Positions 1 to 64,000 of a DNA stretch of 64,000 nucleotides are shown here, piece by piece. Location: positions 1-64,000 of the forward strand of contig NTMA01000090.1 in the NCBI GenBank assembly GCA_002917075.1, read 5' to 3'. The position numbers and the translations under genes are program-made. Within the stretch, counting starts at the first letter, position 1. Every line of letters begins with the position of its first letter. The stretch comes from Hawksworthiomyces lignivorus. Its lineage: Eukaryota > Ascomycota > Sordariomycetes > Ophiostomatales > Ophiostomataceae. The notes beneath the pieces are model-generated. The model was given only the letters and a program-made list of their open reading frames with translations, was not told where the DNA came from and did no database searches.

Positions 1-244
1 CACAGTGCGTTATATACAGTAAATGAGTGTAATTCACACAGTGCCCAACTCAACACAGCTTCGCATTTCACGTGACCCAAACTTCACTGCCAAAATGCGG
101 TGTATAATGGCAGAAAACCAAAGAGTTTCTAATTGGCCAAGTATTTTGCAAGGCTACATTTTGTTGTCATAGAAAATTAAGAAGCGAACAGCCGTCAGTA
201 TTGCATCGCTCTATGTTTTGTAACATCCATTTTAGGGCGCAACC
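1..244. promoter_or_regulatory. Upstream region of CWC2
   Basis: No coding exon is visible in this stretch. It lies directly 5' of the CWC2 start codon at 245 and should contain its promoter and 5' leader. I see no clear TATA box or other named element. The upstream neighbour lies outside the window. Confidence 0.4.
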
Positions 245-1680
245 ATGGCAGACTCGACAAGTGAAGTGAGATTAGCAGCTGAAAACCCAAGTTCGCCTGG
301 TGCGGCATCACTTGCCGATGCACTAATACCGACGACCACGGCGACAACAGAAAAGACGATAAAATCTGCATTGCCAATAACTGGCCCCAGACTTGTGCGC
401 AAGATTGTTCGGAAGAAGCGCCGGCCTGCCCGGCCTCAGGTGGATCCTGCAACGTTCAAAACAGAGCCGCCGCCTCAGACCGGAGTCACATTTAAGTATG
501 TTTTCCTACCGCCGAGCCACTGCTTTCTGCGCAGAGCACAGTACTAACTCTCACAGTATCTGGTATAACAAATGGAGCGGTGGTGATCGGGAGAGTAGCC
601 AGGCAAGCCAGACGCATGCCAAAGGACGATGTAACATTGCCAGAGACTCGGGATACACTTTGGCTGACAACGTGTCTGGCTCCTACTTTTGTCTATTTGT
701 ATTCTCTCTCCACTCCCCTCTCCTATGGACAGACCAAGTTTGCGCTTCACAAAGATATGAATGCTAACTAACACTTTACTTCCTTTCCTTTCTAGTTTGC
801 TCGTGGCCTGTGCCCCAAGGGAAGTGATTGTCCCTACCTGCACCGCTTGCCTACGGTTACCGACATCTTTAACCCCAACATTGATTGTTTCGGACGCGAC
901 AAGTTCTCCGATTACCGCGATGATATGGGCGGCGTAGGCAGTTTTTTGCGGCCTAATCGTACCGTCTACGTGGGCCGAATTCACGTCACTGATGACATTG
1001 AGGAAATAGTCTCTCGTCACTTTGCTGAATGGGGGCAGGTAGAGCGGATCCGCGTGCTAAACACACGTGGTGTGGCATTCATCACATACACAAACGAAGC
1101 CAACGCACAATTTGCTAAAGAAGCAATGGCCCACCAATCTCTCGATCACGACGAAGTTCTCAACGTTCGCTGGGCGACTGTCGACCCGAACCCGATGGCC
1201 CAGGCTCGCGAAGCTCGCCGTGTCGAAGAGCAAGCGGCGGCGGCTATCCGCGCAGTTCTTCCTGCAGATTATGTAGCTGAGCTAGAAGGGCGCGATCCAG
1301 AGTCGCGCAAGCGTCGGCGGATCGAAGGAGGCTTTGGTCTTCAGGGATATGAAGCGCCTGACAAGGTGTGGTACGTGCAACAGGCACAGCGGGCGAAACA
1401 GTTAGAGGGCGCAGGCGAAGGAAGTCATAGTGCTTCGTCAATAGTAAGCACAACGACCGGCGCCCCAGATGATGAAGAGGCACATGAGGTAGACACAACC
1501 AATGCGGCCACATCTGATGTCCCGAACGCTGGCATCCTCTCTGGTGCAACACTAGCGGCGCTCGCAAAACGACGAGAACAAACCAACAACGGGCTGATAT
1601 TTAAAACGGCTCGAGAAACTAGGCCGGCCGGTGCTCTGGTGGACTATGGTAGCGACAGCGACGACAGCAATGAGTCTTGA
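245..1680 (+). CDS. CWC2: Pre-mRNA-splicing factor Cwc2
   Basis: Three exons join in frame: 245-495, 557-698 and 796-1680, giving 425 aa. Cwc2 is an RNA-binding protein of the Prp19-associated (NTC-related) part of the spliceosome that contacts U6 snRNA and the intron near the catalytic centre. The spliced protein shows the conserved NIWYNKWSGGDRE stretch (about residues 84-96). The CCCH zinc finger has C109, C129 or C137, C143 and H147, within CPKGSDCPYLH. One RRM follows (about 186-260), with RNP2-like VYVGRIHV and RNP1-like RGVAFITY (222-229). The C-terminal third is charged and low in complexity and ends in an acidic SDSDDSNES tail. The start is the first ATG in frame with the conserved core. 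The exon 1 donor falls inside a Phe-Asn codon pair (phase 2), and the splice restores the family motif exactly. The gene converges with the secreted-protein gene downstream. Confidence 0.95.
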
Positions 1681-1879
1681 CAGTAACGATGTAGATTCTC
1701 TCAGCGGGTTGTAATCGGGCAAAAGGAGGTTTCGAATCGCAATTTTATCTCTACCTGGGTGTTCTGCATACGCTGTTCTTTACTTAACGTTTACTGCTTA
1801 ATGATATACACATTCATCGAACGCATCCAACAATATTTATTTAACAAATCTGGCGATTCCAAAATTCTGTTCCATTCTC

Positions 1880-3743
1880 TCACGAGATAATAAAGGCTGT
1901 TGACACCGTCTTGGAATTCGAAGTAGAGTTTGTAGTTGTCATCATGCTGGTCCACGACGTCGTGTTTGCTGCAACAGACGATCTTCCTATACCGTTAATG
2001 CTAGTGATGCTAGTGGTGCTAGTGGTGCTTGTAGCATTCCTAAAGCTAGGCGTGTTCGTGAGGCTATGCGAGGTTGTCGTTGTTGCGGGTGGCGTTGTGT
2101 GAGCATCAGTCTGGCTTGATCTGCTTGTAGCTGATGACGTTGCATTTGTTTGTGTTCTAGTGCTTGGCGTTGATGTACTGTTCACTGCAGTTTTGCTCAC
2201 TGCAGTTGGCGAAGGTACTATGCCACTTGTCGTTGATATCGGATTGCCGCTCTTAGGTGCAGTGATAGAGATCGTGAATGATGTTCCATGGAAGGAGCTC
2301 GTTGAAGAAGATGTAGTTGTATTCGCGTATGGGGGCTTCGAGCTACTCGTGCCATTTGTTATCGCTGTAGTTGTTATTGCAGTAGGGCCGGGTTTAGTTG
2401 TGGAGAAAAAAATAGTGTTGGACGTCGAACTCGATCTATCTGCTTTTGAGCTCGTTAATATAGAGGTGGAAGTAGTAGCATTTTTGCTGCCACTTATAGT
2501 TGCACTGGCTGATGTCTGGTTTGTGCTCGCAAAGCTTGAAGTTAGCTGTCTGCTTTTAGAGGTTGAACTTCCTTTACTTGTTGTTACCGTTGACAGCGTT
2601 GTTGGCAGAACTGATGCCGTAGCAGAAGATGTGCTGCTCGCAGTGGAAGTTACACCATTCGTTGTTGTTATCGTGGTCGTTGTACTATTATGAGGTTTCG
2701 TTGATGTTGTTGTATTCTGTTTACTCGTTGTGACAATGATAGGACTAGCTGACGTTCCGGCTTTTGTGGTTGTCATCATCATCGTTGTGTTCAGAGCCGA
2801 CGTCGAGTTTCTGAAAGGTGGTGCTGTAGCCGACGTAGATGAATTTGTTGCTGTAGTTGTCTTCTTTGGGCGTGGGAAAATCGTTGTAGAACCAAGGGTC
2901 ATACTTGGGGTAGACGTGGCCACCGTCGAAGTCGCTGTACCACTACTTATTAGAGCAGGGCTGCACTGCCGCCAGGTCCACTGAAGTCTCTGAAAAACGG
3001 TTGGGGAGTCCAAGATCTCGCCCTGTCCATCGTCTGCTACACCCCCAAAAGAAGCATATCCTCCTATTGTCGGGTTTCGTTGTACATTTATGCGGAGGGT
3101 TAAATCAATATTCCCTACTGGCGTCGTATCGCTCGTGCAGTCCGACCATGGCCCGTTGTTAGCAAAATCCAGGACAACTCCGATGGCGCTCGTCTGATCA
3201 CTTGGCGTCGTGTTGTTTGTTGATACGCTTTTCACGACAGCCTAATAGTCTGGTCAGCCTTCGCCCCCTTGTATTTATTTATTGCGAGATGCATTGAAAT
3301 CGAGATAAATGTATGGGCTTTCGGATAGCTTATACCTTCGCAGGTTGATCTGACCAAAACACGGTTGCCGTGGCGGCAAGTGAGCTACCACTGCTCAGCG
3401 CGGCAAACCCGCGAACTGATATGGTTTCCAAAGCAAGCTGCCAGCCGGGTGAAGCATTGGATAGCTCTGCACGAATCTCACAGACTTCGGCTAGAGCATT
3501 GCTAGGTGCATTCTGTGTAACCTCTAGATTGAATTTGTGCAGGCTGATCATCCAATCAGTCCAACTAGTCGTACCCCACGAAGCATTTGCTGAATTCTGA
3601 GAACAACCATTTCCCGAATAGTAGATATTTGAGACTTGAGGGAGCATAGGAGGCTCTAGGGAGATGCCATCAAACCTCGCGCCATGCACCATAGCGCCCC
3701 ATAGAACAAGCGATACAGAAACTGACTTTGTAGACAAAATCAT
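1880..3743 (-). CDS. Secreted DUF4360-like protein with long Ser/Thr-rich tail
   Basis: Two exons, 3336-3743 and 1880-3241 (minus), separated by a 94 nt GT-AG intron in phase 0, give 589 aa. The N-terminus has a signal peptide (hydrophobic to about residue 21, ending near VHGA). Residues about 30-215 fit the fungal DUF4360 pattern: an early Cys, a KFNLEVTQ strand, PGWQLALETISVRGFAALSSG, a paired Cys (SDCTS), LTLRINVQRNP, and a closing WTWRQCSP. From about residue 220 to the end the chain is almost only Ser, Thr, Ala, Asn and Val. This is typical of an O-glycosylated, wall-associated stalk. No GPI signal is obvious at the C-terminus (it ends AFIIS). The function of the domain is unknown; a secreted or cell-surface location is inferred. 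The repetitive tail creates long false reading frames on the plus strand. Confidence 0.8.
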
Positions 3744-6203
3744 CGTGCTGAATTACGGCTAGTCGCCCTGTTTGTTTGTACAGACAGTTAGCAAAATAAA
3801 AAATAAAAGATCTTAGTCTCCTTCAATTTGCTTGAATTCTATATAGCATTCTTGAGAAGATGAGGCGAATGCATGCAGATGGGATATGGGCTTCACCATG
3901 AGAACCTAAGTGGCATAATTTCGATCCTTGGCTTTGGAGCAAAACGTAGGCGCCTCAAGTCTAATTTTAAGAAGACCACGGCAAAGGGTACACGGTCTCA
4001 GTCCCTGCTTATTCTGTTCCTACTTCAATATAACCCGATTGATATAGAAGACATTGCTTAGGTTTGCACAGCAAACCTCGTTTAAACTTGGGCCTTCTTT
4101 CGTGCTCATCAAGATTTTCATATGATAATTGCACTGCAGAATAAGGGTCCTTCCAATCGTATTTTCCGATCTTCCGAATATTTGGTAGCGATTGAGCGGA
4201 GAAGGGCTTCTTGAGCAAGGAATGACGACAACATAGAGTGAAGGGTAGACACTATTTTATCCAAATTATTTCAACAGAGGCTTTTGTGCAGCAAAATTCG
4301 CCGTGTCAAAGAGCCGCCTCGGCTACTTTCATATGTAAGATACAAGGCTGCCCTCAGGCTCTTCAGTCCTGTCCGTCTTTAATCCCAATTTGCCCATACC
4401 ATTTCCCTCTTCTCTTATAGTATTAGGTAGGCAATGTTGTGATGATATTTCGCATGTTATCAAAGTATAGAAATGAGCGCTTTTGGAGCGATGTGAGGAT
4501 GTATCTTGTTTTAATACGTTGGAGCAATTCTAGATTCAAGTCATAGCCGAGTCCGGGAAAAGGTTGGATGTTTTCTACGAAGAGTCAACGGTAAAATCTG
4601 CAAGCTTCTGAGTCGCCATTTTCCTCGCCATTTTATAATCCAGCATGTTTCTAGTTACCTCTTAAAAATATCCCGTGGTAGACGAAGCTCACAGGGCATG
4701 AAGAACGCCAGTTGCTTGTGCTGTACCTCAATACCATACACTTATTCTGCACTCTCTTAAATTCTAAATGGAGAAAAAAAAGGTATCGTAAATGCTAGAA
4801 CTTCCCACCCCACAAAAACATATTTAGAATAACGGCATATTTTATCACAGCAGGGGCTTGCGATTCGGAAGTGTCGTAGTAGACAGGAGGTGACGTTCGA
4901 CAAATAATAAGAAAAGACGGCAGCCAAATTGTGCTTGATGTAACATTGCACATTCTGGCATTTTTTTCTCCTTCAAGCTATTTCGCCGCAGAATTTTTTA
5001 TGCCTATACTAAGCTTTCTAGAAGCTCTTAGCGTCAGGTAGTGAACCACGTAATTGGAGTGTGGCACTTCTCCCATGGTATTTGAACATACGAGATTCTC
5101 CCTTTCTTCCGGAGTAAAGCTGCAATACGCGTCCAAGTCAGAGTTGATAAATTAGAGGACAAAGTAGATCTGCAATAATTTAGACAAAATAAAAGGGAGG
5201 GGGTGAGAAGAAGGAAGACAAGATCGAGAAGTTTTAAGCCTCTTCTTGAAATAGGCCAAGAGCATAGATGCATTCGTGATTGAAGCAGAAGATTTACAAT
5301 GGACAGTGGAAAGTGACAAAAAATTTCGCAGTGCTATGAAATAGATAGGAAATAGGGCGAAGGAATAACGAAGAAATAGAGAAAGTCTCAGGTTATTTCT
5401 GCAGTTACGAAGAAAGTTGCTCCTAGAACCACCACCTAAAGGGAGAATCGAGAGAACAGGAATGCGAGGGCCGAGGAGAGAAGCGAAGGATGGTTCTGTT
5501 TTCCAATGACAGTTGCCTGCGCCACTAGAACGGGACGTGAAGGCTCGCTGAAGAATGGCGCATGCTAAGTAAAATATACTGTTAAGGTCTAGGTCTAGTG
5601 CCCCTACACGTTGACGGCACAGACTTGGAGAATGAAAAGCCTCATTCGGAATGGATTCTATAACAGTAATTATCCAAGATGAAAATATGAAAGAGGCGAA
5701 GTTCAGCTGATAGATATGGACTTGTCATGCCTTGACGACACTGTCCTCTCTTGCCCAACTGGGCTTCATGCAGCCTTTGTAGAGACCTGTTGAAAAGCAG
5801 GTATAAGTTTATGATTTTTTTCCCTCTGCCCATACGTCTGGATGGACCAACTCAAATCTATTGTGGTTGAACATACGTCTGCGTACATGTCAGAGGCAAC
5901 TCTTATTAACCTGTGCCTGTGCTCAAAACCATAGCGCTTATTTTCACTTTTACAAGAGAGGAAGTCCCTTGCAAGCGTACAAAAATGGCGCTTACATAAT
6001 ATACCAGATAGAGACTCGGTAGTGTGGCACTTGTAAAAACTCACGTGATTGAAATCAAAGCTCTTCCGCGGAGTAAATATTTTGACCATTTTCAGAGTAG
6101 CTATACCTGGCTTCAGAAATACCTAAGCAATGGATTATTGAAATTTTTTTCCCTCCATATTTATGGTGCAATCAGTACAGACAACAGCACCCATTACACT
6201 TTC
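3744..6203. other. Intergenic region, about 2.5 kb
   Basis: Only short, unconserved reading frames are present on both strands; none shows a domain, signal peptide or convincing exon join. The stretch separates the start of the minus-strand secreted-protein gene from the mL15 gene, so it must contain both promoters. I recognise no RNA gene or repeat in it. Confidence 0.5.
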
Positions 6204-7201
6204 ATGGCACCACGACTACCGTTGCCAGGTGCAGCAGCTTGCTGCAAGGCGTTAATTGGAAATTATTCCGTTTCGCTGTTGACGCCTTTTCTGGCAGCCC
6301 TCACTGCTCGGTCTCAAGCGCAAACACGCAATGCTGGTATTTTAGCGCATCTTCGCGATAACCCCGGAGCGCACCAGAAGCGCATACGAGTCGGACGTGG
6401 CCCTTCATCGGGTAAAGGAAAGACTTCAGGACGCGGCCACAAAGGCCAGAAGCAGCACGGCAAAGTTAAGCCATGGTTTCAGGGTGGTCAGACGCCGCTG
6501 ATACGAACTTGGGGGCGGAAGGGCTTTGTTAACCAGTGCGTAGCCTGTTTTTATTCGGCAGTATATATGCTTCATTTTCCCTTGAGTTTCGCCGTATACT
6601 AACCTATAGCAGCCGTGCTGATGATATGTCCGAGGTCAACCTTGACCGCTTGCAAGCCTTCATCGATGCCGGCCGTCTAGATCCGAAGAAGCCCATCACG
6701 CCCAAGGAACTGATCCAGTCCGGCCTCGTGGGGAGGGTGCGCGATGGCATCAAAATACTTGCTAGAGGAAAGGGAGAGCTGCGAACACCAGTGGATTTGT
6801 TGGTGTCCAGGGCATCGGCCAGCGCGATTGATGCCATCGAGGGCGCTGGTGGCAAAATTGTGACACGGTACTTCACGAAACAATCGATACGGTGGCTACT
6901 CCAGGGAAAGAGCGTGGCTTCGAGTACGCCACTTCCAGTAGGCAAAGAACATGTTGAGGCGGAGTTGACCAAACTCCAAGAGGTGCCGGTGCACTTGCGT
7001 CGCTTGCCAGACCCAACAAGCCGTTGGGACATTGAATATTACCGGGACCCTGCGCACCGGGGTTACCTCAGCCACCAACTTCAACTTGGTGAATCGCCTT
7101 CCTTATATTTCAAAGTGCCTGGAGAACGGCGATTGGCACGGTCGGGCAGCAGCCAAAAGGAGGACGCGCAGGCGAAAAGGGCAGACGACTTGTTATTTTA
7201 G
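6204..7201 (+). CDS. MRPL10: Mitochondrial large-subunit ribosomal protein uL15m
   Basis: Two exons, 6204-6535 and 6610-7201, encode about 307 aa. The start is the ATG that opens MAPRLPLPG, just before an Arg/Ala-rich mitochondrial presequence. The L15 signature lies at about residues 58-82: a Gly-rich RNA-binding loop reading [16 protein letters not shown], then GHKGQKQHG. After the intron the L15 core continues with [29 protein letters not shown] and the conserved closing strand GGKIVTRYF. The protein binds 23S-type rRNA in the mitochondrial large subunit. The length matches fungal homologues, which carry a C-terminal extension of about 100 aa compared with bacteria. The 3' splice site is a tandem TAGCAG; both choices keep the frame and differ by one codon. 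The yeast name is MRPL10. Confidence 0.92.
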
Positions 7202-7948
7202 TTGCACTCGAGGATTGCAATGCGGTGCTGGGGTAGAGATCTGCTTCTGGCAATCTCTGTCATGCATGAAAACAGTTAGGATTCTCCGTTTATGTACAAT
7301 ACACATCTATGATTTGCTCTTTGGTTCTCTATACCAGTGAAGTTCCGTTTCGCCTGCTTCGGATGCTAGTCGAATGTTGCGACAGAGATGCTTTGAGGGC
7401 AACGCTTTGATTGGCTCGCCTTGGTTATAGGCTATCCACCGTAGTTCCGCAATTAGTACTGGCGCAAAGCTCCCTGACAACCTAGTATAGTGTTTTGTAT
7501 ATTCGCTCAGACCCAAGCACACCAGCCTCGATTTCCGCTTTTCATTACGTTCACAGCAGCAGCTATCCATCCTCTTCTCTCTTTGCGACTTGCTACACGC
7601 TGAGCTTGCCTCGCAATTGCACAGGCACCTCTACGCCACCATCTTCCTTGGCAAGACTCTCTAATTAACCACCTCGTTATCGCCAACAGATCGCCAACCA
7701 GGCAACCTTCCTCTCCAATAAGCCTGATACCTACCATTCGTTGTTACAAATCGAAAGCGGCTGCTGCTGTCGACCACTGCCAATCTTGCCGCCTCCAAGA
7801 TATTTAGAGATAGCGAGTTACAGCCGCCTCGCCTTTTTCCCCGTCGACAACCCATCCGAGTACTAGTAACCAAACCGGTCAGGTTTTTTTTTTCTGGAAT
7901 TCCGCAGAACAATTTATTTGCAGATCGCTGGGGTGCAGCTCTTCTCCA
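7202..7948. promoter_or_regulatory. MRPL10-MVP1 intergenic region / MVP1 leader
   Basis: No coding exon is seen. The distal half (about 7500-7940) is rich in CT and short pyrimidine runs, including a T9 tract near 7885, which is common in 5' leaders of fungal housekeeping genes. It should hold the MRPL10 3' end and the MVP1 promoter. Confidence 0.45.
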
Positions 7949-10607
7949 ATGTCGCTCTTCGGTACTTCGCCGACGGAGGAAGGTGGTGCCGAACCCTCAA
8001 TGCACTCCTCGTTCGCGCGCTCCCGTCATGGACTCTTTGACGATGATGGCGCTATTAGCCGAACAAACTCGGACAACCTCTTCAACGACGATGACCTCGA
8101 AGGGAGCGGCTCGGCATCACCTTGGGACATGCCCGCGCCGCGTAAGCAGAAGAGCCGTGCCGAGCTGCTGCGCAACCTTCTCCAGACCGCCGATGTTCCT
8201 AAGACATATCTCGATGCTTTTGACGCTACCATACAAGACGAGCCACAGAAAAACAGAGTGTCATCCGGTGGCGTTGCACGGATTCTAGCCGCATCTAAGC
8301 TCGGTGCAGATAATCAAGCCGAGATCATGAGCATTATAGCGCCGGGCGACGTTGGAGGCACCGTTGCACTCGGCCGGAACGAGTTCAATGTTCTTCTTGC
8401 ACTGGTCGGATTGGCTCAGGAGGGAGAGACTGTGAGCTTAGACAGCGTAGATGAGCACAGACGAAGCAAGTATCCAGCGTCTTGTTTCTTCATTTTGTCA
8501 TTTCTGTTTTTCTATTGTCGAAAATTTTCCAACACTAACTGAAGCTTCTTTTTTGCATTGAATATAGATCTTCCCCACCCGCACATTCCCGGTCTCATCA
8601 GCGATCTCCCAGCGCCAGCACCAGTGCATAACGAACAGGGTGTAGCCAAAGAACCACCTGTCAAGGTCGCCGACATAATGTCAACTCCACCTCAGCAACC
8701 GCCGCCATTTCCCTCTTCACTAAAGCAGACGCCTTCGGATGTGAGCAAGCTCTCCGTAGACTACCCCCCAGACGACCCGTGGAACACCCCCGACATGCAT
8801 AAAAATCACTATCACACCACAACTGATAGCGGCGCTTTGTCCTTGCCTAAGGCGAACACAACCAATGATGGAGCAAGATTTTCCGCTTTACCCAACGGAA
8901 CTACAATAACTGATGCTCATCTGCGCACCACGTCGACTTTTACTACTACACCTGAGGCAACGATCAGCAGTGCGTCTGGTACAGAAATTTCACAGCACGA
9001 ACGCCAGAATAGCACCGGCGATAGCGGCGGCCTCACGGACCAAGCCCGCGCCAGTATCGGATGGGGGAACGTCTACAATGGTGGGAATATGAATATTGGC
9101 AACAATGGCGGGTTTGGTCAGATCCCAGTGCCCACTGATCTAGGCGCCGACCGTGACAATACGAGCGACGCTGTTAATGACACTGGTGCCCATGAACCCC
9201 GGAACATTTCAAGGACAATTGGCCCCAGTAGTGGACGTACTGGAAATGCGATCGAGGAAAATGTGACCGTGACACTGATGCCAGAGAAAGAGGGCTTGTT
9301 CATGTTCCAACACCACAACTATGAAGTAGCCAGTTCTCGGCGCAGTAGCAAAGTTGTCCGGCGTTATAGCGATTTTGTTTGGCTGCTAGAGTGCCTTCAC
9401 AAACGCTACCCTTTCCGGGTGTTGCCTTTGCTCCCACCAAAGCGTGTTGCTGGTAAGCGACGAATCTCCACTTTCAATTATGCAGTATCTAGGGCTAACA
9501 TGCAAGTCAATGGTAATCATCTGTCTAATGACGGCGCATTTATTGAAAAGCGCAGGCGTGGCCTGGCACGATTTCTCAATGCCCTGGTCCGGCATCCTAT
9601 ATTAAGTACAGAGCAGCTAGTTGTGATGTTCTTAACGGTGCCAACGGTATGATTCGCTGCTGGCAATTTAAAACCCACCTACACGCGATTTGCTATGGAA
9701 CTAACGCGTTATGGTACCTTCCGCAGGAGCTCTCTGTATGGAGAAAACAAGCAACTATTTCCGTACAGGATGAATTCGCCGGCCGCCCCTTGCCTCCTGG
9801 TCTAGAGGAGTCCCTTTCACCCCATCTTACAGACCTGTTCGACCGAACGCGGTCCGGTGTCCGCCGTTCTGCCGAGCTCTACATTACCACGTGCAATATT
9901 ATGGATCGACTGGTGAAGCGCGGTGAGGGTGTCGCCAATGACCATGCACGTATGGCAGTCTCGTTGCAATCTCTGACTGAGGCGAGTGCCGACACTTATG
10001 CCACTGATACGAACGATGTACCGCTACTTAATGACGGTCTAATTGCCATGAGCAAGCACCTCCGCACCGGCCAAGCGCTTATGGAGGATGAGGCTAGAGC
10101 GTGGGATGCCGGTGTGTTGGAGGATCTGAAGCGGCAACGTGACGCCCTTGTGGGTTTGCGTGATTTATTTGACCGGCGCGAACGTTACGATCGTGATAAT
10201 ATTCCATTCCTCGAGCGGCGTATCCAGAAGAATGAGACCAAGCTGGCCACCCTGCGTGCGAAGCCCGAAGGGTTGGTCAAGCCGGGGGAAATTGAGAAAG
10301 TGGTGGAGGCGATTATCAAGGTACGTCTAAACCAGCACCCCAGAAGCTCATATTTTTTTCTCATACAATTCGGCTAACCTTTTCTCCCTTCTACTAGGAC
10401 AAGGAATCGATTGTGACACAACACAACCGATCGGTTTTCGTCAAGGAATGCCTTCGGGACGAGTTAATCTACTTCCAAGCCACGCAATACCACGTATCTC
10501 GTTGGAATCAGGACTGGGCACAGGAACGAGTTAAGTATTCAGAGATGCTTGCGGAGAATTGGCGGCGACTGCTAGACGAGTTGGAGGGAATGCCTCTGGG
10601 GGACTGA
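7949..10607 (+). CDS. MVP1: Sorting nexin Mvp1 (PX-BAR)
   Basis: Four exons, 7949-8465, 8568-9646, 9727-10320 and 10398-10607, encode 799 aa. Mvp1 is an endosomal sorting nexin that binds phosphatidylinositol 3-phosphate and shapes recycling tubules for retrieval of vacuolar sorting receptors. Residues 1-172 hold the acidic N-terminus (FDDDGAISRTNSDNLFNDDD) and an EH-like part. Residues about 173-400 are a low-complexity Asn/Thr/Pro-rich linker. The PX domain covers about 401-532, with the phosphoinositide-binding RRYSDFVWL. The rest is a helical BAR/Vps5-like region beginning ELSVWRKQATISVQ. Intron 1 (8466-8567) needs a GC-AG border: its 5' end is GCAAGT, and only this donor keeps the frame and joins EHRRN to LPHPHIPGL. 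The other two introns are GT-AG. Confidence 0.92.
8466..8567 (+). other. GC-AG intron in MVP1
   Basis: This intron starts GCAAGTAT and ends AATATAG. The nearby GT at 8470 would leave the upstream exon in phase 2, while the downstream exon needs phase 1, so it would break the PX-BAR reading frame. GCAAGT is the usual consensus for the minor GC donor class handled by the major spliceosome. Confidence 0.8.
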
Positions 10608-10679
10608 TTATGTTTGTGACCTCATTTTGCGTATCATAGCCAGCTTGCTTCTTTCTAAACACCTTGCCCTTTCTGCTGT

Positions 10680-10718
<39 letters not shown>

Positions 10719-12091
10719 GTTTTGGAATTATTTGCTGTTGTTTCTATTTACATTGTCTATTTTGCATCCGGTTTCGAGGAGAAGAATGATTAGGATTCAT
10801 ACCCTTGTGTTCAACGTAATTTTTCTGTTTTATTTCATTTTTCTTTCTGTGTGCAACATAGTCAAGCCATTGCTCTGAATAACAAGTCTTTAACCCGTAT
10901 TGGCTACTGAGAGTGCGACGGTATGCTATTTCTAGCTCATTGCTCTGTTTATGCGTATCATCTTGGATGTTTAGTAGCAGTAGACTTTTGTCCATGCGCC
11001 TGTTTTTATCGTCACGTGTCATTGCTTACCAGTCATTCGTCTGTGAAGGAAGCCCCGCCATTTGAAGTGTCGATGATTTTCCTCACCCCGCCCACAGATT
11101 GTTGACTTTGATGGTGAAATAAAGCGATTTCGCTGTACTCATATATTACTTTCAGGGATCCATGCTCTCCTTGCGAATCTTCCTTTCCCATTTTGCACAC
11201 ACGGGGCAGAAAAAGAGCGACAAGAGAGCTGCACCTCGATAGGCGAACCCACTCACCCTTTATGTCTTGCCCGCTTTCACTCTATTCACCCACTAAGCCG
11301 AACCACACGCTGACTTCTATTTGACCTCTTGGCTTCTTTACTCTGAACCTTAATGAAATCGTTCTCCTCTACAGCCTCAACTGTGACGGACGTTATATAC
11401 CACCCACACCCGCAGTGTCACTTCATCTACAGCAGCACATCGCCATCCTTATGAAATAGTGCAACCCTTGCAGCCGTTTGATACCTACGAAACGCTTCGT
11501 TTTTCCTGTCTCATCGCTACTTCTGGCTGGGTGTCACAGTCGCATCAGCTCCGCACTGGCTTTTCGCTGCCATCTCCCTGATCTGCCTCACTGCTATCTT
11601 TGAATTTCTTCCCCTTTACTTAGCAGCCGATTTCGGTTGCACATAGCTCAAGCGTGGACCTTGGTTTTTTTTTTTCGAGTCCTGGAGTACGCAGACGAGA
11701 GGAACCGAGAAGTACGCCTTTTTATCACTAGAGCACAACCTTGTCTGTGGCGCGCGTTTTCTGCACAAAATCCCAAAGCTGCATACCAAAGTCAATAGCC
11801 TCGTGTGGCTACAGCAAATCAAACAATCCTGGACAGCAGCAACAGCACAGACAATTTCTACCCACGTTATTGGCTAGTGTCACGTATCAGTTGCACGGAG
11901 CCGTCGTCCACCTACTAGTCTTACCCCCTCTAACTCCCCGCCTCCGAAACATAGCCTACCGGCTCTGTTCTAGCGACGCGCTACGGAACGAATTGCATCT
12001 CAGCTCGTCTTCGGTGTCCGACTTTCGTCTTCTTCCTATCTCTTCCAATTTTCTTCCCATTTGTTTAGGCTCCAGCTCCGTCGACGCAAAG
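10608..12091. promoter_or_regulatory. MVP1-DCN1 intergenic region with T37 tract
   Basis: A run of 37 T residues sits at 10681-10717, about 75 bp after the MVP1 stop, in the presumed 3' UTR. From about 11150 to 12090 the plus strand is strongly CT-rich, with many CTTCT/TCTTCC clusters. This resembles a long pyrimidine-rich promoter and 5' leader for DCN1. No coding exon was recognised. Confidence 0.5.
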
Positions 12092-15000
12092 ATGCCTCCG
12101 TTGGGTAATCAGCAGCGGATGCAGTTACTTCAGTTCATGCAAGCAACTGGAGCGAACGAGAGGGCCGCATTAAAAGTGAGTTTTTTTCCCCTTATTATAT
12201 ACATATATTTTGAACCTTTGGAATTCCCCCCTTTCAAATGTCTACGTCGCAGTAAGAGAAAAGGAATGTATTGCTTGGTGGTGCATACCCAAAAGCTCAA
12301 GTCGCTTCTTGGGATATTGTGTTCTTGTTTGGCGTCGTCAATTCAAGCCCAGCTGAGGAGGAAGCAACACGACATACACGCCAATGCCAAAATATGTGTG
12401 TTAAAGAAGCCAGACAGGAGAGGAGTGGAGAGCTCGCGGATGAACGTCGGTAGAAAAAGAGAGGGGAAAAAGAGGATTGAAAAAGATAAAAAAAGAGAAA
12501 CGATTTGGCAGAAGAAAATAATGAGGCTCTGAACGGAGATTGGAGAATAAATGTCTCTTGAGAAAGGAGCCGAGAAGAAACGAAGAAAAAGAAAACGGCG
12601 AAGTCAATTGCTTAAACACTTAACCGGATCTTTGCCTCCCCACGGTGGTGTTGTCTGCCAATCTTTCGTTATCCGCGGGTCCTTCTCTTTCGTTCGTTCA
12701 CGGAGAACGTTACGGACGTCGCGGATGGGTTAGGTTGCATGTCGCTATTCGGCCCTATTCGGGCGGATCACCACCGACCATCACTTTTTTTTTCCTTTTT
12801 CTCCTTTTTTCCTATTTTTTTTATTTGCCCTTCCCAGCACGAAGCACAAGCCTAGGACAGATCAAACTATAGCACCGCACCGCTAACAACGCGAACACCG
12901 CTACGCATGCCCTACTACGCATAGCACCGACAAGTGTCCCTGGCTTTTCCATCCTTCTCCCTTCTTGAGCAATTCACTTCTAGCCCTTTTGCTAGCGATT
13001 TAGTTTCTGTTATACCGGTCTTTTGGCGCTTCTTTCGATCTTATGGCAGAGTTGTTTCCGCTGACGGGGATATCGGTTAAACTCCCACTATACAGGCACT
13101 GAGGAGCACCAACTTTAAACTCGAGTTAGCAGCCGACTTGTAAGTTTTATTTCACCTTGTTTCTCTTTGTTTCTTTCGGGAATTTCATTTTGTCATTCCT
13201 TCTTCCCGTGTTCTAGTTCTTTTGCGTTTTGTCTATGTCCCTGTAGTTTCTTTCTTTTCAACATTTTTTACAGTTTCCATCTCATCTGTTACAATTTGTC
13301 TCGTTCTTCATTGGATTTATTTCTTTCATTTCCCATCTTTCTGTTTGTATCAGCCGCCTGGCATCCGCATTTCTACTTGCTTGCAACCAACGCAACACTT
13401 TGGATTGGCGTGCCCTGTGCCGTGGGCCAGCGGATAACGCAACATTTACAAGTCGGCTTTGAAGACAATACAAAACAGAAAGGACGCTTTGTGGCAACCA
13501 TTGGAATCAGGGTTCAGGCTCAAAAACATTCCTAGAGGAAGCTTTGATTCTCTGTAAGACGATCGACACCTGGACGACTTATAAGGAAGCGCGGAAGGAA
13601 ATCATGACGCTAGAAGGGCATAAATGAAACTGGACAACTGGGAACGCTGCACTGGGATTGGGGAATACCCATAAATACGATATCTCTGGTCAAACACAGT
13701 CAACTATCGACAGCACCCTTAGGCATGCTCTTTGCGCTCTTTTCCGGCTGAGTGTGGAAGAGCACTCCCCATTCAGTTCTTTTCCTTTCTCTCTCCCACC
13801 AGTGCTGTGTAGCTGCGGTGCTTTGCAGAAGAGAACAGCTGGAAGCCAAACGAACCCAAGAAGAAAGGAGATCAAAAGCTACATCGTTCCACCGGAAACT
13901 ACACAGCAGCCGGACCACTTAGTTTTAAAAGAAGGAAGGCTCGGGCAAGAACTGGCGGGTAGTCGTTAGTCAGAAGATTGCCGTCTCCGGCACCAACGAA
14001 TGAGCTATGGGTTTTGACGTAAGGCGCATCTTTCGGATTGCATCCGACAAACACGGAAGAAAAGAGCTGTTGCAGAGCCAGTCAGTCGGCACAGATTCAG
14101 CCAGCGAAGAAGATGTCTATTCTTCTTCTACCAGTATCAAGAACACCACTTCTCATCACAAGCCATCTTCCGTCTCGCTCTTCAAGGCAACGTCAAAAGA
14201 CATGCGAGACAATCAGAACCACATGGACCCGCATCTCGCAAGAGGAATCCGGAAGAAAGCATCCAGAATTGTGCGGACCAAGGACTCCGGAGGGTACGCG
14301 TTTATTGGAGTGCAAAGATGCAGATCAACTATTGTTGGAGAAGCCTCTTTCACCCTTTTCTCTTCTCTTGTCTTCTTTAGTTTTGTTATTTTCTTTACTT
14401 TTTTTTTCTCGATTTTTGATCGCTCCATTTCTTTACATCAATCTTCATTGTGTTGCTCAACACTTATTGCCCGCCATGTTACTGACGTAGTTTTTCTCAG
14501 ATATTTCAATGGCCTTGCTGGAGGCTCCGGAAATGATGGCAGCGGTAACGCCGAAGTGAAGTTGGACAAGATGTTCGATGAATTGAGAAGTGCGACGAGT
14601 TGATTCCTTTTTTGCATTTTTAAATGTTGACTAACGTGTTGAAGACCCAACCGAAGACTCAAAGGACTCCCTTGGTGTTGAGTCAACGATGAACTACCTA
14701 ACCTCTCTCGGCTTGAACCCCGAGAGCGGCGAAATTTTTGTTGCTCTTGAATTGGTGCAAGCACCAAACTTTGGAGAGATCACGCGCCAAGGGTTTATTA
14801 ATGGATGGAAGTCAACACTGTATGCAATTCCCGGTGGCTCGAAGTAGCCAGGACGGATCAGTGACAGCTACTGACAAAGATAATAGGATAAATCAGACAA
14901 AGGAAGAACAAGCTGCGCATGTGGCCAGTCTTGTCCGCCAGTTTTCATCTGATGCTGCATACTTTAAGCGCGTTTATAGGTACACATTTGGCGCTGGCAA

Positions 15001-15325
15001 GGAACCAGATCAACGGTCCATGAGCCTAGACAATGCCATCGAGTTTTGGCGAGTTTTGTTTACAGCCCCCGGACAGCCCTGGAAGACCGCATCACACGAC
15101 TGGATGGAGTTGTGGATTGCATTTCTCCAGGAGAAATGGACGCGCTCCGTCAACCGCGACATGTGGAATCAAACGCTAGAGTTTGCCATCAAGACAAAAG
15201 AAGATGAGAATCTCGGCTTCTGGAACGAAGACGGAGCATGGCCTAGTGTTATTGACGATTTCGTAGCTTGGTGTCGAGAGCGTCAGGGAATTGGTGCGAA
15301 GAAAGACCAAATGGAAATAAACTGA
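12092..15325 (+). CDS. DCN1: Dcn1-like scaffold for cullin neddylation
   Basis: Five exons, 12092-12175, 13096-13139, 14501-14598, 14645-14819 and 14887-15325, join in frame to 279 aa. Dcn1 acts with the E2 Ubc12 to attach NEDD8/Rub1 to cullins. Residues about 8-45 form a UBA-like domain (LLQFMQATGANERAALK, spliced to ALRSTNFKLELAAD, then LYFNG). The PONY/DCUN1 domain follows from about residue 60, with KLDKMFDELRSAT, the EITRQGFINGWKSTL EF-hand-like part, FKRVYRYTFG and the cullin-binding C-terminal patch WPSVIDDFVAW. The last intron (14820-14886, GTATGC with branch CTACTGAC) removes an in-frame TAG. Introns 1 (920 nt) and 2 (1361 nt) are unusually long for this genome, yet both have good donors (GTGAGT, GTAAGT) and acceptors, and the joined sequence fits the family closely. 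Confidence 0.88.
12176..13095 (+). other. Long (920 nt) intron 1 of DCN1
   Basis: Donor GTGAGT and acceptor TATACAG, phase 0, between the two halves of the UBA-like domain. It contains long purine-rich (about 12440-12610) and pyrimidine-rich stretches, but no recognised gene. A cryptic promoter or non-coding RNA inside it is possible but not shown. Confidence 0.75.
13140..14500 (+). other. Long (1361 nt) intron 2 of DCN1
   Basis: Donor GTAAGT, branch-like TTACTGACG and a T-rich acceptor TTTTTCTCAG. It splits a Leu codon in the UBA-like domain (TT|A) and rejoins as LYFNG. A reading frame from about 14007 runs into exon 3 (14501) and could in principle be an alternative first exon, but its peptide matches nothing I know. 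Confidence 0.75.
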
Positions 15326-16914
15326 CCAAAGATAATATTGGATGACCAACGGGATACCCTGATAGAAGCTTCGAAAAGAACATCACTGCTATGTCCCTTT
15401 CAAAATATGTGTACACGACTTATATTTATTCCAATTGCAATAATAAAATGATATAATCATTGCGAAGGATGCATAGCGAGTAGAGAAGTGACGCCGCAGT
15501 AAACACAATACGTCTTTGGGGCCTTCTAAAACTGAGATATTTTTACCACAGAAAGTAATTTGCATTTGGGTTTTCGAAACAGACCTAATGAAAGACATAG
15601 TTGCCAACTGTTTGCAAAAAGGCAATGGGAGTTCTTATTTCTGGCAGCGAAAATATACATGTACTTAATTGGTATTAATTTCATTTTGACTCATGTTTCC
15701 TTGAGCATCCAGTAACGGAAAGTTGCTAGTTGCTCTTTTGATCTTAAAATACAAGCGAAGACGATTTCGCGTCTGCAGCATCCTCTACTCTTCTATATGA
15801 TACAATTCAGGGACATAACCGCGGCGTCTCGTCAAAGGTCCAAACTGGCAAGTCGACTCCCCAACTTCAACGAGCATATTTTTGTTCACTACATAGCGTC
15901 ATGATTTCTCTCTCATGCCTCTCTTCTAATGTCTCCGTTTCCCCCCCCCCCCCCCCCCCCCCCCCCTCAACTGCGATCAAATGCTTGCGACCATAGCACT
16001 GGTCCGAACCGCGCTGTTGTCTCTAGTTTGCCATCTCCGAGCCGGACACATGTCGCTCGAACGACGCGAGGGTCTAAGGCAAGCGTCGATCGTACGGCCT
16101 GCTGCGTAGATGCGCTGCCATCAAATCGCAGAACAAAATAGTGACCGCGTGTATGGCGCGCTTGGTGCTTAACAACCGGTCTTGGCAGAGAAAATACACC
16201 CCAGTTAGCGAGTGCGCGGACGACGCCACCGCGGCGAAGAACGAGCTGGCCGGTAGTAAGGACAATTCTATACGGATAGTTCGGTGGTCAGAAAAAAAAG
16301 TAGGCCATGTACGAGAGAGGTGGATGGTTTTGCTCACTCTTTGATCTCGCCTAGGTTGCCAGGACGGACCTAAATTGCTCGTTAGCAGAAATTGACTTGC
16401 CGAGAAGAAGGTGGACACATACAATTCCGATTAACTCATACAGCATCTTGATGGTTGGGAATCTGTGAATTTCCGCGAGAATATCACCTCGACAAAGAGA
16501 AACACCAGGAAACGCAAACAGGCTTCTTCTCACGAGCTTGTCTTTTGCTGTCCGCTGATGCTGCGGATGGTAAATTTAAGTCTTGGGACGCCCGGATGGA
16601 AAAATAAATATCCGCTCGCAATTGTCCACTACCACGAAAGGCTCCACAGTAGCCTGGAAGCTCAATGGCCATTCAGAGGAAGCTTTTCTACAATTGTCAT
16701 TTCTCGCGATTGAAGGCAGGTTAAGTATGTAGTTGATGCAGAAGCAGTATACCTTCTATTTAACTAATAATTCGGGGATGACTATTTTGCCAAAACAAAT
16801 TCCGTAATTTAAACAAGCTAAAAAAACAGTCAGGCACCCAAAGGGATACGCCAGGCACCTGGAATGGCGCAGAAATCTCAGTTAGACCCCAATGTGTTTT
16901 CTATTCCGTGGAGC
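15326..16914. other. Convergent intergenic region with C26 tract
   Basis: This lies between the 3' ends of DCN1 (+) and NUP170 (-), so it should hold two terminators. A run of 26 C residues occupies 15941-15966. Several 60-116 codon frames exist on both strands around 16070-16700 but show no domain or codon pattern that I can support. No RNA gene was recognised. Confidence 0.5.
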
Positions 16915-19900
16915 TCAACGAAAGCGCATTGTGGCGTGAGATCCGGGGCGCACGATGTCTTCCACTCTAACCCGTAAAGTCCTCGTCTCTGTGAGAAGCT
17001 GCTCCAGCTCTTCCCTCAACCCGATATCACGAATAGAAGCCGAGACATCAACAACTGTTCGTTCGGTACGGTGCAGAAGCTCAGCTACCCACGGCGCCAT
17101 CATGGCATCCCCTTTCCCGATTCCATCAGCACTTGCACCTGTCAGTTCCACTTCATGACACCAGCTGCTCATGGTGGTGACGATCCACTCTACTACCATC
17201 TTCCTGCGCCGCCCAGTGAATGGCACTTCTTGTGTATCCAATATACGTTCCAGAACACGACAAATCATGGCGTGTGAAACGCGAAGTTGCAAGAAGAGCA
17301 AAACAGGCCAAGATGGATTTGCTCCAATTGATGCGTCTTGTTGCCGTGTCAAGGCATATTCGCAGACGATGGGCAGCAAGACATCGATTGGAAAGATGAG
17401 CGAGTCGAGCGAGGTGCGATGGGCAATAGTTTGGATCTGCATAGATACAGCTTCGTAAGGCAATGGCGGGGGTGATACATTGATACCCTTGTCAGATGAT
17501 TGCTGTTCATTTCTTGCACGCGCTTCCTCGAACGCTGCCAAGCGGTCCTCTACCTCCTCATGTGTGCTGGTGATGAGTTGCTTCCAGGTGTCGGCAACAA
17601 TACGCGGGTTGTGGTAGTCTGCTGCATTAAAAATCAAAAGACAGAGGTCATAATAGCCTGCCTGGTCTGCGTATCCATTGAAAAGCTTCGAAGAATGTTA
17701 GTTTAACTGCAGTCTTTCAATGGAGAAGGGTTGAGTGTGTCACTTGCCTCAGATAAACCTAGAACTGGACCGTCGAGGTCATTCTGGATCTCCACCTTCC
17801 GTTCATCAGGAATTCGCCCGTCTGCTAGCAAACGCTCGAGCAGGTCATCTTGGATGTGCGCAACGTCTAGAAGTTCCGTCACCTGATGATTCAACTGCTG
17901 CTGTGCCTGTCCGCTTACGCCAGCTGTAGAAACGCTGGCATTGGCCTTGGCGCGGCTTAGGAGTGTAATGCGGTGCTTAATGCCAATGTCGAAGTTAGAG
18001 GTGGCCAAATTGAACTGGACCTGAGCTGCATTGAAGAAGCGACTACGGTGCGTGTAGAAGCGACAAAGAAGGTCTGCGTGGCGTGCATCGACAGACGCTA
18101 AACGCTCCAGGAAGGTGATAACATGGGGCGAATCAATGGCTAGTAGCCGGTCCGTAAGATCCTCATCGATGTACCACTCGTATAAGTCGAAGTGAAACAC
18201 TTCATCATCCGAATCGTTCACCACACTGTACGCTTCCATACGTTTCGTGGCTGCTAATGTGGGGCGACCATCCACGAGCTCCGGTTCTGCCGATGAGTCT
18301 ATGTCGAGCTGGCGGAGTGCAGTATGGATCAGATCGTAACACCTTTTACGCTCCTCCCACTGGCCTCTGCGTGGATCATTTTCCGGCTTGCCATCATTGA
18401 TCCATGCCAGCGCTACATTGCCCCTGTCTTTCTCTCTAGCAACTGTCAAACATAATTGAATCGCACCTGCATAGTACTTGAGTTGTACATATTGCACCAC
18501 GGCTGTGCTAAGGTTTGCGTATGATAGGCTGCCAGCTACACGCTCGAAAAGGTGTAGACTCTCATTGAGCAAGTTGCGGGCAGCGCTCGGCGACTTGGCC
18601 TGCTCTGATGCCCTCTGCAGCTGCTCTTGTGCTTTGAACACGACAACATCGTCGGGGCTGCAGAAGCTACCACAACGACGACGCAGAGCGTCGGCGACTG
18701 TTTCCACGTTAGAACCGCTTTCGATGTTGCGGTTCACAATGGCTTTGACTAAGAGCTTGGCTAGTTCCTTGCCAGCTGGTTTAGCAAATAGGCTCTCATA
18801 CGTGAGCAGACGCAGCTCCTCGCGGGAAGGATCATCAAGCCGGACGTAGATGTCGGCGACGCGTTCGTCGAATAACATCAAGACAAAGGAAATGCCTTCA
18901 GAAATACTCTCCATGAGCTTTTGAAGAGCATGAAGTGCCTGGTGCTCAGCTTGGAGAGCAATTTCTTCATATCTCGTTGCGCGACGGATGTCAGCAGGGC
19001 CGGACAAGCCTTGGATTGAACCAGCGTTAACTTTGAGAAAGTTACGCAGTCGTTCCAAGTTTTCTTGGATAAGGGTCAGCTTGCTGGTTGAAATTGTGGA
19101 TGTGACAATGACGCCAGAAGCAGAGAAGTTTCTTGAGATTACTCGTGCACCCCAGAGAGTTCGTATCAAACGCGTCAGATACAAGACCAGAGCATCATGC
19201 CGTGACGAGAGCTTCACAGATTCAATGGTCACAGCGTTACCATCTGTTTCTGAGACCGTCGGCTGACCGCCATAGTTGACGAAAGCAGCCTTAGCTCGAT
19301 CTTCTGTTGCTTGGTCGATGGCACGACTTGTTCCTGCTCGGAGATCACTGCCCTGGCCGCAAGCAACAGCGAGGGCAGTCGAGATAGTTTCGACGCGTCC
19401 GTAAAGGTGAATGAACTTTCGGATTTCTTTATCAAACATGTCATCACTACCGAATGTGCGGATGACAGTAGCAAATATGTCAACGAGTCGGCGGCGGCGG
19501 ATAATATGAATCCCATCGTTGGTCAAAATGGCGAATTCGCCAGTTGGGGCATCGAACTGGACGGCCAGTTCATTCCCAAAGCCCAAAGGCTGTTGTGCCG
19601 CGGCAAATGGCTTCGTGATCTGTCCAACGTCTAGAGCGTCGTTGGCCCGACCTAATGTAATCCAATTCCCATGCTCATAATACTTAAGAGCAGAAGCCGG
19701 TGTCGTTACTTTGATTTTGCCTGTCTCCGGAGCTGAAACAAAAAGGCGAAGATCTTGTCTTTTTACAAAATTGAAACAAAAGCCTGGAGCAAAACGATAG
19801 CCCTTGATTGTTGGTTCCAAAGAGCGGGACTGGAGATCAACAATAGGGTCGGCGAAAAGCACGGATCTGGCGGCACCATTTGAACCAGAAGCCTGCTCTT

Positions 19901-21291
19901 TCGGAGGAAACTTGACGAACTGGACTTGCATGGACTGTGGTGCGGTGCTAGATGAGTTCATTGTATAGGATGCCGAGCTCGTTGCGCTGAGGAAGAGACG
20001 GCAACCGGTGCTCGTCAGCGCCATGAGATGCAGCTTTGATGCCTCCTGCATCGAGATAGGGCTTATGGCGATGATGGACATCCGGTCAGTCAGGAGAGGA
20101 GAGGAATTAATCATGTGTGTGATGTCCCGCAGACAGTCGTTTTTCTGTTTCTCAATGACCTTAGTGAGTTTGTCTGGAGCCTCAATATGGTATGTGCGTA
20201 TGGTCGACTTATTCGACAGCGTATAAAGAAGATTGCGCGAGTTATCCACATCCATCTGCACGAGAACCTCAGAATTCTTTTGAGTCCAGAAGTCGAGGTT
20301 GACTGGTAAGGCAGGAACAACAGACGACCAGCCAGGATGGCTATGGTTTGTTTTACCAACGCGGTTGGAAAACCATTTTTCCTCTTGTTGGTAGTAGACC
20401 TCATGTACATCGGTGTCCGTCCGTCCACCAAGAAAGATCCGCCCAGAAGCTGTGCCCACGATATAAGACACATTGGCACCACCTCTATGAATAGACATCT
20501 TTGTCTGGTACAGGGAGACCGATTTGGATCCTGTGGGGGTAGAGGTAGCTTCTACACCCAAAAGAATTATATCCACTTCCGTAGCCACAACGAGGACATG
20601 GCTGATATTCTTGACAAAGACGCCTGGTTTTGGAGGCACGAGGCCAACGGCTGTGATGGCGTGAGGTTGATCTTCAAAACCGATTAATTCTGGATTTGGT
20701 TGCGTGTAATCCCACAAGAAGAGACTGCTGTCGATGCAAGCATAGGCGTGATTAATTTCTGTGAAAAGACCCATCGTCGTCACAAGTTGGGATACATTAT
20801 AGCGCTCAAAGATCTGATCCGGGATGGGAAACGTTTGTACTTTGTGGAAAGGAGCCCATGGCGACTCGGCACCGTGGATGTCATAGTCTGATGAAGCGCC
20901 CGCTAAAACTCGTCTCAGTACCGTCAGCCAAGATTCTCAACCTAACAAGACTGCAAGTAACAAGAGGGAAGTCGAGAGAGGTGTACTTACGTCGACAGTA
21001 TGAGTCAAGGTCTGGATAGCTCTCATCAAGCTGAAGGACCCTATTTACCGATCCTGCTGCTTTGAGGATGGGCGATAATGCTGGGGGCGGAGGCAAGGCA
21101 GCGACAGCTTCAGAATGGCTCTGATGGGCTACATTTGATTCCTGAGCTGGAGCCAGAGCGGGCGTGCTGGAGACTCCTAGAGGAGCCGGAATGGCGTTGA
21201 ATAAAGAACGGCCGGCGTCGGTTCTTGATACTGGAGCTGGTGTCGCAAAGAACGCGCCAGGGATCGGCCGTCTGGGCGTGAGTGTGGCCAT
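16915..21291 (-). CDS. NUP170: Nucleoporin Nup170/Nup155
   Basis: Three exons on the minus strand, 20991-21291, 17748-20887 and 16915-17685, give 1403 aa, the usual length for fungal Nup170. It is an inner-ring scaffold nucleoporin of the nuclear pore. The start chosen is the ATG of MATLTPRRPIPGAF, the typical family opening, 18 codons after an upstream in-frame possibility. The first intron joins DSYCR to HYDIHGAESPWAPFHKV, leading into the N-terminal beta-propeller (about 100-520: IPDQIFERYNV, GLFTEINHAYACID, LFLWDY, TASGRIFLGG). The rest is an alpha-solenoid, including SSRHDALVLYLTRLIR and YADQAGYYDLCLLIFNAADY. The second intron (17686-17747) has a GC donor (GCAAGT) and an AAG acceptor, joining GLSE to LFNGYADQ in phase 0. 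Confidence 0.94.
17686..17747 (-). other. GC-AG intron in NUP170
   Basis: This 62 nt intron begins GCAAGTGACA (minus strand, from 17747) and ends TTCGAAG. Phase 0 on both sides restores the family junction GLSE-LFNGYADQAGYYD. The nearest GT (A|GTGACA, four bases on) would put the downstream exon out of frame. Confidence 0.8.
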
Positions 21292-22021
21292 ATCTGGACT
21301 TCGTCGTCCGGGGACTTCTGGGAACGATGCCAAACAGGCTCCCACGCTGAGGAAATGGTTTTGAAAGCCTTCTGTTGCTGTAGATGAAAGTGATCCAGGT
21401 CTTGGCAGGAGAGAAAATCACGAAGACATGAAAGGGGAACGAGGCGTTAAGGAGGGAAGTCGGATTTGCGCCGTCTTCCGACGCCAAACCGGGACAGTGA
21501 GAGTATCTGATGCTGATGGAAGTTCTGAATATCGGTGGGGTTGCTTGCGGAGTGTTTGGTGCAGCTTGGAATGGCTTTCCCTTTATTTTGGAGCAATTTT
21601 AACTGAGAACTGGTAGATAGATCGAATTTTTCGATTGCTTCGAACTGTGTCGACGCGAAGTTGTCGCGCGAAATACGCTAGTCCAAAAAGGGAAAACAAG
21701 CAATTGAGCTTCTGTGGGGCGATATCCGCTACAGGCTCCCACAACCTTCATTTGTCTTTCATCTTGCTGAATTGTTCAATGACTGCTCTTTATTGTCCTA
21801 TCTTTTAATGTAACTACGATCATTCGACTTTATTTTCCTTTCCCCGCAGTATTTATGTCCTTCTTTTTCCTTGTGTATCTCATACCAAGAAGGGTTCAAC
21901 CATACATATCGATACAAAGTAATGCCGAGCATGCTGCTGCTTGCCGCATATCGAAACTGAAATAACTACTCTAAGCTCGCTGCATAGGGCTTAATTTTGC
22001 ACCTCTAGTTACTTAGACACT
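21292..22021. other. NUP170 upstream region
   Basis: This covers the NUP170 promoter (minus strand) and the 3' flank of the reductase gene. The part next to NUP170 is GC-balanced; the rest, about 21700-22020, is AT-rich and CT-rich. No gene was recognised. Confidence 0.4.
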
Positions 22022-23096
22022 TTAGGCCTTTTTCGATTCACGGGCAGCTTTCCGCAGAGCGCGACTGCGAATATCCTGGTGCATTTTCAAGTTGTACCAT
22101 ATGCCAAGGCTGCTGCCTACGCCGATGGTGTTCTCCACCACCCATTGTAGGAGAGCATGCGACCAGAAAGGAGTGTAGGTATAAGCGAACGCCTGAAAGC
22201 CATTGCCGACCTTCCCAAGAGCCGAGCGGACGAAGACATCAGGTTTGGGAACGAGCATGCTGGAGCGGCGTACTTTGCTCATGGCCGAGACGACGAGATA
22301 GCTTAGCACCAGATAGCTGTCCACACCGCTGGGCTTAAGCTCAGCAGCTAGAGATGAATTCCACTGTTGAAGAAATGCTTTGCTGCCGCTGTATGTAGCT
22401 AGGTAAGGCGTTGGCATCCAGCCGCCAAACGAACCCATGGTCAAGATAAGGCCCTTCTTGCGCTGGACCATGCCCGGCGCGACCACACGCGTAGTTTTCA
22501 AGGTGCCAAGGCAGTTGATTGTCACGATATTTTGCAGTTCCTCGTCAGGTGTTTGCAGAAACGGAACAGGGATACTGTGACTCTGGCCGACGTTGTTGAT
22601 GAGAACGCCAATATCCAGGCCGGCAATCGTCTCCGCTAACTTCTTGTAGTCAACATCTTCGTCGCGAGAATAGTCAATGGCGAGGACCTTCGTCTCCAAT
22701 CCCGAAGCGGCATGCTTTTGCTGCAGCTGTTGAGCTAGTGCATCAAGCTTAGATTTGGTGCGGGACACGAGGATGAGGTTGAAGCCTTTCGATGCGAGCT
22801 GGGTAGCGAATTCTTTTCCTAGTCCGTCTGAAGCACCTGTGACGACAGCCCACGTGCCCTTCCCCCCGTATTTTCGGAGCTGTTGGGCATATAGATTAGC
22901 AAAATTATAAATGGAAAGATCTTTTTATCACGCAAAAATTCCAATTTCGTACACTGGTGCCGCTTAAGAGGAAGATGTTCGCAAAGAATCCTAACCACGA
23001 CAGCACCTTGCTGCCCAGATACAATGCCCCTACAGCTGCGAAGATCGCCTGCGCTGGGCCTGGAACCGCGGCAACAAGTCGGTGAATAACTTCCAT
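22022..23096 (-). CDS. IFA38: Very-long-chain 3-oxoacyl-CoA reductase
   Basis: Two exons, 22953-23096 and 22022-22879 (minus), encode 333 aa. This ER membrane enzyme performs the NADPH-dependent second step of very-long-chain fatty acid elongation, reducing 3-ketoacyl-CoA. The N-terminus has a membrane segment (about residues 12-45, [21 protein letters not shown]). The SDR core has the cofactor loop TGASDGLG (62-69), NNVG (143-146), catalytic Ser198 (MGSFGG) and YSGSK with Tyr211 and Lys215. The C-terminus is basic ([10 protein letters not shown]), as in ER-retained homologues. The 73 nt intron is phase 0, joining SGTS to [10 protein letters not shown]. The gene is divergent from ERG28, and both products act in ER lipid synthesis. 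The alternative name is KCR1. Confidence 0.93.
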
Positions 23097-23454
23097 TATG
23101 GCGATGAGAGGTTTTTAATGCCTAGGGAATGCCCTAGACGGTCGGACAATGGTCGTTAAAAATGCATAAATATGCTAGAACGAGAGTCTTGAATTTTGCA
23201 AGTTTTGCAGGAAGCCTTTGAGAGCAAATATTCAGGGGAACTTTTGCTTATGAAATCTGTGGGGGCATATTAATTTTATCCAATGGAGGCGCTTTCTATT
23301 GCTTAGTCTCCACAGAATGTCAGCAATTGAAGAACGGAAGCTGACCTGCGCAGCACAAACTTTGAGAGCTCCGCGCCTCATTCAACTCCTAGACATTCCA
23401 CAAACACCCTTCAGGACACGTCCTTTTATTTCTCCTTCTACCTAGCTACCAAAA
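23097..23454. promoter_or_regulatory. Shared IFA38/ERG28 promoter region
   Basis: Only 358 bp separate the two start codons of these divergent ER lipid genes, so a shared bidirectional promoter is likely. I do not see a clear TATA box. A CT-rich leader (CTTCTACCTAGC, near 23430) precedes the ERG28 ATG. Confidence 0.5.
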
Positions 23455-24042
23455 ATGGATACAGTGCTGTCTTATCTTCCATCTGGGGAACAGGGGTTTC
23501 TCCCTTACTACCTTTTTTTTGTGAGTTCAGAAATGCTAACAACTAATTGTTTAACCCGGTGGCGACTGACACGGCTCGATCGATAGGTTGGCTTGGTTTC
23601 TGTTGGCAACTCAGTTCAGAACCTAGTTACTCTGCATTACACCCGGCGTCTTTACAATGGAATTTTTGTTCCGAATCCCCGGACTGCGACGTCGAATACC
23701 GGTAACCCAGAAGACAGCATTGAAAAACTGATTCCTGCTTCGAGCACTGGAAAGAATATTGAGAAGGCCCAGGACCAGGTGACTCCACTGGCGGCGCGTG
23801 TGTTTGGGGTCTGGACGATGCTCGCGGGAATTATCCGTATGTATACGGCGCATGATGTCAGCAACCGGGCGCTTTATCAACTGAGTTTAATAACACATGT
23901 TGTGGCGGCGGTCCACTTCACAAGCGAGCTTATGGTATACAAGACAATGCGGCTCACTGGACCACAGCTGTTCCCTCTGGCTGCAGGATATGGAGGCTCT
24001 ATTTGGATGATTCTACAGTATGGCAGCTATGTGTCTAACTAG
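23455..24042 (+). CDS. ERG28: Ergosterol biosynthesis scaffold Erg28
   Basis: Two exons, 23455-23520 and 23587-24042, joined in phase 0, encode 173 aa. Erg28 is a small multi-pass ER protein that tethers the C-4 demethylation enzymes (Erg25, Erg26, Erg27) of sterol synthesis. The start is the ATG of MDTVLSYLPSGEQGFLPYY. Family features are SVGNSVQNLVTLHYTRRLYNG, the AARVFGVWTMLAGIIRMYTAHD segment, an LSLITHVVAAVHFTSELMVY membrane helix and a last hydrophobic segment before GSYVSN. An insert of about 40 residues rich in Asn, Thr and Ser lies between the first and second conserved blocks, as in several filamentous ascomycetes. Confidence 0.93.
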
Positions 24043-24242
24043 TCGAAGGTGAGGAGGATCAGAGAGGAGAGATAAGAGTATTTTCAAACGACCTTGTAAA
24101 CCGTGCCAAGATCGCGCTTTGTATCTTGCAATCTTCTTGCTTTGGTTCTAGTTTAGTTTGACATGGGATATACTGTTATATGTGATTAAAAGGCTTAGTA
24201 TTTCTTCAGTTTTGACAATGAGGCGTCTCCTTTCGCAACGGT

Positions 24243-27440
<3,198 letters not shown>

Positions 27441-28808
27441 ATGCATATCTTCCTAAAGCTGCTCCTAGCAGCTACTTCTATTTTCCCACAGGCAGCAATC
27501 GCTATACCTATCGCAAGAGATTCCTCTTGTAGCACGAATTCAACCGATGAACCTATTGCCCCGAGCCAAGATCCATGGTATTCGGCTCCCTATGAATTTG
27601 AGAGAGAAGCTCCGGGCACCATTCTACGTGTCCGGCCAGCACCCGGAAATCTAACCGCAATTACTGGCGGCAACTGTTCTGCTGCGTATAATATTTTGTA
27701 TAGGACGACTAATAGCAAGTATCAGCCAACCTGGGCCGTAACCACTCTATTCATTCCAAAAAATGTCTCTTCCGCTCTCCTTTCCTATCAGATTCCATAT
27801 GACTCTGCATATATCGACGCAAGTCCAAGCTATTCTTTGTATAGCGGTGTTCCTGAGGACGTTTCAAGCTCTCTTGGAAAGGGGTGGTTTGTCAACGTGC
27901 CAGATTATGAGGGTCCATTAGCCAGCTTTACTGCAGGCGTCTTGTCTGGGCATGCGACGATCGATTCCGTACGTGCCATATTAAACAATGCCGGCAGATT
28001 CAGCCTTTCTGAAAACACGAAATACGCAATGTGGGGATACTCGGGTGGTGCTCTTGCCAGTGAGTGGGCTGCAGAGCTGCAAGTTCAGTATGCACCGGAG
28101 CTAAACTTTAGCGGTGCTGCTCTTGGAGGCCTGACGCCAAATGTGACGAGTGTTCTGGAAACCATTTACAACAGTGCCGAAGCTGGACTTGCACCGGTGA
28201 GTGTCATATTCTTGTTGTGGCTTAGACTGCTAAGATAATGTTTCTGGTCTCGCACAACGAATTAACAGAAGTTTTTTTAATAGCCTGCACTGATTGGAAT
28301 CTGCAACCAGTACCCTGATATCTTGGAATATTGCATTTCTAAGCTAAAGACGAGCGGGCCATACAACAGTACCACTTTTCTATCATCTGTCAACATGACC
28401 CTAGATCAGACTATCTCAACATTTGCTTTCCATAACATTTCCGAGTATTTCGTTGATGGGTTTGCAGACGTGATCAATCCTATTACAGAGAAGATCATCT
28501 ACAGTGATGGAATAATGGGCTATCACGGCATACCTCAATTTCCGTTATACGTGTACAAAGCGATACACGACGAAGTCAGTCCTATCAACGATACAGATGG
28601 ATTGGTGAGCCAGTATTGCAAAGTGGGCGCCAATATCCTCTACGAGAGAAATAGCGTGGGCGGACACTCCGCCGAGTCTATCAACGGGCATGCAGCGGCG
28701 GAAGCTTGGCTCGACAGCATTCTTAGCGGAACATATTCTTCGAGATATAATAGTACAGGCTGCACAATCCAGGACGTAACAGTAAATATTACTGCGTCGG
28801 TTTTTTAA
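27441..28808 (+). CDS. Secretory lipase (LIP family)
   Basis: Two exons, 27441-28196 and 28284-28808, joined in phase 0 (LAP-PALIGICNQYPDI), encode 426 aa. The protein belongs to the fungal secretory lipase alpha/beta-hydrolase family. A signal peptide of about 21 residues (MHIFLKLLLAATSIFPQAAIA) is followed by DPWYSAPYEFEREAPGTILRVR. The nucleophile elbow is GYSGG with Ser201. The acid is probably Asp348 (IHDEVSP) and the base His380 (GGHSAES). Ten or more N-x-S/T sites fit a glycosylated secreted enzyme. It should hydrolyse triacylglycerols or related esters outside the cell. It stands alone between two long intergenic stretches. Confidence 0.9.
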
Positions 28809-30018
28809 TGCAGATATAAGATTAGTATAAAAGCTTATATACTCTAATAAATTCTACGGATCTTATGTCTGGTATAGAAGAAGATGCATTTTATTACAAT
28901 TGTAGAATAGCGGCGGTAGAGAAAAGGGGAAGAGAAAGATAGATAAACTAGCAACTTGTCATGCGTTTTTGCTATTTTACAATGCGCCGCTGTTCACTGG
29001 TTAAGCATTGCCATTCATGCGTAGTGGTATGTTGCTTGGGCTTCTATAATGTCCATGCTTTCGCCGTGTGTGCTTTATTCTACGCAGAGAGTACTATTCT
29101 TGTGTTGGCGTATTGATGGTATTATGAGCAATCTTTTCTTCATCGTTGCCACTCCAATCCTCACTGACATGACCAATTTAATTCTCACAACTCCAACGTA
29201 TTTTCATTATTAATTTCGCACTTAAAAGAGCTCTAGAATGTCGTATTGTCTTGTTTCGGCATGGCTATCTCACCTCGCCAAGGACCTAAACGTGGACATC
29301 ATCCGTATTGGCGTTGATATTTCGCTTGATGGTTGTTAATAAATCAAGTGTACAGTGTAACTCGTATATTCATGTTAGACTTTTTGATATTTCTAGTACA
29401 GTATGCGATAATATTTGGTCTAATCTTTTAAAATTGTTGGTCAAGCCTTTTTGGAGAATTCAAGTAATCTTGTATTTTTTGACGAGCTACTTCGTATTCT
29501 TGTCTGTCTGGGAACCAAAAATGATTACAAACTCCCCCAAAACTCCTCGCTTATGCCCTAGGCTTCCTGCTCGTGACGAAATGCATGCGAAAGCTGCCGC
29601 CGCAAGAACGATCCTTTCTTTAAGCGTAGACTTCTCTAAAGTGCCTTGCTGGAATGTTCGTTACCATCCTTCATCGTTGCCTTCGGGGTCTCTGGTGGTA
29701 TGGGGTGAGGTTGGATGGTAAGGGTGATCGACATTACGCTCTTTTTTGAGGAATTGAGAGTGCGAATGCCAATCCCAGACCACACAGTTCGCCAAAGCTG
29801 TTTGGTAAAGGGCGAAAGCATCCTCGATTGGGCGCCGAACTCGCGACAATGTAGAATGGGTGGCCATGGCGTGCCGCTTGGTTGCCCGTGTATGTGGGAG
29901 AAACGGGACCAAGCGCTGTGGGTGGCTTCTTCGGGGCGATCAGTCCTAACGAATTGTGTTAGCTTTCTAGTTAAGGGAGCAAATTTTTGGAGCAAAGATA
30001 AGTTCTGAGAAAGTTGAA
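28809..30018. other. Intergenic region, about 1.2 kb
   Basis: AT-rich near the lipase and more balanced after about 29550. Reading frames up to 137 codons exist on both strands, but none shows a domain, a signal peptide or plausible exon joins. I see nothing definite in it. Confidence 0.45.
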
Positions 30019-31132
30019 TTACAGTGACGGTGCGAATACGCCCATATCATGGTTGGTGATGTGCGACCACTGATCAGCCACCTCCGGTGGCATCACGTAG
30101 GTCTCGTTGGCATGGCCGGTGAGTTCGGGTGCAAACTTCAGCAACAGCACGCCTTTGTGCATGTGGGGTACTGCAGGCGGAACACGTAAACAATTCCAGC
30201 AGCGTTCAAGACGTTTCCTCCCGGTCGTCGTGGGGACATTCCCGAGCACTTCAGCCTCGAAGATGCTCCACAAAAAGCATCGAAACGGGGAGAAATCGGT
30301 CCAAACAACCGGAAGCCACGATGCCGTTGGAGTTACTTGATTCTGTAACACGCCTCCCCTGAGAATAGTGGGGGAGATGTCGAAGTTCGAGATGATATGT
30401 GCAAACTCGATATTCAGCCCGTCTTCGTCGATGAAATGACGATTCGTCCCATGGTAAACCGATAGTCTATTTGGGTGGCTTGGATTCCATGACTGATCAC
30501 GCTGGACTGGGGCACAAGCTATATTCTCCATAAGTTTGATCTCTGGATTGGCGTTCCAGGCCTCACGGATGGTCTCGCCAGACAAGTGGATGTCAACTAT
30601 GGGGCATGCCGGCGAAGCCGCAGCTTGGTGGGAATCAGGGTTCGGGACATGATGTACGCCTGGCGAAATGAGACTACTGCTGTCGTTGAAGTTTCCTGAC
30701 GCTGCTGGGCTGGAAGCAGCAACTAAACTGTTAAAGCTGGGCTCTTCTTGTCCAAGTTCCATTCGGGTGGCTTCCTTAGCCTCAGCAGCGATAGCACCGG
30801 CCAGCTTTTCGACCCATTGATAAACCGGATGGCTTTGAATGATAACGTCAGACAGACTAAGGCCAGTGAAACCAGAAATGTCATCGAAATGGTTCGCTGA
30901 GCGGATGAGATGGGATGCATACTCGCTGCTGAATATTTTGTTCGTTAAAAAAATAAAATCATTCAGACTTTGGGTGAGCATCTCCCTTTAGGCACAAGAA
31001 AAGAGAGGAAATTAACCCCCCTCTGAAATCGATGAGATCGGGATCTTTAAGCTGTAGGAATTCGAAGCATTTGTCCTGCAGCAAGGGCTTAACAAATGCG
31101 CGAGCCTTGTCAAAGCGCCTATGGTCTTCCAT
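30019..31132 (-). CDS. Unknown protein with YHGT motif (possible ART-like fold)
   Basis: Two exons, 31017-31132 and 30019-30928 (minus), encode 341 aa. The first exon (MEDHRRFDKARAFVKPLL to DLIDFRGG) is inferred from a GTTAAT donor and a tandem CAGCAG acceptor that keep the frame; without it the protein would start at a poor internal ATG. I do not recognise the family. The C-terminal half has VYHGTN at residues 196-201, VWTDFSPFRCFLWSIFEAE at about 248-266 and GVLLLKFAPE near the end. The order of a YHGT strand, a TDFSP strand followed by a Trp-containing helix, and a final hydrophobic strand recalls ADP-ribosyltransferase-type folds such as DUF3990, but this is only a suggestion. The middle region (about 90-150) is Ser/Ala-rich. 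A probable solo LTR begins six bases upstream of the ATG. Confidence 0.55.
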
Positions 31133-31137
31133 CTTGC
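31133..31137. repeat. Target-site duplication, left copy (CTTGC)
   Basis: Five bases directly before TGTTGACA, repeated exactly at 32038-32042 directly after AAAACA. Confidence 0.5.
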
Positions 31138-32037
31138 TGTTGACAATTAGAGTAACAAGGGTGGGATTTAGTGCCGCGGGCTGAGAGCTCAGGATTGGAT
31201 GACTTCAACCTAAAGGATGGATGGGGTGGCTTCAAGACAAGAGGATGGGTGGGACCGGTAGAGGTGGATGTGGGTGGAAAGGGTGGGCATGGGTGGAGGG
31301 GTAGAAAAAGGCTTATAGGAAGGCGGTAGTGACCGGCAGAACGAGTGGATAGTACACTAATGGGGCTAGCCAAGAATCAAGGACAACACGTACCAATCAG
31401 GGAGGTAAACCACAGATCAGATAATATAGGAATATGGGGCTAAGACTGGCGAACATCAGTGAACTTTAGTGAAAGCCCACTGAGGTTGAATGAGGAACCA
31501 CCAGAATAGGAAGGAAATTCAGCCAATATCAGTAGGAGGAGACTGAGGTTGACTGGTACACACAACTATATAACACCACACTCGCTACTTAGATAGAACC
31601 TAGATAGAAGGTAACGATTCAGTCGTTACCGTTTGTCTGAAATTGCAAGACCCCTTCACACTCTTACACTCTTAGTGCCCTCATTGCATCATTGATACAC
31701 TATGCTTACGCTCAGTTCTTACCGAACATAAACCCAATAAGCCTGATCAACTTATACATAGCTCCTGTAGCTTTGTAACACGTATATAAGCTGTAACCTA
31801 GACAAACATCACAGCATCTTCACGATTTTAAAAGAATCCTTGCAGGTTAATTGATCATCGGAACTCAAGTCAATTGGCCTATATGAAACACTGTGGCTGT
31901 GTCATAGGAACACATGAAAGCACACCCTTTAAGCAGGTTAGAGCAGGGACTACACAGGTGAACGTCTTAAAGAGGAAATTTTCTAGTGAGTAGATTTGGG
32001 TGGGGATATTGGGCTGTTATAGATAAGTACTAAAACA
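31138..32037. mobile_element. Probable 900 bp solo LTR with 5 bp target duplication
   Basis: The segment starts TGTTGACA and ends TAAAACA, so it has the TG...CA termini and the short TGTT/AACA inverted ends of retrotransposon LTRs. It is flanked on both sides by the same five bases, CTTGC (31133-31137 and 32038-32042), as expected for a target-site duplication. A TATATAAG box lies at 31783-31790, and a perfect inverted repeat GGTAACGA/TCGTTACC at 31610-31630. No coding capacity or second LTR is visible, so a solo LTR left by recombination is most likely. It sits directly next to the start codon of the minus-strand gene at 31132. Confidence 0.55.
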
Positions 32038-32042
32038 CTTGC

Positions 32043-32447
32043 TCGTTTATACTTTTGCTAAGTGCCAAAAAAAGATTAGTCGATTGTTATTTTCTATTTA
32101 GTTTCTCTCTCCCCAATATCACAAAAATGAATAAACTGTAATTAAGGGAAGTGTTTCACTTTGGATTACAATATAACGCTTGGGTCGTATCAAGAATTGG
32201 CGTGCTTACATTCCGTTAAACACACATATTAACCACAATGTCGCCAAACGGGGGCTCGATTACGACATATTAAAATTCTAGACAGAGTTTCAGGACATAA
32301 GAGCTGACAAAATCTGTTTAATTCCTCCACAAACGCCTCAATTTTTATTGCATTTTTTATTTTAATTGTAGACATAAAATAATTTACTGAGCCTCGGCGA
32401 GGGCAAGTTTTCTACTTTTATCCAGCAGACGCCTCAGTAAAGGCATA
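32043..32447. promoter_or_regulatory. Upstream region of the Dal5-like permease gene
   Basis: AT-rich stretch between the LTR and the permease start. Before the LTR inserted, this would also have been the promoter side of the minus-strand YHGT gene. No gene was recognised. Confidence 0.4.
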
Positions 32448-34422
32448 ATGGCAGACAGCGTTGAGGTATCCCAGGATATTGAGAAGAAACCGCCCCTGCA
32501 AGCAGACGCTTCTGGGAATGTTGAACAATATTCTATCAGCGAGCGTGCTCTTCTTCGGAAACTTGATATACGACTCCTTCCTGCGGTTGGCATCTTGTAT
32601 TTATTGTCCTTTTTAGACCGCAGCAATGGTACACGATGAGTCCCCATGTGTTTCTTATTTGGCACCGCGATACTAACCATGCTCTCCTTTGGCATTTAGT
32701 TGGAAACGCTAAACTGGAAGGCCTTGCAGCTGATCTACACATGAGTATGTGCCTTTAGTTCAAGACATCAAATTCGCAATATTTCGATATACCATCTCTG
32801 ACCAAGAGAAAAACTTCAGCGGGAAATCAATACTTAACCGGATTAACACTCTATTTCATTGGATATGTTCTCTTCGAGGTAAGACTCAAATAGCTGGTCT
32901 ATTACCATTTAACTTTACTCTATTTGAATAGCAAGAAGACAACACATATCTTATAATATGAATTCTTTATTTAGATTCCATGCAACATTGTTCTCAAGCG
33001 AACAAGCCCCAAACTTTGGCTACCGACTTTGACAATAATGTGGGGAATTGTATCTACACTACTCGGTGTTGTTTCGAACCTAGCTGGATTTTTTGTTGCC
33101 CGATTATTTCTGGGAAGTACGCATTTAAATCAAATATGTATAATCAAAGCCTTGTTCAGATCGCAGAATCGTCTAACCGCAAGTATAGTAGCAGAAAGCG
33201 GACTTTTTCCCGGGGTTGTCTTCTACTTTTCTATGTGGTACAAGCGCCGCGAGAGACAATACCGTATCTCTCTCTTTTTTGGTGCCGCTGCACTAGCAGG
33301 ATCGTTTGGTGGAATTCTTGCCTATGTATGTAATGTGAACGTCATTTGTCTTCACACTCCTTATTCATTAACGATTTATACAATCTAATCATGACACAGG
33401 GCATCGGATTTATGCGTGTCGTCTGGGATGACGGCTGGCACTGGATATTTATTCTGGTACGTTTGATTTAATGGTAATAATACTAAATATCATATCTAAC
33501 TAATTGTGTAGGAAGGCCTGTTTACAATTGTTATCGCTGCAACTGCGTATTGGTTTATCTATAACTATCCAAATACTGCGGGCTTCCTCAGCGAAGATGA
33601 GCGTTCTTTCGTTCAGAGTCGGTTAGCAGCTGACAGTGATGCTACGCATGATGAGGCTTTCTCATGGCGAAACGTTTCAAAAGCACTTCTGGATCCAAAA
33701 TGCTGGCTGTATGGGCTTAGTTTTCACACGATGAGTCTGCCACTATACACGTATTCTTTGTTTATTGTGAGTATATTTTGATTTTGAGATATGCAAGATT
33801 CTATGAAAACTCTTGCTAATGAAGCATTTCATAGCCCACCATCATCAGTGAACTTGGATACCAAGCGGCAGATGCCCAGTTGCTCACGATTCCGCCATAC
33901 GCGTTTGCTTTTTTGACAACCATAGTTGTGGCCGTCTTATCCGAAAGGCTCAGACAAAGGGCCTTCTTCATCATCGGGTCAGCCTTCTTTGCTATTGTTG
34001 GTTACGTCATCCTTCTAAGTAATACAGACCCTACTCATCGCCCAGGTGTGTCTTATCTTGGTACATTTTTTGCTGCTGGCGGCATATACCCGGCTACAGC
34101 ATTGGTATTATCGTGGTCTGCTGTCAATGTGTCCGGTCAAACAAAGCGGGCCGTGGCTAGCGCTATGCAGATTAGCATCGGTAATCTTGGAGCAGTCATA
34201 GGCACACAGCTCTATCGATCCAACGATGGACCGCGTTACATAGTTGGACATAGTGTTGCGCTTGCATACCTGGCAGGTAACATCTTAGTTTCGACATTAC
34301 TTTATTGGCTGCTGAAAAGAGAGAATAGCAAGCGGGAAGTGGTTGCAGCAGAAGTGCAGAATATTGGCTATCTCAAAGATTGGGAAGGTGATGAGGATCC
34401 GCGTTGGCGATTTCAGTACTAG
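32448..34422 (+). CDS. MFS permease, Dal5/allantoate (anion:cation symporter) family
   Basis: Eight exons, 32448-32628, 32700-32744, 32820-32878, 32975-33116, 33189-33325, 33400-33456, 33512-33766 and 33835-34422, encode 487 aa. All joins keep frame, and each intron has a clear GT donor and AG acceptor. The chain has about 12 membrane segments. ACS-family text includes LLPAVGILYLLSFLDRSNVG, YLTGLTLYFIGYVLFEIPCN, LWLPTLTIMWGIVST, AESGLFPGVVFYFSMWYKRRE and WHWIFILEG. The substrate is probably an organic anion such as allantoate, ureidosuccinate, nicotinate or another carboxylate; the exact one cannot be read from sequence. The gene is followed closely by a GST-like gene on the same strand (261 bp gap). 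Confidence 0.9.
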
Positions 34423-34683
34423 ACTGAGAATTTTGGAAAGCTTCTTTTACAATTTTGTTATCAGAGAACCAATATAGCGTGGGTATCAACGACATAGAAA
34501 CGTGATTGGTGGAGATCATGGAATGTTGAACGCGGAGAGGGATGCTGAATTTAAGTAGCACCGACTGAAAATGACTCATTCATAAGCAGTCTTGAAAGCA
34601 CACCGTAATCCACGGGCGGTTTTGCACATTGGCACCTAATTCTTTATCAAAACTGAAATTCTACAACAATTCCGTATGAAAAA

Positions 34684-35629
34684 ATGTTGGACTTACGTGA
34701 AGCAGAATATACACTGTACTCGTCCCCTTTCTCCCTTTACTCTATGATGGTTCGCCACACCATCCAGCTCGGACCCAATACTCGCAACGCAAGCCCCCCT
34801 CGGCGGATCGATCTTAGTTTCGTTAACCATCGTGAGAAGGGGGCATTGGCAGAGAATTATCTTCTCAGAGTGAATCCAAAGGGCCAGGTTCCGGCGATGA
34901 CTGGCAATGTCCTGGAGCAGCCGCTTACCGATAGCCGCTCTATTTCACTATACTTGGCAGAAAAACACTATCCCAGTATGATCCCTAAGGAGCATGCTGT
35001 TGTCATCAAAGGTTTCCTTGAGAGGCTGCACTCGATCAGTGGCCCATCCATTAGCAACAAGAATCCAACAATTGAGATGATGCAGCATAACCCTTCTCCT
35101 GTAGAGGGGATATTAAAAACAAATGGCCTCAGCTCAGAATACCGGTTAGCTCTCGAAGCTAAGCTTGCATTGTAAGCCACTTTATTACTATGGAATTACT
35201 ATTATATCTTGGTTGTGACTCCCTTTCATCGTGTTTTGTTGCCGTCACTGAAGCCCTTATCGACACAGCCACAACGCGAATTATGGCACCGCCTTCCAAC
35301 CGGCCGTCATGGCTAAAGCTCGAAAAGACTCCCAGGCCCTCTTTGCAGATATTGTTCAACAGCGGAGACTGAGCGGTGCTTACGGTGACGACGAAGAATG
35401 GACTTTTGGGGCCTTGGCTGGTCCGACTGTGCTCGACAGCCATCTCCTTCCGTTTGTGCTGCGATACATTGATGCAGGCAATGCAGAACTGATTCCTCAG
35501 GAGCTGCAGCGCTGGGCAAAGGTTAAAGCTAATTCTCTAGCATGGCAAAAGGTCATGCATGGTAGGCCAACACAGTGGGATAGTTCTATGGGACCTATCG
35601 AAGAAATGCAAGATATGATGACGCTGTGA
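34684..35629 (+). CDS. Glutathione S-transferase-like protein
   Basis: Two exons, 34684-35171 and 35269-35629 (phase 2 join, KLAL-F-HNANYG), encode 282 aa. The N-terminal half has the GST thioredoxin fold: TLYSSPFSLYSMMVRHTI (beta1-helix with Ser at the usual catalytic place), VNPKGQVPAM with the cis-Pro, and DSRSISLYLAEKHYP, where D-S contacts the glutathione glutamyl group in this superfamily. The C-terminal half is helical, with GPTVLDSHLLPFVLRYIDA resembling the GST C-terminal N-cap region. It probably conjugates or isomerises a small electrophile. The exact class is not clear. The tight same-strand spacing to the permease suggests a linked job such as uptake or detoxification of one compound. 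Confidence 0.78.
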
Positions 35630-36151
35630 ACACGTTGCTGAATGGGTTATTATGGCAGGTGGTGAGAACTGGGACAGATAAGAGTTCTGTGCTGCGGGTT
35701 TTTCTTCATATCTTAGAAATAAATCATTCTCCTCGAATTGTTAGTGGCTGCATGTGAGTTGAAATATTAAAAAATTTGCTCGCTTTTGGCTGTTTTTCGA
35801 TGGTAGTCTTTATTTAATATTCATTCCTGAGGCTTTTTTTTTTTTTTTTTTTTGCTTGGTGGAAAAAATCGATCGAATATATCTAAACATATGGCACATT
35901 CCAAGCATCTAGAATCGGCGTAATCATATACTTGACTACAGAGAGCATGGATAATCTTCTTCAAGACCTATTAAGAGACACATATTCGCTGATAAAAGTA
36001 GCTAACAGTAGATGCAAATTGATTTTGACTACCATCTATCAATCAGGGCCAGTTGCAGCAGTGCAGAGTCTTTGCCTCGAGGACTTTAATATACTCTCTG
36101 TGTAGGTTGCGAACTTCTGAACTGTAATTGCCAGTTTTAGGAAGAGACAAT
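35630..36151. other. Convergent intergenic region with T20 tract
   Basis: Lies between the 3' ends of the GST-like gene (+) and the transporter gene (-). A run of 20 T residues is at 35834-35853. Nothing else was recognised; terminators for both genes are expected here. Confidence 0.45.
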
Positions 36152-37772
36152 TTATTGCTCATTAGGCACTTGAGCGTCGGCCGCTAAAGCTTGCAGGTCA
36201 TCCTCTCCCATCTCGCCATCCCAGCCATTTGAAACAAGATATTGTCTAAATTTCTCGTCTCTCAAAGCTAAGTCGTCGCCTTTGATGTCTGGAACAAAGA
36301 AGAACGTAACCAATATGCCAGCAACGCCACAAATCGCAGCGATGATAAATGTCCATCTTTTGCCGAGATTATTCTGTATCGGAGTGAAAGCTTCTGTGCC
36401 AACCGCCGCCCCTGTTTTACCGAGCGCGGCGCTAATACCATAGCAGGTGCCACGAACGGCAGTAGCATAGCTCTCAGAGGAAAGGAGGCCGAGCATATTG
36501 CCAGGACCGAGATTTCCAAACGACTGCATCAATCCATAGAACACGATAAAAAGAGGTACGATCTTTGTGATTTTGTCGTATGCGCATCCGATAATAAGGC
36601 CGAATACCAAGTATCCGCTGAAACCCAACATCATGACGTTTTTACGACCGAGACGGTCGCAAAGAAGTGCACCAACAAAAACACCTGGGAGAGCAATAAC
36701 TCCTAGAAGTAAATCCCATTCGGCCGTGCGAAGAATTGTGTTGCCTGTAGTAGGTACTACAGACGAAATAATGACGCCGGAGAAAACACCGTTGGGAAAT
36801 GTAACGAAGTCGTACAGAAACCATGCCTTTGTAGGGTCTCCAAATTAGCTTAAAGTGTGAGTACCATGAGTGGAGGTCAACTTACACCGCAGGTTCCTAT
36901 CAAGCTCTTCCAATAATACCGAATAACCAAAAGATAAGGAACCTTCTTCTTGATGGCGCCACGGCGATAGAGCTTGGAGTTCAACATCTTGATACGGAAG
37001 TAAAAAACTGAAAGCGGGAAGATGACACCAATGCCGAAGCAAACGCGCCACACAGTGGACAAGTGCGTCTCACCAGCAGCGGAGAGTACGATCATGAAAA
37101 TCATAATTGCAAGCGGGCCTCCAAAGGATAGTGGAAGGTTCGTGACCATGATAAAAATTGGCCCGCGGCTCTTTAGCGTATGCTCATTGGCGGCTTCCGA
37201 AGCTGAAGTGCTTGAAGCAGGGTATTCACCTCCCGTGCCAAAACCCACGATACCACGAGCAACAGTAAGCATCCAGAACATTCCAAGTGTTGTTACTCCG
37301 TGAGCTGCCGTAGCAAGAATGCCTCCCACAACTATCATCAGGGTAGTAACAACGATTGCCGTTTTACGCCCCATGTAATCGCACGTGAGACCAACAACAA
37401 TTTGACCGAGGATCTCTCCAACGAGCAAAGCGTTGGAGACCTGAGTGCTGACAGGCGATGTGTACACTTGGGGATATTCTTTTTTGAACAAGACGTTGGT
37501 CATAGTCATGAGGTTGTTTTGGTAGCCATCAGAAATAAGGGCAGCACCAGCGCAAAGCTAACTTAAACGTTAATAAAAGGCATCGCAGAAAGATGGATGC
37601 ATCTGAATAGAGATTGCTGCAGGCTCACAATCGTAAAAAGGTCAGATATGGATTGACGTTTACTGGTAACTTGCTCTGAGCGAGGTACCACATCTTGGCC
37701 AGTAATTTTTGTGTCCTGTTTCTCATCGACGTTGTCAAGGCTATCCGCCTTTGGAGAAATATCTGCTGACAT
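36152..37772 (-). CDS. MFS transporter, phosphate/glycerophosphodiester (Git1-like) family
   Basis: Three exons, 37629-37772, 36886-37557 and 36152-36826 (minus), encode 496 aa. The start is the ATG of MSADISPKADSL. Features of the PHS/Git1 branch include LCAGAALISDGYQNN in the first membrane segment, GEILGQIVVGLTCDYMGRK (the MFS G-x-x-x-D-x-x-G-R-K loop), RGIVGFGTGGEYPASS, GTCGAWFLYDFVTFPNG at the exon 2/3 join, and YGISAALGKTGAAVGTEAF. About 12 membrane segments are visible. The family moves inorganic phosphate or glycerophosphoinositol/glycerophosphocholine with protons; this member resembles the glycerophosphodiester type more closely. Introns are 71 and 59 nt. The gene stands alone, with a TATA-like box about 130 bp upstream. 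Confidence 0.88.
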
Positions 37773-40214
37773 GGTGACCAACCGCGGCTAACTTCTACCT
37801 GGAATATAGAGGTAAGTTGCACTTTGTTGTTTCCTTGTCACGAATTGTATACGGATGGATTGATGTTTTAATTGACCGCGATTATTTGTGTTGGGATGCT
37901 CGTGCATATATAGTCCCGCTTTGTTACTTTCGGACACGCCGTACTTCGCTACATTTCCCTGCTACCACCTTCTCTCATAGACTTTCGTACCCCACTCACG
38001 TGTGGGATTCTACGCGTAAAAATGCTCGAATGTCGATCACTTTACTTAGTTCTAGTGTAACTAAGTTGATTTGTTTGACACGTGGGCAAAATTTTCATTG
38101 CAACACTGGATGGCTCATCATACAACGTGCGGATTAAGGAAAATAGCGGAGCAAAAAAAATCTTCTGCAGGGGAGAAAGAAAAACTTGAAAAAAAAAAAA
38201 AATAAATAATAGAAGAGCCAACGAAAGTAGTACCGTATGATTCAAGGAGGTTACGTTGGCTTTACGTAGTCAGATTTATTAGCCCGACGTCTGAAAGACG
38301 TCGGAAGTTTGTACGAGTACGAGCTATTACACAATTGCTTTAAGCTTCTTCGTAGATAATTGTTTCCACTTGCAAAGATCCTTGCAAGATGATACTCGTT
38401 CATTAGTTCTTAGTACGAAAGTTGAGAATAAAATCTAAAATGCCACTACTGTCCCCACGGGCCGTTTTGAGGCCGGGCGTAGCACGGATGAGAAAGGTGC
38501 AGCCACGTGCACAAGATCCCTTGGAACTCATGTTAATGGGCTAAAAGGAGACTTGACTGGGGTTGTATGATGTGATGTACGCGCACAAAGTTGTAGTTAT
38601 CGTGCAAATTGCTTTGAAGACTTCAAGCCTTGCTCTTGGCTAATTTGTGATTTTTGTGGTTGGACCTCTAGAGCTCTGAGCGCATGTGGTCGGTCGCCGA
38701 ATTGGGTTTGAGTTGGTCAGCAAAAGTCATCTCGCGTTTTCATACTAGAACATGCCGGTTCTGGTTCTTTTCTCCGATAGGGCATCAGTTCAATGACTAG
38801 AGAGGCACTAAAAAGCTTATCTTGGGCAATAGCATTCTTGGATTTCTACCATGTGTTGGCAGAGGTAGTGACGCTAGTGCATCGAAGATAATACGACATA
38901 CGAGCACAGGCAATGTGCGCGGAACGGAGCCTATATACGAGCACACGGAAAGTCTCCAACAGCTGATTTTTTGGTGATCTCTTTTTCAAATCTTTCTCTC
39001 TCTATTTTTTTATGGAGAGGGTGAGATATGCGATAGAGAGGCACAGGCATCTGGGCAGTTGAGGATGGCCGGAGCAGGCGAACAGTTCTAGATTCAATAT
39101 TCTTAATTTTTGGGAGTCTAAGGAAGTACTATGCTGGTTTACATTATAAAATAGCAACATATTTAATTGTATTTGTAGATTTCAAACGACGCATTCAAAC
39201 GCAAGCCCAGCATCACACGCATTGTGGTCTGTTTGTGTCGTGCTATCTTGAGGCCGTACTCAGTACTTTCGTCTTCCCTCTGTGTAGTTAGATGTAATGT
39301 GGAGTACGCCAGGATCTAAGCGAATGATCCACACAAACAATACTGAACAACGTAATGGAATCATCGCTCTTAGTCCGGGAGTTCACTGTCTGGGCATCTG
39401 ATGCAAGGGAAACCCCACATTCTGGATTAGCTTTAGGTCGTACTGTTCTTCAATTTCCTTTACACCCGCGTTCCCGCGTTCAGTAAATACTGATCTTTGG
39501 GAACGGTTCCCATGGGATTGGATTCAGGGTCAACAGTGAGACATACTATAATCCATGTTGTTGCGTGCGATGTGCGACTGCATGTGACGAATTCGGAAAA
39601 GAGCAGCACAATCAATGAAAAGCGTTGGGGAAGTAAATTTACTCCGTACTAAATTCATTAATTACGCTTAATTTATTCGCTTGAGGAATAAAACTTTCTC
39701 TTCGATGTAGCTGAGCAATCATATTCGGCAGCAGAGTCCACCAGAAGAAAAAAGAAAAGAATGAAATAGAATGAACAAAAAAAAGAAAACGAACTCTAAT
39801 CTTTAGTTTCCTCTTTTACTATTATAGCACCCAAAGCTGAGCGATCTCAGATGACTATAAATAAGCTGTGCTTAGTAGTTGAAGTGTCCGGACAATAAAT
39901 TTCGCTGAAACCGAAACGTACTAGATTTTGTGAAGTGAAAACAGCTCTGACGAGGCTTCGCTCAAATATTCCTGATCTTGCCTAATGTATGTTAATATGG
40001 AAACGACAAGAAGTGATATGAAGTTTCCCCATCCGTTGTTGGGAGATGGCCATGTTAACTTAGAACTTCTGTTAAACCGCTGAAATACATGCATTGAAGC
40101 GTATATCGATGATTTGCTACGGCAGCTAAAGTGCAGGTTCATTCATGTCACCGAATTTAATTTTATCTGCTTAACTAATACTAAAAAGACCTTATGTATC
40201 TCCATTTCTGAGCA
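37773..40214. other. Intergenic region, about 2.4 kb
   Basis: No coding exon is recognised. CATATATAG at about 37905-37913 suits a TATA box for the minus-strand transporter. A perfect 9 bp inverted repeat with a 3 nt loop (CCGACGTCT-GAA-AGACGTCGG) lies at 38284-38304. An A-rich tract is near 38190. The sequence from about 38400 to 40200 may be degraded repeat DNA, but I cannot name an element. Confidence 0.45.
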
Positions 40215-42220
40215 TTATGTAAAAGTTGGTGTAGGGTCGGCTGAGTTTAGTGTTGATGTCAAGTTGGTAATAGGAATTGTAACAGATTTAGGCAAGGTAC
40301 AACGAGTGTCTTTGCCCACGTTGTGACAATCTAAGGAGACCTTGCCGTTGCCAGTTGCTGTGAAAAAGTTGCTGGGAAAAATATTAGCTTTAAAATGCTA
40401 TGTTGAAGACTGGAGAATAACATACGTATGTAGCTGGTCTTTGCCATCGCAAGTCCAATTTTGGGTGAGAGTCAACGCAGAGGTGTTCTTGTCAAACTGA
40501 AAGCCAAGTCGGAATGGCTCAAAGCTGAGCATGCACATGACTTTCTTGTTGCCGTTAAGGTCGCCTTCTGAATCATCGCTGATTGAAAGACATTGACGCC
40601 AGCCTGTATTTCTCGGCCAGTCATTATCTGTGGCGGTATTGTTATACCAAAACTCAAGATAATCTGTGTAAGAAGTGGAAGAATCAGACGTATTGGAGCC
40701 ACCCATTCCCACCATAGTGGGCCCATTAGATTCATAGGTTCGGTTCAATGTAAAGCTTGTGATTTCCCATCCTTGGTTGCCAACGGCTCTAAGTGACTTG
40801 TCCGTGCAATTATAGCCCCGCGGTTTGAAGTGATCGACAGCTTGCTCCTTAGAAACGTGGTAACTATTGATACTAGCCGGAGAAATGGTCAAATTGTCGG
40901 CAACACAAGAATCATAGACTATCTTGGTTGGTCGTCTATCATAGTCATAGTTACCAGCAGGAAGGCAAGAGCGTGACTCGTTGCACTTCAATGCGAATTT
41001 TGTTTCCCCATATACCGAGTAGACGGTTCTGTAAGACAAGAGTTAAACAAGATCACCATAATGCACATTGGCAATGATACGGATTACGGAATACATACGG
41101 CTGACTCGTGTTGTCATCGTCACAATACCATGTCTGGTTGATACCGAGAATGTTCTCTGCGCCCCCGTAGAGGACGCTTGTGAAGATATTATTTGCCGGG
41201 TAGTCGACATGCATAGAGTCAAAGCGTGTGCAATTGAACCATGCCGCCTGAGGTTCCTTTGCATCTGGTGGTGGAGACCCCGTAGGGCTTCCGACTGTGA
41301 ATTGGCCCAAGATACACAACTGCGCATAATCAAGGGCGCTGTTGTTGAGAGTGAAGTACACAGAGCCACCTGACGTCGACCAATAAAAATTAGATACGTC
41401 GAATACAGGAGTTTTTGACCTTGCGCTACATCCAGTTGTGTTCGATGTAATTCCTGGAGGCGGATATATCGTTGGAACGAAAGGATTGACCGAAGGTGAT
41501 CCAGTATCTGCGTATGGGTCATTGTCATCTCCGTTTGCATTGCCGTCTAGAGACGCAGCTGTACTATTCGACAGAGAAACGCGAGATGGTTTAAGGGCGA
41601 TGGATGGAATGGGAGCACAAGCCACTTGGCCCGGAAGACCATTTGGAACTGACGAGCATGTCAAGTTATTTACGGTCGTCGTGCCAATGGCTGTGTAGTC
41701 TAGGCTGGCAATTGGGTTACTTCCTGTTAGCTTTTTTAATCGCAATAGCTCCCTGTTCTCGCAAATGTACTTACGCTTTGCTGCTATTCCAGTTTCCGCA
41801 GGTCCATTTCTGACGGATGCTAAGCAATTTTTTGCTGATATCTACGTGAAAAGATGTTTCCAGTGGAGGATCCTCTTCGTCTGGTATTCCTCTGGCACCC
41901 TTGCAATAAACATTGCAGCTGTACCATACATTGTTATCGACGAGATATCGATTTGGCGCTCGTCCCGTCAGGCCATCGCCTTGCAAACAGTGAACATCTA
42001 TTCCGTTAGCTGTATTATGGATCGAGAAAGAGACTTTTCCGGCTGTTCCTGGCCCGAAATCGAACTTTGTATTCGTATCAATGGTAAAATTTTGAACGAT
42101 CCAACTAGCAGACTTGGACGATGCATCGGTGCAATTACCACCAGACGATATATCTAATGACCGCCCATACACTCCAACTGAGAAAAATAAAAGAAGAGCA
42201 CGTTTCCTGATTCCTGCCAT
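40215..42220 (-). CDS. Secreted protein with three diverged Trp/Cys repeats
   Basis: Four exons, 41775-42220, 41099-41719, 40426-41028 and 40215-40371 (minus), all joined in phase 2, encode 608 aa. A signal peptide (MAGIRKRALLLFFSVGVYG) is followed by three copies of one domain about 100 aa long. Copy 1 runs from SWIVQNFTID (about 39) to LLSIRQKWTC (141). Copy 2 runs from VFDVSNFYWS (about 254) to ILGINQTWYC (348). Copy 3 runs from WEITSFTLNR (443) to LTLTQNWTC (549). Each also has a central V-x-F-x-hydrophobic-N strand and inner Cys residues. Many N-x-S/T sites are present. I do not recognise the family. A secreted beta-rich, disulfide-bonded surface or effector-like protein is the best guess. 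The spacers between copies are Pro/Ser/Asn-rich. Confidence 0.75.
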
Positions 42221-42984
42221 GTCTGATATCGCAAGATGCTGAGCAATAGAACCAACAACCTGCTGATGGATGCATTTTCTTACGAAAACAATGAGGAGGC
42301 ATTGGCGTTTTAAATAAAAGGCGGCAAATACTGTTCTTCAACGACGTGGAAATGAGATTTTATTTATTCTTTAGCCGGTATTCAGAGAAGTTGAATAAAA
42401 TGGTTTTCTAACGGCCCAGGATGCTTCTCGCTGGTACTGCTGAGTCGCTAGTACGTAGGCGGAAACTACATAATTCGAAGATATTTATCCTGGGAGAGCC
42501 TAATCTGATAAGTGAACTTATCTAATATCATGTTGTCATTTTTCGTCTTTGAATCAAGGTCTAATATGTTCAGAATATCATCTACTTTGTCCGAGCATAT
42601 TATCCTTCTATTTCAGTTCCGAAAAAACATATTGTCTATTTTCCCAGCTGAAAATATCTCATCGAGAGTCCTGCATGTCTGTCACTTCTGGTCATATCAA
42701 CTCCGTAGAGAGGGGATGTTGGACAGTGCGTATATATCATATATAGATCACCTGACATAATGTGCATTGATACTGTGCGCGTATAACTCGGATACTGTAG
42801 ACAATACACTGTAAACACTATTGTTAAAGAGGGCTTCTCCTTCTGTCTGCCTCTGGGCTGATTTTATCACTATTCGCGATTACTTTGGAAATACGCTGCG
42901 GCTCCTTTCTATGGCAAGGGAAGCAACCTCAATTCAATGCGGGAGTAGTCTCCTCTTGGAGCGCTGTATTGTGTACTACATGGT
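42221..42984. other. Intergenic region with dispersed repeat copy
   Basis: Between the start of the triple-repeat gene and the stop of the flavin monooxygenase gene. It contains one copy (42767-42860) of a repeat also found at 55912-56002. No coding exon was recognised. Confidence 0.45.
42767..42860 (+). repeat. Dispersed repeat, copy 1
   Basis: About 93 bp that align by eye with 55912-56002. Shared landmarks are TTGATAC near the start, AATAC/GATAC ACACTGTA in the middle, and GAGGGCTTCTC followed by a CTGCCTC-like stretch. Each copy lies 3' of a minus-strand gene. The source element is unknown. Confidence 0.4.
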
Positions 42985-44744
42985 TCAAATAAAGGCTAGT
43001 GAATCTTTCTGTTTTTCTATGATCACCCACTCGTCCTTCTCAGCCTTAATTTTTTCCTCTCGTATACTGGCTGATGGTTTGCGTATAGGGTATTTGCGAA
43101 TATTTTCTATCGCCCAGCGAGTAGCGGTATCCAGAATTGGTGGCGTTAAGCCTCTGCCGTCCAGTAGAGGGAGGCCTGCCAGATGGTAGAGGAATTTTAA
43201 GTAGGCATCGGTCTCTCCATTATCCCATTCAACATCGTGAAATTTTTTGCCCTCTTCAAGTCGCTGCTTCACCCGCTTTATTTCCCAGAGATGTTGCTCG
43301 GATACTGGTGGTAAAGATGCACGACCAGACCAGACCCGGGCTAGTGCGATGGACTGATATTCAAATGAGCGAAATGTGAGCGTCCGTGGAAACCCAACAA
43401 GGCCGAGCGTAGGGAAATCTTGGACGAAAGTGTGCTGAAACGTGCCCACGAATCTGTTTGCTTCGTAGTCATACAAAGATCTCCCGTTGATAGCCGTATT
43501 CCAAAAAGGGAATGACGGCTTATACCCAGTAGAGTAGATAATAATATCTATTTCATCTTTCCCAAGTGTTGTGTTATCGATAAAAACAATTGTTCCGTCA
43601 GCCGTATATTCTGCTATAACGGGTTTCCACACTAGACCAGGTGATGGTTTGTCGCCATCCCATGGAGATGGTGAGCGGCGTGACTGATATATTGGACGTA
43701 TTACATTATCGAAATGTAATAATTGGTTAGTCACATCATGCCCCGAAGCCGAATTGCCAATTACAAGGACGCGTTTCCCTGTAAATGATTTTGGCGTGCG
43801 ATAGCTCTTGGAGTGCATCACACGATCGGGGAATTTTGCAATGTATTCTGGTAAGCCAGGTACTGATGGAATCTATACAATGTTAGCTTCACTGATTTTC
43901 AAAAGGAGTCATTACATGGTAAAAGCATATCGATGCATACAAAAGGAACAGAGTAGTGCCCATGGGCTAAAATGACTGCGTCAAATTCTTCTTGCCACCA
44001 TTCATCAAGGTTGCGAGTAATGTCACGTTTCCGTAGAGTTAATCGCCAGCGATTGAAAGGCGCTCTTTTCGGTTCTGATATACAGGATATGTCTTCAACA
44101 GTTGTATTAAGAACCAAGAACAAGTCAACACCATGAGTTGAGAAATACTCGCGAATGTAGTTTTTAGGGACCCAATGAGGAACAAATGGTCCGTACGGAA
44201 ATCGGCGATCTGAAAGAGACATTGCAATTTCAGGAACATTCGTCCTGTATATATGATATAATGGTTAATGGGAACACGTACTGCATTAGATCCATTCTTT
44301 ACACTTCAGCTTCGTGCTATTCTTACGTTAATCCATCATAGATAGGCGTCTTATCAAAACGCTCCTGAGTAGACGGCTTGGTTGTGGTTGGCAATTTATC
44401 GGGAATAGGAAGAGGTGTGTCAATGAAAGGGGGTAAAGCACCAGGAACGAGCTTAAGAGTTGGGGGTATTGGATCAGATATCCTGTATTCAACTTATTGT
44501 TAGCTGCTTTCAAAATCTTCACGATGTATATTAGTTAGATGGAGGCAGATACGAACCATGTCCCTCCTGGTTCTTCGCGCCTCTCAAACACTTTTATCAA
44601 ATCAAAATATTCTTCTGCAGCAAAAGCCCTAGCTGCGGCAGCTCCTACACATCATTATTAGTATGGTGGACGTGAACATGTACGAGGATGTGTATTACCG
44701 GATGCGCCAGCGCCAATGATGGCGATAGACTTTATAAGCGCCAT
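42985..44744 (-). CDS. Flavin-containing monooxygenase
   Basis: Five exons, 44699-44744, 44557-44644, 44327-44482, 43941-44244 and 42985-43872 (minus), encode 493 aa. FMO enzymes use FAD, NADPH and oxygen to oxidise soft nucleophiles (N or S) or carry out Baeyer-Villiger-type reactions. The FAD loop GAGASG is at residues 11-16 (split by intron 1). It is followed by AARAFAAEEYFDLIKVFERR and PGGTW. The FMO-like block FPDRVMHSKSYR comes just before the NADPH loop VIGNSASG (235-242). DIIIYSTGYKPSFPF is the conserved ATG-like strand. The length is normal for fungal FMOs. The substrate is unknown. Each exon join restores conserved text (for example GGT-W-ISDP and HYSVPF-IPSVPGL). Confidence 0.9.
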
Positions 44745-46107
44745 TATGTTTCTGTCATGTTCTGGCCACGAGCTTGGGAATAGGACCCCGAACTTTCCGT
44801 GAAGAGAGAGATGTATTATGAGAACAAAAGAAAATCTACGACAACAAAAATATGCAATTATATTATTAAGTCGTACGAGAAAAGAAAGCAGAATTTACGT
44901 AGACCATAAAAAAAAACGTCTCCGTATGAACAGCAAGAAAATGTGCGGGGTTGTGGACTCTTCTTTAAGCTCGTCAGTGTCCCTTTATATTCGCCATCGA
45001 TTCGGATGACGTGATGATGTACGCTCCGCGAAATATCTATACAGGGCTGGCCCGCTTTCCACGACCGAAATTAATCTCACTGGTCTGACTTACTCAAGCA
45101 AGATCCTCATCTTAATCCAACTAATCTTTGGCTTTATCCTACGTGTAACTAGGAGAGTGGGCACGGTATTGGGGTCCTATGTTTATTTTTCGGCGAATTT
45201 TCTCAACTAGGATATTAACGATTTCGTTTAGTTATTATGCCAGAACAGGCGGCTGCAAGCGAAAAAGGTTTCATTTATTTGTGACAGAGGAAGCGATATA
45301 TGTAAAAGAAGTGATATAAAAGGTGACGACTTTGATTGTTAATGACAAATATACATCTACATAGGTCGGTATATAATATTACCCAAAGCAAGGTTGTTTG
45401 ATCTTGATTTACAATTCAATTGTACTTAACTAACTTAGTCTACTTATCTACGTGGAACCCAAGTTATTAATCACCACATCATCTTATTATATTGATTAGA
45501 GCTAATTATACCGTTATCTTAACTGATGGGCGCTTTATCTCAGTCTTTGATTTCACTGACACGATGTTCAATAGCCCAACCAGATTGCGGCAAAACAAAA
45601 CAAAACGAGGAATATTGAAATCTTATCTAAATATTTTTAAAATGGAAATCAAACAATAATAATACAATTTCATCCAAAAAGACGTGAAAAGCGAGAAGAT
45701 GAACTATTTTGGTGAAGATAAAGCATGTTGCCTTGTACATCCTGTACAAGTTGTAAAAGAATGCAACACGCCGTATTACTTGCTTCGGGAGAATATTATT
45801 TTCCCTTGTATTCCGTATCCTAATGGAAATGTACAACGTATATTACAATTTCAGATTCTACAACCGCTCATAATTAAACTGAAATGGCGACTGGCAATGA
45901 TGTCATATTTGAAATCTACAAGACACATTTGGACGTAACTACAGAAGCGCAGAAAGAAAAGAGGAAAAGTAATAGGCTTCTTAAATATGTAAATTAATAT
46001 TCTAATTTAGTACTTTAACCTTTCAAAAACAGCCTCCTCTTCTCCACTCCCTTCACGTTAAACAGAATAGTGATCCCACCCAGAAAGACAGCAAACCAAA
46101 TAGAATA
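44745..46107. other. AT-rich intergenic region
   Basis: Promoter side of the flavin monooxygenase gene and 3' flank of DUR3. Very AT-rich between about 45200 and 46000, with short ATTA/TAATA stretches and an AAAAC triplet repeat near 45594. No coding exon, RNA gene or repeat family was recognised. Confidence 0.45.
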
Positions 46108-48480
46108 TCAAGATGTTTGTCCTTTGAAAAAAACTTCACGTGCTAGCTCTATCCAAAACTTGCGAGTCTCCCACACGGGAAGAATACCACAGATACCGAG
46201 AGCAGCAAATACCCATATGAATGAGATAACCACCCACGCATAAAAGAAATTTAAAGAAAAGACGTAACGCGACAAGAAAATGGGAATTGGAATAAGGAAA
46301 TCCATAATAAAAGATAGGACTATCGATAGAACCAGGGCCAAGATGTAAGCTCGCCGCAACGCCTTAGGATCTTCAAGAAAGCGCTCATCTGCGAGGAGAT
46401 CCTCGTCTTCCATCTGCACTGTTCGCAAGTCTTTAAGGTCGAGGCGATCATTACCGCCGGTCAATTCTAGGATGGTATCGGCGTCGGCACGCTGGTTGAT
46501 TGCATTCTCAGAAGATGATACGACCTTATTAGCATTAACCTGCTGCTTTGACTCATTGCCTCTATTTCCACTATTGACCGAGGGTGGAGATGTCGTGATG
46601 GTCGATTCGGCGGCTTGAGTAGAAGAAGATGATGCGGCTTCGATGACGTGCATGTTGATGGCGCGTGTTTTGGCCCAATCAAAGTTTTCTGGCTTGATCC
46701 ACGACACAACCACAGAGACAAAGAGCCCTGTAAGCACCCCTGCCATATTCCCAGCAAGAGTCGGATACGAGGCACCTGTTGTGGCTACGGTAAGCTCCCC
46801 GTAGTATACCTTAGCTTCAACTAGCCAAGCTGTAAGGCCGGCGGCCAGGCCTACAAGGCAACCGCTGATTGCGCCAAGGCGAGTCTGGCCGCTCCAGGTG
46901 ACTGTAAATGCTGCTGGGAAGACAGCTCCACCGATAAGAAGGCCCATGACTAAAAATAGCCAGTTGAGTGAGATACCAATCGCATTCCAGATGGTAGCGA
47001 AGGTGGCCATTATCACTGCAAAGACACAGATCATTACGTGTGACACAAATATGAGCTGTCTTGGTGATGCATTTGGCTTGAAGTATGTTTTGTACACATC
47101 AAACGTCAGAATAGATGACACAGCAATCAGCTCTGATGACGATGACGATGTCACAGCCATGAAAAGTGTGATTAGTAAAGCTATGGCACCATTCTTTCCT
47201 AGTAATGTTTGGGCACCGTATGAAGCTGCTAGTCCCGATGAGACTTCGGCCGATGTCATTGGATTGGGATATGTGGGATAGCCAGGATTGCTGGTAAGTG
47301 CAACTGCTGCTAGACCAAGCGTTGTAGCAAAGCCAAAAGGAATAGCAAACCAAGCAAAACCACCCAAAATGTAGGCTTTAACAGCTGTACTTGGTCGGCT
47401 AGCAATGGCACGCTGCCAATAGCCTTGATCCAGGAACACCGTTCCCATTCCAGAACAGAGTTGGATGACACCAAAGATGAGGCCGTAATTGGATTTGAGC
47501 GTCAGGTATGACCCATCTTCGTTGCCTTCAACCGGGCGTTCAATTGACGCCTGCTTAAGCAGCTCATACATTTTTTTAGGTGAGCCAATTAGGTTATTAG
47601 TGCAGTAGACGTCAAACATAAAATATAAGATAATGACCATCACAATGATAGTGTGAGAGAAGTCACCTAATGATCGTTAATTTTGCTCTGCGACGTCTTC
47701 TTTTTTTCTCCTGGTCAGCTCTAACTCACACAAGAATGTTGCTCGGAGGCCCCCTAAGACGACATAGATGGACACGCCTGTAGGAATCAGCCATGTTGCC
47801 GCGTACACATTCATACCCGTCAGGGAGCTGACGACAGCACTGCCACCAAGGAGTAACTGGCTAGCCACAAGAATGTTTGTGGCCATCGCGAAGCAAACAA
47901 AGATGATGTGTGTCGTTTTCCCATAACGCGCATGTACAATTTCGAGAAATGTATGACATTTCGGTGCGTTTTGTTTGACCTTGCAAGCTAAGACAGAAAA
48001 CATAAAGATCTGGACAGTAGCACCAGCGGCATCTAGCAGTGTCAGATGTGGCATCCCTTAAGAGCAGAAGGAAAATATATGAAAACTGACGTACACTATT
48101 GTATGTTAGATTTAAGTACTTGGATTTGAGGTGAAGGAAAATAGATTTTGACTCACCCAAAAGGGACCGCTGATTCCATACTCATATGCTACAGTTGAAC
48201 TGACTAGCAGTGTCGCTGCCCAGGTCCAAGCTGACACTACGCCACTTGCAATCAGACCTGTCTTAACATTGCGGCTGGCTGTATTGAATTCCTCGCTGGC
48301 TTTGGTTGAATAGGCTGTATATCGATTCTGCAGTAACTGTTAAGAATTGAAAATATTAGAGGAAAGAGGGAATTTTACCTGCACCCAAGAAACACCGGCC
48401 ATCAATAGGGCAAAAAAGAATCCTATTCCAACGACAACACCATAGCCGACTCCCTGTGGTAGGATAGCTGCTGCAGCCAT
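46108..48480 (-). CDS. DUR3: Urea transporter Dur3 (sodium:solute symporter family)
   Basis: Exons on the minus strand are 48379-48480, 48157-48327, a single base at 48095, 47730-48032 and 46108-47666, giving 711 aa. Dur3 imports urea (and polyamines in yeast) with protons across the plasma membrane. Family text includes [111 protein letters not shown] and [21 protein letters not shown]. About 15 membrane segments are visible. The start [14 protein letters not shown] is the first ATG. For exon 2 I chose the second of two in-frame acceptors (48327), because it gives the family length and a better branch distance. The one-base exon supplies the first base of Tyr92 in FWYAAGA; see the separate entry. 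Confidence 0.9.
48033..48156 (-). other. Twin introns flanking a one-nucleotide exon in DUR3
   Basis: Reading the minus strand, intron A (48156-48096, 61 nt) runs GTGAGT to CTAACATACAATAG, then a single T (48095). Intron B (48094-48033, 62 nt) runs GTACGT to CTGACACTGCTAG. Each has its own good donor, branch site and acceptor, and a normal length. The T completes TGG|T|AT GCC, reading W-Y-A-A-G-A. That matches the conserved Y-A-A/S-G-A of Dur3 proteins with no gap. Skipping this exon shifts the frame. The only other in-frame choice uses a weak GTCAAA donor, adds a residue and loses the Tyr. Confidence 0.7.
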
Positions 48481-50112
48481 TTTAAGAATACTTGATGATA
48501 TATGATAACAGCACTTCAAAAAATAGTTCCCAGACGCGTAAAATTTAGTTAAGTATATCTAGAAGTGTCTTCCCTTACATCCACATTCCGGGGACAAAAT
48601 ACTGCGACTTTATTGAGATTTATGGAGAATTTCTGTGTCATCTGCAAATACTCGTTATCAATAAACGTTTTTCACCAAAAATAATTTCCCATCGTCTGTG
48701 TATCTAAAATATGCAGAGAAGCCGAGATATCTCCCTAATGAATTCGGATCCCTGCCACTTTTTAACTTTGTTTGGCATTACTCTAGAATGTATATACTCT
48801 ACGATAAGAAATAGCTGGCATAACATGGGAAAATGTATTGAGACACCACGAAATTGTTTTCTTCTCAGCCTTATTTCACATACTATGATGCTCTGGGATA
48901 GCATGCGTAATGCAGCTGGGGTAAATTGTCTCATGAGCTTCTTATCATGCCGATCCCGTAGACTCCGGGGAACATGCCGACAGTGTATAATAACTGTATA
49001 ATACATATAAGGAAGCACCCAGTTACGGAAAATAGAGTACATGACGGATAATAGGAGAATGATAAGAGAATTTAGGTTGACAAGCAGCGCGTAGTAGATA
49101 ACCATGTCAGTGAACCTAAATTTTTGCGAGAAATAATAATAACTGACCGTTAAAATATTAGGGTTTAATATACCAATTGTTAATAGTGAATCATTCTATC
49201 TTTACAGACTTTATGCTCTTCACACTAGACGTATATAGGCAGTTAGCATTGGTTCGATCTTGTGAGAACAGGTTTGGTCGATAGACAAACTAAAATGTAG
49301 TGGGCTTGGAAGTAAAGCTGTAGACGCCAAATAGCTAGCGTAGTATATGACAGCTGAGATGAAAGAAATATGTGTGGCTTCGTACACAGTGATTTTGGTT
49401 TTAGGCGTCAAATAAAATTCGTTCTAGGTATTAACGCTTAAAAAAAATTCAGAGTCTCGCATAGCTCTGCAATAGATATAATTTTTAGCAGCTGTTGTAT
49501 GGAAGCTATAATTTTAACAGCTGCTGTTTGCGATTGCTAGAAATGAAACAAGTGCCATTAGATAGGAAATAAGCTGGAGTTTATATGACTAGGGTCGAAA
49601 GTCATGCTCATTCTTCAACTCGCTTAAAATCAGGTAGTTATCAAAGCCAGGAACCATCGTTTGATCAAAGTCCCCCATAAGTTGTGATATTTTCTATTTC
49701 TGCGGCAATTTCTCGGTATGCCGCATATTCTTGGAGATAAGAAAGTCAAGAAAGACTTTCGTTTAGCTATGATACTTTAGGATCGTCCATCACCCAATTG
49801 CCCTTATCAATAGCGGCAATTATCAGACATCTTCGGAAAGCTATTGAAATAACCAAGATGTCATGTCATCTATTAGGGTTGCGTTACTGTTAATTTGCTA
49901 CGGTTACATGTAGATAAACCCGAAGTTCGTTTATGTTGAGGGGCTGGAATACTAGGACAAAGATCTAAATCTAAATAAAACAATTGTATACCCAGTAGTG
50001 CGAGAAATTTACTATATTTATCAAGGTCAAGCATTCATTTTTTATCCCAAACCTTATTACAGTGTTTTCTCGTAGCCCCAATTTTTCTACTTTCTAAACA
50101 AATTCCAAAACT
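48481..50112. promoter_or_regulatory. Divergent DUR3 / carbamoyl hydrolase promoter region
   Basis: This 1.6 kb AT-rich stretch separates two divergent nitrogen-related genes. HGATAR motifs, the sites of AreA/NIT2-type GATA factors, occur at 49060-49065 (TGATAA), 49560-49565 (AGATAG), 49735-49740 (AGATAA) and as TTATCA at about 49639, 49804 and 49820. That is only moderately more than expected in AT-rich DNA. No coding exon was recognised. Confidence 0.4.
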
Positions 50113-51592
50113 ATGAGCCTTAGGGTAGCCAGCATCTTCTCGAAGCGAGCATCGCCAGGTGCGATTTTTCGCACTACTGCTCGGGCGACGGTGGTTGTGC
50201 CAGCGCAGAGGTTTACCCTACCCCTGAGTATCCGTGCCTTTACATCGGCTACAGCCAATGCCCCTCTAGCTGAGAACTTCGCGGTTAACGGTAATCGGCT
50301 CTGGTATGTTCGACTCCTCGGAAAGCGTTATACAACTTGTTTGAGACTGAAATAAAGTGAGTTAAATTGACAAGAGGAACAGGGATGAAATTCATTACAC
50401 GGCGCAATGGAGTCTACCATCGCCGGGCGGCCTAACGCGACTTTGCGCCACGCCTGAGGACAAAATGGCACGCGACTGGTTTCGTGATACCGTCATTGGA
50501 CTGGGTGCCGACTATAAAGTGAATGCGACGGGCTCGCAATTCGCAGTGTTTCCAGGCGAGGACAACTCTATTCCACCTATTGCAATGGGTAGCCATCTGG
50601 ACTCAGTGGCCACAGGCGGCAAGTTTGACGGTCCCTTGGGTGTCCTTGGAGCTCTCGAAGTAGTTCGCAGTATGCAGGAGCAGGGTGTCAAAACAAGGGC
50701 TCCGTTGGTCATTATTAATTGGACTAATGAGGAAGGTGCTAAGTTCTGGCCATTTTTGGGTTCATCCATTGTTTACGCTGGTCGCTCGACAGTCGAACAA
50801 GCACATGCATCGCTGACACACGATGGCTCTGGCATAACTATGGGTAGCGAACTAGCGAAAATTGGTTATATTGGCGATGGGCCAAACACGTTTGAAGAGT
50901 TCCCAATCTCTGCACACTTTGAAATTCACGTCGAGCAAGCTACGGACCTAGAGAGAGCTGGAAAACCAATTGGTTGGGTGACCGGCTGGCAGGGTATGAC
51001 ATGGTACTCAGTTAATCTCAAGGGTGAAGATGGCCATGCCAATACTTATCCCATGTATGGCCGTCGCGATGCACTGCAGGGCGCTGCCAAAATTATCACT
51101 GCTGTGGAGGAGCTCGCTTATACCCACAACGGCTATTCTACTGTTACGAATCTTCGCAGTGGTCCCTGGGGGGCCTGTAACATCCAATCCGATGTTCGTC
51201 TCGCTTTTTGCCTCATGCATAAAGAGAAAGGGGGACTTGAAACTATGGGCAGTGACATTGAAGCTAAGGTTAAAGGAGTTGTTGCTCTGCACGGCTTGGA
51301 GTTTGAGATGGAGCGCGATGTTCATCTGCCACCAGGTGAATTTTGGCCCGAAGCTGTGGACTGTGTTCGCCGCGCTTGTGGTGAAGATGGAATTGCCTCT
51401 CGCACGGGTACGGGCCATGACTCTACTATGACAACAAATCTAGTTCCGACAGCCATGGTTTTTGTACGTGCGAAGGATGGTATAAGCCACTCACCTAAAG
51501 AATGGAGCGACAAAGATGACTGTGCTAAAGGAGCGCTTGCGCTTGGCAAGGCCGTCCTTAACTTTGACTATTTGTTATCTACAAAGAAGTAG
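50113..51592 (+). CDS. N-carbamoyl amino acid / ureide amidohydrolase (M20 family)
   Basis: Two exons, 50113-50303 and 50383-51592 (phase 2, LW-DEIHYTAQW), encode 466 aa. The family includes N-carbamoyl-L-amino acid hydrolase, beta-ureidopropionase and allantoate amidohydrolase, all releasing ammonia and CO2 from a carbamoyl group. Metal ligands are visible: His135 (GSHLDS), Asp146 (GGKFDGPLG), Glu180/Glu181 (TNEEGAKF), His246 (HFEIHVEQ) and a C-terminal His (GTGHDST). The first 45 or so residues are Arg/Ser/Ala-rich without acids, like a mitochondrial presequence. The exact substrate cannot be read. The divergent urea transporter next door fits ureide or pyrimidine nitrogen salvage. Confidence 0.88.
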
Positions 51593-52569
51593 AAAGTGCC
51601 TAGTTACATAGAATTACTTCTTCATGCGCAGTGTACGCTTCATTGAATAGTATACTATATGAGCTATATGAGGGCGTAAAAAAGCTAGATCATTACAAAG
51701 TCCTTTGGTTATTATAGTTATCTTTTGGTCTATCTAATGCTGCCTGAACAATGATATACGTTATCAATCATAAACTGCAATTTGTGAAGAAAAAATAACC
51801 ATATGGCTAGACATTAACCTGCCATCGCTTACTCCTTTATATACATATCTAAATCTATAAGTTACCCTCGTTCAGTGGCATGTTTAGCAGTTTGTTCATA
51901 CTTTTAGTTTCTTGTGTCTCGGGATAGCAAACTGGCCGAATGAACACGATGAAAAAGTGGTGGCACGCATCTTTTCAAAGGCCAGAGCCACTTGCCCTTC
52001 TTAGACTCTAGCCTCAATTGCTTATTTTTTTCGTTGTTGAAGACGCCATTCCATTTCTTGCCAATGTATAATATAATAGGTATATTGACATATATTTTGA
52101 ATACCATCGCCTTAACCATATCGTTAATTTCCATCCACGAGGCTCATTTTAAAATGCAGTCAAGTTTCAGCCTTTTCTTTCTTTCTAGATACAAAATTTT
52201 GGAATACTATGCGAGCCGGTCAACGTTTGTACCAGCATAATTGTGTTACTAGAGTCGGAATACAGATGAGATGTTTATTGAATTATGTACGAAAAATGTT
52301 TAGTGCCCTCTTTTCGATTAAGTAATTAATATTTGAAAGTCGGCTCGGTTCGGTCGTCATGAAGCCTTTTCCGTTGCGGGGAATGTGCGGAGTTGTAGAA
52401 ACTTTGGCCTCGGAACTTTCGGCTCAGCCAATCCTCGACATTACAAGAACATCTTGAAATCCGGCACCAATGGGTCTGAGTATAATAGCAAAGAAATTGA
52501 CTAATGGACTTGCTAGTTATAGTGCTCAGATTATTCTCCGTCATAACCACCAAGTAACAGAGCGTAGAC
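51593..52569. other. AT-rich intergenic region
   Basis: 3' flank of the amidohydrolase gene and upstream region of the SDR gene. Short unconserved frames only. Nothing definite is seen. Confidence 0.4.
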
Positions 52570-53569
52570 ATGTCAAAACTCACCATTACGAAATCTATGT
52601 GGGGGGATCTTAGAGGAAAAGTAGCAATCGTTACAGGTAAGTTGGTTTACCTATGCAAGATGAATCCTAATTCTAAGTTAATATATGCAGGAGGAGCAAG
52701 TGGTATCGGTGCAGCCATCGTTAAGGCGCTTGCAGAAGAAGGGTGTCGCGTGGCTATTGGTGACCTGAACGAAAAAGCAGGTGTACATTTACAAGCGTCC
52801 CTTACAGCACAAGGCTTGTTAGTTGGCAACATGAAGGTGACTTCTTAGTACTTTCATAAAACTAATTGTACGCGGTAGAGAAATTTCATTCTTTAAGCTC
52901 GACGTTACCGACTGGGAAAGTATTCGATCTTTTTTTACGGCCGTGAGGGACTCATATGACAGTGTCGATTTGGTTTTCGCCAATGCAGGGATTGGGGAGC
53001 GAAACACAGTGTGGATGGATATTCTAGATGACAGTGGTTTGCTGGCAGAGCCCGATCTAAAGGTTGTCGATGTTAATCTGAAAGGTGCAATTTTCACCTG
53101 CAAACTCGCCCTTCACCACTTTCGAAAGAACACTTCTCCGGGCGGAGGTCTAGTCATCACAGGTTCGACTTCATCCTACAATTCGAGGCCAAATATTCCA
53201 ATCTATTCAGCAACTAAACACGGAGTGATCGGGCTTATGCGTGCCATCAGTTGTTTGTCCGAGAAAGACCACATTAATGTTGGTGCTGTCGCCCCAGGAG
53301 GTACGGAGTCTAGCCTATTTCCTGCCAGAGCGGCTGAGGCATTTCGGGCTCAGGGAATACCAGTCAATAAGGCCGCTTCTGTCGCCTCTGCTGCTATTTA
53401 TTTAGCGAATAACAGATCAACAAATGGCCAAGCATTGACTGTAATCGGAGACGAGTATACAGAAGTAGAAGAGTCTATCTCGCGTACGCAAAATTTGTGG
53501 TACGGGGAATATAATACCGAAATGGCTCGAAGGGCAGCTAATGTCAGGTTAGACCGCCTTAGCGGCTAA
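52570..53569 (+). CDS. Short-chain dehydrogenase/reductase
   Basis: Three exons, 52570-52636, 52691-52836 and 52898-53569, encode 294 aa. It is a classical SDR: TGGASGIG cofactor loop (22-29, split by intron 1), an acidic residue at the end of beta2 (GDLNEK) that suggests NAD rather than NADP, LDVTDW, NAGIG (from 100), a Ser in GSTSS (about 161-164), and YSATK with Tyr174 and Lys178. The second intron (52837-52897) removes an in-frame TAG and joins GNMK to LDVTDWESI. The substrate is unknown. It is the first of the genes that may form the cluster with the adenylate-forming reductase downstream. Confidence 0.88.
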
Positions 53570-53803
53570 GTACCGCTACAATTTGAAAGAAAGGTGTAAC
53601 CAGTATTGTAGTAGAGCTGAAGTTTTAAGAGGGATCATAAATACTGCCAATAAGACATAACTAAGGTCAACTGTTACATGATGGGATTCAAGCTTTCCAT
53701 AGATGATATATGGCATAACCTAACCTACGCTTGTTTGATTTACCTCTGTCTAAATAGAGAAGCTCTGGCTCTCTTTTTCTGTTAAAGTATCACTTCACCT
53801 CTT

Positions 53804-53837
53804 ACCTTACGTATACATTGACCTTACGTATACGTTG
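53804..53837. repeat. 17 bp tandem duplication
   Basis: Two copies of ACCTTACGTATACATTG that differ at one base, head to tail. Confidence 0.7.
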
Positions 53838-53884
53838 AAAATTGTACCAATCCACTTTTTTATTTGACTTATATAAGTCTTTTA

Positions 53885-53914
53885 TTTTTAATTTTAATTT
53901 TAATTTTAATTTTA
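53885..53914. repeat. AATTTT hexamer microsatellite
   Basis: About five head-to-tail copies of the AATTTT unit. Confidence 0.75.
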
Positions 53915-54011
53915 TCACAGCATATTGCATGAGTTATCTAATAATGGTTAATATAAAGTGATGGGTCGCGTTTGAGGTTTGAAGTCAAAATCCTATGTCA
54001 AGTGGTTAAAA

Positions 54012-54041
54012 GCGAAAGCGAAGGCGAAGGCGAAAGCGAAA
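54012..54041. repeat. GCGAAR hexamer microsatellite
   Basis: Five head-to-tail units of GCGAAA or GCGAAG, purine-rich on the plus strand. Confidence 0.75.
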
Positions 54042-54199
54042 GTAGAGTAGGTAGGCGTGGAGAGAGTTGCTAAGTAGTTATGTAAGTGAATTTTATGATA
54101 TAAATATTATGAATCTGTCGGAACCAACATCGTTCTTCTTCTCTGTCTTTTAATATTTTTATCTTGAATTATAGCAAGCTGTGCTATGATGCCAACGTT

Positions 54200-55021
54200 A
54201 TGGATTCTCCTAGTGTTATTGTCATTATCGGAAGCGGTGGCATGGGTCTTCCAATCGCTCGTCGACTAGGCACTGGGCGATTGTCTTCCTAGGTGACTTC
54301 TCAGACGCCAACCTTTCTACAGCTGAGATCACACTGACCGGGGAGGGTTATTCCGTTAATACTATGTCGGTTGACGTGTCAAACTTCGCATCTGTCAATA
54401 AATTAGCCCAGAGAACTGCGGCAGTTGGACGCATTGAGGCAATTATTCACACTGCCGGAGTGGGGCCATCTGCAGGATCTGCGCGCCGCGTCTACGAAAT
54501 CGATCTTCTCGGTACTGCTAACGTTATTGATGCATTTCTGCCTATTATCCAATATGGTGCTAGCCTGGTTTGCATCTCTAGCATGGCCGGCCATTTGTGT
54601 CCGCCATTAGAACCCGGGCTGGAACGCCATCTCGCTACCGCTCCGCGAGACCGACTTCTAGATCACCCAGGACTAAGTATTAGTGATTCTGATCCTCACG
54701 GTGCAGCTGGAGCCTATGGGCTATCCAAGTGTGGTAACTTGCTCCGCGTACAAGCTGCTGCTGGCGATTGGAGCCGCAAAGGTGCAAGGGTTAATTCCGT
54801 AAGTCCAGGTGTTATATCGATAGAAGTCGGTCGTCAGGAAACAGCGGGACCCGCAGGAAAATTCATTAAATTGTCCCCGGCAGGCAGGGCTGGTACGCCT
54901 GAGGACATTGTGAATGCTGTTATGTTTTTGGTTAGCACCGCTTCTTGCTTTATTACAGGCAGTGATATACTTTGTAGATGGAGGGGCTGTCTCCCCCTCA
55001 CGATGGAACAAAGCTCAATGA
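54200..55021 (+). pseudogene. Frameshifted short-chain dehydrogenase/reductase
   Basis: The reading starts well at 54200 (MDSPSVIVIIGSGGMGLPIA, a G-S-G-G-M-G cofactor loop) but hits TAG after RRLGTGRLSS. Shifting by one base near 54270 (a GGG run) continues the family text (AIVFLGDFSDANLS, then VDVSNF, HTAGVGPS, LVCISSMAG, GAYGLSK with the Tyr and Lys, VNSVSPGVIS). Near 54971 (a TTT run) a second one-base shift in the opposite direction restores the usual ending VDGGAVSPSRWNK and a stop at 55019-55021. No intron explains either shift. Both lie in short homopolymers, so real decay or sequence error are equally possible. I do not give a corrected protein. If functional, it would be a second SDR of the cluster. 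Confidence 0.7.
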
Positions 55022-56120
55022 ATTTAGATAGTAAACCACATACTAAGCTTTATTTAAAAAAAAAAAAAAACTTTCTACAAAAAAATCAACTTACTATGCA
55101 TATATATATATGTATTATTAAGTTAAAGGATGATATATTCAGAAACACCATACTATCATTGGTGAAATTGTAAATAGTACCAAGGCTGATTCTAACTTGC
55201 GAACTTTAATTTTCGACGAGGTGGGAAAGGTCGGTGGGAACGTGATATATAAACAGGAGGGTCTGTGAGCTGTTAGGCAAATAAGTTCAAATTTTGTTAG
55301 AGAGGTCAGTGACCCGAGTTTTATAGTTCAGTCTCTTGTCTCTTGAAGTGATCTCTTTAAAATATTACAGTTGGATAGTGTTGATAAACCTACGACAGGA
55401 ATGGGCGCAGCGTAGATATGCTGCTCCACCCTTAAATGCCGTAACCAGTAAGCCTTGTGAATTTCTGTGTTGTAGAATAAGTAAAGCTTCGACAAGACAC
55501 ATACTCTGAGATGTTCATCTGGATTGGTTTCGAGGATACGGTATACTCTTGCAGTCGGGTGGTTATGGATCTGCTATTAAAGAGCAGGTCGTGTATCGAT
55601 CGACATTTTGTTGACCTCATGCTTTAGAGGTTACGTGATAGTCGTTCGTGAGGATTATTGTTGTTTGCTTCTACCGCTTGATGTGGTGGAAGGGAGGTTA
55701 CAATGCTTAGCGTATTTGCTAAAATAGAAAGTTTGTGATGTGCTCTGAGACCCGAATATATCCGTCTCTGTGTGGCTAGGAGAGCTGTGATTGGTAGTAA
55801 CATAATGAGCGGGTCTGTTCGAGGAGTGGCAAGCCAAGACTTTTCCAACCGCTTCAAAGTTAAATATAAGAAAGCTGTTGAGCAGTGCTTACATAATACC
55901 CTGCCTGTAGGTTGATACCGTATGCCTATCACTTGAATACCGTGGTGATACACTGTATATAGCACTATATAGAGAGGGCTTCTCGCCCTGCCTCCCTCTA
56001 GGATATCTCTTTTGGCCTCTCCTAATCAATGGCTCTACTCAAACTGGCTTGACAAAAGCCCTTCCTAGATTCTGTTTCTAAGCTCTCTTAAATGATTCTC
56101 ATGCTCTCTATACATATCAG
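55022..56120. other. Intergenic region with dispersed repeat copy
   Basis: Between the broken SDR and the stop of the adenylate-forming reductase. An A14 tract is near 55056, and a TATATATA stretch near 55100. The second copy of the dispersed repeat lies at 55912-56002. The segment 55270-55900 has the look of degenerate repeat DNA, but I found no matching ends. No coding exon was recognised. Confidence 0.45.
55912..56002 (+). repeat. Dispersed repeat, copy 2
   Basis: Partner of 42767-42860, same orientation. It shares TTGATAC, ATACACTGTA and GAGGGCTTCTC landmarks at matching spacing, then diverges after the CTGCCTCCCTCTAGG stretch. Confidence 0.4.
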
Positions 56121-59100
56121 CTACATGATTCTATTGACCGCCCAGCGCACTTCTTCCACCACTTCGTTTATCGTAGCCTCGGCATCTATAGGTATAACAT
56201 CATCTTCTTCTTCTTCGATTGGTTCATGCTCTTGGACCTGCCCATCGACCATCTGGGTGGTCATATAATGACCTTTGCGTTGTGTCACACGAGTCTTCAG
56301 TACTTCAGCGGAAGCCTGTAGATCGATGAAGATGACATTAAGATGATCCTGCTTAGGATCATCGGTAACTGTCTCAGCTTTACAGAGTTTCCGAAGCGAA
56401 TCTCGGTAAACTCGATGTAACGCCGAGCAGCTGACCACCACAATATCGTATCCTAGTTGATGGATTGCATTTTCAGAGTATTGCCGGATGCGTGTCAGCC
56501 ATGACCACCGGTCGTTATCTGAGAGGCATATGCCACTGCTCATACGCGCAATAGCGTCGCGTGTGTGCAACGCATCACCTTCAACAAGTGCTCCATTCAT
56601 AGCATTTGCAAGGCGCTCACCAATAGTTGACTTGCCGGACCCAGAGGGACCTGCTATAATGATTGCAACCTTCTTATAGTGAAATTCATTAGGCTCCTTA
56701 TCTACCATTTCAAGTTTAGGTGCTTTATCCGATGTCTTCCATGCAGTGGCCAAGAAGCGCTGCACGAATTTTTTGACAAGCATAAGGTCGAGTACCGGTG
56801 CGGTAGCCAAAGTGCGTGAGAGCTGTTGTGCAATTTCTGTAGCGTACGTCTTGGATGGCGTGAACTTTTCGCGGTCGTATTTTGAAGCAAAAAAGTCTGC
56901 GAGCTTGATGGGGGGGTTCGCAACCGGATCTGGATTGGAATCACGAAGTCGGCGAATCCACTCCCGTGGCTCGACTTCCTCGAACATAAGACCAGATGCT
57001 CGAAGTGCCGGCAGTAAATCAGCCGTCCAGTCGAACGTACGTGGGTTGGCGACGTTGGCGACAAGCGCAAGTTTCGTACCTGTATCTGGTGGCGATAGGG
57101 TGATGTCCATGATTGCCTGCGCCACAGTATCTACAGGTAACCACGAAGGCTGCTCTTGTAGACGAGGAAGTGCACCTACTGTCAGCGCCGATTGCAGAAG
57201 CATGGGGATGGCTTCTGTAGCATTCCATATGCCAAAACGCGTGTCAGCTATGATTTGACCAATACGCATCACACGTACAGGCACACCACGAGATTCCGCA
57301 GCGCGTACGCAGATGTGCTCTGCGACGGCCTTGGACTGTGCGTATCCCATTCCCTGCGCCCAAGTGAAGTCTGGAAGTGTCTCAGGAACGTGGTTTCCTG
57401 GGAAATTAGCCATGGCGCTGACTGATGAGCAAAAACTGAAAGTAGCCGGAACTGTGCGATTGCCAGCGAGGCAAAGATCTATGAGGTGCCTGACACCGGA
57501 AATGCAATCTTGTTCAAAGGAAGAGAGGCGTAGGTTGAAATTGACAGACCATGCACAGTGGATCACAGCGCGAAGATTGTTGGTAAGCTCCCAGTACGTC
57601 TTTTCATCTAGGCCAAGCAAAGGATCGGACTGATTAAAAGGGAGGGCTCTGAGCTTGCGGCGGTGAGCTAGTGGTAGCACGTGGTATAGATGGCGGTCTA
57701 GGAGTGAAGTCTTTATTCTTCGCAGAGCTTGTTGTTCGTCTTTGGCTCGGACAAGACAATAGACATGCTTAATGGATGGGTCGGCTGCCAGACGAGCAAC
57801 TACGTGCGCGCCGAGAGACCCTGTCGCTCCGGTAATGACCTATACAAAGTTAATTTAGTTGCTCATTTTCAATCAAGACCAAAGCTGTTGAATTGGGATA
57901 GTTTACGTACCATCGATGTCCGTGGGTAATCGAAACCATTTGAAAAAGCGCTATACTTTTTGACGAGAGCACTCATCTCTGCTTCAACTAACTCGGAATC
58001 CATGGTCGTACCTGTCTTCAGCCCATATAAAAAAGCTCCAAGCTTCTCAATGCACGGGTAGTCGAACACAACATTACTCCCCAGTCTGTGGCCGCCGACA
58101 TCTACGTTGCGTAAGATCTCTTGGCGCAGCCTAATTGCTTGTAGAGAATCCATCCCTTGCGAGAAAAAGTCGATGTGATCATCAACTGTAGTGTGACCCC
58201 CGCCAAGAACGACAAGGATAATCTCTCGCAGAAACATCTTAATTTCGTCTAGGCTCATATCTTTGGCATTGGCCGCATTGATGACCTGATCAGCTTCCTC
58301 GTATGCCGTCGCAATTTCGACGGCGAATGCTTTATAGAATGCTTGCCTGATAATGCTTCCTTTATCTGTACGGGGGTATACCGCGTTTTGTGGCAAAACC
58401 CGAATCATATTTCTTGTCAGTCTGCCGTAGGCTTCCGATCGTTCGTTAACTGATTCCACGGCTGGCCAGATATGTTCGAGGATGGCTTCCTGAGATAGTC
58501 CTTTAGTAATCGGCGCCGGGATGAGTAATAGTCCAATATAGGGCCTTCCTGAGCCAAACACAACTGCCTCTGTGACCCAGCTGTCAGAACGAATGCGTCC
58601 CTCGAGTGACACAGGGTTGAATTTCTCTCCATTCACCAGAACAATCGTATCATCTAAGCGGGCGATATATTTCCACGCCCGAGGAATAGTGGGGTGCGGC
58701 TCGAATAAATCTTTAGTGGCATATGAGCCATCAGGCATATTAGAGGTCAGCTTTGCAGGCCAACCTTCACGTACACAACATTCAAAGATGTTGTGACCGC
58801 GGGGAATCCAGTTAAGAAAAGGCTTCAGTTTATCCGTCTCCCGCACGTAGTTCCATGCTTTGTCTCCGGCTGGTCGGAAGGATGTCATTAGCTGACCAAC
58901 CTCAGTTCTGTTTGGTAAGCTTGTGAAATTTGATGAAAGCGGAATGATTTACACTTACGCTCCATAATGTCCGACCAGGTTAACACCTGCGTTGACAAGA
59001 GTATCGCCTAGATCGTCTGGGCATGCAGAACCGCCGTACATGACTACCTTCAGCTTGCATAGCAACTCAATGCCTTTCGCGCTCTCTGTGAGTAGTTTAA

Positions 59101-60025
59101 GGGCATAAGGAACGCCATAAAAAATCTCAAACTGATATCGTTCTAGGATCGTCTCAAGGTAACCCGCCGTTAGCGGCAACTCTGCGTTGTACATATGAAT
59201 ACGTCTACCTGAGTAGATAGCCCGGAACATGTTGCATATGCCATGATTGTGATACAGCGGCAGAGTGATGAATGCTCGCATATTCATGTGCGTCGAATAA
59301 TTTACCAAGGCCGCCTTTTGAGTTTGGTAGATGGGCTTTGGAAGGCCTGTTGAACCACTAGAGTGGATGATGTAAACATGGTTTGCCGTCTCTATTGCGT
59401 GGTCAAGACTCCGATCAACCCTCGTATCAAACCCAGTCGGTATGCAGTCAACGGGAAACTCAAATGCAGGCCTAGGAGCAATATCGAGCATCTGAACGGT
59501 CATTTGGTCTTTCAAAGAGGCGATTGCTCTTGTGGCAGTCTCTGCGTATCGCGTGTCAACAACGATAGCCTTAGCATTTGTCGTCTGTACAAGCGATGAT
59601 ATGGCTTCCTGCGAAATCCGCGTAGAAAGAAAAAGAATGGTGTGTCCAAGCTTCATGAGTGCCAGCATGGAAATAAGATATTCAAAATTAGATGGACCGA
59701 GCATGGCGACTACTGTTGGCTTCTCGGCTGAAGATAGGCGCGCTGGCAGCTTCTGCTCATAATGGTGAGCGACGCGATATGCGAATATGTCCAGTTGACG
59801 CATAGAGTAATCGACATATTCAATACCAGATGATGGATAAGAAATAACAATCTGGTCACCAAGAATGCGTGCCCTTTGGCGCACAAGGTCATCGATAGTA
59901 TAAATATATTCCTCGTCTTCATCCATAGACTTCTGTGTCAGTTTCAGAGTATTTTCTCCAAGACCTTGTCCATTCTCTAACAAAGATCGCCCCGTAGGGT
60001 AGGAAGCTGCTAGCGGTGCGGCCAT
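56121..60025 (-). CDS. Adenylate-forming reductase (A-T-R) fused to a gluconokinase domain
   Basis: Three exons, 58959-60025, 57911-58907 and 56121-57839 (minus), give 1260 aa. The adenylation domain (about 30-520) has HSSGSTGLPKP (about 220-230), GVPYALKLL, MYGGSACP and GHYGATEVGQ at the exon 1/2 join. It activates a carboxylic acid as acyl-AMP. The thiolation domain (about 560-650) has GMDSLQA with the phosphopantetheine Ser610. The reductase domain (688-about 1010) has TGATGSLG and the active YAQSK (Tyr854, Lys858); it releases the acyl chain as an aldehyde or alcohol using NADPH. Residues about 1079-1260 then form a full gluconokinase-type P-loop kinase: GPSGSGKST (1085-1093), EGDALH, RMSSGICLSDNDRWSWL, CSALHRVYRDSLR and TQRKGHYM. 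Reductase and kinase share one exon with no stop. The start MAAPLAASYP is the first true ATG. Confidence 0.9.
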
Positions 60026-60560
60026 TGTAAGTAGAGAACCTGCTTCTGGGCGCGAAGAACTTCCGAAGTACTGATTCAATAGTTGGCACGAACCCTAGAC
60101 ATATTATGTTGTGCAGATCCTTTATTGCGCAGAAACAAGGATTAACGAGAGCATATATCTAGATAGTACTATGCGAGTGCAATCAGCATTAATACAATGT
60201 ACTAAGAGCATAGTGTAATGTAGAGTAAAGAAAAAGCAGGCTAGCGGAGATGTTGCGGATTCTCCGGATACTTCTCCGACTAGTTCACGGAGATGCGGAG
60301 AAATTTTAACGGGCCTTCGACGGGACGTCGAGCTAACGGAAATTAGCGGCCGCAAATGGATGTGTATCTTGTATGTCTTGTAACTGATGCGCGGTCGATG
60401 GATTCAAGGAATTTATTACAAAGAAAGAGGAATTGCTTCGTATATGCCATTGAATGCAACCGCGGTACTTAGGCAAGTGAAATTTGATCCAAGACGAGAC
60501 TACAATTCTACCAACATTGTACTCCCATTCTACAATATTTCACGAGTTATTACTACAATC
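60026..60560. promoter_or_regulatory. Divergent reductase/AKR promoter with CGG motifs
   Basis: 535 bp lie between the two divergent start codons. A compact GC-rich island around 60240-60350 contains CGG-N5-CCG (60256-60266) and, overlapping it, CGG-N8-CCG (60265-60278). Two CGGAGATG copies lie nearby (about 60245 and 60289). Inverted CGG pairs are the usual binding sites of Zn2Cys6 dimers, and such a regulator is encoded 1 kb beyond the AKR. The site use is inferred. Confidence 0.5.
60256..60278. promoter_or_regulatory. Overlapping CGG-N5-CCG and CGG-N8-CCG sites
   Basis: Reads CGGATTCTCCGGATACTTCT followed by CCG. The central CCGG is shared by both pairs. A good candidate operator for the neighbouring Zn2Cys6 protein. 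Confidence 0.45.
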
Positions 60561-61593
60561 ATGCCATTGTCCAAGAGTTTCAAGCTTAACACAGGTGCCA
60601 AAATTCCAGCCGTGGGATTCGGTACTTGGCAAGCCAAACCGCACGAGGTCGAGCGAGCCGTGGAGCAGGCTCTCAAAGCAGGTTACCGTCATATCGATTG
60701 TGCGGCGATTTACCGCAATGAATCTGAAGTAGGGGCTGGTATCCGAGCTGCTGGCGTGCCCCGTAGCGAGCTCTTTATTACTGGCAAGCTATGGAACACA
60801 AAGCACCGACCAGAGGATGTGGAAGGTGCTCTAGACAAGACACTGAAAGATCTGGGCACGGACTACGTCGACCTATATCTAATGCACTGGCCAGTGTAAG
60901 TATTTGATTAACAATTTTTTGAAGAAAAAGGCAGCTAATCTGATGAATGTTGGTAGAGCGTTTAAATCCTCCGACAAATGGTTTCCCATTGATCAAAATG
61001 GCGTCTTTGAGCTAGTTGATATTGACCCAGCCACTACATACGCCGCTATGGAGACGCTTCTTACTACAGGGAAGGTGCGCGCTATTGGTGTATGTAACTT
61101 CAACGAGAGGCGCCTTGATGACTTGCTTTCCAAAGTCAAGGTGATACCGGCAGTAAATCAGATTGAGGCACATCCATATCTGCAACAACAAGCCCTGTTA
61201 GAGTATTGTCAGGCGAAAGATATTGTTGTCGAAGCTTATTCACCGCTTGGTAATAATCAGCAAGGCTTACCACGTACGGTTGATGATCCGAAAGTACAAG
61301 TGTTGGCTGCTCGCATAAGCATGGATGCTGGCCAGCTTCTATATTCCTGGGGTGTACAGCGTGGAACTGTTGTTCTACCTAAGAGCGTTACAGAGCAGCG
61401 AATCATATCGAATTTTCAGGTTGGCGAACTGCCTAAAGAAATATACGATGAGATAAACAAGTTGGAACGTCACAAGCGCTTCAACGTGCAAGCTCTGTGG
61501 GGTGTCGATATATTTGATGAAATAGGTGAAGAAGAAGTCAGGGCAATTGCGCGCGAGGCGGGACATGAGAATCTGACCAAGTTCACAGTATGA
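60561..61593 (+). CDS. Aldo-keto reductase
   Basis: Two exons, 60561-60895 and 60957-61593 (phase 2, [13 protein letters not shown]), encode 323 aa. It is an NADPH-dependent reductase of aldehydes and ketones with the (beta/alpha)8 fold. The catalytic tetrad is complete: Asp46, Tyr51 (DCAAIYRNE), Lys76 (TGKLWN) and His109 (LMHWPV). Other family blocks are [29 protein letters not shown] and the cofactor-binding [14 protein letters not shown] near the C-terminus. The start at 60561 ([23 protein letters not shown]) is the family start; an open frame extends upstream to 60387 but is unlike the family. It is divergent from the adenylate-forming reductase and could reduce the aldehyde that enzyme releases. 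Confidence 0.93.
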
Positions 61594-61697
61594 GTGATAG
61601 CGGAATACACTCATGTGCACATTAATTTATTTTCTTCATCTACATAAGCTACAAGTCCGGGGACATGACAAAAATCGCCTGACTTCATCATCATTGT

Positions 61698-63974
61698 TCA
61701 AATCCATTTAGCGGAAGTGTAGTTGGTATCCATGAATCTGGTGACTCGGCTAATCCAGAAAAGGGGCCGAGGGCCTGGGGTGTCTTTGTCAGAATTCGAA
61801 TATTCGTTTGCGAGTTCCATAAATGGCCTGTTACTCACTAGTGAATCAATATCCAACCAATCTATAGTTTGCCACCCTTCCCACTGACTCTGGAGTAAGC
61901 CTAATGATGCACCTTGCCTCATATCGTAATTTAGAGGAAGCTGTCCGCTCCCGGCTACCATATTGCTATCATCGATATCAAGTTGTTGGCTGCTCGGAGA
62001 AAGTACGTGTCCTAGTGGCAGCGTGTGCTGTGGCTCCTTCTGAGATGATCTGCAGAGCGCTTCTTGTCTTAATTCTTCTAGAATAATGCTGTACCTGCGG
62101 CTAGGAGAATTTGATGCCGTAGCTCTGGCTAAATGCAATTGGCATCGCTCGGCTAACTGGAACAGATCATTAGCTGGATCTTGTGACATTCTATTTTCAT
62201 ATAATTCTAAGCGCATGTCCCAACCGAGTGCATTGCGTTGAATCTCCCAGACGTATACCACAGCTAGAGAGCAGAAGGTGACGTAGTGCGTCCACCAAAA
62301 AGCATAGAAGAGAGTTCCATCTTGCGCCATCAGGTCGACAATGCCTAGAACCTCTCGGGCAGCAGAGATGCAGTCAGATACAGCTTTTGTGGCGATCAAG
62401 GGCTGCTCCCGATGGCTACCAATTTGACCCAGAAGAAACGGGCGGTTCAGATGGATGATGGCGTGGTCGCGTGCCAACCGCATCGTCGTAGCCTGGCGTC
62501 TAAATGGATAGACTAAACTGCTCGGATTGATAGAACTCAAGATTGCCGGCAAACTTGCTGTCCAGTTGTCCAGATCTAGGCGAATTTCTTGAACTGCTTG
62601 CATCAAAGAATCGCCAGGATCTTGGTTGATGGCGTAGACCGACTGCGATATCCGGCCAACGATTCGACCAATTCTGAGACGTGAGCATGCGAAGATACGT
62701 GTAAATAAGAATATGGTCCCGTACCTAGCATGAAAGATGAGAGAGTCTATAGCACAATCTTGGCTGCCTGCATCTCTGCCTGGGCCTGTGGAAGTCATGT
62801 CTTCATCATTGACAGAATCAGGTAGCTCCTGATCAATATTTTCGTCGTGATAGTGCCGGGGCCTTCCGAACATGATACCCATATATGCATCCAGAATATA
62901 TGCCACCCAAAATGTTCGTTTTCGACATTGAGCATTGATGTAATCTTCGGGGAAATCTTTGCCACTCAAGGAGCGAGCTGGATTTGCACGCCTGTGCAAA
63001 CCTAAGGCGGCAATTGTTTGTAACGCGTGGCCAAAAACATACCAGGCTTGATTGAGGCGTGATGTGTGTAGCAAGTAGAGAACTTGGATTAGACGGGCTT
63101 GAACCGAATCTAGAGTTGGGTACCCTGTGGCTGCTTCAGCGAGGCGTGTTGCCGCTAAGAATAATCTATCACTCTTTCGCGTAGACACCAGTTCGTCGCG
63201 GTAAGAATCACTACCACTAACGCCGCTCTCGCTCTTACCCTGGTGGAATATCGCAATAGCAAGGACAACCAGCACTATGGACGCCTTCATCTCGCCAATG
63301 CCGTGCTCAACGGGCAAGCCACTGTCTAGATTTTGATGCACTTGATGCAACCAGAGCCCAACACTCGGCCTATGGAGAAATCTGTAGGTTGCGACGCAGA
63401 TGTCATGATAATATGCAACGAGCTCTTTCGATGTAGCAAGGTTAGGAATTGGGAACACGTTACTCTGGCTGACAGCCTCGTAAGCTTTGTCGCCAGCTTG
63501 GTCTTGAAGCTGCAGCCGCTCATTACCATTGCTGAGGTTGTAACTTGCAGCCTTCCGTGGATGTTGGCTTGAGAGTCTCTTCCACGCACGATGCAGAAAT
63601 GCATGACCTGATGTTGGTTCAACATACTGGCCTTGAATCTCTGTGACACCAAAAACAGGCGAAGCTCCTGATGGAGCTGGCGGTAGATCTTGCTGCTGCT
63701 GCTGCTCTTCTTGGTGTTGATGATGCTGCGAACTTGCTGTGATATATCTGGCATCATGTGGTGTTCGCGGACTGACAGATACGGCAGCTGCTATGCTTCG
63801 AGCGTCGCGTCTCTCCACGGCTGCAGCAGCAGGAAGCGGCGTTGGTGGTCTGCCACGGGCATATTTGCTCTCATAGAGGCATGGAATGCCTTTTTTGGTA
63901 CAATTCAGACATGGAAGAGTTCCGGAGCATTTTGCCTTTCTCTGCTTACACGAGTCGCATGCTCTGCTCACCAT
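61698..63974 (-). CDS. Zn2Cys6 transcription factor
   Basis: An open frame of 758 codons starts at 63974. The binuclear zinc cluster is at residues 6-32 (Cys 6, 9, 16, 22, 25, 32: ACDSCKQRKAKC, then PCLNCTKKGIPC). It is followed by a basic linker, a Gln/His-rich region and the fungal-specific middle homology region (for example TLDSVQARLIQVLYLLHTSR, ALGLHRRA, KRTFWVAYILDAYMGIMFGRPRHY). A 51 nt in-frame intron is likely at 62674-62724 (GTACGG to CTCAG), because removing it gives SLIFHARIGRIVGRIS, closer to the family. A second possible intron (61784-61838, GTGAGT, branch TCTGAC, AAAG) would give another C-terminus ending near 61691. It is probably the local regulator of the cluster. Its own promoter lies at or beyond the window edge. 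Confidence 0.88.
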   Translation of the reverse strand: MVSRACDSCKQRKAKCSGTLPCLNCTKKGIPCLYESKYARGRPPTPLPAAAAVERRDARSIAAAVSVSPRTPHDARYITASSQHHQHQEEQQQQQDLPPAPSGASPVFGVTEIQGQYVEPTSGHAFLHRAWKRLSSQHPRKAASYNLSNGNERLQLQDQAGDKAYEAVSQSNVFPIPNLATSKELVAYYHDICVATYRFLHRPSVGLWLHQVHQNLDSGLPVEHGIGEMKASIVLVVLAIAIFHQGKSESGVSGSDSYRDELVSTRKSDRLFLAATRLAEAATGYPTLDSVQARLIQVLYLLHTSRLNQAWYVFGHALQTIAALGLHRRANPARSLSGKDFPEDYINAQCRKRTFWVAYILDAYMGIMFGRPRHYHDENIDQELPDSVNDEDMTSTGPGRDAGSQDCAIDSLIFHARYGTIFLFTRIFACSRLRIGRIVGRISQSVYAINQDPGDSLMQAVQEIRLDLDNWTASLPAILSSINPSSLVYPFRRQATTMRLARDHAIIHLNRPFLLGQIGSHREQPLIATKAVSDCISAAREVLGIVDLMAQDGTLFYAFWWTHYVTFCSLAVVYVWEIQRNALGWDMRLELYENRMSQDPANDLFQLAERCQLHLARATASNSPSRRYSIILEELRQEALCRSSQKEPQHTLPLGHVLSPSSQQLDIDDSNMVAGSGQLPLNYDMRQGASLGLLQSQWEGWQTIDWLDIDSLVSNRPFMELANEYSNSDKDTPGPRPLFWISRVTRFMDTNYTSAKWI

Positions 63975-64000
63975 TTGCCTCTTAGCGGTAGCCCGATCGG

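Follow-up and report, generated by a model that had tools for sequence, protein, structure and literature searches.

An A-T-R reductase with a GntK-type kinase at its C-terminus in Hawksworthiomyces lignivorus, a recurring fusion in which the kinase is not always kept

The window analysed (the whole stretch of 64,000 nucleotides, positions 1 to 64,000 of contig NTMA01000090.1 of Hawksworthiomyces lignivorus) carries a gene for a protein of 1260 aa in which adenylation (A), carrier and thioester reductase (R) domains are followed by a kinase (Table 1), here called the A-T-R-kinase. The open frame 56121-57839 on the minus strand consists of 572 codons with no internal stop and holds both the reductase and the kinase, in agreement with the single uninterrupted exon proposed in an earlier reading made from the sequence alone (the sequence-only reading). 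Splicing was modelled with the donors GTAAGT (58958) and GTACGT (57910) and the acceptors CAG (58908) and TAG (57840), giving a frame from ATG at 60025 to the stop at 56121-56123 and the same length of 1260 aa as reported earlier. A single terminal stop was obtained in two of the 12 splice combinations tried; the alternative model that passes is four residues longer, with the extra residues inside the GHYGATE motif. All motifs quoted in the sequence-only reading are present in the translation, while the linker between reductase and kinase, earlier put at about 70 residues, is only ~20-25 residues long (roughly 1056-1078) because the reductase fold reaches to about residue 1055.

Table 1. Features of the A-T-R-kinase locus and of the locus of its kinase-less paralog (C65).
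Feature	Position	Strand	Basis or remark
A-T-R-kinase gene	56121..60025; exons 60025-58959, 58907-57911, 57839-56121	-	open frame and splice trial
Intron 1 (GTAAGT...CAG)	58908..58958	-	splice trial
Intron 2 (GTACGT...TAG)	57840..57910	-	splice trial
Adenylation (A) domain, about residues 44-561, split by intron 1	58292..59896	-	Pfam and alignment
Carrier (PP-binding) domain, residues 582-649, DSL serine	58028..58231	-	Pfam and alignment
Thioester reductase (R) domain, exon-3 part, residues 689-1055, TGATG and YAQSK	56739..57839	-	Pfam, predicted structure, fold search
Flexible linker, about residues 1056-1078	56670..56738	-	pLDDT <50 at protein residues 1057-1074 (exon residues 369-386)
GntK-type kinase domain, about residues 1079-1256	56136..56669	-	sequence, profile score, predicted structure, fold search
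P-loop GPSGSGKST, residues 1085-1093	56625..56651	-	alignment
Aldo-keto reductase (AKR) gene, aldehyde/aldose reductase relatives	60561..61593	+	divergent, ~535 bp from A-T-R-kinase start
Zn2Cys6 transcription factor, continues past window end	61698..64000	-	Pfam; homologue beside C65 paralog
PF04199 hydrolase	about 64.4-65.5 kb		same contig, beyond window
MFS transporter	about 66.9-68.7 kb		same contig, beyond window
C65 A-T-R paralog, kinase-less	about 36.3-40.0 kb		ends just before linker position
C65 regulator homologue	33.1-35.0 kb
C65 PF04199 hydrolase homologue	31.5-32.6 kb		about 47% identical
C65 MFS homologue	29.6-31.3 kb		genome's best match to MFS, 54% over 147 residues
C65 aldo-keto reductase homologue	27.0-28.4 kb
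C65 galactonate dehydratase, adjoins AKR of paralog locus	C65:25087-25929	-	NF010624 316 bits, cut-off 311

The closest A-T-R match in the same genome is the C65 paralog, about 39-54% identical by piece, which stops at the helix before the linker. Homologues of the AKR, Zn2Cys6, hydrolase and MFS genes are found, all four, beside both A-T-R loci of this one genome, an arrangement that by our judgement seems unlikely to arise by chance, and this co-occurrence suggests that the hydrolase, MFS and regulator genes belong to one cluster with the A-T-R-kinase, the AKR being a possible pathway partner. The cluster reading is weakened because these families are large and have better matches elsewhere: the regulator (C111 and C29), the hydrolase (C181, C159 and others) and the AKR (C142 and others) all have better or equal single matches at other places, and the MFS transporter alone has its best genome match on C65. 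The galactonate dehydratase sits at the locus of the paralog and not at that of the A-T-R-kinase.

Pfam analysis gave the domain order AMP-binding, AMP-binding_C_3, PP-binding, NAD_binding_4 and AAA_33. The features of an A-T-R carboxylic acid reductase are found, with AMP-binding, PP-binding and NAD_binding_4 in order and the condensation domain absent, and both the carrier serine and the reductase motifs TGxxG and YxxxK are present. In the fold search, where the matches listed are mostly reductases and epimerases, the modelled R domain shows the fold of a characterised carboxylic acid reductase. The full-length carboxylic acid reductase of Neurospora crassa ends at its R domain and is not known to carry a kinase; the solved structure (8aep) is that of the R domain. 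The score against NCBIfam TIGR01746, which comprises bacterial and archaeal models, is 187.8 bits and below the cut-off of 213.35, as it is for the six relatives scanned (188.3-209.4), so that the low score carries little information on the protein. Two consecutive reductase domains, the mark of an ATRR enzyme, were not found with Pfam, which gave one NAD_binding_4 stretch followed by the kinase; the ATRR glycine betaine reductase has the order A-T-R-R with two reductase domains (PMC11050029).

By its sequence the C-terminal kinase is of the GntK kind, as proposed in the sequence-only reading, since it scores 146.5 bits against TIGR01313, above the curated cut-off of 113.75. The P-loop and nucleotide-site motifs of GntK are present, and the GntK fold was matched by the modelled domain. 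The equivalog NCBIfam gluconokinase models give 105 and 93.7 bits against cut-offs of 265 and 304, and the fungus's own stand-alone GntK (C13) also falls below them (152.5 and 126.5), so that these scores too carry little information. The nearest solved relatives by sequence are 3t61, 4eun and 1knq, deposited as gluconokinase, thermoresistant glucokinase and gluconate kinase, respectively. The fold, the P-loop and other GntK motifs are common to the fused kinase and GntK of E. coli (1ko1, 1knq), but the latter is a stand-alone enzyme and the fused group departs from stand-alone fungal kinases at positions where these hardly vary.

A search with the kinase part alone revealed three fused proteins, and a search with the full-length protein, in which 7993 candidates were scored, was followed through the best 120 of 1603 matches. 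These include proteins from well-studied genera such as Colletotrichum, Fusarium, Trichoderma, Alternaria, Verticillium and Chaetomium, together with Bipolaris and others, which we place among the filamentous ascomycetes. A unique fusion was thus rejected, with at least three fused proteins from the kinase search and many among the best 120 of 1603, and the fusion recurs in many filamentous ascomycetes. It is not a chance read, given the TIGR01313 score and a full-length tail in 95 of the best 120 of 1603 relatives. UniRef often labels these fusion proteins just 'gluconokinase', a name that is probably misleading. In Seiridium, two fusions of 2096 and 2050 aa (P0067 and P0116) have a further C-terminal part and PF09949 among their precomputed domains, and are possibly merged gene models.

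The sequence-only reading knew of no described enzyme of this kind, which does not hold in view of the many genera and of table entries printed in 2014 and 2016. Table 2 of PMC4073137 lists AFLA_054270 of Aspergillus flavus as 'A-T-R-gntK', a protein of 1251 aa with, by its published description, the same four-domain order and length as the protein described here; it is given there as a secondary-metabolite backbone gene with RPKM 0.0-0.3, counterparts in A. oryzae and A. parasiticus and a cluster that includes a transcription factor, and no product is named for it. Table 5 of PMC5148876 lists PAC_02202 of Phialocephala subalpina as 'A-T-R-Kinase' (1227 aa, SM cluster 5), of the same architecture by its published description; the passages on it state no function. 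In Pestalotiopsis fici, PFICI_12508 (P0063) is 54% identical over 98% and has the fused kinase, and PMC9605436 counts it among thirteen A-T-R enzymes without a reported biochemical study. PMC2823734 gave no occurrence of 'kinase', and PMC6737921 no match to the terms searched. As the sequence-only reading had suggested, domain models and a protein database were searched, and the fusion turned out to be common; a report of a product or a functional study of the family was not found among the papers listed by the literature searches, which covered few subscription papers and otherwise gave papers that looked unrelated. The 1260 aa protein is a further example of a printed but uncharacterised architecture.

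To describe the state of the kinase, 14 core positions were chosen by us from an alignment (A1) that contains the 1260 aa protein and the C13 kinase; a tail was counted as decayed when at least three of the 14 residues were changed and as absent when shorter than 60 residues. Among the best 120 of 1603 relatives, a full-length kinase in which no more than two core residues differ is present in 95 (71 with none changed), while 12 are decayed, three are truncated and ten have fewer than 60 kinase residues. The A-T-R reaction is therefore not coupled to the kinase in all relatives, the tail being decayed, absent or truncated in 25 of these 120, some of which may be gene-model errors. The 1260 aa protein keeps all 14 core residues; the DxDR aspartate (D1131) is missing in several kinase-bearing rows. 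The reading frame is preserved in the decayed tails, from which P-loop, lid or other core residues are missing; the DLQ and DVxPVDA strands persist in several. Six of the relatives (P0086, P0100, P0102, P0104, P0112 and P0113) have in-frame tails without P-loop and lid, with core strands kept and reductase motifs intact, and look like reductases with a pseudokinase attached.

A FastTree tree of the A-T-R part, with 126 rows and partial paralogs from the own genome as outgroup, placed 121 relatives including the 1260 aa protein in one clade with support 100; the protein is one of six in a subgroup with support 92, and the branch uniting the remaining 115 has a support of 5. Assuming one gain, six losses to absence and eight to decay are needed, 14 together without the truncated rows and 17 with them, numbers that hold for the 120 listed rows, this one tree and our thresholds. 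The kinase tree contains fungal kinases only, 66 of 214 rows (34 fused and 32 stand-alone) taken by stride together with chosen rows. In it the fused kinases stand apart from the stand-alone gluconokinases as a single clade (100/100), with 3.26 changes per column on the long branch leading to it; this is the kinase-clade comparison named in the sequence-only reading. Long branches call for caution, including the join of the 1260 aa protein with P0002. Within this tree the fused kinase appears likely to be of fungal origin.

Divergence of the tails was compared at like identity of the A domain. Five decayed pairs have tail identities (A-domain identity in brackets) of 58.0% (91.0%), 73.7% (94.3%), 70.8% (91.0%), and 70.8% and 70.2% (89.1% each). 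Intact pairs with A-domain identity of 90-95 have a mean of 79.7% (5-95% range 72.3-87.7), and those of 85-90 a mean of 73.7% (65.5-81.5). All five decayed pairs lie below the intact mean, two outside the band and three inside it; three pairs of the five draw on the same three Trichoderma rows. Decayed tails thus tend to diverge faster than intact ones, and selection on the intact kinase would find modest support in these data and stronger support in the conservation of the nucleotide site.

Three loci in the genome exceed the TIGR01313 cut-off, the fused gene and the stand-alone C13 and C119, and the fused kinase as the sole gluconokinase of the fungus was rejected as the main reading on account of the latter two. 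C13 has an apparent intron directly 3' of the EGD motif that is absent from the fused gene. The stand-alone GntK of C119 (122.7-123.3 kb) has an odd P-loop (GATASGKS), a divergent lid and a very long branch.

When comparing 94 fused kinases (two over-long Seiridium tails dropped) with 120 stand-alone ones (P0121 and P0136, fragments of fusions, dropped), the nucleotide site is kept in the fused group while other positions differ. Position 1117 is N in 99% of the stand-alone kinases against A in 83% and S in 14% of the fused (A in the 1260 aa protein), position 1221 is S in 100% against G in 50% and S in 40% (here G), and position 1163 is K in 100% against K in 51%, R in 36% and T in 10% (here H). 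In the same way Y at position 1194 (83%) faces D (89%), and L at position 1226 (100%) faces Y (55%) and H (27%). Near-fixed residues peculiar to the fused kinases also occur, for example R1138 and P1238. Because of the differences at positions 1117, 1163, 1194, 1221 and 1226 we read the changes as pointing to an altered substrate choice, these positions having a presumed role in gluconate binding; a literature search for gluconate binding in crystal structures yielded nothing usable.

PLYHNHG of the A domain aligns with PLYHVVG of 4-chlorobenzoate ligase. With what we take to be the pocket residues of that ligase, mapped through this alignment, the putative acid pocket reads NLHNHGHGGQ (residues 242, 255, 259, 260, 261, 331, 353, 355, 360 and 361). 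Of 96 kinase-bearing rows, 87 have this same pocket and eight more differ from it by gaps only; among 25 rows without an intact kinase tail it is found in 22, the other three having substitutions. In the C65 paralog nine of the ten positions are readable and all are identical to those of the A-T-R-kinase. Since this paralog and most rows without an intact tail share it, the pocket is probably older than the fusion and mostly outlives the kinase, and for the same reason phosphorylation by the kinase would seem to be an addition to the pathway that certain lineages can do without.

From the domain families, a small polar carboxylic acid would be adenylated by the A domain, tethered as a thioester to the carrier domain and released by reduction at the R domain, most simply as an aldehyde; R domains can also yield alcohols. 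The GntK-derived kinase may use ATP to phosphorylate a hydroxyl of the acid or of the reduced product, and the divergent AKR may reduce the aldehyde to an alcohol. We give an even chance to the A-T-R-kinase being such a bifunctional pathway enzyme, combining acid activation and reductive release with phosphorylation of the acid or product. The likely class of substrate would be a sugar acid or other polyhydroxy-acid, and probably not gluconate itself. The reduced and phosphorylated sugar-acid product of the sequence-only reading was in this respect a good guess, with circumstantial support from the galactonate dehydratase near the C65 paralog; an ordinary gluconokinase coupled to every turnover, however, fits poorly with the changed substrate-side residues and the repeated loss or decay of the kinase with a mostly unchanged pocket. 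More tentative, and possible rather than probable, is the fuller proposal that a single protein converts a polyhydroxy-acid to an aldehyde, polyol or sugar-like product bearing phosphate, by means of a neofunctionalised gluconokinase with a new substrate specificity, the tail having been gained once and lost or killed about 14 times in the rows examined with a nearly fixed choice of acid.

The main role of the kinase fold could instead be structural or regulatory, the domain being on its way to a pseudokinase and retained because it stabilises the reductase. This would fit the eight decays counted among the rows examined, the in-frame tails with strands kept in several while P-loop or lid are gone, and the three of five decayed pairs within the intact band, but it is made unlikely by the complete core here and in 71 of 120 relatives (at positions chosen with the 1260 aa protein aligned), by the two decayed pairs more diverged than intact ones and by the ten nearly tail-less relatives. 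A true gluconokinase riding on the reductase would make 6-phosphogluconate, whose oxidation gives NADPH, and leave the reductase substrate untouched; TIGR01313 membership and the GntK fold agree with this, yet we consider it unlikely with two stand-alone GntK loci over the cut-off and with the N, S and K of the stand-alone kinases at 1117, 1221 and 1163 replaced here by A, G and H.

A further reading is that the phosphate is transient, added to an intermediate so that it can leave in an elimination or ring closure, with a phosphate-free end product. That the tail can be lost while the A pocket mostly stays as it is would suit such a replaceable step; we nevertheless judge this reading quite improbable. 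That two adjacent genes have been merged by annotation is hardly credible: eight of ten relatives called tail-less do stop at the helix just before the linker, but both domains lie here in one stop-free exon and many genera have the fusion at a similar length, and on these grounds the artefact was rejected. Returning to the bifunctional enzyme, a reductase and kinase that act on the same molecule would together take an acid to a reduced and phosphorylated compound within a single protein, and phosphorylated metabolites, easy to overlook, would then be expected in fungi. Decay of the tail in several lineages amounts to a natural experiment on the role of the kinase, and provides natural pairs with and without it for finding the product.

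Further genes were seen on both sides. A GFO/IDH/MocA oxidoreductase nearest inositol 2-dehydrogenase (below the model cut-off) and a sugar transporter (C182:76492-77670 and 78353-80225) lie about 16-20 kb beyond the A-T-R-kinase gene. A short-chain dehydrogenase at 54200-55170 (+) has a frame that starts with ATG at 54200 and stops near 54290 and its body in another frame, a frame break, unrecognised intron or assembly error. Left of the gene, a sodium:solute symporter at 46108-47676 (-), presumably a urea transporter, and an M20 peptidase-family protein at 50366-51592 (+) are, as far as can be told, unrelated to the A-T-R-kinase.
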